Below, piece by piece: positions 1 to 54,106 of a stretch of DNA of 54,106 nucleotides. Both the position numbers and the translations under genes were made by a program. Each line of letters begins with the position of its first letter. Position 1 is the first letter of the stretch. The stretch is from Desulfobacteraceae bacterium (lineage in GTDB: Bacteria > Desulfobacterota > Desulfobacteria > Desulfobacterales > Desulfosarcinaceae), in assembly GCA_024230435.1 (NCBI GenBank), contig JAAERL010000487.1, forward strand, positions 1-54,106, written 5' to 3'. The notes under the pieces were generated by a model. That model was given only the letters and a program-made list of their open reading frames with translations. It did not search any database and was not told the origin of the DNA.

Positions 1-396
1 ATCTTTGTATTTACTGGCTTTGCGGCAAACTGTGTCATCGTAGCATCCTTTTTCATCGGTTCATTTTACGAACCGTAAAAAACACATATTTGCCATATTT
101 TCAAGATAATACGCCGAATGGAAAAACTTGCAACCAGTTAAGTTATAATTTTGCAATCAGGCGGAAAAATACTGGAAACTGTGACCAAATTACATTTCTC
201 AATACCTGCGTTTCTCAACGCCAATTCAAAACTCTGCAATTTGTCTCGATGGTATCCTGCACCTTTGGTGAAAAACATCCGGCTGGGTACTATTTTGTTC
301 AATTATGCATCTTTCTATTCCCCAAAATTAGAATCCAGATTTTTTTACCGCCAGACTATATGCAAAAGAATTGTTTTTTTCTATGAGTATATGCGG
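1..396. other. Non-coding stretch downstream of bioD
   Basis: AT-rich sequence with no recognisable gene. Short open frames here have no family features. It lies downstream of the biotin operon's last gene. I see no clear intrinsic terminator for that operon. Confidence 0.4.
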
Positions 397-1107
397 TTAG
401 AATTTTAAGATTTTTTCGATACACATCCATACAGATGCGCAGGGCTGGAGTAAATTGCTGATAAAAGGAATTGGCCCGGCCACTTTTACGCGGCCGATAC
501 GCTCAATGGCTTCACGATTTTCTTTAACCAGCTCAGGATCAGAGCCGGCAGTGATAGTATCGTTGAGTAAAACGCCTAATGGTTCAATTTCCCGGTTTCG
601 TAACGCTTCAAGGGACAACAGGGTGTGGTTGATGGCGCCCAAGCCGGCTTTGGCTACAAGAAGCGGCCGGCAATTGGATGCTTTTACCATATCAATGATC
701 AGGTGTTTGCCGGTTACCGGGACCATTAGCCCCCCCGCTGCCTCTATGATCAGGGGCGCATGCATCTTGCGCTTCTCATCCATTTTTTTCCATATCCGCT
801 CAAGACTGATTTTTATATTCAGCTCACGAGCAGCAAAAAAGGGAGCTTTGGGTTTAGGATGACAATAAACTACCGCTTCAGAGGGATTGGCATTTGCTAA
901 AGCGTGCACATGGCGGTAAACAAAAGCGGCATCGCTGTTATCGTCATCAGGGGCCAGGCACCCGGTTTGGCAGGGTTTGATATAAAAAGGAGACAATCCT
1001 TTGATGTAAAAATACTGCATTAGCAACACGGAAACAACTGTCTTGCCTACATCCGTGCCGGTACCGACAATAAAAATATCACTGATGGCGTCCGCATTCG
1101 ACTTCAT
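397..1107 (-). CDS. bioD: Dethiobiotin synthetase
   Basis: ATP-dependent closure of the ureido ring, converting 7,8-diaminopelargonate and CO2 to dethiobiotin in the cytoplasm. The 236-residue protein has the usual family length. The P-loop GTGTDVGKT is at residues 15-23, the substrate-binding KPCQTG near residue 44, and EAAGGLMVP near residue 122. It is the last gene of the minus-strand biotin operon. Its start lies 29 bp inside the end of bioF, which suggests translational coupling. The upstream Shine-Dalgarno is weak (AAAGAAG). No bioA is present between bioF and bioD, although the pathway needs an aminotransferase step between them. That function must be encoded elsewhere or done by another enzyme. 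Confidence 0.95.
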   Translation of the reverse strand: MKSNADAISDIFIVGTGTDVGKTVVSVLLMQYFYIKGLSPFYIKPCQTGCLAPDDDNSDAAFVYRHVHALANANPSEAVVYCHPKPKAPFFAARELNIKISLERIWKKMDEKRKMHAPLIIEAAGGLMVPVTGKHLIIDMVKASNCRPLLVAKAGLGAINHTLLSLEALRNREIEPLGVLLNDTITAGSDPELVKENREAIERIGRVKVAGPIPFISNLLQPCASVWMCIEKILKF

Positions 1108-2233
1108 AAGCTTCTTTCAATTCAGTAATGAACGATAAAATATCTTCGTTTGTATGTGCAGCGGTTAAACTGATGCGCACAATCGCCTTTCCCAGTGCTA
1201 CAGTAGGATAGCGAGCTGGTAATACAAAGTGCCCTGACGCTTTGAGCCTGGATGCCAGAGCCATGGTCTTGGCCTCGGGGCCGATTTTAATTGCCAAAAT
1301 ATGGGCGTGCCCGCTGACGCTGAATCCGGCCTGCTGTAACGATTTTTTGAAATATCGGGCCAGATCCGTGAGATGCTGTCTTTGACCGTCACACTTACAA
1401 ACAAGCTCCAACGCATTCAAGGTGCTGGCGGCATGGGCTTCGGGCAAGGTAGTTGTGTAAATTTGAGGGGAAGAAAAATTGAGTAAATAGTCTTTCAATT
1501 CCGCCGGAAGCAGCACAAAGGCCCCAAACAGGCCAAATGCTTTTCCAAAAGTGCCCACAGCCACGTCAGCGGCCCCGGCCGCCAGTCCCTGGCCCTGTGG
1601 GCCTAAAACCCCGAACCCGTGGGCCTCATCAACGATGCACATAAATCCGTATGTTTGTTTGAGGGCAGACAATTGCTTAAAGTCCGGGCTATCGCCGTCC
1701 ATGCTGAAAAGCGATTCGGTTACCACCGCTGCCTGCGCCTGACTTTTTTCCAGCCTTTTTTTCAAATGGGATAAATCGCCATGATTATACCCCAATGCCC
1801 GCGAACGGCTCAGGAGTAAAGCTTTTACGCTGCTGGCGTGAATATGCTTGTCAAAAAAAACCGTATCGCCGGGTTCAAAAAAAGTTGCCAGTACGCCAAG
1901 ATTGGCCTGGTATCCACTGGGAAAAAAAAGAGCTTGCTCATAGCCGAAAAATGCAGCATAAACGCGTTCGGCTTCTTCTATCAATGCAAAGTTACCCGAT
2001 ACCAGCCGGGAAGATGAAGAAGAACTGCCGTAACGGTTAAAATTGGCCGCCACATGATTGCGCAATTGCTCAGACGCGCCCAGCCCCAGATAGTCATTGG
2101 ATGCCCAGTTGAGCATCTTTTGCCCATTACACCACAAATACTTTCCTTGACGGCGCTGGAAAACCGGCGGATTTCGCAACAAGCCGTTTTGTTTTTGCAA
2201 GATTAGCTTTTGCCGGTATCTTTTGATAAACAT
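1079..2233 (-). CDS. bioF: 8-amino-7-oxononanoate synthase
   Basis: PLP-dependent alpha-oxoamine synthase joining a pimeloyl thioester with L-alanine. The 384-residue protein shows SNDYLGL (45-51), the S-rich SRLVSG motif near 75-80, the PLP-contacting DEAHGFG (202-208), and the Schiff-base lysine K231 in GTFGKAFG. The family usually has GTLGKAFG there. It overlaps bioD by 29 bp and the upstream hot-dog gene by 31 bp, so the genes are tightly coupled. Related family members are 2-amino-3-ketobutyrate ligase and serine palmitoyltransferase, but the position between bioD and bioB makes BioF the clear reading. The acyl donor is probably pimeloyl-ACP made by the neighbouring enzymes (inference). 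Confidence 0.93.
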   Translation of the reverse strand: MFIKRYRQKLILQKQNGLLRNPPVFQRRQGKYLWCNGQKMLNWASNDYLGLGASEQLRNHVAANFNRYGSSSSSSRLVSGNFALIEEAERVYAAFFGYEQALFFPSGYQANLGVLATFFEPGDTVFFDKHIHASSVKALLLSRSRALGYNHGDLSHLKKRLEKSQAQAAVVTESLFSMDGDSPDFKQLSALKQTYGFMCIVDEAHGFGVLGPQGQGLAAGAADVAVGTFGKAFGLFGAFVLLPAELKDYLLNFSSPQIYTTTLPEAHAASTLNALELVCKCDGQRQHLTDLARYFKKSLQQAGFSVSGHAHILAIKIGPEAKTMALASRLKASGHFVLPARYPTVALGKAIVRISLTAAHTNEDILSFITELKEAYEVECGRHQ

Positions 2234-2652
2234 GCAAATACCTTGCGGTAATGTGTTTGTAACACCTTATGATCGAAACGCTCATCATAGTCAAGGGCGC
2301 CGATCAGCATTTGAGCTTCAACCGGTTTATTTTCAGGGCCGTTTGCCCTGGTATGGTACAAATAAGCGGCACTGCCATGATTCAAGCGCCGGGCCGACAA
2401 GCTCCAGCGCCCGCAAATCACTTCACCTGGGGGCCAGTCACAACGTTTCACTTTCAACAAAAAGGCGTGACGGCAAAAATCAAGGCGATAACGCACATCC
2501 AAAGCAGCCAATTGGGCCATGGCCTCCAAAACAACATAAGGCAGGGCTTTGCTCCAGTTCGCCTTACCTGCGATGTGTTGATCACCGATCCGGGTAATTT
2601 TTTCGATCATTCTGAAGCTGGTTACATCGCTGCCTACGGTTACTATACCCAT
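2203..2652 (-). CDS. Hot-dog-fold acyl-ACP dehydratase-like protein (ApeP/FabZ type)
   Basis: A 149-residue hot-dog protein. The helix motif VLEAMAQLAAL near residue 41 is characteristic of FabA/FabZ/ApeP proteins. The canonical HFPG catalytic histidine segment is absent; the equivalent region reads AGKANWSKALP, as in ApeP-type proteins. It overlaps the ketosynthase gene by 10 bp and bioF by 31 bp, so it belongs to the biotin operon. By context it should act with the second, FabZ-like hot-dog protein at 5907 as the dehydration step on ACP-bound biotin precursors. It might be a non-catalytic partner or a thioesterase. The family call is firm; the specific role is inferred. Confidence 0.75.
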   Translation of the reverse strand: MGIVTVGSDVTSFRMIEKITRIGDQHIAGKANWSKALPYVVLEAMAQLAALDVRYRLDFCRHAFLLKVKRCDWPPGEVICGRWSLSARRLNHGSAAYLYHTRANGPENKPVEAQMLIGALDYDERFDHKVLQTHYRKVFACLSKDTGKS

Positions 2653-3848
2653 GCCCGAATCACCATAGCCGCATTCTGTCCTCCAAAACCGAAATTTTGC
2701 AGCAGAATCGTTTCCGGGGGCGTAATTTTAAAATCAAGTAAAAAGTTCAGCGCCGGATGGCACGGTTTATCCAAATTGCGAATCCACGGCCAAACACCTG
2801 TCTTTAACGAACACAGGCACAGGGCCAGTTCAACCGCCCCGCAAGCCGAAGCGAGATGCCCGATCCAGGATTTAAGGGCCAAGACCGTCGGTTTGGCGCC
2901 GAAAAGCCTGTTGATCAGCTCTGCCTCCATGTCATCGTTAAGTGGCGTTCCGGTTCCATGGGAACTGACTAAGTCGATATCCGATGCGTATAGACCGGCT
3001 TGCTTGAGAGCTGTCTTTACGGCCTTTTCCGCGTAACATCCGCCAGGATGCGGTGCAGTCATGGCATGAGCGTCCAGGGCCGAACCATACCCTGTCACTT
3101 CGGCCAAGATGTCAGCGCCTCGGGCAGCGGCGTGTTCAAGGGACTCCAAGACAAAAAAAGCCCCTCCTTCCCCAGGGATAAACCCTTGACGATTCCGGTC
3201 AAAAGGTCTGCTGGCTTCTTCAGGCCGCAGCGGGCCTCGATACAAGGCTTGCGCCATTTGGTAGGCCAGCGTGCCGCCCGGATTCAAACGGGAATCTCCC
3301 CCCCCGGCCAATGCCAGTTCAAGATACCCATCCTTGATTTTACGATAAGCCTCTCCAATGGCTTGAAGCGAGGCAGCACAAGCCGTTGCGACCGTAAGAT
3401 TTTCACCATGCACGCCGGTTAAACGGGAAATAACCGCCGATGCCGTATTGGGCAAAAAACGCAACATCCACAAGGCGCTCATTGCCTCATGGCATATTTT
3501 TCCATCTTCGATGCGGGGACACTCCCTGCCCAAGTCAAAATTAGGGCCTGCACCGGCGAAGAGTCCAGCCCGGTTTAATTGCTTATCCGAAAGACCCGAA
3601 CCGCTAACAGCTATAAAGGCCGAAGAAACAGCAAATGCCGCTCCCCTGTTCAGGTAGCGCAGATTTTTAAACCTGCCGGTGTGCTGCCGCGGGTCAAACC
3701 CGGCAACAGGAGCCACCACAAGAGATGGATCAAATTCATCTTGACGGAATACTTTTTTTTCGCTGCGCACATGAGCTGCAATGTCCTGCGGGTCATTGCC
3801 CAGGCAGCTAATTATTCCCATGGAAGTTATCACTACGCGGCGAGCCAT
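2643..3848 (-). CDS. Beta-ketoacyl-ACP synthase, FabF-like (biotin-operon specific)
   Basis: Condensing enzyme of the KAS I/II class, 401 residues. The triad is complete: nucleophile C157 in ATACAAS, H297 in SSHGTGTP, and H331 in KSWIGHLASACG with K326. The C-terminal glycine-rich NFGFGGQN loop is present. It sits between a nitroreductase gene (the two genes abut without a gap) and a hot-dog dehydratase. This suggests a dedicated elongation enzyme that builds the pimeloyl chain on the operon's own ACP instead of the housekeeping FabF (inference). I cannot exclude a general fatty-acid or polyketide-type role, but there are no other acyl-synthesis genes nearby. Confidence 0.85.
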   Translation of the reverse strand: MARRVVITSMGIISCLGNDPQDIAAHVRSEKKVFRQDEFDPSLVVAPVAGFDPRQHTGRFKNLRYLNRGAAFAVSSAFIAVSGSGLSDKQLNRAGLFAGAGPNFDLGRECPRIEDGKICHEAMSALWMLRFLPNTASAVISRLTGVHGENLTVATACAASLQAIGEAYRKIKDGYLELALAGGGDSRLNPGGTLAYQMAQALYRGPLRPEEASRPFDRNRQGFIPGEGGAFFVLESLEHAAARGADILAEVTGYGSALDAHAMTAPHPGGCYAEKAVKTALKQAGLYASDIDLVSSHGTGTPLNDDMEAELINRLFGAKPTVLALKSWIGHLASACGAVELALCLCSLKTGVWPWIRNLDKPCHPALNFLLDFKITPPETILLQNFGFGGQNAAMVIRAWV

Positions 3849-4481
3849 TCAAATCACCCTTACTATCTGTTCCAAGGAAAGTCTCGGAGGCCTTGGCGGG
3901 TCATGATCCGCCCATCCGAGAGTCAGAAAACAGTTAATGGAGATGTCTTCCAAATCCAATACGTTTTCCACATCGCGGATAAATACTAGCGGCGCTGTTA
4001 AAATACAGCTTCCCGCACCCAGTGCCTGTGCCTTGAGCATCACTGCCTTGAGCGCAAGTCCCACCGTCATATCCAGATCCTTTCCGGTGCGCTGATCCTT
4101 TTGGATTAATCCCGCTTTTGCCAGATGTGTTGCAAAGCCAATGGTTTGCGTACATGTGCCCACTGCGAAAAGCACAGGTGATTGAAACATCACTTCACTA
4201 TAGCGAAGGTAGGCATTGATCCTGTTTTTTAACCGGGCGCTGGCGCCCGCGGCCTTGCGCCGCTCCAAAAGCCGGGCATGTCCCATAGTCAGAGCATCTT
4301 GCAGTTTGCTCCGGTAATGCGGACTTTTAACCCGCACAAATCGCACCGGCTGGCGGTTTGAAGGCGACGGAGCATGTGTGGCGCAACGCAACATGTCTTG
4401 TATCAGGTCCTCGGGCAGTGGTTCGTTTTTATATTTTCGAATACTGCGCCGCTGAAACATAAGTTTTTCAATGGCATCCAA
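3849..4481 (-). CDS. Nitroreductase-family flavoprotein in biotin operon
   Basis: A 210-residue NAD(P)H/FMN oxidoreductase of the nitroreductase fold. The FMN-phosphate motif RRSIRKY is at residues 11-17, APSPSNRQP at about 37-45, and the C-terminal GAGSCILTAP segment is present. It directly abuts the ketosynthase gene and lies 77 bp downstream of the ACP gene. The operon supplies a ketosynthase, a ketoreductase and dehydratases but no FabI/FabK/FabV, so this flavoenzyme is the natural candidate for the enoyl reduction step (inference). Alternatives are an unrelated oxidoreductase or a redox partner of BioB. Confidence 0.8.
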   Translation of the reverse strand: MDAIEKLMFQRRSIRKYKNEPLPEDLIQDMLRCATHAPSPSNRQPVRFVRVKSPHYRSKLQDALTMGHARLLERRKAAGASARLKNRINAYLRYSEVMFQSPVLFAVGTCTQTIGFATHLAKAGLIQKDQRTGKDLDMTVGLALKAVMLKAQALGAGSCILTAPLVFIRDVENVLDLEDISINCFLTLGWADHDPPRPPRLSLEQIVRVI

Positions 4482-4492
4482 ACCATTCTCCC

Positions 4493-4561
4493 TTAGAGCT
4501 TGTTTGGGAAATAGAAAATTTAGCGAAAAACCGATTTAATAATTTCCAAACAGGCTCTTTA
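4493..4561. repeat. Short inverted-repeat element, family III (MITE-like)
   Basis: GAGCTTGTTTGGGAAAT at 4496-4512 is matched by an inverted AATTTCCAAACAGGCTC at 4541-4557. The AT-rich core is about 28 bp. TTA occurs just left (4493-4495) and almost adjacent on the right (4559-4561), where it is also the stop codon of the ACP gene. The ends resemble IS5-type termini and no transposase is present. Related half-copies lie at 4974 and 13828. Confidence 0.6.
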
Positions 4562-4936
4562 GGCGGCTTTTTTTTTGCCGCCAGCCCATTGCACATAGCT
4601 TACTAAATCCTTGACTTTGATTACCGGACCGGCTTCCAGGTCAGAAAGCACTTGTTGGATACGTTCCGCGGAAAGAAAAGGATACTTGCGCCCAAGAAAT
4701 TCTTTCGGTTGTATGGTCTTTTCCAGGGCTTCATTTAAATAGAGCCTCAAGTTTCTCAAAAAAATCGTATCGTCATGAATGTCAATTTTAAATGCGGCAT
4801 TTAAGGAAACCGCTAATTCAAGAAAATCAATAGACTCCAGATCCAAATCACGCACCAGATAAGTTTCCTGCGTAATATCTTTTGCCGGGATATCCATTAA
4901 TTCCATTATTATTTGTTGAACCTTTTCGAACAACAC
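4559..4936 (-). CDS. Acyl carrier protein with C-terminal extension
   Basis: Small acidic four-helix carrier protein. The phosphopantetheine site is S35 in DLDLESID, and the first 80 residues look like a normal ACP. At 125 residues it is about 45 longer than a standard ACP. The extra C-terminal part ends in a lysine/alanine tail and may be a docking segment. It lies between the SDR and nitroreductase genes and is the probable carrier for the pimeloyl intermediates of this operon (inference). Gaps on both sides (about 230 bp upstream, 77 bp downstream) are filled by palindromic repeats, unlike the overlapping genes further downstream. Confidence 0.82.
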   Translation of the reverse strand: MLFEKVQQIIMELMDIPAKDITQETYLVRDLDLESIDFLELAVSLNAAFKIDIHDDTIFLRNLRLYLNEALEKTIQPKEFLGRKYPFLSAERIQQVLSDLEAGPVIKVKDLVSYVQWAGGKKKAA

Positions 4937-4971
4937 TGGACCTGACTCCTTTCTAAAAAAAATGTATTTCT

Positions 4972-4990
4972 TAGAGCTTGTTTGGCAACT
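4972..4990. repeat. Half-copy of family III repeat end
   Basis: TTAGAGCTTGTTTGGCAA upstream of the ACP gene repeats the left end of the element at 4493. No matching right end is visible, so this is a solo or decayed terminus. Confidence 0.45.
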
Positions 4991-5015
4991 TCAAATATAC
5001 TGCTATTGCTTTGAA

Positions 5016-5098
5016 TTTGGATTCGTTTTCAAGACGCACCGGTAAGTGCATATTCATTGTCCGCGCTCATCAGCGCAACAGACCAAAACGAATTCAAA
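5016..5098. repeat. Palindromic repeat family II, copy A
   Basis: Inverted ends TTTGGATTCGTTTT (5016-5029) and AAAACGAATTCAAA (5085-5098). Read on the minus strand, the copy also shares an inner TGTTGCGC..ATG.GCGC segment with the copy at 17987-18091. That shows a dispersed element and not a chance palindrome. It lies in the gap between the SDR and ACP genes of the biotin operon. Confidence 0.65.
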
Positions 5099-5166
5099 AG
5101 GCCTTATAGGTATCAAGATAGATGTCAAGGCAAGCAACAGTGGGTTATTTACAGCTCCCAAGGCCC

Positions 5167-5913
5167 TTATTTGCTCGCTGAAAGTCCTCCATCCAGGGTC
5201 AACTCTGTCGCATTAAAACCGGTGGCGCTGCAGGAAAGTAAAAACATAATTACGTTTGCCACTTCCACAGGTTCAAGCGCCCTTGCCAGAGGGACTTTTT
5301 TCAACACCGCGCCCCGGCCTTTTTCCAGGTAGCGCTCACCACGGCCGGCGTTAATATAGCCGGGCCTCAGGGTTACCGTTGTAATTCCGCGCCCTGCCAG
5401 TTCAAGACCAACATTGCGGTATAAAGCTTCCAGGGCTTGCTTTGCAGCCGCATAAAAGCCCTGACCGGCATTAGGCCTTTGCGCCGCTGTTGACGAAATA
5501 AACACCAGACGCCCCCTCTTTCTGGTTAGCATCTGACGGGTAACTGCCTGTATGACAGTGCTGCGCAGGCCCACCTGGGTATTGAAGTAGTCCCGGACAC
5601 TGCTGCTGTCCGCAGAAGCTACCAGAGCCTCAAAATCCGGGTGGACAAAATCCACCAGATAATCAGGTGGTTGATCCATCTGGTGAATAAAATCCGCTAC
5701 GCTGGTTTCCGAAGCAACATCAAGATGGGCCAATTCAATTGTCTCTGCACGCCCGGCAAAATACTCTTCAATTAATCTGCGCCCCTGCCCGCGCCGGTAA
5801 GTGAGCACAGGCCTTAAACCTGCGGTAATCATCAACCCGGCCAGCTCCAGGGCCAATGTGCAACTGCCGCCTAGAAGCAAAGCGCGGCGGCCTGAAAATT
5901 CCAGGGTCAACAT
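5167..5913 (-). CDS. Short-chain dehydrogenase/reductase, FabG-like ketoreductase
   Basis: A 248-residue classical-type SDR. Catalytic S140/S141, Y154 and K158 (FYAAAKQAL) are present, with RPGYINAGRG after strand 6 and a C-terminal LDGG. The N-terminal dinucleotide motif is degenerate (LLLGGSCTLA near 13-21, not TGxxxGxG), so cofactor use may differ from standard FabG. It overlaps the FabZ-like hot-dog gene by a few bases. In this operon the expected substrate is a 3-oxoacyl-ACP biotin precursor (inference). Confidence 0.83.
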   Translation of the reverse strand: MLTLEFSGRRALLLGGSCTLALELAGLMITAGLRPVLTYRRGQGRRLIEEYFAGRAETIELAHLDVASETSVADFIHQMDQPPDYLVDFVHPDFEALVASADSSSVRDYFNTQVGLRSTVIQAVTRQMLTRKRGRLVFISSTAAQRPNAGQGFYAAAKQALEALYRNVGLELAGRGITTVTLRPGYINAGRGERYLEKGRGAVLKKVPLARALEPVEVANVIMFLLSCSATGFNATELTLDGGLSASK

Positions 5914-6209
5914 TTCAACCTGCCTGATGCAATCATGGTTTCACCTCGCAACAGAAAACACTCCAGGCAACCTGGTTCGCGTTCTTCAATACGAAAATCG
6001 TAATGCCCGGGACAAGCAAATTGCCTGAAGCCAAAATTCACAGGCTCCCACTTTAGCCTCGAATCGCCGAGCATATCACCGGCTGCAGTAATGAATCCCT
6101 GGATGATCAAGCTGCCTGGAACCACTGCATGCCCAGGAAAATGTTCCGCATAGATAGGATCATCCGGATCAAAATAGAGTATGCCACGATGTATATTAAC
6201 TGTTTTTAT
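5907..6209 (-). CDS. FabZ-like 3-hydroxyacyl-ACP dehydratase, non-canonical start
   Basis: A hot-dog protein of about 100 residues. The FabZ active-site signature EHFPGHAVVPGSL followed by QGFITAAGDML is clear. The first ordinary start codon (GTG at 6125) lies after the catalytic HFPG histidine and would delete it. The frame stays open with family-like sequence (RGILYFDPDDPIYAEHFPG) back to the bioB stop codon at 6240, yet contains no ATG, GTG, TTG or CTG before 6125. An ATA at 6209 lies just after an AAAGGG sequence; an out-of-frame ATG is at 6226. The end I give is therefore approximate. Either a rare start codon, a frameshift from that ATG, or a sequence error must explain it. It lies between bioB and the SDR gene. 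Confidence 0.6.
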   Translation of the reverse strand: MKTVNIHRGILYFDPDDPIYAEHFPGHAVVPGSLIIQGFITAAGDMLGDSRLKWEPVNFGFRQFACPGHYDFRIEEREPGCLECFLLRGETMIASGRLKC

Positions 6210-6239
6210 ATCCCTTTCCGGACCATAGAACGCGTTTGC

Positions 6240-7274
6240 TTAAACAGCCCTCATTCCCGCACTGGAGATCATCTCGAAATCAGATGCCATATCACGGCCC
6301 TTTGTTGTGAGGTAATTTCCAACCATCACTCCGTTGGCGCCTGCCTTGAACAATAGGTTTTGCTGGTTTGACAGGGCTTTTGCCCTTCCTCCGCAAATCG
6401 TAATGTCACGGTGAGGATGAATAAGCCGGTATAATGCAATACATTTCAACGCCTGTTCAGGTTCAAGGACCTGTCTGTCTGCAAGGCCGGTGCCTTTGAC
6501 CGGATCGAGAAAGTTGATGGGAACGCAATCCACATCGAGTTCTTGCAAGGCCAGGCCCATTTCAATACGCTGGGCCCAAGATTCGCCCAAACCGAAAATT
6601 CCGCCGCTGCATACCGTCATCCCGGCGGTTTTGGCCGTTTGAATAGCGGCAACATTTTCCTGATATGTGTGGGTTGTGCAAATGTTTTCAAAATGGCTGG
6701 CCGCAGTCTCCAAGTTATGATGATAGCGTGAAATCCCAGCGGATTTAAGCAACATCGCCGTTTCCAAATCAAGCATTCCCGCTGAGGCGCATAGGTTCAA
6801 CCGCGTTTTTTCTTTTAAAACCCGCGCCGCGTCACAAATCGTACCTATTTCATCGCCACTTAAGCCGGTTCCGCTGGTTACAATGGAATAATTGGTAACC
6901 CCGGCGGCGGCCATCTCAAGCCCATATGCGATAAGCGTCTGAGCATCGAGTAAATCATAGGTTTGAATATCGGTTTGATGATGGGCAGATTGAGCGCAAA
7001 ACGCGCAATCCTGGGAGCAAAACCCGCTTTTGGCATTTATGATGGCGCAGGTAAACACATCATTGCCTTTAAAATGGCTCCGGATTTTTTCAGCGGCGGC
7101 TATCAGGCCCTGGCCGTCTTGCATTGCCTCCAAAACGTGCTCTATGGCATGCTCCGTGACTGCCGCGCCTTGACCGCTCCGGATAATTTTGTCAACAATA
7201 GGTTTGAATTTCAAATCAACACACACCTTTTTTGGTAGTACCCTTGTGCGAATAGCCAGATGCTGAGTGGCCAT
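6240..7274 (-). CDS. bioB: Biotin synthase (radical SAM)
   Basis: Inserts sulfur into dethiobiotin, using a 4Fe-4S/SAM cluster plus an auxiliary 2Fe-2S cluster. The 344-residue protein has the radical-SAM triad C86-C90-C93 (CSQDCAFCAQSAHH). Family motifs YHHNLET, GIFGLGES, NFLDPVKGTGL and a C-terminal GANGVMVGNYLTTKG are present. It is the first gene of the biotin operon. The ATG at 7274 follows an AAGG Shine-Dalgarno that lies inside the BirA-type operator, so repressor binding and translation initiation share the same DNA segment. Confidence 0.97.
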   Translation of the reverse strand: MATQHLAIRTRVLPKKVCVDLKFKPIVDKIIRSGQGAAVTEHAIEHVLEAMQDGQGLIAAAEKIRSHFKGNDVFTCAIINAKSGFCSQDCAFCAQSAHHQTDIQTYDLLDAQTLIAYGLEMAAAGVTNYSIVTSGTGLSGDEIGTICDAARVLKEKTRLNLCASAGMLDLETAMLLKSAGISRYHHNLETAASHFENICTTHTYQENVAAIQTAKTAGMTVCSGGIFGLGESWAQRIEMGLALQELDVDCVPINFLDPVKGTGLADRQVLEPEQALKCIALYRLIHPHRDITICGGRAKALSNQQNLLFKAGANGVMVGNYLTTKGRDMASDFEMISSAGMRAV

Positions 7275-7305
7275 TTGTTAACCTTGTCAATTTTATGGTT
7301 AACCA
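7275..7305 (-). promoter_or_regulatory. BirA-type biotin operator
   Basis: On the plus strand TTGTTAACC (7275-7283), a 13-bp AT-rich spacer, then GGTTAACCA (7297-7305). This matches the known BirA box pattern TTGTAAACC-N14/16-GGTTTACAA, with a slightly shorter spacer. It sits between the promoter and the bioB start codon. It implies control by a bifunctional BirA, which is not in this window. Confidence 0.75.
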
Positions 7306-7315
7306 GAAACTTATT

Positions 7316-7343
7316 CTTATAAAAGTTCGTGCATTGCTGTCAA
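7316..7343 (-). promoter_or_regulatory. Sigma70-like promoter of the biotin operon
   Basis: On the minus strand a consensus -35 TTGACA (7343-7338), a 16-bp spacer and a -10 TATAAG (7321-7316). The predicted start of transcription falls just upstream of the BirA-type operator, as expected for repression by BirA. Confidence 0.6.
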
Positions 7344-7382
7344 GTGCGTATTTTTTCAGCCCGATAAAGAAAGGCCGTGAGG

Positions 7383-7425
7383 AAAAAAAAATCAGCTATG
7401 CCATTGTAACAGCAAAGCTGATTTT
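7383..7425 (-). terminator. Intrinsic terminator of the PilZ gene
   Basis: On the minus strand the arms AAAATCAGCT and AGCTGATTTT form a hairpin with an 18-nt loop, followed by a run of T. It lies 47 bp after the PilZ stop codon and upstream of the biotin promoter, insulating the two units. Confidence 0.75.
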
Positions 7426-7471
7426 ACAATCATCTGTCATCTTAGTACTTATTTAGTAAGTTATACTTGCC

Positions 7472-7885
7472 TTAGGCATTACACTGTTTTGTCAAGTCGT
7501 TCGGGTCTTGACTGTTTTTTAAAAACATCTCAATCTGTTCTCTTTGAGGTAAGGATAAATCCTCAAACTGTACGCCGACCCGCTGGATTAGCAAGCAAGA
7601 AAAGGCACTAGGTTTTATTTTGTTGATTTTGGAAACTAGTTTGCAATTCAAATTGCGCAAAAGATAACCATTGCCTCCTGCAAACAAATCAATTTTTACA
7701 CTTTTCTTTTTCTCAAGCTTCCGGCAAATCACTTCCAGATCGACATAAGTAAAAGCCAATCCATTATTGCTTATATCAACGATTTGCCCCATCATACGCG
7801 GTTCGGTATTGATCACAACATAGATACTATTATCAATTATAATTCGATCTTCCCTGCGCCTGTTATCAAATTCAGCTTTTTCCAT
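7472..7885 (-). CDS. PilZ domain protein
   Basis: A stand-alone PilZ domain of 137 residues, a c-di-GMP receptor fold. The two ligand-binding motifs are visible: RRREDR at residues 9-14 (RxxxR) and DISNNG at 37-42 (D/NxSxxG). No output domain is fused, so it probably works by binding a partner. It is monocistronic with its own terminator. The C-terminal tail after residue 115 is polar and unrecognised. Confidence 0.85.
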   Translation of the reverse strand: MEKAEFDNRRREDRIIIDNSIYVVINTEPRMMGQIVDISNNGLAFTYVDLEVICRKLEKKKSVKIDLFAGGNGYLLRNLNCKLVSKINKIKPSAFSCLLIQRVGVQFEDLSLPQREQIEMFLKNSQDPNDLTKQCNA

Positions 7886-8469
7886 ATAGAGTTTCTCCCA
7901 AATATATTAGCTCAGTCACAGTAAACAAATCCCGCCACAAAATATTAGCCCAAAGAAAAGCAATATGCATGCCGGCCGCCGCCTATCCTAACAGACAATT
8001 TAATGTTAGTTATTAATTTAAAAGGGGTATTAAGCCTTGTGAATTATCTTGCCAGAGCAAGATTAGAGAAAATTATATTATTTTAAGGTAATCCATGAAG
8101 GAATAAATAATACGAAAGTGCACATCCCGTATTTTTTAATGCTCAAAACAACTCTCTATCACAAGTATTTCCAAGGCTATTTCTAATTTTAACTCATCAT
8201 CCTCGGCAGGTATGCCGGCAATCTAAATGCCAATTCAGAAATGGCCGATTTGCATGATATCTAAATATATTTTAACGTAACAATTACAATGCGGATAAAC
8301 AAGGTTGAAAATGTAAAAAAAACAATCCATAATCTGCAGATTTGCGATTCTGACAAACTTGGATTTTAAAAATAACATATGATGTCAACATAACTAATGT
8401 TAATAAATTGAAATAAAATGCTAAGCGCGGTAATAGATGCTCTGCACAATGCGCAGGAGACATAATTGG
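7886..8469. other. AT-rich intergenic region
   Basis: About 580 bp between divergent genes (PilZ protein leftwards, barrel protein rightwards). It should hold the promoters of both. I see no convincing gene, hairpin or repeat. Confidence 0.4.
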
Positions 8470-11034
8470 ATGGATAGGCTAAAAAGAATCACACGATATT
8501 GGAGCCTGACCATACTTATTCTGATGGGATGGTGTTGTACAGCGGCAAACGCATTTCAGATGGTTGAAAAAGATCCCTGGTTTTTTTATTACCCCGAGAA
8601 TGAAAACACTATACTCCAAAACCTGATCGATGCCTGTGAACCCATCACATCCTTTTTAGCTTCCAAGGGTTTATCCGTGCCAACCCCGATGCATATTGTC
8701 TTAGATGATAAGCTGGATCTTCCCAGGCCGCAAGTTCAAGTCTACCCCCACCTTCAAATCCGAATTCCTGTCAGGGCGCCGGGCGTTTTGGAAAACGGTT
8801 TTACCGAACCTGATCCTTGGTTGTATTATCTGTTCACCGGACTAAGTCTGCAAGGCATCTATAGTGAACGTTCAGGGGTGCCCGGGGGTTTACATCATGT
8901 ATTCGGACAAATCATGTCGCCAAATTTAATTATGCCGGATTGGACCATCGACGGCATCTGCCACCTGCTCTACGAAGAATACATGAATCGGGCCGCTGTT
9001 ATGCCGCTATACCAAAGCATCAAGGGATCAGGCCCAATCCCCGATCTGGACAAGGTGAGCAATCATCCTGAAATCTGGCCCGGACGCTTGAGCTTTCGTA
9101 TCTATGGCAGACCATTTATTCTCTGGCTTAACGAGCAATACGGATGGGGAAAACTATATCTTTTTCTCCAGTTACACGGCAAGAGCATTATCCCGATAGA
9201 AATCGACCGTAAAGCCCAGAAGGTTTTTGGAAAAACCTGGAACCAGTTATGGCGGCTTTTCCGGGAACAACACACCCCCATTGAGACAAAGGGGGTTTAT
9301 GACCCAATATATGGTTATTGGCCGAAACCGTTTGTTTATTGGAATGAAACCGGCGTTTATCCGGGCCTCATACAGACTGCAATCAGGGGGCGATACGGAT
9401 TTGTGGATTCGGAAGGCTGGCTTTGGCTGAACATTTTTGAAAATGGAAAATCCCAACTGCTCAAGCAAAAAAAAGATACCGTACGAAGATCCGAACGTGA
9501 ACATGTGTGGGATCCGGGGCCAGGCCAAGTGGCCGTGACACGCAAAGGCAGCAGTCCTTTTTTGATAGTAGGTGCGGTCATCAGGGATGATGACTTGCCA
9601 AAGGATGACTTACCCGGATCTTTGGAAAAACAAATTGACATAGAGCAACGGCTGATACCGGCTCCACCTGGAACTATACAGCTTTCCGGACCGGTCATGG
9701 ATGAAAAAGGACGCATTGTTGCAGCCGGTAACACGAATGGCAATTGGGACATCTGGCTTTATGATAAACGCTGGCGCCGGCTAACCACCGCTTATAGCAT
9801 TGAAATGGATCCCTGGCTGTCAGACGGTAAGTTGTTTTACACATCCAATTACAGTGGAAAATTTCAAATTCATACGGGAAATATGGTTCAGCTCACCCAT
9901 TCGCACACGGCTGCGGCTTTTCCAAGACAATATAGCTATCTTGAATTAGGCGATAGCGGCTGGAAAAAAATTCCTTTATCCCCAAGTCAATATTCGATGT
10001 TGTCTGATGTTAAATCTGCAAAGCAGGAAAAAGAAACCGCGCCCCGGCAAATGGCCTTGCCCTACAGGGACTATTCTGCCTTTCGCAGTATCCGGTCTAA
10101 TTATCTTCTACCGGACTTGTTTATTGGTGATGATGATTTTCAATTCGGCATCTCAACTCAGGCAACCGATGTCAGCAAAAATTACTCCTGGGATACTGGA
10201 CTGAGGTATTCCTTGGACGAAAAGGCAATATCCTGGCGCTTAGGTGGTCAGGCCAAACAAATCAAGGCCCGCGCCACGCATTACCGCCTGGGCTACACCA
10301 CCGAAAGACAAATGAGCGTAAAAGAAAAACGCTATGAGATCAAAACCGGCTGGAATCCGCAAATACTGGATGATCTTGAAATAGCTGCTAATTGGCGCTG
10401 GTATGCTCGCACTACAGAATCGGCGCAATCAGAACAGGAATGGTGGGCGTCGCTGAACCATCAAACCGGAACCGGTAATCTGCAAACTCAGATAACGTTG
10501 GATCTGTTTGCTCAAGGCAGTCAATCCGCCTATGGAAAAGCGACATACTGGCTTGGTCAAAAAATAATTACTGTAATGGGCCTGCAGGCCGGAAAAACCT
10601 GGGGAGATTTACTCCCGGGGCATAATAGCTTCCGAATTGGGGGCAACAGCGGTGAGGGATTTTTTACCAAACGCCCATCCAGGCTGTTTGCCTTGCGGGG
10701 TTTTAAGTCCAACTGCCTGGATTCGGGACTGGCCGCAACGGGGAATATTGAAATTTATTGGCCTCTGGTACGCTTGCAAACCGGCTACAAAACACTGCCG
10801 CTGTTTTTACATAACATTAGTGTGGGTACCTTCGTAGACAGCGGCTTTTCAGAAAAAACTACCGGCAGCCACGATTTTTTGTTAAGCAGCGGTTTTGAAA
10901 TTATTACCGGTCTGGAACTTGCCTGGGGTTTCATGGCAGATTTTCGATTTGGCTGGGCCTGGCCACTGGTACAGCCCGATGATTTCGATGAATCGGGAGT
11001 GATCTTTCTCCTGCAAATCGGACGGCCCATGTAA
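8470..11034 (+). CDS. Exported protein: MA-peptidase-like, beta-propeller-like and Omp85-type barrel regions
   Basis: A start at 8470 is preferred because AGGAGA lies 9 bp upstream; an in-frame ATG at 8437 lacks such a site. This gives 854 residues. A signal peptide (basic RLKRITR, hydrophobic core, cleavage near ANA-FQ) is followed by a region resembling peptidase-MA-like domains, but the HExxH zinc motif is missing (DGICHLLYEEY instead). The middle (about 290-530) has beta-propeller-like repeats such as NWDIWLYDKRWRRLT. The last 300 residues alternate in beta-barrel style and contain ALRGF near residue 743, like the (V/L)RGF motif of BamA/TamA/FhaC barrels. It is probably a surface or outer-membrane protein; substrate and role are unknown. 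Confidence 0.7.
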   Translation: MDRLKRITRYWSLTILILMGWCCTAANAFQMVEKDPWFFYYPENENTILQNLIDACEPITSFLASKGLSVPTPMHIVLDDKLDLPRPQVQVYPHLQIRIPVRAPGVLENGFTEPDPWLYYLFTGLSLQGIYSERSGVPGGLHHVFGQIMSPNLIMPDWTIDGICHLLYEEYMNRAAVMPLYQSIKGSGPIPDLDKVSNHPEIWPGRLSFRIYGRPFILWLNEQYGWGKLYLFLQLHGKSIIPIEIDRKAQKVFGKTWNQLWRLFREQHTPIETKGVYDPIYGYWPKPFVYWNETGVYPGLIQTAIRGRYGFVDSEGWLWLNIFENGKSQLLKQKKDTVRRSEREHVWDPGPGQVAVTRKGSSPFLIVGAVIRDDDLPKDDLPGSLEKQIDIEQRLIPAPPGTIQLSGPVMDEKGRIVAAGNTNGNWDIWLYDKRWRRLTTAYSIEMDPWLSDGKLFYTSNYSGKFQIHTGNMVQLTHSHTAAAFPRQYSYLELGDSGWKKIPLSPSQYSMLSDVKSAKQEKETAPRQMALPYRDYSAFRSIRSNYLLPDLFIGDDDFQFGISTQATDVSKNYSWDTGLRYSLDEKAISWRLGGQAKQIKARATHYRLGYTTERQMSVKEKRYEIKTGWNPQILDDLEIAANWRWYARTTESAQSEQEWWASLNHQTGTGNLQTQITLDLFAQGSQSAYGKATYWLGQKIITVMGLQAGKTWGDLLPGHNSFRIGGNSGEGFFTKRPSRLFALRGFKSNCLDSGLAATGNIEIYWPLVRLQTGYKTLPLFLHNISVGTFVDSGFSEKTTGSHDFLLSSGFEIITGLELAWGFMADFRFGWAWPLVQPDDFDESGVIFLLQIGRPM

Positions 11035-11509
11035 GTTTTCCGGAATTTTTGCATACTTGCCGTCAACTACCCCGGCCTAAAGGGCGAAGCTTGCAAGAAC
11101 ACAGCTTCTTTGCGTTGACTTAATGCACAGACGCCACGGGCAACCGTGACGGGGTTGTGTTACGGCGCAACAGCCCGCCTTGAGCTGCTGTACCAGCTCC
11201 AGGCTCTGCGGCAAGCGGTTAAACAGGTTTAAAAGAGTCAAGCCAGCGACTGCTTGCGCTAAAGGCGCCGCTAACATTGCCATGGTGGACTTAAACCCGC
11301 GAAAGCGGAAAAATTGAAGGCGACTTCAATGCAGCAGGTATTGCCGATTGTTGCACCATATGCCAGCGGGCACAACTACTTACAGGTAAAAGGAGACGGA
11401 GTCTGCCCGCCAAATATTTGAGGTTATGAACCATGGCCTTGTATAATTTTATTTAAACGTATCCCTTTATAAATGTGGATCAAAATCATAATCAGGAGCA
11501 TTAAGGATC
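11035..11509. other. Intergenic region, possible decayed sequence
   Basis: It contains a frame of about 30 codons (ATG at 11329) and a minus-strand frame of 68 codons, neither with family features or convincing ribosome sites. A short palindrome CCCGCGAAAGCGG lies near 11290. It looks like decayed coding DNA, but I cannot name a parent gene. Confidence 0.3.
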
Positions 11510-12358
11510 ATGCAAGAATTTTGGGCTTGGTGGCAAAACCTGCCGCTTAACATCGACCCGGTTATATTCGAAATCGGCAGTTTCCGTTTGCATTATTACG
11601 GATTGATGTACCTCGCGGCTTTTGGGCTTACCTATTTTCTGGCCGCCTATCGAATAAAAAGCGAGCCCCGCTGGAAAGATTTTACAAAAAACGACTTGCA
11701 AGAGCTGCTTACAGTCATGATTATCGGATTAATCGTCGGAGCCCGTTTAGGATATGTGATTATTTACAATTTAAGTTATTTTTTAAAAAATCCCATCGAA
11801 ATTTTTCTGCCTTTCCAATTCAAAGACGGCTTTGAATTCACAGGTATTGCCGGAATGTCTTATCACGGCGGCTTGGCGGGTACAATTTTATGCGCTATCT
11901 GGTATTTAAAAAAGCATAAAAAAAACATACGGAACATCGCAGACCTGCTTATTCCCTGCATCCCGGCCGGGTACACCTTTGGTAGATTGGGAAATTTTAT
12001 CAACGGGGAATTATGGGGCCGCGTAACCAGCCTACCCATTGGTATGTATTTTCCCGGCGCTGGAGCATCTTTGCGTCATCCCTCACAGCTGTATGAGGCT
12101 TTTGGTGAAGGCATCTTCTTATTTGCCGTTCTGTGGCCGGTTCGCAATAAAATAAAAACTCCTGGAGTGATGCTGGGCCTTTATTTAATAGGCTACGGGA
12201 TGATCAGATTCATGGTGGAATATCTTCGTGAGCCGGATTCGCATATAGGATTTGTTTTTCTTTCCTTTTCTATGGGGCAGATTCTATGCGGATTGATGAT
12301 AACCGCCGGTTTGGCTTTGATTCTCGCGTACAAACGCCTGGCAAGTGTCCATCCGTAA
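11510..12358 (+). CDS. lgt: Prolipoprotein diacylglyceryl transferase
   Basis: Inner-membrane enzyme that transfers diacylglycerol from phosphatidylglycerol to the lipobox cysteine of prelipoproteins. The 282-residue protein is polytopic and carries the Lgt signatures SYHGGLAG (H119) and GRLGNFINGELWGR (159-171), plus a C-terminal EYLREPD motif. The length is normal for the family. An AGGAG site lies upstream of the ATG. Lipoprotein substrates in this window include those at 23227 and 46424. Confidence 0.96.
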   Translation: MQEFWAWWQNLPLNIDPVIFEIGSFRLHYYGLMYLAAFGLTYFLAAYRIKSEPRWKDFTKNDLQELLTVMIIGLIVGARLGYVIIYNLSYFLKNPIEIFLPFQFKDGFEFTGIAGMSYHGGLAGTILCAIWYLKKHKKNIRNIADLLIPCIPAGYTFGRLGNFINGELWGRVTSLPIGMYFPGAGASLRHPSQLYEAFGEGIFLFAVLWPVRNKIKTPGVMLGLYLIGYGMIRFMVEYLREPDSHIGFVFLSFSMGQILCGLMITAGLALILAYKRLASVHP

Positions 12359-12814
12359 ATAGGAAGATTTGCTCAAGATCAAGGCGGGCGATAAATTTTA
12401 CCGCAGGTATCTGATCAATATGCCCAAGGGTTGATATTGCGAGGGTAATATTTTCAGCACAACAAAAATATCGGGCAAAATCGCTAATTGCCGATGATCA
12501 CCAGCAAGGTAATCCCCAATGTTAAGAGGGTGTATTCCAATAAAGAAATCTTGGTTATAACATCGGCCGTAAAATTGCCAATAACGCCCAAAACTCGTAA
12601 AAACCTTGTAAACCGCGAGGTCAAACCGTTTATTGTGGGCGAAATTGATCAGATCCTGCAAAAAGCATTTTTCGCCAGTAGGCGCGAATTGCATAAAACA
12701 TTTTTTCCGCGCCCCTTAAGCCTGGTACGGGCGAGTTTTACGTTTTTTTAGAATGCACCCGTTATAACCAAGCCTTTTCCTTGAATTCGTTTTCCTTTTT
12801 AAATTCTCATTGCT
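12359..12814. other. Intergenic region without a recognisable gene
   Basis: About 450 bp after lgt. Open frames here have no family features. A TTGAATTCGTTTT sequence at 12782 matches one end of repeat family II but no partner end is seen, so it may be a decayed copy. Confidence 0.3.
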
Positions 12815-13606
12815 TTAGGTTATATTTTGACTTTTACAATACTTTTCAATCGTCAGCTTTGGATCCAACTGTTTCTTTATATAGTATTGAAGCTCTAAAA
12901 AGGCTGTTTGCATTACGGGCAAATCGGCGAACTTAAAAGGCGATGTTTCATGGGAATTAAAAATGGCGCTATAAAGTGCAAACTGCTCATCCCTGATATC
13001 CTGAATTCGGAATTGCCCGTTTCTGGTAACATGAAACCTCAATAAATCCAGCATAATCTCTGAGCGCGGATACTTGGATTTTTTCCTGCGAATTCTCTTA
13101 TAATGAAATCCGGCCGCCTTCAAGGCGGTTGACCAGCCCCCATATAGCCTGCGCCCTTGGGAATAAACGGATCTAAATGTAATAGGGAGCAATTCACAGT
13201 TGTATTTTTTACAGATGGGATAGGATCTTTTTTTCTGGAATAAAACTTGAGGTTCGAAAACCCTGTCGCTGTTTACTGTGCAATCGTTTAAATTATCAGG
13301 CCCTCCGACAGCAAGCATAAGCTGATAAAGCACCTTAACAAAGCGCTCTTTTTTCTTTTTTTTATTATTTTTTTTACCGTATAAGATACCTGACAAATGA
13401 CAAAAGGGATTAATTCCGGCCAGTTCAAAGGCGTTTTCAAGCCCCAAAATACCCACTGATTTGCGTTCTATTGTGCTTATCAGCGCTAAATCGCGCAATC
13501 GGAGGTAATTATAGTTAAACTGACATTTCTCCTTGTCATGCTTGTGCCAGTGCGCATGATAACTTGCTAATTTGTCAACTATCAGATCCGTTGTGCTCAA
13601 AGCCAT
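12815..13606 (-). CDS. Hypothetical protein with homing-endonuclease-associated (HNH_repeat-like) repeats
   Basis: About 263 residues from ATG 13606 (AGGAG about 12 bp upstream); an upstream TTG at 13630 is an alternative. Two segments resemble the small DNA-binding repeats associated with homing endonucleases: GLENAFELAGINP and RRLYGGWSTALKAAGFHY, each ending in the typical W/N..A...AG pattern. The protein is very basic, with a lysine run KKNNKKKKK in the middle. No nuclease catalytic motif is visible. It is AT-rich and monocistronic. A DNA-binding role is likely; function and partners are unknown. Confidence 0.5.
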   Translation of the reverse strand: MALSTTDLIVDKLASYHAHWHKHDKEKCQFNYNYLRLRDLALISTIERKSVGILGLENAFELAGINPFCHLSGILYGKKNNKKKKKERFVKVLYQLMLAVGGPDNLNDCTVNSDRVFEPQVLFQKKRSYPICKKYNCELLPITFRSVYSQGRRLYGGWSTALKAAGFHYKRIRRKKSKYPRSEIMLDLLRFHVTRNGQFRIQDIRDEQFALYSAIFNSHETSPFKFADLPVMQTAFLELQYYIKKQLDPKLTIEKYCKSQNIT

Positions 13607-13825
13607 AATATTCAGTCCAATCTCCTGCAAGCATAAATCTTCGGTTTGTGGTTTGATGGTTAACCAGCTCTACGATTACTATCAAAATATTCAGAAGGCA
13701 TAGGCATATCTGTCTATGCTAAGAGGCTGGTCACTTGATACCAGTTTTGCCTACTGCGCATTATCCGTATGATAAATGGCAAATTTTCTGGAACAGTGTC
13801 AAGAGACAATTGGCTTTTGCCTTTA

Positions 13826-13857
13826 AAGCCTGTTTGGGAAATAGAAAATTTGGCAAA
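13826..13857. repeat. Partial copy of family III repeat
   Basis: GCCTGTTTGGGAAATAG followed by AAAATTTGGCAAA is nearly identical to the left half of the element at 4496-4530, including internal sequence beyond the inverted end. The right end is absent. Confidence 0.5.
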
Positions 13858-13916
13858 AATTTGCGGTATTTTGGGCGGGCGCCCCACCTTTTGCAGACCC
13901 TTAATAATTCCGGTGT

Positions 13917-15197
13917 TTACTCACCAATCCTGGCCCACAGTTCCTTGAGATATTGCAGCCCCTGATCGAATACTTTGTCATCAAGGTGCATATAGGATAA
14001 ACGAAAACAGGAACGATATTTATTAGAAAAAGAAAATTCTTCTCCCCGGCACCAGGGAACATGCGGCAAATCCAAGCTGGTAGAACATTGGACCCAAAGA
14101 TTAAAACCGTCTTGCTGGCAAGATATAGTCAAAAAGTCGAATTGATCCGCCAATTCAATCAGCTGGCGTTTCCTGCGTGCTGCTTTTTCCTTAATCATGT
14201 CAAGATGGGCGCTATAGTAACCGCCTTTGATAAATTCCCTGACAAATTTTTGCAAAAGTACGAATGAAGTTATATCGGATGAAAATTTGGCGTAAATGAA
14301 CTTATCTAACAAATCCTCAGGCACAACCATAAAACCGAGACGAATACCTGCTACCGTGGTCTGGGATAAAGATTTGATGTAAATGGCGCGCTCAGGGCAA
14401 AGGTCTATAAACCGGTTGCCATTGTTATTGCGCAATTCGCCCAGGTAGTCGTCTTCAATAATATAAAACGGGTGATTCAGGGCGCGATCCGCAATAATGT
14501 TCTTTTTTTCCGGACTGTATTCAATTCCCAAAGGATTATGAATTGAAGGTATAGCGTAAAATAGACGAATACGCGCATTGAGCTGTTTATCAAGCTGGTC
14601 CTTATCGGGGCCATCGTCCTCAAGCGGCACAAAATGCCGGGCTTTGAATAATGTAATGGCTCCTGGGTAGGTAGGATCTTCAAACAAAACTGATTCGGAC
14701 AGTTGTGTGCCGAACACCTTGGCCACCAAGTCAAGGCCTTGTTGAGCACCTGAGATGATCAGCATCCTTTCAGCAGGCACCTCATAATATTGGCTCAATA
14801 CCTGAATCAGACCGGTATCACCGCCTGTTGGCGGCGGAACGAATAGTTGTTTTTCCTCATTTTCAAACAGGGCGTTAATAAGTCTTTGAGCCTGCTTATG
14901 AGGAAAAAAACTCTCTGCCAGATAATCAGTTCTAAAATCGTAAAAACCGCCCGGTTCATGGATTTTCGATGGGTATTTTACATAGGAGCCGCTACCTACC
15001 ACTTTTTCGATGAGCCCGCGCTGGTTTAGCCTGTCAAAGGCTTTTTGCACCGTAAGTTTATTGCATTCAAATTCTGCGGCCACTTCCCTAATCGCCGGAA
15101 TTCTTTGGCCTGGCTTGTAGTGTCCGGACAATATCCGCTCTTCGATTAGTGTGGCGATCAACTGATAAATGGGAACTTTATGTCTATGACTTGACAT
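13917..15197 (-). CDS. pdxR: MocR-family (GntR-aminotransferase fusion) regulator, PdxR-like
   Basis: A 426-residue fusion. Residues 1-75 are a GntR winged helix (YQLIATLIEERILSGHYKPGQRIPAIREVA). The rest is a fold-type I aminotransferase domain. PLP-site residues are kept: N221 (IHNPLG), D250-Y251 (IIEDDYLGE), the Schiff-base K275 (YIKSLSQ) and R286 (GIRLGF), so PLP binding is plausible. It is divergent from pdxS-pdxT with a 177-bp gap. Known PdxR proteins sense PLP and control pdxST, so this is the expected regulator. The gene symbol is by context; other MocR proteins control other pathways. Confidence 0.82.
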   Translation of the reverse strand: MSSHRHKVPIYQLIATLIEERILSGHYKPGQRIPAIREVAAEFECNKLTVQKAFDRLNQRGLIEKVVGSGSYVKYPSKIHEPGGFYDFRTDYLAESFFPHKQAQRLINALFENEEKQLFVPPPTGGDTGLIQVLSQYYEVPAERMLIISGAQQGLDLVAKVFGTQLSESVLFEDPTYPGAITLFKARHFVPLEDDGPDKDQLDKQLNARIRLFYAIPSIHNPLGIEYSPEKKNIIADRALNHPFYIIEDDYLGELRNNNGNRFIDLCPERAIYIKSLSQTTVAGIRLGFMVVPEDLLDKFIYAKFSSDITSFVLLQKFVREFIKGGYYSAHLDMIKEKAARRKRQLIELADQFDFLTISCQQDGFNLWVQCSTSLDLPHVPWCRGEEFSFSNKYRSCFRLSYMHLDDKVFDQGLQYLKELWARIGE

Positions 15198-15216
15198 GCT
15201 TATGACAATCCAATAT

Positions 15217-15247
15217 TTGTACTATCCTAAATAGCAAGTTGTATAGT
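15217..15247. promoter_or_regulatory. Putative MocR/PdxR operator (direct repeats)
   Basis: TTGTACTAT at 15217-15225 and TTGTATAGT at 15239-15247 are similar direct repeats spaced 22 bp start to start, about two helical turns, in the divergent promoter region. MocR dimers commonly bind spaced direct repeats. The second repeat contains a TATAGT that could be a -10 element for pdxS. Confidence 0.4.
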
Positions 15248-15374
15248 TAACTTGGAAAATATCATAGGAACGCTATCGCATGCAATACAAACCATATCGA
15301 TAAGTGTTCCGGCCTCAAACTGCCTGCTGTAAGGCAGACCAACAGAAAATCTTATAACATAAAAGGACTGGATC

Positions 15375-16244
15375 ATGGAACGTGAAAAAATCAACAAAGG
15401 CTTTGCCGAAATGTTTAAAAACGGCGTAATTATGGATGTCACCAATGCCGAACAAGCTTCAATTTCCCAAGAAGCTGGCGCTTGCGCGGTTATGGCGCTG
15501 GAACGGGTCCCGGCCGATATTCGCAAGGATGGACAAGTCGCCCGCATGAGCGATCCGGCAATGATTCGTGCGATCATGGCATCGGTGAGCATTCCCGTGA
15601 TGGCCAAGGTACGTATCGGCCATTTTGTGGAAGCCAGCATATTAGAGGCTTTAGGTGTGGATTTTGTAGACGAAAGCGAGGTGTTGACCCCGGCCGATGA
15701 GGCCCGTCATGTAGATAAAACCAAATTCAAGGCGCCTTTTGTGTGCGGAGCGCGGAACTTGGGCGAGGCCCTGCGCCGAATTAACGAAGGGGCCGCCATG
15801 ATCCGGACAAAGGGCGAAGCAGGAACCGGCAACATTGTTGAAGCTGTTCGCCACATGCGCACCATCAACGAACAAATCCATGCGCTCAGAGGACAGAACA
15901 GCCATGAAATGGCCAAATACGCGGCTCAAAACTGTGTACCCCTGGAATTGGTTCGCCAAACATTTGAATTAGGCCGTCTGCCCGTGGTTAACTTTGCAGC
16001 CGGAGGTGTGGCAACTCCCGCCGATGCCGCCCTGATGATGGCCTTGGGCGCAGATGGCGTGTTTGTAGGCTCCGGAATATTCAAATCCCAAAACCCCGCC
16101 AAGATGGCCCACGCCATTGTTCAGGCAGTCATTCACTTTCAGGATGCCCATAAATTGGCCGAAATTTCCCAAGATCTGGGCGATGCAATGATTGGTCTGG
16201 AAAATGAAAGTCTTGACGTAAAAATGGCTCAGCGGGGGAATTAA
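15375..16244 (+). CDS. pdxS: Pyridoxal 5'-phosphate synthase, lyase subunit
   Basis: Synthase subunit of the DXP-independent vitamin B6 route. It makes PLP from ribose 5-phosphate, glyceraldehyde 3-phosphate and the ammonia delivered by PdxT. The 289-residue (beta/alpha)8 barrel keeps D21, the two catalytic lysines K78 (MAKVRIGH) and K146 (RTKGEAGTG), and [14 protein letters not shown] near the C terminus. AGGA is about 9 bp upstream of the ATG. It is followed after 6 bp by pdxT. Confidence 0.97.
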
Positions 16245-16250
16245 ACATCT

Positions 16251-16808
16251 ATGACGGTAGGTATATTAGGTTTACAAGGTGCGGTTCAGGATCATTTTGC
16301 GCATTTAAAACGATGCGGCGCGGATTATAAGGTTGTGCGCGATAGCGCCGGGTTGGCCGCCATCGATCGTCTTATTATCCCAGGCGGTGAAAGCACAGTA
16401 ATGGCGAAATTCATGCGGCAGTTTCACATGCTATCGCCACTGTCCGAACGTATAGCAGCGGGGATGCCGGTTTGGGGTATTTGTGCCGGATCTATTTTAT
16501 TGGCCGAAATTGCCGACGGCGCCCAAGGGGCTCTTAAGGCCTTGCCTGTAAAAGTGACACGTAACGCTTACGGCAGGCAACTTGACAGCCGGATAGATTT
16601 TATTGAAATTGCAAAGTTCGGCATACCGCACTATCCGGCTATATTTATACGTGCGCCCAAAATTGTTTCCGCCGGCCCTGAGGTGATATCTCACGCCATC
16701 TATAATGAACACCCTGTTTTTGTAACCTATAATAGAGTTATGGCGACGACATTTCATCCAGAACTAAATAATGATGATATATTCTACGACTTTTTTTTGA
16801 GTCTTTAA
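16251..16808 (+). CDS. pdxT: Pyridoxal 5'-phosphate synthase, glutaminase subunit
   Basis: Class I glutamine amidotransferase that feeds ammonia to PdxS. Its 185 residues show IPGGEST (43-49), nucleophile C78 in WGICAGS, and H169/E171 in FHPEL, so the triad is complete. The common CAGMILL reads CAGSILL here. Only 6 bp separate it from pdxS, so the two are co-transcribed, matching the 12+12 complex known for the family. Confidence 0.96.
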   Translation: MTVGILGLQGAVQDHFAHLKRCGADYKVVRDSAGLAAIDRLIIPGGESTVMAKFMRQFHMLSPLSERIAAGMPVWGICAGSILLAEIADGAQGALKALPVKVTRNAYGRQLDSRIDFIEIAKFGIPHYPAIFIRAPKIVSAGPEVISHAIYNEHPVFVTYNRVMATTFHPELNNDDIFYDFFLSL

Positions 16809-16886
16809 GACAGTAATTTAAGTTCCAATTCCTCCTAAAAAAGGATAAACTTTGTTATTCTTTTTTCGGATTAAGAGGAACCATTC

Positions 16887-17969
16887 ATGGCCGTGCGTAA
16901 TAAAACCATAATTTTCCTCATGCTGGTTCTGGCCCTGATGACGGCGATCGTCTTTTTAGAACGTGTGATCCTTGAACGCCAGATAAAGCCGCGCATCATT
17001 GAAACCCGGACAGAGTTGGCCGACTATGAAAAAGCCACGATTTCAATTTTTGATGTTTCGGCGCCTTCGGTGGTTTATATTTTCACCGAAAACGCCATGT
17101 CAGGTTTTTTCGGCCAAAAGCAGGTTCAACAAGGGGCCGGCTCCGGTTTTATATGGGATACACGCGGCCATGTGGTAACAAATTATCATGTAATCCGGGG
17201 AGCCCAGCGGGTTCAGGTGCGCCTGGATACCGGACAGGCCCTGGAAACCACCTATGTGGGCAGCTCCCCGGAATATGACCTTGCAGTTGTCAGATTACAC
17301 TCCGTCCCATCGGGTTTAAAGCCCATTCCATTGGGAAATTCGGCAAATTTGCGGGTTGGGCAAACCGTTTTTGCAATTGGCAATCCTTATGGCCTGTCAA
17401 GAACCCTGACAACAGGCATCATAAGTGCGCTTGACCGGCGATTGCCCACATCCATAGGTCGTGAAGTGGCGGGCGTGATTCAAACGGACGCAGCAATTAA
17501 TCCCGGCAATTCCGGTGGTCCCTTACTGGACTCCGCCGGCCAGCTGATCGGTGTAAACACAGCTATCATTTCCAACTCAGGCAGCTATTCAGGGATCGGG
17601 TTCGCCGTGCCTGCAGATATAGTCAATCATGTGATCCCGGTATTGATCAGCCAAGGCAAGATACCGCGTCCCGGCATAGGGATTATTGTCTTAGATGAAC
17701 AATCAGCTGCGGGGCTGGGGGTGGCGGGCGTGATCATCGACCGTGTCTTACCCGGCTCTGAAGCTGCTAAAGCCGGTTTGAAGGGAATCGATTATTATGA
17801 AAGGACGTTAGGAGATATCATTGTTGGCATAAACAATGAGCAAGTCACAAATACAATGGAATTTATGCGCATGCTGCAAAGCCTTGAGATTGGACAAGGC
17901 ATAAACCTTAAAGTCCGCAGAGGGGACCACATTCGCTCAGTAAATGTTCTGGTAATGGATATCTCGTGA
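16887..17969 (+). CDS. Membrane-anchored HtrA/Deg-type serine protease with one PDZ domain
   Basis: A 360-residue DegS-like protein. One N-terminal transmembrane anchor (about 8-25) is followed by a trypsin-like domain with catalytic H101 (TNYHVI), D131 (EYDLAV) and S209 (GNSGGP). A single PDZ domain spans about 265-355. The layout (anchor, protease, one PDZ) points to a periplasm-facing envelope-stress protease, not a soluble DegP with two PDZ domains. The gene stands 78 bp after pdxT and may be separately expressed. Palindromic repeats follow its stop codon. Confidence 0.9.
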   Translation: MAVRNKTIIFLMLVLALMTAIVFLERVILERQIKPRIIETRTELADYEKATISIFDVSAPSVVYIFTENAMSGFFGQKQVQQGAGSGFIWDTRGHVVTNYHVIRGAQRVQVRLDTGQALETTYVGSSPEYDLAVVRLHSVPSGLKPIPLGNSANLRVGQTVFAIGNPYGLSRTLTTGIISALDRRLPTSIGREVAGVIQTDAAINPGNSGGPLLDSAGQLIGVNTAIISNSGSYSGIGFAVPADIVNHVIPVLISQGKIPRPGIGIIVLDEQSAAGLGVAGVIIDRVLPGSEAAKAGLKGIDYYERTLGDIIVGINNEQVTNTMEFMRMLQSLEIGQGINLKVRRGDHIRSVNVLVMDIS

Positions 17970-17986
17970 CTGCGATCTATATGCCC

Positions 17987-18091
17987 TTTGAATTCGTTTT
18001 CGTTATGTTGCGCCAATGGGCGCAAAAAGATACTATATAATCACTATATAATCAGTATGCGCCCATCTGCACGCCTTAAAACGAATCCAAA
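17987..18091. repeat. Palindromic repeat family II, copy B
   Basis: Inverted ends TTTGAATTCGTTTT (17987-18000) and AAAACGAATCCAAA (18078-18091). The inner TGTTGCGCCAATGGGCGC hairpin corresponds to copy A at 5016-5098 read on the other strand. The core also holds a short duplication of CTATATAATCA. Confidence 0.65.
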
Positions 18092-18165
18092 TCCGGGGAC
18101 CGATAACGGTATATTTGCTGCTTTTAACACCATTGAGCTGAGATCGGTTTGCAGTAATCCATTAA

Positions 18166-18352
18166 GGCGATTTACAGTTAAAGAATATACCATCTTGTAT
18201 GTCTTTTTTCCCGTCTTGTGCGTTATGCCAAAGGTGCGAATACTTTAAGTATGCAAACTGATCAGCAAACTTTGGCATGCCTTGAAGCCGAAAAAAAAAT
18301 CTAAGCCCGATATGGTATCTGTTAAGATGCTATATTTTTTCCGCCAATCGCC
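18166..18352. repeat. MITE-like element family I, copy 1
   Basis: Ends GGCGATT (18166) and AATCGCC (to 18352) are flanked by TAA on both sides (18163-18165 and 18353-18355), as after transposition. The 187-bp interior is shared with copies at 37762 and 50698, including TACAGTTAAAGAATATACC near the left end and the AAGTATGCAAAC segment. No open frame for a transposase is present. The right end supplies the last base of the TAG stop codon of the adjoining response-regulator gene. Confidence 0.75.
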
Positions 18353-18729
18353 TAAACCGTTTCGATATTCGTTAAATCTTTAATCTCAACGAGCAGGCGA
18401 GCCCGGTCCAGGGGTTTTTCCATGGTCACCTGTGCCCCTAGCTTATCAGCTAATAATAAATAGTCTCCAGGCGCATTCCGGCCTCCGCCGGATACGGCTA
18501 TAATTTTTACGGTCGGAAACTCCTGGCGCAAAGCTACAATGGTTTCAACACCCTCTTTTTCCGGCATGATAATGTCTGTAATAATCAGATCAGTGCGTAA
18601 CCTTCGAAAACTTGCAATGGCTTGTCTACCATCTACCGCCTCGTGGACCTCATATCCTTCCTTTTCCAGAACACGGCGCAACATAAGACGGAATTGTTCA
18701 TCATCGTCAACGATTAAAATACGTTTCAT
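18352..18729 (-). CDS. Single-domain response regulator
   Basis: A receiver domain without an output domain, 125 residues from ATG 18729. That start has AGGAG 8 bp upstream and makes MKRILIVDDD the N terminus; an upstream start at 18765 is less likely. The acidic pair D8/D9, phospho-acceptor D52 (LIITDIIMPEKEG), S80 and K105 (MEKPLD) are present. No kinase is adjacent. It may act as a phosphorelay intermediate or signal by protein contacts, for example with the orphan hybrid kinase at 47117 (speculation). Its stop codon is completed by the end of repeat element I. Confidence 0.88.
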   Translation of the reverse strand: MKRILIVDDDEQFRLMLRRVLEKEGYEVHEAVDGRQAIASFRRLRTDLIITDIIMPEKEGVETIVALRQEFPTVKIIAVSGGGRNAPGDYLLLADKLGAQVTMEKPLDRARLLVEIKDLTNIETV

Positions 18730-19369
18730 CACAAATGCTCCTGATTGATCAGACCATTCCCCCAACTAATCAGCTTACCTGTGATGGATTTGGGAACAAT
18801 CCTTAATTATTTGAATTTATTCATTTCAACCGAAAATTCAATTTCGGTGATCTGCTCCGGACTCATACATGCATCGAATCCGCAGCAGAAAATAAACCGG
18901 TTATTATTTTATTGTCCTGTCCGCATTTGAATCGCTTAACGTAAATTATCGGCTTCAAGCAGTGATCAAGAGCGTATGTAAGCCGCTATCTTATCTGTCC
19001 GGTACTGGTAAGTACAGCAGCGCAACGATTTTCAATCGTACCATGGAAGGAACAAAGCCCCAAGCCAGTTCCAAACATAACAAATACTAATTGTTAAAAA
19101 TTCAGGCCGGTTAAATAAAAGCCAGTCTCTTGAGAGCTTCAGGTGAGCAGAGCTGTTGCGTAAGTTGTATTTTGCAAGATGAGCAAGCAATGTCAATTCC
19201 TGGATTAAACCATTTTTCTTTCGCTTGCCACCGGCAAGCCTTCAATTATTGGCGGAAAAATGCTCCTGCTAAAAAAATATTATCCAGAGCACGTCACACA
19301 TAATTAAATCGCCTTTTTTTCAGTAAACTTAAATGGTGTTCATCCTGACCTGAAGAGGGTGTCTGACAA
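18730..19369. other. Intergenic region
   Basis: About 640 bp between the response regulator and the rarA stop codon. It is AT-rich and probably contains the response-regulator promoter. I see no gene or clear structured RNA. Confidence 0.35.
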
Positions 19370-20707
19370 TTATGTTTTTTTTCGCCAATCGTCCAATCTT
19401 TGTTTGATTTGTTTTTCATACCCTCTTTTCATTGGTGAATAAAAAATAGTCTCTTGCAATTTTTCCGGCAGATAATCCTGGCGTACATAGGCATCTTTAT
19501 AATCGTGGGCATATTTATAACCATGTCCATAGCCCATATTTTTCATCAGTTGTGAAGGCGCGTTTCTAATGTGCGGGGGAACCGGCAGGGCGCCTGTTTT
19601 TTGAATGGCTTGTTGTACGAGCCCGTATGCTTTATACAAGCTATTGCTCTTGGGCGCAGTTGCCAGATACACAGCCGCTTGAGCCAGCGCCAAATCGCCT
19701 TCGGGAGAACCAAGAAATCGATAAGCATCAACAGCTGCCAAGCACACACGCAAAGCATAAGGATCGGCGTTGCCGATATCTTCAGAAGCAAAACGGACCA
19801 TACGGCGTGCTACATACATCGGAGCTTCACCAGCCTCGAGCATGCGGGCCAGCCAATACATGGCTGCATCCGGGTCGCTGCCCCGCAGGCTTTTATGCAA
19901 GGCTGAAATTAAATTGTAATGTTGCTCACCGGCTTTGTCATATTGCAAGGCCTTGCGCTGTATGGCCTGCTCTATATCTTCGATAAGAATCTGACGTTTT
20001 TCACCTTCCCGGCAAGGCCCCTGTCTGGCCATAGTCAACAAGCAGGCCATTTCCAGACTGTTTAACGCTGTGCGTGCATCCCCGTCCGAAATCCTGATCA
20101 AATGACGGGCCGCCTCTTTGGTCAGCAATAACTTGTGACGCCCCAAGCCATGTTCGTCATCATTCAATGCCCGGTTCAAAATGCTGTGCAAGCTATCTTC
20201 ATCCAAGGGCTTTAAGGTAAGAACACGGCACCGCGAAAGCAATGGGGCAATAATTTCAAACGAAGGATTCTCTGTCGTAGCGCCGATCAATGTCAGCAAC
20301 CCGCTTTCCACATGATGCAGAAACGCATCCTGCTGTGCCTTGTTAAATCGGTGAATCTCATCGACAAATACCACGGTGGGCCTTTTATGAAGCCTTATTT
20401 GATCCCTGGCTTCATCAATGACCGCTCTGATTTCCTTTACACCGGATAATACTGCGGAAAAATGTACAAAATAGGCGCCGGATTCAGCAGTAACAATTCT
20501 GGCCAGAGTCGTTTTCCCGCATCCGGGAGGCCCCCAGAAAATTATAGAAAAAATGCGGTCCTGCCGGACAGCCTGACCAAGCAAGGTGCTCTGGCCCACG
20601 ACATGTTCCTGGCCGGCAAAATCATCCAGGCTTCGGGGTCTCATCCGCTCAGCCAGCGGCTTGGACTCTGCCGGTTGATAGTGACTGTGTTGATCAAAAA
20701 GTTCCAT
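19370..20707 (-). CDS. rarA: Replication-associated recombination protein A (AAA+ ATPase)
   Basis: Clamp-loader-like ATPase of the MgsA/RarA/WRNIP1 family, acting at stalled replication forks. The 445 residues show Walker A GPPGCGKT (59-66), Walker B VFVDEIHRFN (113-122), sensor 1 GATTENPSFEI, and the family C-terminal region ending in RLDDWRKK. GGGAG lies 9 bp before the ATG. The last codons (GACGATTGGCGAAAAAAA) resemble the end of repeat family I, but the encoded RLxxW tail looks typical for the family. Confidence 0.93.
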   Translation of the reverse strand: MELFDQHSHYQPAESKPLAERMRPRSLDDFAGQEHVVGQSTLLGQAVRQDRIFSIIFWGPPGCGKTTLARIVTAESGAYFVHFSAVLSGVKEIRAVIDEARDQIRLHKRPTVVFVDEIHRFNKAQQDAFLHHVESGLLTLIGATTENPSFEIIAPLLSRCRVLTLKPLDEDSLHSILNRALNDDEHGLGRHKLLLTKEAARHLIRISDGDARTALNSLEMACLLTMARQGPCREGEKRQILIEDIEQAIQRKALQYDKAGEQHYNLISALHKSLRGSDPDAAMYWLARMLEAGEAPMYVARRMVRFASEDIGNADPYALRVCLAAVDAYRFLGSPEGDLALAQAAVYLATAPKSNSLYKAYGLVQQAIQKTGALPVPPHIRNAPSQLMKNMGYGHGYKYAHDYKDAYVRQDYLPEKLQETIFYSPMKRGYEKQIKQRLDDWRKKT

Positions 20708-20957
20708 TCATCATACTCCCATGGCATCCGATTTTTTATTTTTTTAATTATTTTATACTCCAACTATTTGCTGTTTTTGTTTAAATCGGATATTGATTTC
20801 TAATGATAGCCGTCTTTGAGCATACGAAATTCTTTTCAGTCCGGTAAAAAGACTGCATTCCAATTTAAAGCATGCCCGTATGTCTGTTCTCGCGGTAACG
20901 ATACCAAGTTCGGCTAACTTTCGTAAAGTCCTACACTCAAAAAGGAGGTAAAAATCC

Positions 20958-23039
20958 ATGCCAAAACCATTAAAGGTGTTTTTGATCACCGTAATTGGTG
21001 TTATCATATTAATTATTACGGCAATCCTGATCGCCCCCCTGGTCATCAGTCTTGAATCCTACAAACCCAAAATTGAAAAACAGGTTTCCCAAATTACCGG
21101 GCGTCCCTTCGAACTTAGGGGTAAATTACAACCATCCGTATTTCCATGGGTCGGTGTTGCCCTGTCTGACTTACATATGGGAAATCCTTCCGATTTCGAT
21201 CAAAAAGATTTTGTTTCCGTACAGGATTTCGAAGTCCGCATCAAGTTGCTCCCCTTGCTGGCCCGCAAGGTTAAAGTTAAACGCTTTATTGTAAAAAGCC
21301 CAAAAATCTTTCTTGAGAAAAACAGTCAGGGAAAGGGCAACTGGGAAGGCATAGGAAAAACACAGGACACGTCTTTACCGGAGCCGCCGGATTCTTCAAC
21401 ACCACCAAGCGGCCAGGAGCCCGAGCAAACCGATTCTGCCGAAACCGCACAAAGCGCATTGGTATTGCCGGATTTTGCCATTGGTGAGTTTTCCATAACA
21501 GATGGCTTGCTAAACTGGAAAGACCAAACCACAAATACCAGCAAAGAAATAAAAGAAATCAATCTCGTACTCGCAAACGTGTCTACCGATAAACCCATTC
21601 AAGTTAATTTTCATGCCACTGCAGATAATTATCCCGTAGCCCTTAAAGGAACAGTGGGACCAGTGGGCCGGGAACCCGATAAAGCCCCGATTGCAGTAAA
21701 TTTAACATCCACCCTGATTAATGAGCTTATTATTGTGCTCACAGGACAGGTAAAAAATGCCTTATCTTCTCCAAATATACAGATGAGCATGAAAATTGAG
21801 CCTTTTTCGCTCCGAAACGCGTTTAAAACCCTCAAACAACCATTTCCCCTGGAAACGGCCGATGACACAGTGTTCAACAAACTCGGCCTGGATGCTCAGT
21901 TAAAAGGCTCTGCCGATCAAATTTCAATTTCCAACGGCAACATTTTGCTTGACAGCTCGAAAATGACATTCTCAGTTCTGGCAAAAGAATTCGGCAAACC
22001 GAACCTGACGTTCAACGGCGAATTGGATGCTATTGATGTGGACAGGTATCTGCCGCCGCCGCAAACGGCTACCGATGAAAAGGATAAAAAGCCTGAGCCT
22101 GCTCCAAAAGAAGATACTGCCCAAGAACCGGCTAAAAAAAACGGCTACGGTCCCCTGCTCAAGCTTGTAATGGACGCAAAATTCAAAGCCGGTCAATTGA
22201 AAGTAAAAAAGGCTAATATGCGTAATGTCAACATTGCTGTAACGGCCAAAGACGGTATGATCCGGGTCAATCCGGCAGAAATGGATCTATATGAGGGAGC
22301 CCTGGCCGCTACCGCGCAAATGGACCTGCGCGGCGATACACCCAAAAGCAACATAAATCTGGACTTAAAGAGTGTACAATCCGGCCCGCTTGTCAAAGAT
22401 ATATTGGAAAAAAATATTATTGAAGGTGTGCTCAAAGCTGCATTAGATTTTGAGTTTGAAGGCGCCGAGCCGGCTTTGATCAGACAAACATTAGGCGGTA
22501 AAGGCGAACTCAATTTTAATGACGGCGCCATTGTGGGCATTGACCTTGCGGACATGGTTCGCAATATTCGTTCGTCTTTTTCCGGTCAAAAAACCACCGA
22601 AAAGCCGCGTACCGATTTTTCTGAATTGTCCGTTCCTTTCACAGCCTCCAAGGGTATCATCAACTTAGATGGTGCAACACTGAATTCACCTTTGCTGCGC
22701 ATTACAGCAGACGGAAAAACCAACCTTGCCGAGGAAAAGCTTGCCATAACGGTGAAACCCAAATTCGTCGCCACCTTGGTGGGACAAGGTGACGAAAAAA
22801 AGCGTTCCGGCATCATGGTGCCAGTAATTGTGGGGGGAACTTATGAAAAGCCCACATTCCGCCCGGATCTAAAAGCACTTATAACCGACCCGTCCGGGAT
22901 CCCCGGGTCGGAAAACATCACAAAGGAGACACAAAAAGCCAAAAAACAAGTTGATGAAAAAAAGGAAAAGGCTACAGAAGATATCGAAGAAAAGGCAAAG
23001 GACTTGTTTGACAAGCTGCCCATTGCGCCAAAGCAATAG
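20958..23039 (+). CDS. AsmA family protein
   Basis: A 693-residue inner-membrane-anchored periplasmic protein. One N-terminal transmembrane helix (about 7-30) is followed by the AsmA N-terminal motif (PKIEKQVSQITGRPFELRGKL). A long beta-rich part follows, with a Pro/Glu/Thr-rich linker near 138-160 and another near 375-395. The AsmA C-terminal domain is at about 490-600 (GGKGELNFNDGAIVGIDLADMVR). The end is charged and coiled-coil-like (KAKKQVDEKKEKATEDIEEKAK). AsmA-like proteins are implicated in phospholipid transport and outer-membrane biogenesis. A strong AAGGAGGT precedes the ATG. The LEA-type lipoprotein follows in the same direction. Confidence 0.88.
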   Translation: MPKPLKVFLITVIGVIILIITAILIAPLVISLESYKPKIEKQVSQITGRPFELRGKLQPSVFPWVGVALSDLHMGNPSDFDQKDFVSVQDFEVRIKLLPLLARKVKVKRFIVKSPKIFLEKNSQGKGNWEGIGKTQDTSLPEPPDSSTPPSGQEPEQTDSAETAQSALVLPDFAIGEFSITDGLLNWKDQTTNTSKEIKEINLVLANVSTDKPIQVNFHATADNYPVALKGTVGPVGREPDKAPIAVNLTSTLINELIIVLTGQVKNALSSPNIQMSMKIEPFSLRNAFKTLKQPFPLETADDTVFNKLGLDAQLKGSADQISISNGNILLDSSKMTFSVLAKEFGKPNLTFNGELDAIDVDRYLPPPQTATDEKDKKPEPAPKEDTAQEPAKKNGYGPLLKLVMDAKFKAGQLKVKKANMRNVNIAVTAKDGMIRVNPAEMDLYEGALAATAQMDLRGDTPKSNINLDLKSVQSGPLVKDILEKNIIEGVLKAALDFEFEGAEPALIRQTLGGKGELNFNDGAIVGIDLADMVRNIRSSFSGQKTTEKPRTDFSELSVPFTASKGIINLDGATLNSPLLRITADGKTNLAEEKLAITVKPKFVATLVGQGDEKKRSGIMVPVIVGGTYEKPTFRPDLKALITDPSGIPGSENITKETQKAKKQVDEKKEKATEDIEEKAKDLFDKLPIAPKQ

Positions 23040-23226
23040 TTCAAATTCATTTACTGGCCGCGTCCATTCTGAAGCAAACTAAATTTTATGGAATCAGGGC
23101 GCACAAAAAACTTTACTACAGGCGTAGAATTAATACTGCAAAGATAAAATTTTTCAAAAATGATACAACATCGGACGAATTGACCATTCCAAAGATGGAC
23201 GCAAAATAAACAAGGAGACACCCATT

Positions 23227-23745
23227 ATGATCCCAAAAAAAAAGCCCTGGAGCCATATTTTTTTGATGGCGTCTTTGGCCTTTTTACTGCTTTGCGGGTG
23301 CGCATCACTTAAAAGCCGGACAGAACCGCCCCGTGTCAACCTTGCTTCTATGCGGGTTAAGCAAATCAGAGGGCTTGAAGCTGCTTTTGAAGTAGATTTG
23401 CGGGTACTAAACCGCAGTGAAAAGCCATTGATGATTCAAGGAGTTGATTGCGATCTGGCGTTCAATAACCGCCAATTCGCTCAGGGCGTGGCCGGTAAGC
23501 AACAACAAATCCCCCCTTATGAAAGCAAAATCGTTACGTTGACAGTTTATTCTTCCATGCTGAATATGGTCAACGTGGTTCAGCGTTTAATAAAGCAGCC
23601 AGATAAGGCTTCGAAGGTTGAAAAATGGAGCTATGCCTTGAAAGGCCATGTGCGAGCCGGCAGTCAGGCGTCTTCATACAAAATCCCAATCAACAGCAAG
23701 GGAGAGATTAATTTAAAAGCAATAACCGCACCTGATGGATACTAA
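23227..23745 (+). CDS. LEA type 2 / WHy-domain lipoprotein
   Basis: A 172-residue lipoprotein. The signal peptide ends in the lipobox LLCGC (C25). The rest matches the LEA-2/WHy beta-sandwich: a RVKQIRGLEAAFEVDLRVLNRSEKPL strand pattern, here quoted in part, followed by IPPYESKIVTLTVY. Such domains are common in small envelope lipoproteins of this phylum. AAGGAGA is 7-8 bp upstream of the ATG. It lies 187 bp after the AsmA-like gene and may be linked to it. Confidence 0.8.
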   Translation: MIPKKKPWSHIFLMASLAFLLLCGCASLKSRTEPPRVNLASMRVKQIRGLEAAFEVDLRVLNRSEKPLMIQGVDCDLAFNNRQFAQGVAGKQQQIPPYESKIVTLTVYSSMLNMVNVVQRLIKQPDKASKVEKWSYALKGHVRAGSQASSYKIPINSKGEINLKAITAPDGY

Positions 23746-23778
23746 GCAGCTTGGCGGAATGATAAGGGCCCCTAAAAA

Positions 23779-23822
23779 CTGAAATCAAACTGAAATCAAA
23801 CTGAAATCAAACTGAAATCAAA
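23779..23822. repeat. Tandem repeat, 4 x 11 bp
   Basis: Four perfect copies of CTGAAATCAAA in a row. The array ends directly at the AAAGGA ribosome site of the glycosyltransferase gene, so copy number would change spacing in its leader or promoter. Confidence 0.9.
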
Positions 23823-23834
23823 AGGAAATTACAA

Positions 23835-24982
23835 ATGATTCTGCAAATCGCAGGAAAGTTTACAATAACCACTCACTTACAATAATAAATCGTGCTCTTG
23901 CTCTTGAATTATCAAAATATTTTGATGTGTACATAGCTGCACATGACTCGTATAGCCCTGAATATAACATTAAAGAAGAAGATGCAAATGGATTAAAGAA
24001 ACTTGAATCCAAGAAACTGACTGTACCGCCCCATGTGCAACTCAGACATACTTATCCGCCAAAATGGTTATGGCCGCAGCATGATGATACAAAGCTTATT
24101 TACATTCAACCATGGGAATTTGTAAAAGTACCTTTCGAATGGCAATATAAATTTGAAACCTTTGCCGATGCCTTAATTGCGCCAAGTGAATTCAACAGGC
24201 GGTCCTTTATAGAGGGGGGATTACATCCGGATAATGTTTTTACAATTCCAAATGGTTATGACGATACGATATACAACACAAAAAAATCCAATCTATTTCC
24301 TGGGATAGATCCTGACAAATTTAATTTTGTATTCGTTGGAAATACACATAAGAGAAAAGGGTTGGATATTCTTTTACCAGCCTGGAGTAAATGCTTTAAA
24401 AATGATGATAAAGTACAACTTATAATTAAAGATAACTCTGATGTTTATGATGAAACCGATATTGAGAGCCACATCATCAATTTGCAAAACAAAACAAAAT
24501 GCGCTGAAATAATCTACATTGATTCTCAGCTATCCGATGAAGAAATGGCTAGTATTTTTAAATCATCAAAAGCAATTGTGCATCCATACAGGGGGGAGGG
24601 TTTTGGAATGCCTATCCAGGAAGCATTAGCTTGCGGGTGCTGGCCAATCATTCCTGATAAAGGTCCAACTGATGAATTTGTCCCTCCAGAAGCCGGAACC
24701 AGAATTGAAACACGGCAGATTCCAATAGATACGACCCACCTTCTACCACCCGGATGTGCTTTATCACGGATGGTTTCCCCCACATTCATAAATGAACCTT
24801 CCAGTCAAAGTTTACAAAATGCAATGAAATATGTTTATCTTAATTTTGATAAACAAAACTTTTATAATAAAATTAAAAAGTTAGAAATGAAAAATACATG
24901 GGAAAATGTATGTTTGATGTACAAGGATGTCATAACTCATATTGGATCAAAAGAAAAAACCAGCAGGCAAAAATTTCGATAG
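23835..24982 (+). CDS. Glycosyltransferase family 4-type, frameshifted near the start
   Basis: A GT-B glycosyltransferase of about 382 residues if one base is restored. ATG 23835 (ribosome site AAAGGA) encodes MILQIAGK; the homologous continuation VYNNHSLTIINRALALELSKYF lies in another frame starting at 23858, and the first frame stops after 16 codons. A one-base loss near 23858 explains this. Without repair only a GTG start at 23927 remains, lacking the N-terminal strand and loop. The C-terminal domain is intact: FVGNTHKRKGLDIL and the nucleotide-sugar motif YRGEGFGMPIQEALACG. The gene is clearly more AT-rich than its neighbours, suggesting transfer. It may be phase-variable, a recent pseudogene, or a sequence error. 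Confidence 0.75.
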
Positions 24983-25029
24983 GTGAACTGAAAAACTTAA
25001 AGTAACGGCGCCAGCGGCAAAATTATATT

Positions 25030-25797
25030 TCACCGCTGGACCCGAAAGATCACATCTATCACGTTACGAACATATTGCTCGGACGGAACAGACTCAATTG
25101 TCTCTTGGGGAAAGGCAACTTTGTCTTTGAAATGCCGGGCTATGATGTGAAACAAATCGACTCTTTCTTCGGGGGCCAGATCGTTGCGGCGCATCAGGGC
25201 CTGCAATGCCAGGCCTGCTTCTTCAGCTGTTATTTGCTGACGCAATCTTGCCACAAGATGCGGATGCTCACGCAATGAGTTATAGTAGTTTTTCTCCAGA
25301 ATCAAATTCAGGTCAGGCTGTATGGCCTTTGCTTCCTTGATGACAATGGTGTTGGCAGCCAAATCGCCTAGACGCTGGGCATGGCGGTTGATCAGGCAGG
25401 CAATACCGCCGAGCAGATAAAACATGGGCAGGCTGTCCACGGCCCGCAGCAGGTTCCGTAATACAATCTGGTTGATATCCAGGTGCAGGCCTCTAATATC
25501 GATAACCCTGAGGCCGAACAGGCGTTTTCCCAAAGTTTGCCCATTCCAATACCATTCCATAATAATTGCGTATCCGATGGGGCAGGTAAAATACAAGACA
25601 AATACAATGGCTTTGGGCAAATCGTAGCTGAGAATACCCAAACGCGAGACAATGGATATTAGGATGTGTATTGCCAAAAAGATGCTGAACGCGTCGATGA
25701 TCCAGGCCAGGCAGCGGCTGACAGGACCCGCCAAAAGCAATGAAAAACAAACACCTTCAGGTGTGCGAATGCGTAATTGGTTCGTACGCTCACTCAT
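25030..25797 (-). CDS. RDD family membrane protein
   Basis: A 255-residue protein from ATG 25797, which overlaps the upstream gene's stop codon (ATGAGTGA) and has AGAGG upstream. The RDD domain is at about 20-150. It has the R..A..ID signature (CLAWIIDAFSIFLAIH), the YWNGQTLGKRLFGLRVID loop and the C-terminal GDLAANTIV. Three or four transmembrane helices are present. The remaining 100 residues are soluble and helical, starting near the NYYNSLREHPHL segment. It is the last gene of the MoxR operon. RDD function is generally unknown; some members are proposed transporters. Confidence 0.85.
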   Translation of the reverse strand: MSERTNQLRIRTPEGVCFSLLLAGPVSRCLAWIIDAFSIFLAIHILISIVSRLGILSYDLPKAIVFVLYFTCPIGYAIIMEWYWNGQTLGKRLFGLRVIDIRGLHLDINQIVLRNLLRAVDSLPMFYLLGGIACLINRHAQRLGDLAANTIVIKEAKAIQPDLNLILEKNYYNSLREHPHLVARLRQQITAEEAGLALQALMRRNDLAPEERVDLFHIIARHFKDKVAFPQETIESVPSEQYVRNVIDVIFRVQR

Positions 25798-26842
25798 CAA
25801 GCGCCTCTTTTCTTTTTGAACCTTTTTGCCAAAGATCCGATCCGCCACTGATTTTGCCTCCGGCATACATCCAGAACCCGGCCAATAGAATGCATTCTAT
25901 AACGCCGAAAGCAATTTTTATACTGTAGGGTAGAACCGGTTCATGGTATTGGGAAAAAAACGCTTCCACCAAACCGGCCCATATTAACATGACCGCTACA
26001 CCTCCAATCAGGTGTACAACATCCGGCCCGGCATTTCGAATCCTTTCGCTCAAAGGCTCGGAACTCTTTCGGCCAATCAAAGCGCCTGCCAGTATTAAAC
26101 CGGCCTGTCCGGCCACCAGGACGGCAGGTATTTCTATTGCACCGTGAGGCAGCAGCCAGCCAAAAAGAAAAGCTGTCTGACCACTGCGAATGTAGTCCGC
26201 GGCAACTGCCCCAAGCATGACGCCATTGGAAAACAAAACTGCGACTGTTCCAATGCCCCATGTCATGCCCAAAGCCAGAACAAAAATTGAAATACGGGTA
26301 TTGTGGGTCATTAAACGGGCTGAAAAGGAAGATTTTACACCCCTGAGATGATCTTTGCCCCGGCTGGCATTTTCTTCGCCGGCTACACGTTCTGAAGGCT
26401 CTGCCTGCAAGTGATCAAAGGGCATAAGAATCGCTTTGGCCTCCGGATCGGCGATCAGCGCAGCGCCGCCAAAAATAGCGCCTGCAAGAAAAATGGATAC
26501 TGATAAAGCCAAAGCTGCCCAGTGACGCCTCAAGGTTTGGGGAAATATATTACAGAACCATTTTACAGGAGAAAAACGAACCGGGGTTTGCCGGGTTGCA
26601 TGAATCATGGCATAGGCACGCCCGACAAGGTTTTCCAGATAATCCCGAATAGACCGTTCTGCTGAAAAGGTACTGATTTTTGCCAAATCGGCAGACGCTC
26701 TCTGGTAAAGGTAATGCAACCGCCTGATCTGCTCATAGCTCATACGCCGGTAAGGATCATCCTGGCTGCGCTTGATCTGGGCCGCCAATTCTTCCCAGTA
26801 AGGGCGCTCGGCGGTAATGAATTTTTTTAGATCTATGATCAT
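25790..26842 (-). CDS. SpoIIM-like (DUF95) integral membrane protein
   Basis: A 350-residue protein of the stage II sporulation protein M family. It has a soluble helical N terminus (1-100) and about five or six transmembrane helices. The family segment includes LMTHNTRISIFVLALGM and NGVMLGAVAADY, then GWLLPHGAIEIPAVLVAG. A charged loop (LQAEPSERVAGEENASRGKD) follows the first helix. In non-sporulating bacteria these genes lie, as here, beside RDD, DUF58 and MoxR genes, so a sporulation role is not implied. The overlap with the RDD gene shows coupling. Confidence 0.87.
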   Translation of the reverse strand: MIIDLKKFITAERPYWEELAAQIKRSQDDPYRRMSYEQIRRLHYLYQRASADLAKISTFSAERSIRDYLENLVGRAYAMIHATRQTPVRFSPVKWFCNIFPQTLRRHWAALALSVSIFLAGAIFGGAALIADPEAKAILMPFDHLQAEPSERVAGEENASRGKDHLRGVKSSFSARLMTHNTRISIFVLALGMTWGIGTVAVLFSNGVMLGAVAADYIRSGQTAFLFGWLLPHGAIEIPAVLVAGQAGLILAGALIGRKSSEPLSERIRNAGPDVVHLIGGVAVMLIWAGLVEAFFSQYHEPVLPYSIKIAFGVIECILLAGFWMYAGGKISGGSDLWQKGSKRKEALDE

Positions 26843-26858
26843 GCTGTTATCATCTAAT

Positions 26859-28226
26859 TTACAGGACCTGGCGCTGCTTAAGCTCCATGTAATGATTAAT
26901 CAACTGCCCGCAAAGGGCCTGTTTGTCTAAAAGGTGAAAACCCGCTCCATGTTGTTTCAGTTTGTGCCGCGTGTCCGCCATGGTGTTCCAGAGCATATGC
27001 CCTGCCAGATGCCGGTAAATTGCACTTTCATCCCGTATCTGATCTGAAGAAAAAAGCGGGTGCGCACCGGGTGGCCGTAACATATTGACCATTAAAATGT
27101 GTTTTTGGGCGACCACAGGCATGGCATGCAAAAAATTTTCCGTTATCACGGGATCATCCATATTGGTTAGAAAAACCAGTAAAGCCCGTTTTCGCAACCG
27201 GGTTCCAACGAAAGCAAACAATTCATCGAAATCAGGGGACACGGTTTTGGGCATACGATTATATAATGCATCCCGGCAAGCGTTATAATGGGCTTGTCCT
27301 CTTCCGGCTTTAATGAAGCAATCCGGTTTATCGCTGAAAATCAGCAGGCCGAACTGATCCGCTGCCTGATCGGCGGCCATTGCCATAATCAGGGAGGCGA
27401 TCACATAGCGCTCAAAAATAGAGGTCTGGGAACCGGCCTGATTGCCTCTGGATGTACGCCGCTGTTCTACCAGGTAATCCGCGCTGCGGGTACTGAGCCG
27501 GGAGGCGTCTAAAATGACATAAACTTCCTGTGCCTGTTCGACCTGGTAAACACGTGTAACGGGAAAACGGCGCCGGGCTGTTGCCTTCCAGTCAATATCT
27601 TCATAACTATCGCTGGGTATATAATCCCGCAACTGTTCGAATTCACGCCCTTTGCCAATCCTTCGCTGGACCCGGACGCCCCAATGACTGCGCCGGAAAA
27701 GCCCTCCTAAGTATTGCTGTCCGCTAACAAGGTTTGGATAAGCCCGGATTTCACTTTCAAGTGCAAATTTCTTACGAACCGCCCAGGCCCCCCAGGCCGA
27801 AGGAATTTCCACATGACAAAACGTCAAGGCAAAGCGGCCCCTGCACAGTGCTTTGCAAGACCAGACAGCGATATAGGTTTGGTTTTCCCGCTTAAGCTCT
27901 ACAGTTAAATCCGGTTTCTCAGACACCAGGGCCGGCGGCAGTACTATTCCGAAACGCAAAGGACCGGTCCGTGCAGACGTCTTGCTGATGGTGACCGGAA
28001 ATTGCCCCGGCCGGTCCACGGTTAAACGAATGATTTCCGGTACGGCCACACGGATGCCCTCAAAGCGCCTGCGCCCGTTTACGGCATCCAGTCCAGCCAG
28101 AAGAAAAAAGATAATCGCAACCGCCCAGGCAAAACCTGTTATCTCCGGGTTCTGAGCTGCTAAAAAACTCATTGGCAGCAACACCAGACCCGCTAATACT
28201 ATTAATCGGGTACGTGGCACTATCAT
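26859..28226 (-). CDS. DUF58 domain protein with vWA-like fold
   Basis: A 455-residue protein with two N-terminal transmembrane helices (about 8-45). A beta-rich region follows, then the DUF58 signature GKGREFEQLRDYIPSDSYEDIDW, cited here only as a location near residue 200. It leads into a vWA-like domain with a partial MIDAS (VILDASRLS; the usual DxSxS). Proteins of this type are partners of MoxR ATPases, proposed to help assemble or activate client complexes. The start overlaps the MoxR stop by 4 bp and the next gene follows after 16 bp. Confidence 0.88.
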   Translation of the reverse strand: MIVPRTRLIVLAGLVLLPMSFLAAQNPEITGFAWAVAIIFFLLAGLDAVNGRRRFEGIRVAVPEIIRLTVDRPGQFPVTISKTSARTGPLRFGIVLPPALVSEKPDLTVELKRENQTYIAVWSCKALCRGRFALTFCHVEIPSAWGAWAVRKKFALESEIRAYPNLVSGQQYLGGLFRRSHWGVRVQRRIGKGREFEQLRDYIPSDSYEDIDWKATARRRFPVTRVYQVEQAQEVYVILDASRLSTRSADYLVEQRRTSRGNQAGSQTSIFERYVIASLIMAMAADQAADQFGLLIFSDKPDCFIKAGRGQAHYNACRDALYNRMPKTVSPDFDELFAFVGTRLRKRALLVFLTNMDDPVITENFLHAMPVVAQKHILMVNMLRPPGAHPLFSSDQIRDESAIYRHLAGHMLWNTMADTRHKLKQHGAGFHLLDKQALCGQLINHYMELKQRQVL

Positions 28227-29188
28227 CGTGGCACAGTTACTTCCTGCAAAATTTGTTCGATGACTTCCTTAATCGAAAGCCCTTCGATTTCATATTCTGG
28301 TTTTAAAATAATTCGATGGCCCAAGACCGGCGCCGCCAGCGCCTTGATATCGTCCGGGGTTACAAAATCACGCGCTGCGAGCGCCGCACGGGCGCGGCTG
28401 CTGAGAAGCAGCGCCTGAGTTGCCCGGGGGCCGGCGCCTACCAGAACCCCTTGATGCTTACGGGTTTGACGCACAATATCAACCAGGTAGGCCGCCAATT
28501 CGTCTTTAACCCGAACCTGAATAAGCTGCCGGCGCAGTTTTGTTAGATCTTCGGCTGAAATGACAGAGTTTACCTTACCGCTTTTGAGAACATCCTCGGG
28601 AGATTCGGTACCCAACATGCGCTGGGCCAGGTTCAGCTCTTCTTCCCTGTCCGGATGGAGCATGGGGATCTTGAGCATAAAACGATCCACTTGGGCCTCC
28701 GGCAAGGGATATGTCCCCTGGTATTCAATAGGATTCTGGGTGGCGAAAACCGTAAAATTATCAGATAGTTGATGAGTATGCCGGTCAATTGTCACGGTTC
28801 GTTCCTGCATGGCCTGCAGCAATGCCGATTGGGTCTTTGCAGGAGCCCGGTTAATTTCGTCAGCCAATAAAAATGTCGTAAACAAAGGCCCTTTGACTAA
28901 GACAAAAGAATTTTTCTGCAAGTTAAAAACATGTGTCCCGGTGATATCCGCCGGCATAAGATCGGGAGTAAACTGAATCCGCGAGAATTCACAGCCCAGC
29001 ACGTGCGCCAACGTGCGCACCAAAAGTGTTTTGGCTACACCCGGCACCCCTTCGATAAGGGCGTGGTGACCGGTAAAAATAGCAATCAGAGCACTATCAA
29101 TGACTTGTTTCTGCCCGATAATAACCTTTGCTATTTCCTGTCTGGCGCGGGCAAGTGTATCCTTTAACGTATCCGTATCAGCAGTCAT
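28223..29188 (-). CDS. MoxR family AAA+ ATPase
   Basis: A 321-residue MoxR ATPase from ATG 29188, which overlaps the upstream stop as ATGA and has AAGGA 8 bp before it. Walker A is GVPGVAKT and Walker B is LLADEINRAPAKTQSALLQAMQ (shown in part). Sensor FATQNPIEYQGTYPLPEAQ and the lid domain GAGPRATQALL are clear. MoxR proteins act with vWA proteins as chaperone-like remodelers. The adjacent DUF58 protein is the expected partner. Confidence 0.94.
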   Translation of the reverse strand: MTADTDTLKDTLARARQEIAKVIIGQKQVIDSALIAIFTGHHALIEGVPGVAKTLLVRTLAHVLGCEFSRIQFTPDLMPADITGTHVFNLQKNSFVLVKGPLFTTFLLADEINRAPAKTQSALLQAMQERTVTIDRHTHQLSDNFTVFATQNPIEYQGTYPLPEAQVDRFMLKIPMLHPDREEELNLAQRMLGTESPEDVLKSGKVNSVISAEDLTKLRRQLIQVRVKDELAAYLVDIVRQTRKHQGVLVGAGPRATQALLLSSRARAALAARDFVTPDDIKALAAPVLGHRIILKPEYEIEGLSIKEVIEQILQEVTVPR

Positions 29189-30420
29189 AGAATTTTTCCT
29201 TGTTTTAGCTGTTGGCAAATATGCCGGTATAATTGCGCCGGTTTTTGCGATTGAGAACCGTTGACGATTTCCCGGATGCGCTCAATTTTTTCCCGGCTTG
29301 ACCTGTTTGCAGCAGGCGAAGCTTTCCATATATCAAAACAGGTTTTGATAAGATCGCAGGACCGAATGTTTTGTTGCATAAGTCTTACCAGTCCTTCGGT
29401 TGTGTTGCCCCCAACGCCGGTGCGGGCATCATCGTCACGGTCACTGCCGTTTGCGGCATTAGGAACAAACACGGTGCTTTGTTGCCAGACGATCAAAACA
29501 GTAATTAAAACAATCGCAGCAAATACGCCCTGAAGGCGATATTTGATAGCCAAACCGGCAATGCCGGGCTGTTTGGTGAGCCCTTTTTGGAATTCATCAA
29601 ATACGACACGATGGTGAGATGCGAAAATCCAGGCAAGAAAATCGGGGAAACGATGCTTGAGCATGGCTTCATTACTAAACAGATAGCTGTCTGCTACCAA
29701 AACAATGACGCCGGCTCCCCAGGCCCGATAGGCTATCACCGGTTTTCCGTCAAGCTGATACACGGTTTTCCAGGCGTCAGCTTTCAACTCGAAATGCAAT
29801 GTAGATCGCCAGAGAAGCATCGGGGGAATTTTAAACGGCATTTCGGCCTTGGATGTGATAGCCCAGGATTCCTTGTTTTCTCCGGAACCGCGCAGGATAT
29901 GAAACCCTATGTCATCGTGGCCGCGCCACTTTTTCTCTATATCAGCGAGTTCATCGCCACTTGAGGATTTAGATGCGTCTTGGCTCTCATCGGCTTTGTC
30001 TTTATCAGCGGCGCAATTATCTTTTTCTTTTTTCGAATATTCGCTATCCGCTTTGCTTGTCCTGAAGGCCATCACAAGGCGGCCGCCGCGGTTAAAAAGT
30101 GAGTCCATGGTATTTTCCCATTCCCGGGTGCGCATCCGCCGGATAAAACGGGGGGAGAAACCACATATAATCACGGTTTGATCAGGAAAAAAATCCAGTT
30201 GATCCAGAGGCTTGAAATTTCTTTGAACAGTTGTTCCGGTCACACTTTTCAAACTTTCATATAGCGCCTGTGTCCCTATCGGATCACTGCGCAAAGATGA
30301 GTACACCGGATAAACGTCACCGGCTTCAAAACGCAGCAAAAATAATTTTGTGAGCCCTGCGGCAAAAGCCGCCGCCATGACAAGCACCAGAATAAGCCTA
30401 TTACGACGATTGTTGAACAA
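29185..30420 (-). CDS. DUF4350-type membrane protein
   Basis: About 411 residues if it begins at TTG 30420, which has AAAGGA 9 bp upstream and only a 20-bp overlap with the previous gene; an ATG at 30504 would overlap by over 100 bp. One N-terminal transmembrane helix precedes a region with YSSLRSDPIGTQALYESL (DUF4350 core: a GATase-like fold inferred for the family), and a second helix near residue 310 (IVLITVLIVW). A short acidic/lysine linker occurs around residue 140. It sits between DUF4129 and MoxR genes, its usual context. Biochemical role unknown. Confidence 0.75.
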   Translation of the reverse strand: MFNNRRNRLILVLVMAAAFAAGLTKLFLLRFEAGDVYPVYSSLRSDPIGTQALYESLKSVTGTTVQRNFKPLDQLDFFPDQTVIICGFSPRFIRRMRTREWENTMDSLFNRGGRLVMAFRTSKADSEYSKKEKDNCAADKDKADESQDASKSSSGDELADIEKKWRGHDDIGFHILRGSGENKESWAITSKAEMPFKIPPMLLWRSTLHFELKADAWKTVYQLDGKPVIAYRAWGAGVIVLVADSYLFSNEAMLKHRFPDFLAWIFASHHRVVFDEFQKGLTKQPGIAGLAIKYRLQGVFAAIVLITVLIVWQQSTVFVPNAANGSDRDDDARTGVGGNTTEGLVRLMQQNIRSCDLIKTCFDIWKASPAANRSSREKIERIREIVNGSQSQKPAQLYRHICQQLKQGKIL

Positions 30421-32047
30421 GTGAACGAATCCTTTGCTGGTCCTGAATAAATGCGTTAAGCTGCTGCCTGCTGACAGGATGCATCCCGTACCAGGCCTTT
30501 TCAAAGGTTCCCATGCAATGGTGAAACAGTTTTATCACCTCGGGTTCGCAGTGGGCTCTTCGCAACAGTTCATAATAGTAGTCCTGGTTTGATTTATAGC
30601 GTTTTATGACGACACGTCTACTGTCGGCGAGAATTGACAATATCGATAAATAAAAAGCGCGCAGAGCCCGCCGGAACGCTCCGTTTTCCATTAGCTGCGC
30701 CGCCAGGCACAGCCATCTTTCAGTAGGTAAATCTTGTGCCGTAATATTCTCATCACTAATATCCACACGGATAATTTTAGGGGCTGAATCCTGCTGCTGT
30801 TCCCTGGGCTTGCGTTTAGCGAACCAGTAATAAACCCAATAAAAAAGTACGATCAGTAAAATCGCGCTCATTAGGTAAAAAATCAATTTATGCATATCAC
30901 GCCAATCTGTGCTGCTGCCGCTTTGAGCGGATCTGGATTTTTGAAACAGCTTGTCAAGCCATGTGTAAATAGCATTGCGAAGATTATTTAATTTTTCCTT
31001 GATCCATTTCACAAAGGAATGTAGCCAGCCGCTTTTTTTATCTTCTTCGATTTTCTCACGAGGCAGACGCCAGGAAAAACGTCTTTGTTGAAGGGTTTTT
31101 TCAAGCTCCTCGTTCAATTGCCGGGCAAACTGGCCGCCATCAGCAAGCCGGTGAGAGGCGCCCTGTGCTTCGGCTTCGGGTGCGAAATGATCCGCAAAAC
31201 AGTCCGCCGGCAGCCATGCCGTCCATAAAGCGATAAACACAACGGCTTTAAGGAAAGGATGCAGTCCCGCCCTGATATCGTCGCCGGTATGACGAGCATG
31301 CCCGTGAAAGCAACGCAACACATAAGCAGCCTTAATGATGGGATCGACGCAAAGATAACTCAAAACGCACAGAATCGCCAAAAATGTTGTATTTAACATA
31401 CTCTGGATACTAAGGGTAAACACCGTTTGAATTCCGAGCAAAATTTTTAACAAATAGGGTAAGTTAATAAGTGTAAATCCTAAATTTATAAACACCAGCA
31501 GGGTAAAAAAGGACATAATGAGCAAGAACATATGGTTTTGTACCGGCCAAAGCGCCGATTGGCTAACGGCTTTTCTTGCCAGGGAAAACCCTCCTTTTGT
31601 TTGCGGTTCATCCATTGCGCACAGGTTTTGATAAAAAGCATAAACCCAGCCTAAAGGAAATGCGGCAAGAATGGAAACAGGAAGTACAATTGCCCCTGTT
31701 GCATGCAGGGCGCTGTGCCGGGCTGCTGTGATCAGCGAACGTTTCAAGGGCCAGGGCTCTGGGGCGGATCGCCTTAAGCTTGCCATCAAACGGCGGCTGA
31801 AACGGACATGCCAATACTTCATCCAGATAAAAAGCAGCGCCAAGCCTGCCGAAGCTGGAGCGCAATAAGGGTAGGCCGTGGGGTTTGTGGCCATATCCGA
31901 CCAGAAGTACAGCAGTGCTAGGGCAAAGGGCAAACTGCCAATGTAATATTCCATCAGGGCTGTGCCCGCTTTTTGACGAAGCAGGTGAACGGCCTGTTCT
32001 GCCAGAGCAAGACCGCCGGGAATATAAATCTGGCCGCGTTTTTTCAT
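30401..32047 (-). CDS. DUF4129 multi-pass membrane protein
   Basis: A 548-residue protein from ATG 32047, two bases after the preceding stop codon and preferred over an upstream ATG at 32077 for that reason. Several transmembrane helices occupy the first 270 residues. A periplasmic-type linker with FSWRLPREK follows, then another helix near 390. The C-terminal DUF4129 domain is at about 440-540 (GAFRRALRAFYLSILSIL, then RSNQDYYYELLRR-like sequence). The domain is often fused to transglutaminase-like proteins in MoxR operons; no transglutaminase core is seen here. Confidence 0.8.
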   Translation of the reverse strand: MKKRGQIYIPGGLALAEQAVHLLRQKAGTALMEYYIGSLPFALALLYFWSDMATNPTAYPYCAPASAGLALLFIWMKYWHVRFSRRLMASLRRSAPEPWPLKRSLITAARHSALHATGAIVLPVSILAAFPLGWVYAFYQNLCAMDEPQTKGGFSLARKAVSQSALWPVQNHMFLLIMSFFTLLVFINLGFTLINLPYLLKILLGIQTVFTLSIQSMLNTTFLAILCVLSYLCVDPIIKAAYVLRCFHGHARHTGDDIRAGLHPFLKAVVFIALWTAWLPADCFADHFAPEAEAQGASHRLADGGQFARQLNEELEKTLQQRRFSWRLPREKIEEDKKSGWLHSFVKWIKEKLNNLRNAIYTWLDKLFQKSRSAQSGSSTDWRDMHKLIFYLMSAILLIVLFYWVYYWFAKRKPREQQQDSAPKIIRVDISDENITAQDLPTERWLCLAAQLMENGAFRRALRAFYLSILSILADSRRVVIKRYKSNQDYYYELLRRAHCEPEVIKLFHHCMGTFEKAWYGMHPVSRQQLNAFIQDQQRIRSLVQQSS

Positions 32048-32049
32048 CG

Positions 32050-32376
32050 TTATCGATTCCACCAGGTTTGACGCCATATCGTGCCTTCATGAAAATCATC
32101 GGGGATGGCCAACAGCGCCCTTGCAATCAGATAGAAGGTGTAGGATAAAACCAGCCATCCGGAGCAGCCTTGCAAAAAAACAACTGCATAAGCAAGCCAG
32201 TTGCCCGAACCTGCACTGCGTTTCGGGCTGATTTTCGCCAGGCAATTACTGCAAAGCATGCGCTCATCGTGTTCTGTAACACATTCCCGGCAGTAAAAGT
32301 TGCCGCACTCGGGGCAACGCGCAACAGCCTGCCTGCTGCGATGATTGTAACAATGATTGGAAAAAGCAGTATCCAT
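32050..32376 (-). CDS. Small B-box-type zinc-binding membrane protein
   Basis: A 108-residue protein. The first 50 residues have Cys/His pairs spaced like a B-box zinc finger: CYNH, CPECGNFYCRECV, EH, and CSNC. One hydrophobic helix follows (about 60-90). Similar double-zinc plus membrane proteins recur in this operon (32884), suggesting an architecture specific to this locus. It lies 2 bp before the DUF4129 gene. Function unknown; zinc binding is inferred from the ligand pattern. Confidence 0.65.
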   Translation of the reverse strand: MDTAFSNHCYNHRSRQAVARCPECGNFYCRECVTEHDERMLCSNCLAKISPKRSAGSGNWLAYAVVFLQGCSGWLVLSYTFYLIARALLAIPDDFHEGTIWRQTWWNR

Positions 32377-32389
32377 CTATAGTCAACGC

Positions 32390-32887
32390 TCAAGAATCAG
32401 GATTAAGTAAATTGGGCCGCACAGACTTTTGCACAGCGCCCTGTTCTTGTTCAACCAGCTTTTTTATATGATCCATTAGCCGGAGGGCTTTTTTACGTCT
32501 TGTGAAAGCAGTGATTTTTTGCACCTGTACAGCCGTTTGCAAGTAAAGAACGCAGACCGGACCATGATAAATATTGATCAGCAAAGCTATTAAAAACCCT
32601 CCCGCAAGTGCCCCGGCAAAAGAGTTTGCGCCGCTGCTGAAAAGAAATATCAAACCAAAAAGCGACGCAAGCAATCCCCAAACGGTATTCCAGATACAAT
32701 AGGAAATACTGTGTTTGAGAAAAACAACTTGTATATCATTTAAAGAGAAACGTTTGTACCTTTCATGGCTTATAACCGCTTCCGACACCAGTAAATGATC
32801 CGGCCCAAGCCATAATTTTCTATTAATGAACACGCAAAACCACTTGCTGTGCAATTTCTCATATTTGAATTTGCCTGCCTTGATCAT
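32390..32887 (-). CDS. Membrane protein of unknown function (operon member)
   Basis: A 165-residue protein from ATG 32887, which overlaps the preceding stop as ATGA. The N terminus (KFKYEKLHSKWFCVF...) has a beta-rich, PH-like look and is followed by two hydrophobic helices (about 60-105) and a basic tail. I do not recognise the family. The tight overlap with the zinc-binding membrane protein upstream and the 13-bp gap to the next gene place it in the MoxR operon. Confidence 0.6.
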   Translation of the reverse strand: MIKAGKFKYEKLHSKWFCVFINRKLWLGPDHLLVSEAVISHERYKRFSLNDIQVVFLKHSISYCIWNTVWGLLASLFGLIFLFSSGANSFAGALAGGFLIALLINIYHGPVCVLYLQTAVQVQKITAFTRRKKALRLMDHIKKLVEQEQGAVQKSVRPNLLNPDS

Positions 32888-33537
32888 AAAAGATTGACCC
32901 TCTCGGAAATAAATAGGAACCAAATGACGATTTGCCCCATTGAAAAAAGAAAAGCCGCCACAAAGCGTATCCGGGTGCGAGGAATAACACTCAACGGCGT
33001 ACGCCAATAGCGCAAGCAGACATAAATCGCCACCGGGGCAGTAATAAGTGTCGGAAAAATAACAAGAACAGGCAATAAAGACAGTAGCAAAGCAATATTA
33101 TCATAAAGGGTGCGCCTATTTTCCAGAAAGGATATTTTTTTCTTTTCCTTGCCTGATTCAAGGCAGCTCATGCATAGGCTCTGGCCATGCACCCCAACTT
33201 GGCAAAGCGAGCATAACATGCGTCCGCAGGATGAACAAGGTGCAACAGCCCTTTTGCCGGGATGGCAGAAACACTCCGCCTGACCGTGATGTATACCGTC
33301 ATTTATAATTGAGTCGCCTGGCGCCTGATGCTCGGGTTTAAGATAAAGTGCCGGGAATACATCAATCCTGAATTCCGTATCACAGACCGGACACCAGCTT
33401 AATTCATCGGTATTAACCGCGTCATCAGGTTGTATTGCACGGCAATTTGGACAACCAATCACGTTTGAACAATCGCTCCTTAGGCAAATAAAAGATGCAA
33501 AACATTGTTTATAGCATCGTTTTGGATTTGCTTCCAA
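32884..33537 (-). CDS. Zinc-ribbon/B-box membrane protein, first gene of the MoxR operon
   Basis: A 217-residue protein with many Cys pairs. CPNC...CPVC at about 29-52 resembles a zinc ribbon. CFCHPGKRAVAPCSSCGRMLC and CMSC, around 89-130, resemble a B-box. Two or three transmembrane helices follow (145-210). Its partner at 32050 repeats the B-box plus helix layout. It appears to be the first gene of the nine-gene minus-strand operon. Role unknown; it could be a zinc-dependent scaffold for the MoxR/DUF58 complex (speculation). Confidence 0.65.
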   Translation of the reverse strand: MEANPKRCYKQCFASFICLRSDCSNVIGCPNCRAIQPDDAVNTDELSWCPVCDTEFRIDVFPALYLKPEHQAPGDSIINDGIHHGQAECFCHPGKRAVAPCSSCGRMLCSLCQVGVHGQSLCMSCLESGKEKKKISFLENRRTLYDNIALLLSLLPVLVIFPTLITAPVAIYVCLRYWRTPLSVIPRTRIRFVAAFLFSMGQIVIWFLFISERVNLL

Positions 33538-33613
33538 GACTCGTCACAGGGTTCATGCTTATTTGCATCCGCGTGTTGGCGCAATGAAAAAAAAACGGAT
33601 TCGAAGGCACGCT

Positions 33614-33742
33614 ATACATAGTGATTTGCATCTTTCACGCCCCTGATATCGTATAGACGACTTTCTTCGTTGCCACTGTCGCCTATCGCCTATGTAATGC
33701 CCATTGGCTGATGGGCCTGTTTGCAGACGAAACACTATGTAT
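33614..33742. repeat. Inverted repeat, about 130 bp, between der and the MoxR operon
   Basis: ATACATAGTG (33614-33623) and its exact inverse CACTATGTAT (33733-33742) bound a 109-bp core without a gene. No second copy is seen in this window, so it may be a decayed mobile element. Confidence 0.4.
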
Positions 33743-33812
33743 CTGAAAACATTTTTGCCAACGATAAATTCGGAAAATTTTTGCAAAACGTAGACACCAT
33801 ACCAGAAAGACG

Positions 33813-33834
33813 GAATTTTTCGCAAGAAAAATTC
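33813..33834. terminator. Possible terminator hairpin after der
   Basis: GAATTTTTC-GCAA-GAAAAATTC is a perfect 9-bp stem located 23 bp after the der stop codon. It is AT-rich and lacks a long T run, so terminator activity is uncertain. Confidence 0.4.
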
Positions 33835-33856
33835 TAAGGGGCGCACCGTTTCAAAT

Positions 33857-35212
33857 TTATTTCTGCCGCTTTTTTTTAGATTTTTTAGGAAAACTCAATT
33901 TCCCGGTTCGTTGCCGGAAAAGCAACCTTACCGGCACCTGTTCAAGTTTCGACTGTGACCGGATTTGATTTAATAAGTAACGTTGATATGAAAAATGAAC
34001 CGCATCCGGATAGTTTACGAAAGAAACAAATGTCGGCGGCTGGGTTGAAACCTGTGTGGTATAGTAAAATTTCAAACGGCGGCCTTTGTGCAATGATGGC
34101 TCGTTTTGTCCGGTAGCCTGGTTGATAATGCGGTTGATCTGACCCGTAGTAATCCGCGTGGCATATTGATCATATATGTGATTGATCATGGGAAACAACT
34201 TATTAAGATTTCGGCCTGTGAGCGCAGAGACAGTCAATACCGGCGCATAGGCCAGATACCTGGCGGTTTCCTTGATGTTGCGTTCAAACCGGTATGGCGT
34301 AATCCCCGTTTTTTTCATCAAGTCCCATTTATTCGCCACCCAAATGGTTCCGCAGCCGCGATCGTGGGCATAACCGGCGATACGCACATCCTGCTCGGTA
34401 AGCCCTTGTTCGGCATCCAGGATAATCAGGGCGACATCACAGCGTTCAAGACCCTTGAGCGCCTTGATCACTGAAAATTTTTCCAACTTGGCGCTTACCT
34501 TGGATTTTCGCCGTATACCGGCGGTATCAATTAATTGATAGGTCCGGCCTTGGCGCTCATACAAAACATCCAGGGTATCGACCGTAGTGCCCGGTTTGTC
34601 AGTAACCACCAGCCTTTGCTCACCGAGCAGTTTATTTACCATTGATGACTTACCGGCATTTGGGCGGCCCACAAATGCCACACGGATAGCATCTTGTGCG
34701 GTATCAGCGCCCGTGCCAAAAGACAGTCCGGCAACCAGTGCATCCATGAAATCTCTTACGCCATAGCCATGCTCGGCGGACAAAGAATAAAGCGTACTCA
34801 ACCCAAGGCTATAAAAATCGTAGAGTCGATCCTCTTTTTCCGGCCCGTCGATTTTGTTAATCACAAAAAATACGGGCTGCTGGATTCTCCTAAGCCAGTC
34901 GATCAGATCGCGATCAAACGGCGATAGACCATATTTGCCGTCCAGCATTAGCACAACAGCATCTGATTGCTCTACGGCCTGTTCAACCTGAAATCGGATA
35001 TGGGGTGCAAAATCATCAGCGTCTCCGCTAATAAAGCCCCCTGTGTCAACTACAATTAACTCGCGCCCGTCCCAAGCCGCATCGCAATAATGCCTATCTC
35101 TGGTAACACCGGGCCTATCATCCACTAAAGCATCCCTTTTTCGGGTAATGCGATTGAATAAAGTGGATTTTCCAACATTTGGACGTCCTATTATCGCTAC
35201 AATCGGTTTCAT
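33857..35212 (-). CDS. der: Ribosome biogenesis GTPase Der (EngA)
   Basis: Tandem-GTPase factor for 50S subunit assembly. The 451 residues from ATG 35212 place MKPIVAIIGRPNVGKST at the N terminus. Two complete G domains are present: first P-loop GRPNVGKS (9-16), second GRPNAGKS near 173, each with its DTxG (VDTGGF, IDTAGI) and NKxD (NKID, NKWD) motifs. A KH-like C-terminal domain ends in a Lys-rich tail (KKSKKKRQK). An in-frame start at 35248 would add 12 unlike residues. It is separate from the neighbouring operons. Confidence 0.96.
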   Translation of the reverse strand: MKPIVAIIGRPNVGKSTLFNRITRKRDALVDDRPGVTRDRHYCDAAWDGRELIVVDTGGFISGDADDFAPHIRFQVEQAVEQSDAVVLMLDGKYGLSPFDRDLIDWLRRIQQPVFFVINKIDGPEKEDRLYDFYSLGLSTLYSLSAEHGYGVRDFMDALVAGLSFGTGADTAQDAIRVAFVGRPNAGKSSMVNKLLGEQRLVVTDKPGTTVDTLDVLYERQGRTYQLIDTAGIRRKSKVSAKLEKFSVIKALKGLERCDVALIILDAEQGLTEQDVRIAGYAHDRGCGTIWVANKWDLMKKTGITPYRFERNIKETARYLAYAPVLTVSALTGRNLNKLFPMINHIYDQYATRITTGQINRIINQATGQNEPSLHKGRRLKFYYTTQVSTQPPTFVSFVNYPDAVHFSYQRYLLNQIRSQSKLEQVPVRLLFRQRTGKLSFPKKSKKKRQK

Positions 35213-35361
35213 GGCGCTGGATGTAAGCCAACGAGCCGATAAAGTCAATCTTGACGCAACAATATTTTCATTTTACAATAGTGTTGCTAATATGGTAGCA
35301 ACATTTATTTTGAAAAAATGGGCTTCATTTCACTCACTTTTCAAATTTGGATCAAAATATT

Positions 35362-36150
35362 ATGGCAGACTTCGAGAAACTGAAAATATTAGGATTTTCG
35401 CAATACGAAATCACCTGCTATATGGCGCTGGCTGCAAACCACCCCCTTAACGGCTCCCAATTAAGCCGCATTTCAGGTATTGCGCGATCCCGGGTTTACG
35501 ATGTGCTTCGTAAACTGATGAGCAAGGGGGTCGTTATGGAGGTGCAAGAAGGTCAATACGTACCGTTGCCCCCTGAAGAGCTTTACAAAAGGCTGCAAAG
35601 TGAATTTGAAAGCAGCCTGGACGCGTTCAAGCAACAGTTGGAGGGCACATCTCCGGATGCTTCCTATGAGTTCATCTGGATGATTAAAGGATATGACCGG
35701 GTCATCGCCAAGGCACGTGCGATGATCTGTGCCGCCACAAACGAGCTTTATGTCCGGTTGTTTCCGGAATCGGGCAAATTGTTGGCGCCGGATCTTAAAA
35801 AAGCTGAAAAAAGAGGGGTCGGCATTCGCTATATTTCCATGGGCCCTGCCCCGGCAACATTCGAAATACAGGTGGAACACCCCGGTGGATTGACGCTGGT
35901 TGATACCATTGGCGGCCGGTCTTTCGACATCATATCAGATAAATCAGAAGCGCTCGTAGGGATCTTTGAAAAAGACCGGCAAGACCAATCCCCTATCAGC
36001 TGGACCCGTAACCGGCTGTTTGTCACCGCTAACCGGGACAGCTTGCAACATGACTTTTATCATTATTTTTTGGAAAAAATTTACGATCACAAGGAGCCGC
36101 TGACCGAACATGAGCAGCGCATTTACGCCTTTATCAAAGCAGACAAATGA
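35362..36150 (+). CDS. TrmB-type transcriptional regulator
   Basis: A 262-residue protein (ATG 35362, or TTG 35347). The winged helix at 1-75 has the TrmB pattern: LGFSQYEITCYMAL, then SQLSRISGIARSRVYDVLRKL in outline and KGVV. The rest resembles the TrmB effector region with a phospholipase-D-like core (ATNELYVRLFPESG). It lies 30 bp before an ornithine-aminotransferase-like gene on the same strand, so it probably senses an amino-acid-related ligand and controls that gene and itself (inference). Confidence 0.83.
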   Translation: MADFEKLKILGFSQYEITCYMALAANHPLNGSQLSRISGIARSRVYDVLRKLMSKGVVMEVQEGQYVPLPPEELYKRLQSEFESSLDAFKQQLEGTSPDASYEFIWMIKGYDRVIAKARAMICAATNELYVRLFPESGKLLAPDLKKAEKRGVGIRYISMGPAPATFEIQVEHPGGLTLVDTIGGRSFDIISDKSEALVGIFEKDRQDQSPISWTRNRLFVTANRDSLQHDFYHYFLEKIYDHKEPLTEHEQRIYAFIKADK

Positions 36151-36180
36151 TTGACACTATTTTTAAAGGAGACGCAAATC

Positions 36181-37470
36181 ATGTATCAAACAATCATTGA
36201 CCAGGAGATCAAAGGTTTTTCCGATATCCCTGATGAAACCATTATCCGCTACGAGGAAAACTGCGGGGCTCATCATTATGAACGTATCCCGATGGTGGTT
36301 CGGCAAGCCGACGGTTGCTGGCTTACGGATATGAACGGACAAAAATATTTGGATTGCCTGGCGGCCTATTCGGCGGCGAATTTGGGGCACCATCACCCGG
36401 ATGTCGTAAAAGCCCTTATTTCCGCGTTTAAGGGCTGTTACGGCTCTGTAATTTCCAATGTAGTGTACACCGATTCACTGGGGCTGTTTCTTGAACGGGT
36501 TTCCAAGTTTGTTCCGCAGCTTGGACCGCGTTTCGGAAACAACGGCAATAAGGTCTTGCCCAAAAACGGCGGTGTGGAATCGGTTGAAACCGCCATTAAG
36601 GCCGCACGCTATTATGGCTGGAAAAACAAGGGAATTGAAGATGGAAAACAGCAAATCATCGTTTTTAAAAACAATTTCCACGGCCGAATGATCACCGTAG
36701 TCTCCTTTTCCACCAAACAAAAATATAAAGAGGGTTTCGGGCCTGTCACACCGGGTTTTACCGCCGTGCCTTTTGGCGATCTGGAAGCCGTAAAAAAAGC
36801 CGTAACGCCGAATACATGTGGAATTCTGGTCGAGCCAATGCAGGGTGAAGGCGGCATGAACGTTCCACCGCCGGGTTTTTTGAAAGGCTTAAGGCAAATA
36901 GCCGATCAAAATGATTTGATGCTCCTGTTTGACGAAATTCAAGTAGGTTTGGGACGTACCGGTAAAAGGTTTTGTTTCGAACATGAAAATGTCGTTCCAG
37001 ACGGTTTGATATTGGGCAAAGCGTTGTCCGGCGGCCTGGTTCCCCTTTCAGTATTTGTCACCAACAAAAAAATTATGGACATGATTTTCAAGCCGGGCTC
37101 GGACGGCTCAACATACGGCGGCTACCCGCTGGCCTGCGTAGCGGCGATTGCGGCATTAGACGTATTTGAAAAAGAAAAACTGGAAGAGCGTTCGGAAAAA
37201 CAGGGCAATAAGTTGCTCAAGCGGCTTAAAAAACTCGAAACACGATCACCTTATGTCAAGCAAGTCCGCGGCCGGGGGCTGTTTATCGGAATAGAAGTCA
37301 AAGATGGCAACGCCATGCAATTTTGCCGTCAACTGCTAAAGCTCGGCATGCTGGCCAATGACAGTCACGGTCATACCATTCGCATTTCTCCGCCACTGAC
37401 AATCAACGATGTGGAATTGGATTTTATGTGCGAACGGCTGGAGAAGGTATTAATACCGGGAATCGAATAA
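36181..37470 (+). CDS. Class III aminotransferase, ornithine aminotransferase-like
   Basis: A 429-residue PLP enzyme from ATG 36181 with AAAGGAGA upstream. PLP-site residues are D251 (LLFDEIQVGLGRTGK) and Schiff-base K280 (LGKALSGG). NNFHGRM near 164-170, GGVESVETAIKAARYYG near 130-146 and EPMQGEGG near 218-225 match the ornithine/acetylornithine aminotransferase group, with ornithine delta-aminotransferase the closest pattern. Other members (acetylornithine, 4-aminobutyrate, or lysine aminotransferases) cannot be excluded. A TrmB regulator precedes it and a strong terminator follows. Confidence 0.82.
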   Translation: MYQTIIDQEIKGFSDIPDETIIRYEENCGAHHYERIPMVVRQADGCWLTDMNGQKYLDCLAAYSAANLGHHHPDVVKALISAFKGCYGSVISNVVYTDSLGLFLERVSKFVPQLGPRFGNNGNKVLPKNGGVESVETAIKAARYYGWKNKGIEDGKQQIIVFKNNFHGRMITVVSFSTKQKYKEGFGPVTPGFTAVPFGDLEAVKKAVTPNTCGILVEPMQGEGGMNVPPPGFLKGLRQIADQNDLMLLFDEIQVGLGRTGKRFCFEHENVVPDGLILGKALSGGLVPLSVFVTNKKIMDMIFKPGSDGSTYGGYPLACVAAIAALDVFEKEKLEERSEKQGNKLLKRLKKLETRSPYVKQVRGRGLFIGIEVKDGNAMQFCRQLLKLGMLANDSHGHTIRISPPLTINDVELDFMCERLEKVLIPGIE

Positions 37471-37481
37471 TCCCGAACGTT

Positions 37482-37562
37482 GAAAAACCAGAAAACTTCA
37501 GAGCCAAGCCGCCATGGGGCAGTAACCCTGAAGTGTAAGATCTGAAGTTCTCTGGTTTTTCT
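37482..37562 (+). terminator. Intrinsic terminator of the aminotransferase gene
   Basis: GAAAAACCAGA..ACTTCAGA pairs with TCTGAAGT..TCTGGTTTTTC across a 37-nt loop. The stem is about 20 bp with one small internal mismatch and ends in T-rich sequence, 12 bp after the stop codon. Confidence 0.8.
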
Positions 37563-37758
37563 CACAAGACACACAATACTGTGTTTTTTTTACACTGAGT
37601 GATAGCACTTTTTACCGGTTTTTTCTGTTCTGATATAATCTGGGAAAGGACTGAAAATTTCTTTTTAGAGAAATTCTGAATAAACCGGTCCATTATTGAA
37701 AAAAGCAATTCAACATCATACCCCGCAATAAAAGACAGCGACATTAGAGCAATTAGGT

Positions 37759-37936
37759 TAAGGCTTACAGTTAAATAATATACCATCTTAGATGTCTTTT
37801 TTCCCGTCTTGTGTGTTATGCCAAAGGTGCGAATACGTTAAGTATGCAAACTTCGGCATTCCTTGAAGACGAAAAAAATCTAAGCCTAATATGGTATCTG
37901 TTAAGATGCTAAATTTTTTTCCGCCAATCGCGGTAA
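37759..37936. repeat. MITE-like element family I, copy 2 (degenerate ends)
   Basis: The interior matches copies 1 and 3 closely (ATATACCATCTTAGATGTC, AAGTATGCAAAC, ATGGTATCTGTTAAGATGC). The left end is TAA-GGC-TTACAG with the GATT lost, and the right end is CCAATCGCGG-TAA. TAA flanks both sides. This copy is not beside a stop codon. Confidence 0.65.
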
Positions 37937-38315
37937 GGTACGACCGGCTATTGGGTCAATGACGCCATAAAGCTTTGATATCATAAAGAAAACCGTCCAG
38001 TAGCATATGCAGCCAAGCGCAAAACAATGCGCAAATAATCATCCATTTCAAAGATGGTTAATAGTTCAACCGTAATTTTTTCATTTTCCGTGTGCCAAGT
38101 GACTCTCTTTTTAATAGATTTATCTGCCGGCAAGCTATCAAAAGTAGATGAAATCGTCGTTTTATTTTTTTTTAAAATGGAGTAATTTATTTTAATATCA
38201 ATCTAATACGGCATACCTGAAAAGGCTGGCACACGGCTTGCTCATAGTATTTATCAAGTCTGTTTCAATAAAGCGCTTTTAACCGAGCAGGATTACAAAA
38301 AAGGAGGTTTTTGTC
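37937..38315. other. Intergenic region upstream of the Cys-rich small gene
   Basis: AT-rich, about 380 bp. It should hold the promoter of the small gene at 38316. I see no other gene or clear element. Confidence 0.35.
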
Positions 38316-38492
38316 ATGTTAAATGAACTGGTTGAACCAGTACCATCCAGTGTGAATATTCCATGCTATGGTTGTGAAGATTCTCTATCTACGCATATAT
38401 GCAGCTATCGTCAAGAAAACGTGACCACTCAAATCTGTCTGTGCTCCTCTTGTATGGAATTAGATCCGGAGTGCTTGTTTGACAGGAGATAG
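38316..38492 (+). CDS. Small Cys-rich protein, 58 residues
   Basis: ATG 38316 follows an excellent AAAAAGGAGG site 7 bp upstream. The protein begins MLNELVEPVPSSV and contains eight... more exactly seven cysteines, in PCYGC, HIC, ICLCSSC and PECLF, a spacing compatible with a zinc ribbon or treble clef. It ends in DRR. No signal peptide or membrane helix is seen. It stands alone between a repeat and a good terminator, so it looks like a real, separately expressed gene. I do not recognise the family. Confidence 0.65.
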   Translation: MLNELVEPVPSSVNIPCYGCEDSLSTHICSYRQENVTTQICLCSSCMELDPECLFDRR

Positions 38493-38654
38493 TGGAAATT
38501 CCTGCTGGTTGAACCAAGCTGTCAACGCCGATGTCTCTATGGCCGATACCTGTTGCGATTTAGAATTGAAGTTATCTTAAGCTGTTCGTAAAATCCTATT
38601 GCCCATAAAACTTTTTTGAAATACAGCATCGTACCAGCTGTTGTTTATCCTGAG

Positions 38655-38684
38655 AACCCCGGTCCACATGGCCGGGGTTTTTTG
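38655..38684 (+). terminator. Intrinsic terminator
   Basis: AACCCCGG and CCGGGGTT pair across a 9-nt loop, followed directly by TTTTTT. It lies about 165 bp after the Cys-rich gene and most likely ends its transcript. Confidence 0.85.
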
Positions 38685-39072
38685 GGTTTGCTGCTGGTGA
38701 AACTATTCAATAGAAAATATATAGGTAGTGCTTCATATGCAAGAATGGTATAATAGATCAAATATATTTATTGTTTTTAAATAGTTATGTAAAGAAATTT
38801 CAACGGGATAAATTAACTCAAAAAATGTTCGAGCCCTTGGCATAGGGATTTGATAGATTCTGGGTGCGTCCCACTTTTAGGGTCGTAGAAGACCCTTAAG
38901 AAAAGAAAATCTGAGGTTTTTAAGCTGGCCGTATTATACGAAACCAGCAAAAATACTAAAATCATAAGATGTTATAAGTTTTGATAAGTACTTGCCTGAA
39001 AGGGATGGTGTAAGGTCCGGGTCCGCAACTTCGTCTGATTTGAACACAATCTTATCAAACGGAGGTGATCTG
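38685..39072. other. Intergenic region upstream of the DUF3179 gene
   Basis: About 390 bp, AT-rich. It contains a small hairpin AGGGTC-GTAGAA-GACCCT near 38878-38895 and ends in the GGAGGTGAT ribosome site for the ATG at 39073. No gene is evident. Confidence 0.35.
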
Positions 39073-39982
39073 ATGCGAACGTTGCTTTTATTTTTGGTTG
39101 CGGCAATGACAATGGTTTTAATGCTGACCGGGTTCAGCCTGGACAGTTCCATTGTTCCAAAAGATGAAATTTTATCGGGCGGGCCGCCCAAAGATGGAAT
39201 TCCGGCCTTGCTGGAACCCGCGTTTGTTGCGGCCGGTAAGCAGTCGTTTTTAGATCCTGAAGATCAGGTTTTAGGTGTGGTTGCCGATGGCGTGGTCAAA
39301 GCTTATCCCATTAAGATTCTTACCTGGCATGAGGCAGTCAATGACTCGATAAACGAACAATCCTTTGTAGTTACGTACTGACCGCTGACGCAAACGGTAG
39401 TGGTCTACTCCCGCCAGGTGGATGACAGGAAATTGTCTTTCGGTATCTCGGGGCGTCTTTACAAAAGCAATGTGCTGTTGTACGACCATCAAACGGAAAG
39501 TTTATGGTCTCAGCTTATGTCAAAGGCCGTCAGTGGTCCCCTGGCGGGCAGACAGCTTAAGCAGATTCAATCCGAGCTTGTGAGCTGGAAACATTGGGCA
39601 GAAAAACACCCCCGTACGCTTGTGCTTTCAACTCAAACAGGTTACTCACGCAACTATGATATCGATCCATATAAAGACTATTACCATATTGGCCAGTTGA
39701 TGTTTCCGGTGGGGCGCGTGCGCCATGATTTATCTGTAAAGGAGCATGTACTGGGCATTTCGCTCAATGGGCAATCAAAAGCCTACGCGCTGTCGCGCGT
39801 TGAAGCAAAAAGGCGGGACAATCAATGATATAATCGGCGGAGCCGATATTATCATTGAAGTAAACACCCAGGGGCAAATCCAGTCCGTCCGGCACGCTCA
39901 AGGTGACGCCATTGCCCATATTTATGCCTACTGGTTCGCTTGGCAGGCGTTTTATCCGCAGACGAAAGTGTATAAACCATAA
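39073..39982 (+). CDS. DUF3179 protein, candidate selenoprotein, with a downstream +1 frame disruption
   Basis: ATG 39073 has a perfect GGAGGTGAT site. An N-terminal signal peptide leads into DUF3179 sequence (VLGVVADGVVKAYPIKILTWHEAVND). At the family motif VTYCPLxxT the conserved Cys codon is TGA (39379-39381): FVVTY-TGA-PLTQTVVVYSRQV. The same frame continues with SGRLYKSNVLLYDHQTESLWSQ, so the TGA may encode selenocysteine. A second break lies at the A5 run 39807-39811: after SRVEAK the homologous GGTINDIIGGAD...WFAWQAFYPQTKVY continues one base on. Repaired length is about 302 residues. It is either a selenoprotein with a homopolymer error or a decaying gene. DUF3179 function is unknown. 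Confidence 0.65.
39379..39425 (+). promoter_or_regulatory. Possible bacterial SECIS region after the TGA of the DUF3179 gene
   Basis: Directly after TGA, ACCGCT (39381-39386) pairs with AGTGGT (39399-39404) and inner CG with CG around a CAAA loop. A second small hairpin with a loop starting in G (TCCC-GCCAG-GTGGA) lies about 31 nt after TGA, inside the usual 16-37 nt window for bacterial SECIS loops. Both were paired by eye only. Confidence 0.3.
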
Positions 39983-40010
39983 AACCAATTAGAGAGGAAT
40001 AACCTGCGTT

Positions 40011-41171
40011 ATGCGCGAACACCCCTTGCGATGGATAATCGTGCTGCTTGTGGTTGCTGCATTGGCATCTGTAATATGGAAAGCAACCCGGCCCAAACCT
40101 GTTCTGGTCAGTGTAAAACCCGTAACCCGGGGTATTGTGGAGCGTACCGTTGCCAATACCCGTGCCGGAACAGTCAAGGCTTGCCGAAGGGCCAAACTTT
40201 CTCCCAGCGTAGGCGGCCAGATTGCACGATTGCCTGTGAAAAAAGGAGACCGGGTCAAACAGGGGCAAGTGTTGCTTGAGCTTTGGAACAAAGACCTCAA
40301 GGCCCGGACCGCCCTTGCGGAAAACCAGCTCAATTCAGCCCGCAGCAAAAGCAAGGCTATATGCCTCAAGGCCGAGTTGGCCCAGCGCAATGCCCGCCGG
40401 GTAATGAACTTGCGCAGCAGTGACGTGGCCTCCGAAGAACAGGCCGATAACGCGGTGTCCGAGGCAAAAGCCCTAAAAGCCGAGTGTGAGGCCGCCAATG
40501 CGGAAATCCAGGTGCGTAAGGCCCAATTGGCAGTTGCACGCGCAAATGTAGACCGAACCCAGTTGAAGGCGCCTTTTGATGGTGTTATTGCTGAGATCAA
40601 CGGCGAGCTTTCTGAATTTGTAACACCGTCTCCAATCGGCGTGCCGACACCGCCTGCTATAGATATTGTTGACAATGTCTGCTTTTATGTGGCCGCACCC
40701 ATAGATGAAGTGGATGCCGAGGCAATCCGGATGGATATGACCGCCCGTATCACCATGGATGCATTTAAAAATAAAGTATTTCAGGCGCGGGTACGCCGCA
40801 TTGCTGATTATGTTCTGGATGTAGAAAAACAGGCACGGACCGTGGAGGTGGAGGCGGCCTTTGCGGGAAACGAGAATTTTAATCATCTGCTTGCCGGCTA
40901 CAGTGCCGATATTGAAGTGATTTTAGACGTGCGGGAAAATGTGGTGCGTGTTCCCACCGAGGCTGTCATCAAGGCCGGTAAAGTTTTTAAATACTTGCCG
41001 GACCAGGGAAAATTGAAAGCGTGCGACGTTCGCACAGGGCTGTCCAATTGGAATTGGACCGAGGTGCTCAACGGGCTGTCACCCGGTGACCAAGTTGTTG
41101 TTAATGTGGATAATCCTGACCTTGCCGATGATGCGCCCGCTGAAATCATTGAGGATGAGGAGCTGTTGTGA
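40011..41171 (+). CDS. Periplasmic adaptor (HlyD/MacA type) of an ABC exporter
   Basis: A 386-residue membrane-fusion protein. One N-terminal helix (about 7-23) anchors it. The biotinyl-lipoyl halves surround a coiled coil: SPSVGGQIARLPVKKGDRVKQGQVLLEL (in part) before it and RTQLKAPFDGVIAEI after it. The coil at about 100-180 is rich in Ala, Glu and Lys. Beta-barrel and membrane-proximal domains follow. The stop codon overlaps the ATPase start (GTGA). Together with the ATPase and two permeases it should form a tripartite efflux or export system like MacAB; the substrate is unknown. Confidence 0.88.
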   Translation: MREHPLRWIIVLLVVAALASVIWKATRPKPVLVSVKPVTRGIVERTVANTRAGTVKACRRAKLSPSVGGQIARLPVKKGDRVKQGQVLLELWNKDLKARTALAENQLNSARSKSKAICLKAELAQRNARRVMNLRSSDVASEEQADNAVSEAKALKAECEAANAEIQVRKAQLAVARANVDRTQLKAPFDGVIAEINGELSEFVTPSPIGVPTPPAIDIVDNVCFYVAAPIDEVDAEAIRMDMTARITMDAFKNKVFQARVRRIADYVLDVEKQARTVEVEAAFAGNENFNHLLAGYSADIEVILDVRENVVRVPTEAVIKAGKVFKYLPDQGKLKACDVRTGLSNWNWTEVLNGLSPGDQVVVNVDNPDLADDAPAEIIEDEELL

Positions 41172-41857
41172 TTCGTCTTGAGGGTATCGAGCGCATTTTT
41201 GAAGTCGGAGATGAAACCGTATATGCCTTGAGTAATGTGGACTTAACGGTTGAGCAGGGCGAGTATGTCTCTATCATGGGGCCATCGGGTTCTGGAAAAT
41301 CCACTTTGCTCAATATCCTCGGTTTGCTGGACCGGCCGGATAAAGGGGTTTACCACTTTGAAGATATTGATACCATTCATTTAAGCGATAAACAGCAGGC
41401 CCATGTCCGGCGGCATAAAATCGGTTTCATCTTTCAGTTTTTTCATCTTGTTGCCCGGTTGACCGCAGAGCAAAATGTTGAATTGCCCATGATCCTTGCC
41501 GGGATCGATGCCCGGGAAAGAAAACAGCGCGTTCATGAAGCCTTGGGCCGAATGGGGCTTAACGAGCGTATGAAACACCGGCCCGATCAGCTTTCCGGAG
41601 GCCAGCGCCAGAGAGTGGCCATTGCCCGCTCCACCATCATGAATCCTGCCATCATTCTTGCCGATGAACCCACAGGCAACCTTGATCGCGCATCGGGTAT
41701 GGACGTCATCCGAACCATTGAAGATCTTAACAAGCAGGGAATGACCGTTGTTATGGTTACCCATGATCCAGAGCTTGGAGGCAGAACCGGCCGGCAGGTG
41801 CGCATGGAAGACGGCCGGATTATTCGTGATACATCCGATGAAAGGGCATTGGCGTGA
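41168..41857 (+). CDS. ABC transporter ATP-binding protein (MacB/LolD type)
   Basis: A 229-residue ATPase from GTG 41168, overlapping the adaptor stop. Walker A is GPSGSGKST, the Q-loop is FIFQFFHLV, the signature is LSGGQRQRVAIAR, Walker B is IILADEPTG and the H-loop is VTHD. The family is the lipoprotein/macrolide/antimicrobial-peptide exporter group. Here ATPase and permease are separate, while in MacB they are fused. The next permease begins at GTG 41854, inside its stop codon. Confidence 0.95.
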   Translation: MIRLEGIERIFEVGDETVYALSNVDLTVEQGEYVSIMGPSGSGKSTLLNILGLLDRPDKGVYHFEDIDTIHLSDKQQAHVRRHKIGFIFQFFHLVARLTAEQNVELPMILAGIDARERKQRVHEALGRMGLNERMKHRPDQLSGGQRQRVAIARSTIMNPAIILADEPTGNLDRASGMDVIRTIEDLNKQGMTVVMVTHDPELGGRTGRQVRMEDGRIIRDTSDERALA

Positions 41858-43059
41858 AGTCTGCCGATTTGACACGGTTTTGCGCCGGATCGCTGGCCGG
41901 TTATCCCTTGCGTACCGGCCTTATGTTTCTGGCTATGGCCATCGGCGTTGCCTCAGTGGTGATACTTACAGCCCTGGGCGAGGGCGCCCGAATTTATGTT
42001 TCCCAGCAATTTAGCTCACTGGGAACCCATCTGCTGATTGTTATTCCCGGCCGGTCGGAAACTACAGGCGGCCCGCCGCCGCTGCTCGGGGAGACACCCC
42101 GCGACCTGACCATCGATGACGCCATGGCCTTGCTGCGCAGCAGCGCGGTGCGCAAAGTGGCGCCTATTATGATTGGAGGCGCACTGGTTTCTTATGAAAA
42201 CCGGTCCCGTGAAGTTTTTATTATGGGATCTACGCCTGACTTGTATGATGTACGGGATCTTAAAATCGCCCAGGGGCGGTTTTTGCCCAAAGGCGATGTT
42301 GACCGGGCTGAAGCCGTTTGCGTTCTCGGGCAAAAACTCAAAACCGAATTATTCGGTAACACCTCGCCGCTTGGCCGTTTTGTGCGCATTGGTCAACGCC
42401 GCTTTCGCGTGATCGGCGTATTGACCAAAAAAGGACAATCCCTGGGTATGGATATCAGCGATGTGGCCATCATTCCGGTGGCCTCCAGCAGCGCTTTGTT
42501 CAACCAGTCGTCTTTGTTTCGCATCCTAATTCAGGCCGCAAACACGGATGCCGTGGCACGGGCCAAACGGTCGGTGCTGGAAACGATCCGTAACAGACAT
42601 GATGGCGAGGACGATATTACCATCATCACTCAGGATGCGCTGTTGTCTACCTTTGACCGTATTTTAAAAGTTCTGACCTATGCCGTGGCCGCAATCGCCG
42701 CCATCAGCCTGACGGTGGCGGGGATTCTTATTATGAATATTATGCTGATTGCCGTATCCCAGCGTACTGCCGAGATTGGACTGCTTAAGGCCATCGGCGC
42801 GCCGGGCTCGCAGATTATGCGTATTTTTATTTCCGAATCGGCCATGTTGTCCCTTGTGGGCGCGGCGGCCGGATTGATTGTTTCGGCGTTGGGCGTGATG
42901 GTAATCGGGCGGCTTTTTCCCTTTTTTCCGGTTAGAGCGCCTTTTTGGGCTCCCGTAGCGGCGGTAGCGGTGGCAGTGGGAGCCGGTTTACTCTTTGGCT
43001 GGCTTCCGGCTAAGCGTGCTGCGGATTTTGATCCGGTATTGGCGCTGTCCAGCAGGTAA
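41854..43059 (+). CDS. FtsX/MacB-like ABC permease 1
   Basis: A 401-residue permease starting at GTG 41854. The four-helix FtsX layout is visible: first helix about 15-37 (RTGLMFLAMAIGVASVVIL in part), a large periplasmic MacB-PCD domain (38-270), then three helices at about 272-395. The segment RTAEIGLLKAIGAPGSQIMRIF marks the coupling region in outline. It pairs with permease 2, giving a heterodimer with the shared ATPase. Confidence 0.9.
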   Translation: MKSADLTRFCAGSLAGYPLRTGLMFLAMAIGVASVVILTALGEGARIYVSQQFSSLGTHLLIVIPGRSETTGGPPPLLGETPRDLTIDDAMALLRSSAVRKVAPIMIGGALVSYENRSREVFIMGSTPDLYDVRDLKIAQGRFLPKGDVDRAEAVCVLGQKLKTELFGNTSPLGRFVRIGQRRFRVIGVLTKKGQSLGMDISDVAIIPVASSSALFNQSSLFRILIQAANTDAVARAKRSVLETIRNRHDGEDDITIITQDALLSTFDRILKVLTYAVAAIAAISLTVAGILIMNIMLIAVSQRTAEIGLLKAIGAPGSQIMRIFISESAMLSLVGAAAGLIVSALGVMVIGRLFPFFPVRAPFWAPVAAVAVAVGAGLLFGWLPAKRAADFDPVLALSSR

Positions 43060-43068
43060 AGATATAAA

Positions 43069-44271
43069 ATGATGCAAATCAATGATGCCGTAAAACTTTG
43101 TTTCCAGGCTTTGATCCGCCGCCGCATGCGCAGCGCTTTAACTGCCCTGGGTATTGCAGTGGGGATTGCCGCCGTGGTGTTGTTGACTTCTTTGGGAGAG
43201 GGGATTCATCGCTATGTGTTGGCCGAATTTACCCAGTTCGGAACGAACCTTATTGCCGTGAACCCCGGCAAGGCCTCGACAGCCGGGATGTCGGGTTCGC
43301 TTATCAGCAATGTGCGCCCTTTGAGCTTAAACGATGCCATAGCTCTTGAGAAGGTGCCAAGGGTTCTAGCAACAGTGCCGTTTGTACAGGGCAATGCTGC
43401 TGTAGAGTATGGACGGCGCAGCCGCCGGACTTATATTTTTGGTGTGGGGGCGGCGGTTCCGGTTGTTTGGCAAATAAAAGTGGCCCAGGGGCGTTTTTTG
43501 CCCAACGATGACCCTGGCGCTGCGCGAGCGTTTGTGGTATTGGGCAGCAAGGTGAAAACTGAGCTTTTTGGAAATACCAATCCCTTAGGGCGCAAGGTGC
43601 GTATTGGCAGCGAACAATACAGGATTGTGGGGGTGATGGAGTCCAAGGGCCAAATGCTCGGATTTGATCTGGACGATGCCGTTTATATTCCCGCTTCCCG
43701 GGCCATGGCGTTGTTTAACCGGGACAGCTTGTTGGAGATCGATCTGGTTTATGCCGCGGGCAGCAGTTCCGTTAAAATTGCAAAGAAAGTAAAACAATTG
43801 TTGATCGCGCGTCACGGCTCCGAAGATTTTACCATCACCACCCAGGATCAGATGCTCGATGTGCTTGGCTCCGTAATGAATATTTTAACGCTGGCGGTCG
43901 GAGCCTTAGGTGGCATATCATTGGTGGTTGGAGCGGTGGGAATACTTACGATTATGACCATTGCGGTAAATGAGCGCACGGCGGAAATCGGTCTTTTGAG
44001 AGCAATGGGCGCAGACCGTTCCCAGATTCTGCTTTTGTTTATCGGAGAAGCGGTGGTTCTGGCGGGTTTAGGCGGTTTTGCGGGGCTGGTATCGGGCGTC
44101 GGCGGGGCCTGGCTGATTGGCCGGTTAGCGCCTGGTTTGCCTACGCATACCTCCTGGGAATTTGTTATCCTGGCGCAGGTTTCAGCAGGTGTGATCGGTT
44201 TGTTGGCCGGAGTTTTGCCCGCCCAGCACGCCGCTCGTTTGGACCCGATTGAGGCGTTGCGCGCAGAATAG
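43069..44271 (+). CDS. FtsX/MacB-like ABC permease 2
   Basis: A 400-residue paralogue of permease 1, with the same helix layout and matching motifs (ALGIAVGIAAVVLLTSLGEG; NERTAEIGLLRAMGADRSQI). It begins 9 bp after permease 1. Two different permeases suggest an asymmetric transporter. The C terminus ends PIEALRAE, typical for MacB-type permeases (xxDPIxALR). Confidence 0.9.
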   Translation: MMQINDAVKLCFQALIRRRMRSALTALGIAVGIAAVVLLTSLGEGIHRYVLAEFTQFGTNLIAVNPGKASTAGMSGSLISNVRPLSLNDAIALEKVPRVLATVPFVQGNAAVEYGRRSRRTYIFGVGAAVPVVWQIKVAQGRFLPNDDPGAARAFVVLGSKVKTELFGNTNPLGRKVRIGSEQYRIVGVMESKGQMLGFDLDDAVYIPASRAMALFNRDSLLEIDLVYAAGSSSVKIAKKVKQLLIARHGSEDFTITTQDQMLDVLGSVMNILTLAVGALGGISLVVGAVGILTIMTIAVNERTAEIGLLRAMGADRSQILLLFIGEAVVLAGLGGFAGLVSGVGGAWLIGRLAPGLPTHTSWEFVILAQVSAGVIGLLAGVLPAQHAARLDPIEALRAE

Positions 44272-44306
44272 CAAGACCTTAAAAATAAGGACATTCCGAT
44301 AACGTT

Positions 44307-45254
44307 ATGACAACAAAAGTAATATGCCCAGGCTGTAGCGAACCTGTTCAGAAGAATTGGAAAATTTGCCCGGTTTGTGAAACAAGGCTTCAGCAGCTCA
44401 ACTGCCCCGGATGTGACCAACCGGTTAAAGAAAATTGGAATCGATGCCCCGGGTGCGAATCTGTGCTGATTTGCCCTGGTTGCAAAACCAGACGCGCAAA
44501 AGGTCAAAATACATGCGCCATATGTGAGAATCAGCAAAACAGACAAGCGGCAAAAGAAGATAAACCTGCGGTTTTTACGGATACGGTTTGTGGCTTGGAG
44601 TTGGTCCTTGTTCCGGGCGGGAGCTTTCAAATGGGTGACACCATAGGCCTGGGGGCCGATTCGGAAAAAACGGTGCACAAAGTGGTGTTGGATGATTTTT
44701 ATATTTGCCGTTATCCTGTAACCCAATCCCAATGGCTTCGCATTATGGAACAAAATCCTTCAAAACAAACCATGCCGGACCATCCTGTTGAGCAGGTGAC
44801 CTGGAAAGATGCCATAGGATTTGCCGAAAAACTTAGCCAGGCGTATCATGGCGGGCATACGTTCCGGCTGCCCACCGAAGCACAGTGGGAATACGCGGCC
44901 AGAAGCGGTGGAAACGATGAACTCTATGCGGGAGGAGACAGCATTGATGCCTTGGCCTGGTATGAAGAAAACAGCGGTGGCCGTTCCCATGCCGTGGGAA
45001 CCAAAGCGCCAAACGGCCTGGGGATCTATGATATGAGCGGCAATGTGTGGGAGTGGTGTTTGGATACCTATCATGAAGATGCTTACCGGGTGCATGCTCC
45101 CGTGAATCCGGCCATCGATGCTCCGGGCGAGGGCCGTGTTATCAGAGGCGGCGGCTGGAACCTGGATCAATGGAGCGCACGGTGCGCCCGCCGATTCAAT
45201 TTCAAGGCCGATTTTTCAGGCCCGGCCTTAGGATTCAGGCTGGTAAAACCATGA
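44307..45254 (+). CDS. Zinc-ribbon plus SUMF1 (FGE-sulfatase) domain protein
   Basis: A 315-residue protein. Residues 1-75 contain three zinc-ribbon-like Cys pairs (CPGC...CPVC, CPGC...CPGC, CPGC...CAIC). Residues 85-315 are a SUMF1/formylglycine-generating-type domain: LVPGGSFQMGD, RLPTEAQWEYAARSGG, YDMSGNVWEWC, VIRGGGWN, and ALGFRLV. The paired active-site cysteines of true formylglycine-generating enzymes are not evident near the C terminus, so catalysis is doubtful. It follows permease 2 by 35 bp and may belong to the exporter operon, perhaps as a sensor or binding protein (inference). Confidence 0.85.
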   Translation: MTTKVICPGCSEPVQKNWKICPVCETRLQQLNCPGCDQPVKENWNRCPGCESVLICPGCKTRRAKGQNTCAICENQQNRQAAKEDKPAVFTDTVCGLELVLVPGGSFQMGDTIGLGADSEKTVHKVVLDDFYICRYPVTQSQWLRIMEQNPSKQTMPDHPVEQVTWKDAIGFAEKLSQAYHGGHTFRLPTEAQWEYAARSGGNDELYAGGDSIDALAWYEENSGGRSHAVGTKAPNGLGIYDMSGNVWEWCLDTYHEDAYRVHAPVNPAIDAPGEGRVIRGGGWNLDQWSARCARRFNFKADFSGPALGFRLVKP

Positions 45255-45659
45255 TAGTTCCCGGGCCGCCGGATAAACCTGACGATCAGATCTTGGGTTC
45301 ACCGCCGGAAGAGAACCGCAAAAACAATGGAGCACTACATAAAAATCACAGAACCAAAGACGGTTTCGATAGAACAAATAACTCGTGATGACAAAATAAG
45401 TAAATGATAGATATAAACGCAAGATGGAATCAATGTTAGCATAACAGTGGGCCGCAGACTTGAAAAATCAAGCAGCGTATTGCACATGCCAGGCATTGGC
45501 ACTAAGATTTCTGAAGGTTTGGCAGTTGGTTGGAAATCTTTGGATTGATTATTTTTTAGAATGAAATAGTAGAATTCATAACCGCAGTTAACACCGGATC
45601 GCTGATTGATCGCTGTTCCCGGTAAAACTGGCCGTTAGAATAGAATTTTCAGAGGATTA
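45255..45659. other. Intergenic region
   Basis: About 400 bp separating the exporter operon from an AT-rich gene pair. No gene or strong hairpin recognised. Confidence 0.35.
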
Positions 45660-46280
45660 ATGGAAACTAAAGCGATTTTAAAGCAACGAAGATTTTTCAG
45701 CGGTAAAAGAGATTTTTACCTGACGAATAAAAAAGAGGTTGCAGTTAACTATTCAACGCTTTTTAGGAAAGAAAAGTATACAGTTTCACTTTTTGAGTTG
45801 GATCACAAACCTGCAATTGTTCATTACAAGGCCTATCATTGGTTTAGTTTTGCTGCAATATTCTCATATTTTTGGTTGTCCTACTTGGCGAGTTATATTC
45901 CTGTTTTTGAACCTTATGATACTCATGGAAGACTTTTTTTTATTATTCCAGCACTTATTTGTTTGGTTCTTTACAAGGTTAAATCCTATGATTTTGTGTC
46001 AATTAATTATTACCAGACTAAAGAATCGGCTTTGCTGCTATGGAAAAGTAACCCATCAGAGACGGAGTATGAACTTTTTTTTGAATTATTAATCGAGGGA
46101 ATTAAAAACACTCAGATTTCTCCGGAAATGAGCGAAGAGAATAAAATAGATATTTATTTGAAACATCTTGAGTTTTTGGTTAGTGAGGCGGTAATTTCTG
46201 AAACAGAGGCTCAAGAAATTATGGAAAGAATCGTTAACAATATTCAAAATAAGCAAAGCGTGTCGAACACACTGCATTGA
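45660..46280 (+). CDS. Membrane protein with PH-like N terminus and SHOCT-like C terminus
   Basis: A 206-residue AT-rich gene. The start resembles small bacterial membrane PH-type proteins (FFSGKRDFYLTNKKEVAVN). Two helices follow at about 60-80 and 90-107. The end (LKHLEFLVSEAVISETEAQEIM) resembles a SHOCT short C-terminal helix pair. I do not recognise a specific family and no function can be assigned. The lipoprotein at 46424 follows after 143 bp. Confidence 0.5.
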   Translation: METKAILKQRRFFSGKRDFYLTNKKEVAVNYSTLFRKEKYTVSLFELDHKPAIVHYKAYHWFSFAAIFSYFWLSYLASYIPVFEPYDTHGRLFFIIPALICLVLYKVKSYDFVSINYYQTKESALLLWKSNPSETEYELFFELLIEGIKNTQISPEMSEENKIDIYLKHLEFLVSEAVISETEAQEIMERIVNNIQNKQSVSNTLH

Positions 46281-46423
46281 AAAGTAAAATTGATTCCAAC
46301 CTTGTTTTGTACCAGATACTAACCAAAGAACGAATGGTCTGGCCCCTGGTAAGTACCATTGTTGACAGCGCTGTGCGCCTTGAAATAATAGTTCCATTTA
46401 TTTGGTTAAAAAAGAGGTGGTGT

Positions 46424-47068
46424 ATGAAAAAAGTGATGGTGCTCATAGCCATTTTTGTTATTAGTGCATGCGCTTCAATCGATACGAAAAGAGAAATATT
46501 GCCCAATAATATTTTTTATTCAAAATTTCCCGCTGTAGCAGTTAAGATAGGAAAGAGTTTTCATTATAAAGGAAAACTCGAATTTATTGAAATGTCACAT
46601 AGTAAAGAGGGGTTTTTTTCAGCTAAAATTAAAAAAGAATACTATGTTTGGCAAGATAATGACAATACAACCATCTTGATATTATTCGAAAAAATAGTCG
46701 GCAACAGCTTTTTCTGGTATGCAGATATTTTCAAGGGTGAGGAGAAAAATTCATTTTCGGCTGGCAAGGAAAAAATAAGAGACAAAACATGGCAAACCTG
46801 GACAGGAGTATACCGCCCTTCTGAGAAGTTAAACAATAAAATGTCTGAATTAAACCTGGCCTATGGCAGAATTAATTTGTCGAAAAAATGGGCGCGAAAA
46901 AATTCAAAAAGTTTTAGAACTTTTATTGTTTATCTAGAAGATATAGATAAGCACAAGTCTGTTTTTAGGAAACTTTTGAAAAGAGGAAAACCGTTAACAT
47001 CAGAAGAGTCAAATTATTTGCAAGGATTTGTGGGCAAGGCTAACAAAAGTGTTAGTATTATTAGATAA
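46424..47068 (+). CDS. Hypothetical lipoprotein
   Basis: A 214-residue protein. ATG 46424 is chosen because AAAGAGGTGG lies just upstream and the protein then begins with a lipoprotein signal (MKKVMVLIAIFVISAC, lipobox ISAC, C16). A frame-compatible start at 46277 would bury this signal. The mature part is basic and beta-rich, with no recognised domain. AT-rich like its neighbour, so the pair may have been acquired together. Confidence 0.6.
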   Translation: MKKVMVLIAIFVISACASIDTKREILPNNIFYSKFPAVAVKIGKSFHYKGKLEFIEMSHSKEGFFSAKIKKEYYVWQDNDNTTILILFEKIVGNSFFWYADIFKGEEKNSFSAGKEKIRDKTWQTWTGVYRPSEKLNNKMSELNLAYGRINLSKKWARKNSKSFRTFIVYLEDIDKHKSVFRKLLKRGKPLTSEESNYLQGFVGKANKSVSIIR

Positions 47069-47090
47069 ATCAGATTTTTAATGCAAGCTC

Positions 47091-47120
47091 TAAAGCGATT
47101 TTTTTCTGCCAATCGCCTAA
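47091..47120. repeat. Internally deleted remnant of MITE-like element family I
   Basis: TAA-AGCGATT at 47091-47100 and AATCGCC-TAA at 47111-47120 are separated by only 10 bp. This looks like both ends of the family I element with the core lost. TAA flanks both sides. The right end completes the TAG stop codon of the hybrid kinase gene. Confidence 0.6.
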
Positions 47121-50100
47121 CTTGAATCGAGCACCTTTCGAACTAATTTGGCCAGATCGGTTGTAATCAGGGGCTTGTAGGCAAATGACCGGATGCCGAT
47201 TTTCTGGGCTCTTTGCTCATTTATCCGTTTGCTGTATCCCGTACACAAAATGATGCGGATATCCGGGTTTATTTTGATCAGTTCGGAGGCTAATTTATCG
47301 CCGGTCATTCCGGGCATGGTCATATCCGTTATAACAAGATCAAAGTGATCAGGATTTTTCAGGAACAATTGATACGCGTCCAGACTGCTCGTACTTACGG
47401 TAACATGGTAGCCCAGCCGCCTTAGAAACTGATTGGCCATTTCCACAATATCCTGCTCATCATCGACCATCAGAATATTTTCCCGGCCGGTGGGCAGGTC
47501 CTCGGCTTCAATCGTATCTTTGCTGTGCGGCGATATTTTCATGGCAGGAATGATGATTGTAAAATCGGTCCCTTTGCCGATTTTGCTGCTTACGGTAATA
47601 TCACCGCCATAGCTTTTTACAATGCCGTGAACCACTGAGAGCCCAAGGCCTGAACCTTCTCCGGTTTTTTTTGTGGTAAAATAGGGCTCAAAAATGGTGT
47701 CCATTATGGATTCGGCGATTCCTTTGCCTGTATCGGAGATGACGATTTTCAGAAAATTTTTTCCGTTATTTTTTATATTATCGGACTCCAGGACCTGATC
47801 CTTAGGCAAGTCCTCGATGCAAACTGTAAGAATCCCGCCGTTGTCCTCCATGGAATAAACGGCATTGGTGCATAAATTCATGAAAATCTGGTGAATCTGG
47901 GTCGGGTCGCCCATAATTACGGCATCGCTTTTAAGGAACTTTTTAATCGTGATGTTCGATGGTGTTGTCGAGCTTATCAGTTCCAGGGCCTCTGTGGCGA
48001 TGTTGCTGACTTTAATAGGCTTGATTTGTTTTTCAGTTGTGCGTGCGAAGGTAAGAATTTGCTTAACCAATTCCTTGGCGCGGTTACCGGCGGCATAAAC
48101 ATTTTTTAAATATCGTTCGATGGCGGAGTTTTTAGGAACATCCAACAGGGCCAGTTCGGTATAGCCGATCACAGAGGATAAGATATTGTTGAAATCATGC
48201 GCAATTCCCCCTGCAAGGGTTCCGATTGCTTCTATCTTGCGGGATTGTTGCAGTTGCTTTTCCACTTCTATTCTTTTTTTTACAGCTTCCCGATAATCGG
48301 AGATGTCCCGGCAAATACACATTTTTGAGACAGATGCGTCCGAGTTGTAAACCGGCAGGTCGGTGATCTGGTAAGTGCGGTTGTCCAGGGGGCTGACAAT
48401 ACTTTGCTCATGGGTTTCGCCGTGCATGATTTTATTTTTAACGCACCAGGGGCATTGGGATTTGAGCCGGTGTATGGATTCATAGCAGGTCGAGCCGCTG
48501 GAGTCCGCGCCTAACCGACGGATCATGGCCGGGTTCATGTATTGAATGATAAAATCTGTACTGCATATATAAACCGGGTCCAGCATTGCTTCCATCATTG
48601 AGCGGAATTTAAGCTCGCTTTCTTTGAGTTCGGATTGAATGCGCAGCCGGTCGGTGATATCCCTGCATGCGTTAATATGAACGTTGTGGCCTTTGCGGAT
48701 GAAAAAACGTCCCGTAATTTCAACGGGAAAAGTTGTGCCGTCTTTTTTTTGGTGAATTTGAACCGGAACCGAAATCACTTTGTCTTCTTTGGCCATTCCG
48801 GTGGTTATCACTTTATGGGTGCTTTCAGGTTCATCGGAAAAATCGGTCCAGTATTTACTTAGCAACTCTTGCCGGCTGTATCCATACAAAAGCAAGGCGG
48901 CTTTATTGGCTTCCAGAATTTTGCCTGTTTCATCGTCAACGAGGAAGATGGCATCGGATTCGGCCTCAAACAATTGGCGATACAGGTCTTCACTATCACG
49001 CAACGCTTCTTCCGCCACCTTTCGCTCGGTAATGTCTTCAGCAACGCCGGTGACGCGTACGACATTATTGTCTTTATCGAAAATGGGAAAACTTCGGTCG
49101 CAGATCCAGCGAATGGCGCCATCCGGGCGAAAAATCCGGTATTGTCTTGTCATTGCGCCTCCGCCACCAATGACAGAAGTGAATGCGGTCCATGAATGAT
49201 CAATATCTTCAGGGTGAATACAGTTCGCCCAGTCCTCAAAACGGTGATATAGATTGCCGATACTGCGGCCCCATATTTTTTCATAAGCCGGACTGACATA
49301 GATAAATTGTTTTTTGACCCAGTCAATGAGCCAGATGACTTCATTAATGTTGGCAGCAACCTCCCGGAACCGTTCCTCGCTTTCAATCAGTTTATTCTCG
49401 AATTGTATACGCTCGGTAATGTCGTTGATGATGTGCACGGCTCCCTGGAACCGACCATCGCATCCTATCATCGGATCTGCGGTAACGTTGTAATGACGGT
49501 TTCCGATTTTCAGGATTTCAGTTTCCCTTTTACTGGTTTTGGGGATACGCCTTACAGGACAGTTCTCAATGGGCTGATCTGTTCCGTGAACAAGCTCATA
49601 GCATTTGCGGCCGATAATTTTTTCTTCCGGCAGTTGGAGAAACTTGCAGGTGGCGGCATTGCATTGCAGGATTTGCCAATCTGCATCTAAAACACAAATA
49701 GAATCTGAAACGGCGTCAAAGGTGATTTTCCATTGACCGGCGATAGCCTGCATTTCGGCTTTCGCCGGTTCTGTTTTTTCCGGACTTTTTTCTAAGTGTT
49801 GCGAATATGCATCGATTTGTGTGTATAATCGGCTTTTTACCACAGCCGTGGCGATATGGTTCGCCAGGGTTGCCAATAAATCGCTTTGTTTTGAAAAATC
49901 CCGCTGGCTCCGCGATCCTACAGCCAAGACACCAATGACATCGGCGCCGTTTTTCAAGGCGATGGCTGAAATGGAGTTCAATCCTGCTTTTTTGCACACG
50001 GTTATGGTGCATCTGGAATCCTGGTGAATATTTATCGAATTGATAAATCCGCCCTTTTGCGCCGCCAGGCCGCACAGGCATTGTCCAATATGTAAAGTTC

Positions 50101-50338
50101 GAGACGATTGATATAGGAGATTTTCAGGCGTTTTGTTCTGGGGTATCAGTTCCTGCTCGTTTCGTAAGTAAATTATTGCCATGTCAGGTTTAATAATGTC
50201 AAATACATAATCGTAGGAGGCTCTTAACACACCATCTAAGGATATTTTTTTTGCCAGGCAAAGTGCAAAATGATTGATTGCGGTTAATTCGTGTTTTTGT
50301 TCGGCGGGTTCAGCAAGTGTTGTGTTTGAGGGACTCAT
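47117..50338 (-). CDS. Hybrid sensor histidine kinase (GAF, four PAS, HisKA, HATPase, REC)
   Basis: A 1073-residue soluble hybrid kinase; no transmembrane helix is seen. GAF-like domain at about 20-170. Four PAS domains follow, at about 200-310, 320-440, 445-565 and 575-685. HisKA has H714 in AHDFNNIL. The ATPase has N821/N825 in MNLCTNA, DTGKGI and GSGLGLSVVHG. The C-terminal receiver has D959/D960 and phospho-acceptor D1005. The first and fourth PAS domains carry Cys clusters (CYELVHG...ENCP and CYESIHR..SQCPWC), suggesting redox or metal sensing (inference). No output regulator is adjacent. The stop codon is formed with a repeat-element end. Confidence 0.92.
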   Translation of the reverse strand: MSPSNTTLAEPAEQKHELTAINHFALCLAKKISLDGVLRASYDYVFDIIKPDMAIIYLRNEQELIPQNKTPENLLYQSSRTLHIGQCLCGLAAQKGGFINSINIHQDSRCTITVCKKAGLNSISAIALKNGADVIGVLAVGSRSQRDFSKQSDLLATLANHIATAVVKSRLYTQIDAYSQHLEKSPEKTEPAKAEMQAIAGQWKITFDAVSDSICVLDADWQILQCNAATCKFLQLPEEKIIGRKCYELVHGTDQPIENCPVRRIPKTSKRETEILKIGNRHYNVTADPMIGCDGRFQGAVHIINDITERIQFENKLIESEERFREVAANINEVIWLIDWVKKQFIYVSPAYEKIWGRSIGNLYHRFEDWANCIHPEDIDHSWTAFTSVIGGGGAMTRQYRIFRPDGAIRWICDRSFPIFDKDNNVVRVTGVAEDITERKVAEEALRDSEDLYRQLFEAESDAIFLVDDETGKILEANKAALLLYGYSRQELLSKYWTDFSDEPESTHKVITTGMAKEDKVISVPVQIHQKKDGTTFPVEITGRFFIRKGHNVHINACRDITDRLRIQSELKESELKFRSMMEAMLDPVYICSTDFIIQYMNPAMIRRLGADSSGSTCYESIHRLKSQCPWCVKNKIMHGETHEQSIVSPLDNRTYQITDLPVYNSDASVSKMCICRDISDYREAVKKRIEVEKQLQQSRKIEAIGTLAGGIAHDFNNILSSVIGYTELALLDVPKNSAIERYLKNVYAAGNRAKELVKQILTFARTTEKQIKPIKVSNIATEALELISSTTPSNITIKKFLKSDAVIMGDPTQIHQIFMNLCTNAVYSMEDNGGILTVCIEDLPKDQVLESDNIKNNGKNFLKIVISDTGKGIAESIMDTIFEPYFTTKKTGEGSGLGLSVVHGIVKSYGGDITVSSKIGKGTDFTIIIPAMKISPHSKDTIEAEDLPTGRENILMVDDEQDIVEMANQFLRRLGYHVTVSTSSLDAYQLFLKNPDHFDLVITDMTMPGMTGDKLASELIKINPDIRIILCTGYSKRINEQRAQKIGIRSFAYKPLITTDLAKLVRKVLDSS

Positions 50339-50697
50339 TGTTTTGCCATCTTTCTATTGATAAATATCTGGATCGCAGTACAATTTGTTCAAAGTCCGGT
50401 TAAGATACAAAACAAGTGGGAAAATGGAGAGCTGACTGGCTGCTATAAGGCTAACGCGTTGACGTGCCACAGAATATTCACGTGGAGCTGACTCGCTTTT
50501 ACGGCACCGTTTCAATGTAATCAAAGAACCTACAGATTACAGGTAACATCGGCATATTGCAAGATCATTTATAGATAGGCGATTGGACGCTATGAAGATT
50601 CTTTTAATACCGGATATATATATAAAATGCGCATACGTGACATATGCTGTGGCCGATTTGCCGAAAGGTTAAAAAAAATGGTGGGCAGCAGGAGTTA
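50339..50697. other. Intergenic region upstream of the hybrid kinase
   Basis: About 360 bp holding the kinase promoter region. A lone TAGGCGATTGG at 50580 resembles one inverted end of repeat family I without a visible partner. Otherwise nothing recognised. Confidence 0.35.
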
Positions 50698-50859
50698 GGC
50701 GATTTACAGTTAAAGAATATACCATCTCGTATGTCTTTTTTCCCGTCTTGTGCGTTATGCTAAAGCCCGAATACGTAAAGTATGCAAACTTTGGCATGCC
50801 TTGAATACGAAAAAAAATCGAAGCTCAATCTGGTATATTCTTTTCCGCCAATCGCCTTA
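50695..50859. repeat. MITE-like element family I, copy 3
   Basis: TTA-GGCGATT at the left and AATCGCC-TTA at the right give a 159-bp element (50698-50856) with a 3-bp duplication. The inverted ends extend inwards to AAGAATATACCA (left) and TGGTATATTCTT (right), the most complete pair of the family. The right TTA is the complement of the TAA stop codon of selD. Confidence 0.8.
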
Positions 50860-51918
50860 TATGAAACAAAGCAGGGTTGTTGAGTCTTTGGCGCAAACCC
50901 GTCCGATGTTTGCATATGCCGGTGTGCCCGTCTCTTCTAAGGCCTGAGTTAAAGAGTTTGCCTGGTCAGACGGCACGGCAATAAGCAACCCTCCGCTGGT
51001 TTGCGGGTCGTAAAGGATTTGGCGATGCCAGTCTTTAAGGGGATTGATGAACCTGACATGTTTTTCAACGAGTTTTTTGTTGAAATCGTTAACACCGGTT
51101 GTGACACCTTTGCGATACATTTCAAGCGCTTCAGGCATAATCGGCAAAGCCTTAATGTCAATGTTGAGACAAACATTTGAAGCCTTTGCCATCTCATGGG
51201 CGTGACCGGCCAGACCGAAGCCTGTGACATCCGTTACGGCGTGAACGGTGAAAGAACGCAGAACTTCGGCAGCCGCTTTATTCAGATGCAAAAGGGTATC
51301 CAGGCAGGTTTGCATGGCTGAGGGGGAAACCCGGTTTTTTAGGTTGGCGTTAAACAGTACACCGCTTCCAATAGGCTTGGTCAACACCAAATTGTCGCCG
51401 GGCTGAGCCCCCGCATTTGTCCAGTATTTTTCAGGGTGTACGATGCCGACAACAGATAAACCGAATTTGGGTTCACTATCATCAACAGAGTGCCCGCCTG
51501 CCAGCACAGCCCCGGATTCCGTGATTTTATCCATTGCACCGCTGATGATCCGGTGCAAATTATCCGGAGGCAGTTTTTGAGAAGGAAAGCTCACCAGGTT
51601 AAGGCAGACCTTAGGCTCGCCGCCCATGGCGTAAACGTCACTCAGGGCGTTGGCTGCTGCGATTTGGCCAAAAATAAAAGGATCGTTTACCGGCGGGGTG
51701 ATAAAATCAGCCGTCACCACAACGGCAAGTTCTTCGGTAAGACGGTAGATGCCCGCGTCATCATTGGTGTTATAGCCGACCAATAAATCAGGATCATTTA
51801 CTTTCGGTAAAGCAGCAAGAAGTCTTCCGAGCCCGACCGGGTCGATTTTCGCCGCTCAGCCGCAGGTCTTGGACAAGCTTTGCAATGTCGGTTTTCGTAA
51901 TGATTTTATCAGGGACAT
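50857..51918 (-). CDS. selD: Selenophosphate synthase containing selenocysteine
   Basis: SelD makes selenophosphate from selenide and ATP. A stop-free reading would start only at TTG 51783, losing the N terminus. Reading the in-frame TGA at 51858-51856 as selenocysteine gives 353 residues from ATG 51918, the usual length. The active site then reads KTCGUAAKIDP with U21 and K24, matching E. coli C17 and K20 in spacing. Downstream motifs include VGYNTNDDAG, ADFITPPVNDPFIFGQIAAANALSDVYAMGG (in part) and GGHSVDDSEPKFG. A TGA codon and a plausible SECIS hairpin follow each other. No strong ribosome site precedes ATG 51918. No other selenium genes lie in the window. Confidence 0.93.
51828..51858 (-). 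promoter_or_regulatory. SECIS-like hairpin after the selD TGA
   Basis: On the minus strand TGA is followed 11-17 nt later by CGACCC-GGTC-GGG(C)TCG: a six-pair stem with one bulged C and a GGTC loop. The loop begins 17 nt after the TGA, within the 16-37 nt expected for bacterial SECIS elements, and starts with the G favoured there. Confidence 0.6.
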
Positions 51919-52023
51919 ACTATTTTTATATTTTCTTCATATTTTTATAATTTTCATCTCATCCAGCATTCTAAGAAAGTCAATTTATGATGAAAACGGC
52001 TAAAATGTAAAGAGCCGATTTGT

Positions 52024-52084
52024 ATTTTTTATGGGTGAGTAGGCCAAGGGAACTTCCCCCTTAGCCTACTCACCCATAAAAAAT
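52024..52084 (-). terminator. Strong, probably bidirectional terminator
   Basis: ATTTTTTATGGGTGAGTAGG pairs with its exact inverse across positions 52024-52044 and 52064-52084, extended by AAGGG/CCCTT after one mismatch, with a 7-nt loop. Poly-T flanks both arms. It lies 31 bp after the stop codon of the membrane protein gene and separates it from selD. Confidence 0.85.
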
Positions 52085-52114
52085 CAAGCAACGGAGTCAT
52101 GCATCGCATTAGGA

Positions 52115-52960
52115 TTAACCGAATATTCTGGCAGTCTGTTTGCGAAGTGATATCGATTTGGCTACCTCAAAAGCATAAGCACTTAATGTGACCATGAAGA
52201 GATCAAAGGCAATATAAAGAATGATGATGTAAAGTGGAATCGTATAATTGATAATCGGATTGATCAACATCAGCGACCAGTTAATGCCAAACACAAACAT
52301 CCCAAAAAACACGGCTTTTCCTAACGCAGAACGATTCAATGATCCTTGGTCTAGTGCCACATACATAACACCTATCCAAGCCCCCAACATTAGAACTATC
52401 GATAGTCCTTCCCATCCCATTTCTTTGGCATTTGGCAAAACGAAGGCATAATAAACGGCTCTGCCGATACTGAAATGTATTGCAAATAGGACCATCGCTT
52501 TAATGGTTGCATCAAACTTGATAGTATCTTGGGTTTTCGAAGAATCGGAACCAAGAAACAATCCACATAAAACACCTGTCAAGAGAAGAGGGATCCCATC
52601 CCTAAGTGCACTGGGAATGCCATCTCCCGTAGCGTTACCGAATATGTGATGATAATCCAAAAACTCGATACTCCACAACAACGCAAACAGCAATCCGAAA
52701 AAAAAGCCTTTTGCCAGTTTACTCCCCTGTAGTTTCCCTTGAATTATAATAAAAACCAGGCAGAAAAACCCCAGGACTGCAAAAACATATCCAATCAAAA
52801 AGGGACCGGCAGCTTCCTTTTCCATTAAGTAATTTTTGCCATAAGCAATAATTTTATGGGGTGTGAAGGTTGGGATGGTTTTTGCCATGATGATCCAAAC
52901 AAATCCTCCTATTAATGTAATAGCGAGTATTTTCCACCAAATTATCTGACGATTTTTCAT
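52115..52960 (-). CDS. Polytopic membrane protein of unknown function
   Basis: A 281-residue protein with about seven or eight hydrophobic helices and short loops. Notable segments are SIEFLDYHHIFGNATGDG near residue 97 and INWSLMLINPIINYTIP near 235. No transporter or enzyme signature is recognised. It is followed by a strong terminator and preceded, 173 bp away on the same strand, by a TetR regulator that may control it (inference). Confidence 0.55.
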   Translation of the reverse strand: MKNRQIIWWKILAITLIGGFVWIIMAKTIPTFTPHKIIAYGKNYLMEKEAAGPFLIGYVFAVLGFFCLVFIIIQGKLQGSKLAKGFFFGLLFALLWSIEFLDYHHIFGNATGDGIPSALRDGIPLLLTGVLCGLFLGSDSSKTQDTIKFDATIKAMVLFAIHFSIGRAVYYAFVLPNAKEMGWEGLSIVLMLGAWIGVMYVALDQGSLNRSALGKAVFFGMFVFGINWSLMLINPIINYTIPLYIIILYIAFDLFMVTLSAYAFEVAKSISLRKQTARIFG

Positions 52961-53133
52961 AACTTTTTTCCTGTTTTAAGTTTGAATAATAAATCAGTGC
53001 GGTTAAACACCGGTATAGAAAGTGAGCCGTTTATCCGAATTGATGAACCTGGCCGCGCATACATTTTTGACACGATAGATGCCATTTAAATCACCTATTG
53101 GAGGTTAAAACCGTGATTTTAAGAAACAATTAA

Positions 53134-53757
53134 TTAGCCTTGCTTCATTAGCCCTCTAATCTGAATTTCAGTAACACTGTCGACAATTTTTGAAATTCTC
53201 TTTTTTGGCAATTCAGGATTTTCGATAACCATGGATATCATTCCTTGAATAGCCGAAATAAGCGAGATTGCTGCTATTTCTACATCCACCGGTTCAAATA
53301 CCCCCTCTTCGACACATTGCTTAATGCATTGAAAAACATCGGAGTACTTCCGAGATGGTACTTGAGCCATCCCTCCTTTTTCTAGGATTTTACTCTTTTT
53401 AGCAGCGATTTGCCTTGTATTTCTAATGCGATAGATATTCGGGTTTTCGATAGCCAAATAGGAAATAATTTTTATGATTTCCTTTAAATACGCCACCGGG
53501 AGCTTTTTGGTTTTGCTTGATATGTTGTTAACTCTCCTATAATATTCACTATCTCCTGCTTTCCCCAATTCGATCAGAAGATCTGCTTTATTCTTAAAAT
53601 ACAGGTAAATAGTGGTTGGAGAATACTCAATCACATCCGCTAGTTTTCGAACTGAAAAGTTTTCAAACCCATCATTGATGATCATTTGACTCGCGGCATT
53701 CAGAATTCTGAGTTTGAGTTCTTTCTTTGCTTTTTCTTTTCTTTCTCTGATTCCCAT
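53134..53757 (-). CDS. TetR/AcrR family regulator
   Basis: A 207-residue protein. The TetR helix-turn-helix at about 15-60 is clear (RILNAASQMIINDGFENFSVRKLADVIEYSPTTIYLYFKNKADLL in outline). The C-terminal ligand domain is unspecific (TetR_C type). A perfect palindrome lies 54 bp upstream, so autoregulation is expected. The downstream membrane protein gene is the only likely local target seen. Confidence 0.88.
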   Translation of the reverse strand: MGIRERKEKAKKELKLRILNAASQMIINDGFENFSVRKLADVIEYSPTTIYLYFKNKADLLIELGKAGDSEYYRRVNNISSKTKKLPVAYLKEIIKIISYLAIENPNIYRIRNTRQIAAKKSKILEKGGMAQVPSRKYSDVFQCIKQCVEEGVFEPVDVEIAAISLISAIQGMISMVIENPELPKKRISKIVDSVTEIQIRGLMKQG

Positions 53758-53810
53758 TGGTTTTAACGAGTTCTATTTACATTGCATCGTTTATAAAATT
53801 ACTTATGTTA

Positions 53811-53835
53811 ATTAACTTAACAATGTTAAGTTAAT
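53811..53835. promoter_or_regulatory. Palindromic operator, probable TetR site
   Basis: A perfect 25-bp palindrome: ATTAACTTAACA, central A, TGTTAAGTTAAT. Its length and dyad symmetry are typical of TetR operators, and it lies just upstream of the TetR gene. Confidence 0.75.
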
Positions 53836-54106
53836 GTGTCAAATATTATTACATGATTATATACAATATATAGCCGTCATTCCCACGAAAGTGGGAATCT
53901 TATTAGCTTTCATGCTCTTAGAGCGTGTCTGAAAAATAATCTTGCAAAAAACTCCGTAAACTACGATACCCAGCGGGTTTGTGGAAACAAAACCAAAAAA
54001 ATAGAGCTGGGAGTGTGTCATAAGAAGCGGATATCCTACAGATCTGATGAATAATGAATGGTCGGTTATTCAACGCTATTTTCCAAGGCCCAAAAAACAA
54101 GGCAGA
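53836..54106. other. Window end, no recognised gene
   Basis: Besides the short hairpin, TTAGAGCGTGTCTGAAAAATAAT at about 53919 resembles a terminal repeat of the family III or an IS5-like element. A minus-strand frame of 60 codons begins inside it; it may be an insertion-sequence fragment, but this is not certain. Confidence 0.3.
53880..53899. repeat. Short palindrome ATTCCCAC-gaaa-GTGGGAAT
   Basis: An 8-bp stem with a GAAA loop, preceded by CGTC. This sequence type is a well-known dispersed bacterial hairpin. Only this clear copy is in the window, with a weaker CCCGCGAAAGCGG near 11290. Confidence 0.6.

Follow-up and report, generated by a model that had tools for sequence, protein, structure and literature searches.

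The DUF3179 gene at 39073-39982 of the window (the whole stretch of 54,106 nucleotides analyzed here, from a Desulfobacteraceae bacterium) looks like a declining member of an already listed selenoprotein family and not like a new selenoprotein. Comparison with relatives indicates that its internal TGA (39379-39381) is an inherited, long-conserved selenocysteine (Sec) codon and not a random nonsense mutation, and we consider it likely that this copy is a real Sec gene of the known DUF3179 family, recently inactivated in this lineage. It appears to be a selenoprotein gene at an early stage of being lost, in which one substitution damages both the protein and the SECIS-type hairpin.

A DUF3179 gene with an internal TGA and a broken frame

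The gene belongs to DUF3179 (PF11376), starts with an ATG at 39073 and carries its TGA within SFVVTY-TGA-PLTQTVVVYSR; the same frame stays open past this codon up to a second TGA at 39826-39828. With the first TGA counted as a residue, 39073-39828 matches profile positions 1-209 (E=2.3e-77), confirming the claim of the first-pass annotation that a DUF3179 gene has TGA at its conserved Cys codon and that homology resumes at once behind it. The end of the domain sits in another frame, where 39839-39979 matches profile positions 258-292 (E=1.9e-5) with 24.7 bits, just below the family cut-off of 27 bits. As homology is spread over two frames (profile 1-209, then 258-292), the internal TGA and a second disruption are both present in the deposited sequence, and the disruption earlier proposed in the A run is indeed found. 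A complete reading frame after the UGA is absent from this copy, which is the only DUF3179 locus of its own genome (search at E 0.001) and whose protein is 60% identical to the DUF3179 of G020, a genome of the same family. The features of the locus are as follows:

39061-39071 (+): strong ribosome-binding site (ggaggtgatct) directly upstream of the start codon, read from the sequence
39073-39378 (+): DUF3179 codons 1-102, including a hydrophobic signal-like N-terminus (translation, profile match, alignment)
39379-39381 (+): TGA, putative ancestral selenocysteine codon, codon 103, in the motif U-P-L-T (UxxT) (comparison with relatives)
39382-39828 (+): DUF3179 in frame, with homology to about codon 244-246 and then out-of-frame residues up to the TGA at 39826-39828
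39397-39399 (+): codon 109, Val (alignment)
39805-39811 (+): frame break at the A run 39807-39811; homology goes on in another frame
39839-39982 (+): C-terminal end of DUF3179 (...AYWFAWQAFYPQTKVYKP stop), in a frame that differs from that of the start (profile match, comparison with relatives)

The TGA is shared with the nearest relatives

A contig search for relatives gave 116 confirmed DUF3179 loci, of which 80 were kept (L031-L110). The search of related genomes for TGA at the same codon, as proposed in the first-pass annotation, found it in 28 of these 80 relatives, the remaining 52 encoding Cys there (28 TGA and 50 Cys read by pattern; L075 and L100, both Cys, by eye). All 18 nearest loci (L031-L048) have TGA, including those of SURF_4 Desulfobacteraceae and of two Olavius-associated genomes. 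The third residue after the codon also differs between the two types, being T (21), S (4) or A (3) in the 28 TGA forms vs the second Cys of the CxxC motif (CPLC) in 52 of 52 Cys forms. Sec and this second Cys were thus mutually exclusive, in 80 rows that share kinship and whose counts (28/28 without it, 52/52 with it) are hence not independent. This provides a testable point, namely that wherever one of the 80 DUF3179 relatives read has Sec, the second Cys of CxxC has been lost. Moreover, in a tree of 40 proteins, computed without the columns around the Sec/Cys codon, the window protein falls inside a Sec-only clade of 17 rows (SH-aLRT 99).

These results bear on the alternative of an ordinary Cys-type DUF3179 pseudogene in which a nonsense mutation produced the TGA by chance. 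A second disruption in the window copy would be in line with such a pseudogene, but the 18 nearest relatives carry TGA at the very same codon, and the window copy carries PLTQT, as is typical of Sec-type proteins, and clusters with these, whereas all 52 Cys forms have CxxC. We consider a chance mutation extremely improbable, as the first-pass annotation had argued; far from all encoding Cys, the close relatives have TGA, and the Sec machinery is present. The same genome contains tRNA-Sec (73.4 bits), SelB (376 bits) and SelA (613 bits), and the Sec-type SelD reported for the window was found again:

50962-51885 (-): selD, selenophosphate synthase, with one internal TGA (366 bits)

There are in fact two SelD genes in this genome, each with one internal TGA, the second being on contig C1057 (4210-5136, minus strand). 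An Rfam scan of the window at gathering thresholds gave no match, and an ARAGORN scan of the window no tRNA.

DUF3179 is a listed selenoprotein family

The comparison confirms the inherited Sec codon, but DUF3179 can no longer be claimed as a new selenoprotein family. "DUF3179 domain-containing protein, pfam11376, UxxC/T" appears in the selenoprotein tables of a pair of reviews (PMC9312934; PMC13188914), the first of which credits the entry to Zhang & Gladyshev 2007, and a DUF3179 gene is named in a table of a further paper (PMC9230427). On the strength of these tables a new family is ruled out, and the candidate new selenoprotein of the first-pass annotation is not borne out. A limited search of the DUF3179 and selenoprotein literature, with the 2007 family paper outside it, found no mention of this broken copy or of the short subfamily described below.

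The window copy shares with the listed Sec-type family the Pfam family, the TGA at the conserved Cys and the UxxT motif, and its relatives have a SECIS-type hairpin. Those relatives are deltaproteobacterial, L033 and L047 being the ones from Olavius-associated genomes. The window copy differs from the listed family by its frame break, by a Val in place of an invariant Gly and by a broken SECIS pair. The Cys-type DUF3179 proteins of Nitrospira, Nitrospina, Photobacterium, Marinobacter and others belong to the same Pfam family, and the 13 Cys-type rows of the alignment share 37-48% identity with L011, the nearest Sec relative. We also noticed a divergent DUF3179, only 22% identical to L011, with TGA in a UxxC setting (ITF-U-VVCNSG; L026:1147-2058, minus strand).

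The SECIS-type hairpin

The 19 nearest-type TGA relatives have a hairpin at nt 17-35 counted from the T of TGA, with loops such as GGUCU or CGUGU. Its place in the window is the following:

39395-39413 (+): where relatives have their SECIS-type hairpin; counted from the TGA, nt 17-23 form the stem with nt 29-35 around the loop GGUCU

Results showed that the region nt 13-42 folds more stably in TGA copies, with a mean minimum free energy (MFE) of -11.1 kcal/mol in 54 TGA copies vs -6.3 kcal/mol in 52 Cys copies (Mann-Whitney p 4e-11), the mean of -11.1 and the p value including L036 misplaced at -0.9, properly -6.0. The 54 and 52 copies are what is left of 118 loci after removal of 8 duplicates and of 4 without the codon. 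A smaller set of 31 TGA vs 39 Cys copies, obtained with a pattern that missed several loci (among them UPLA/UPLS forms), gave -10.6 vs -6.2 (p 4e-7). The ranges of the two types overlap, several Cys copies reaching -11, and the contrast confounds descent with function. It is this folding contrast between TGA and Cys copies that supports a putative SECIS element. Covariation was discarded as proof of it, considering that in the main group 0 pairs are changed on both sides and that the stem is coding, with residues nearly fixed.

The window copy has the weakest fold of nt 13-42 among TGA copies (-5.0) once L036 is set at -6.0. Pair 20-32 (window 39398 with 39410) is G-C in 19 of 20 main-group sequences and non-standard only in the window, where the mean stem-pair probability is 0.07 vs 0.15-1.0 in the other 19 sequences. 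The energy of the 19-nt hairpin is -3.4 kcal/mol in the window and between -2.8 and -5.0 in six of the 19 relatives; hairpin energy alone does not set the window copy apart. A covariance model built from the 19 relatives gives the window element 47.3 bits, against 50.9-64.6 for its own members, with lower scores for the more distant full-frame TGA copies L058 (35.4), L048 (15.4) and L107 (12.5). The same model found no match at the Cys codon of five Cys-type loci (L050, L055, L063, L086 and L098). L131-L134, with scores equal to those of the model members L046, L041, L042 and L047, are near-copies of these and provide no independent test.

The SECIS of E. coli fdhF has the loop GGUCU, common to the window and several relatives, whereas the window stem carries an internal mismatch. 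Bacterial SECIS criteria given in one review ask for a loop of 3-9 nt with a G in the first two places, a spacing of 16-37 nt, an upper stem of 4-16 bp and an MFE <= -7.5 (PMC13188914). The window element agrees with these in loop and spacing (20 nt), while its unbroken loop-adjacent stem (3 bp) and its energy are both short of them; for the same 19-nt hairpin, the -7.5 threshold is reached by 12 of the 19 relatives. The check for a SECIS after the TGA gave a mixed answer, and the site of the relatives' hairpin is damaged in the window copy. The hairpin that the first-pass annotation placed directly after the TGA does form when nt 1-45 are folded at minimum energy, but it differs from the one seen in the relatives.

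Signs of decay and the nature of the frame break

Residue 109 is Gly in all 39 other aligned DUF3179 proteins and Val in the window copy, and one and the same base change accounts for this replacement and for the loss of SECIS pair 20-32. Over the 236 columns upstream of the frame break, with invariance judged on the other 16 Sec-type proteins, the window protein shows 6 private violations of otherwise invariant columns vs 0-3 for each of those 16. In addition, its end branch (0.74) is the longest of its clade in the 40-protein tree. Conserved sites of this copy have thus been hit independently at least twice, by the frame break and by the change to Val 109 with the broken pair, and the copy is probably no longer functional. 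Considering that the protein is mostly well conserved, that 5 of the 6 private residues are also seen in other DUF3179 proteins and that the ribosome-binding site is intact, the decay is either very recent or not real.

The main rival to recent inactivation is a gene that is intact and functional in the cell and encodes an ordinary DUF3179 selenoprotein of the known family, its frame break being an artifact of sequencing or assembly. The homology that restarts right past the break, the well-conserved C-terminus, the intact ribosome-binding site, the Sec machinery of the genome and a SECIS-type element still recognized by the covariance model would all fit with an intact gene, and the assembly is fragmented (1238 contigs). 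A single error, however, leaves unexplained the change of residue 109 with its broken SECIS pair, as well as the excess of private changes and the long branch, and broken DUF3179 copies are also found in related genomes. We also scanned the 36 other ORFs of the window, seven of which have no family match; none of the 29 with a match, several of which cover only part of the profile, has a domain split over two frames, and this speaks against many errors while being compatible with a single one. Altogether, we regard an error as rather unlikely.

It could also be proposed that the gene is alive and doubly recoded, with Sec inserted at the UGA and, at the A run, either programmed frameshifting or slippage during transcription; one full-length protein would then require two recoding events. 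The break does sit on an A run followed by AGG-C, and the downstream frame is conserved. On the contrary, L031, L032 and L040 read straight through in one frame, the first two without an A run at this place and L040 with one nearby and its frame kept, and the SECIS-type hairpin of the window copy is weakened, so that double recoding has in our opinion next to no probability.

Recent inactivation of a Sec gene, the reading that we prefer, suggests the following course. In the ancestor, UGA 103, whose conservation is directly observed, would have been decoded as selenocysteine by SelB and tRNA-Sec under the direction of the hairpin 16-35 nt downstream. The product, about 300 residues long, would have been exported and would have carried Sec instead of a CxxC motif, an exported redox role being suggested because of the signal-like N-terminus and the exchange between Sec and CxxC. 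In this lineage, the frame would then have been broken recently, about 140 codons past the Sec codon, and a single substitution would have removed the invariant Gly and opened the SECIS stem pair. Today the gene may yield at most a fragment of 102 residues or, rarely, a Sec protein with a wrong C-terminus.

Broken copies in related genomes

Among the 28 genomes listed from the same family as the source (G001-G028), 6 have a DUF3179 match. Three of these are of the short form (G005, G021 and, at a contig end, G013) and three of the long form, intact in G020 and broken in G023 and G004. In G023 (L027) the Sec codon is no longer TGA, and there are an internal deletion and a new stop, while G004 (L028) has only the C-terminal part, split over two frames. 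Including the window, this family yielded 4 long-form copies, 3 of them broken, and G023 and G004 appear to hold later stages of the loss of the DUF3179 gene. Some related genomes keep further decayed copies, and most have none.

Fifteen long-form loci were fetched from the order, a count that excludes the divergent L026 and nine further matches without a fetched locus: 9 are full length, 1 is cut at a contig end (L133) and 5 are broken or truncated or apparently so (the window, L018, L027, L028 and L136). L018 (G086) and L136 (G320), from two other families of the order, are long-form copies apparently truncated inside contigs; they suggest recurrent loss of the DUF3179 gene across the order.

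Neighbors and fold

Gene neighbors vary between loci (10 ORFs of 8 loci scanned), and operon context was dropped as a clue to function. The ABC ATPase and MacB permease genes that follow the window copy have weak matches (25-37% identity) near L014, L033/L125, L018 and L122, and the HlyD gene downstream of it has no match among 33 relative loci. Elsewhere in the window, 8437-11034 is an open frame of 865 codons without a Pfam match at E 0.001.

No PDB sequence relative of DUF3179 was significant (best E 1.1). A confident AlphaFold model of the near relative L031 (pLDDT 86, pTM 0.84) gave nothing at E 0.001 or below in Foldseek. The best VIA-align match was weak (Z 4.9, 87 residues, 3.3 A), between model residues 71-171 and the Rieske ferredoxin 3gce, and such a weak structural match is proof of neither likeness nor a new fold. 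A Rieske-type [2Fe-2S] relation had no support when profiles were compared with those of 30 Rieske domains (probability under 1%); the Rieske family itself is absent from the genome at E 0.001. In model residues 71-171 and 211-299, the weak structural matches were to this Rieske ferredoxin and to WWE domains (about Z 3.5).

A short DUF3179 subfamily

The same order also harbors a short form of DUF3179 of about 187-215 aa (L017, L019-L025, L030, L135 and L137-L147), in which all 21 copies read have TGA; in L023 and L025 the TGA was read separately, and L147, with one stop there by eye, is counted as TGA. The other 18 loci follow a strict pattern, all with TGA and with 85 residues after it, and their third residue is V in 16 and A in 2, i.e., U-P-L-V/A. 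This UxxV/A differs from the UxxC/T given in the tables of the reviews (PMC9312934; PMC13188914). The short form has a hairpin as well (GCGGCU...AGCCGC), in a register that differs from that of the long form.
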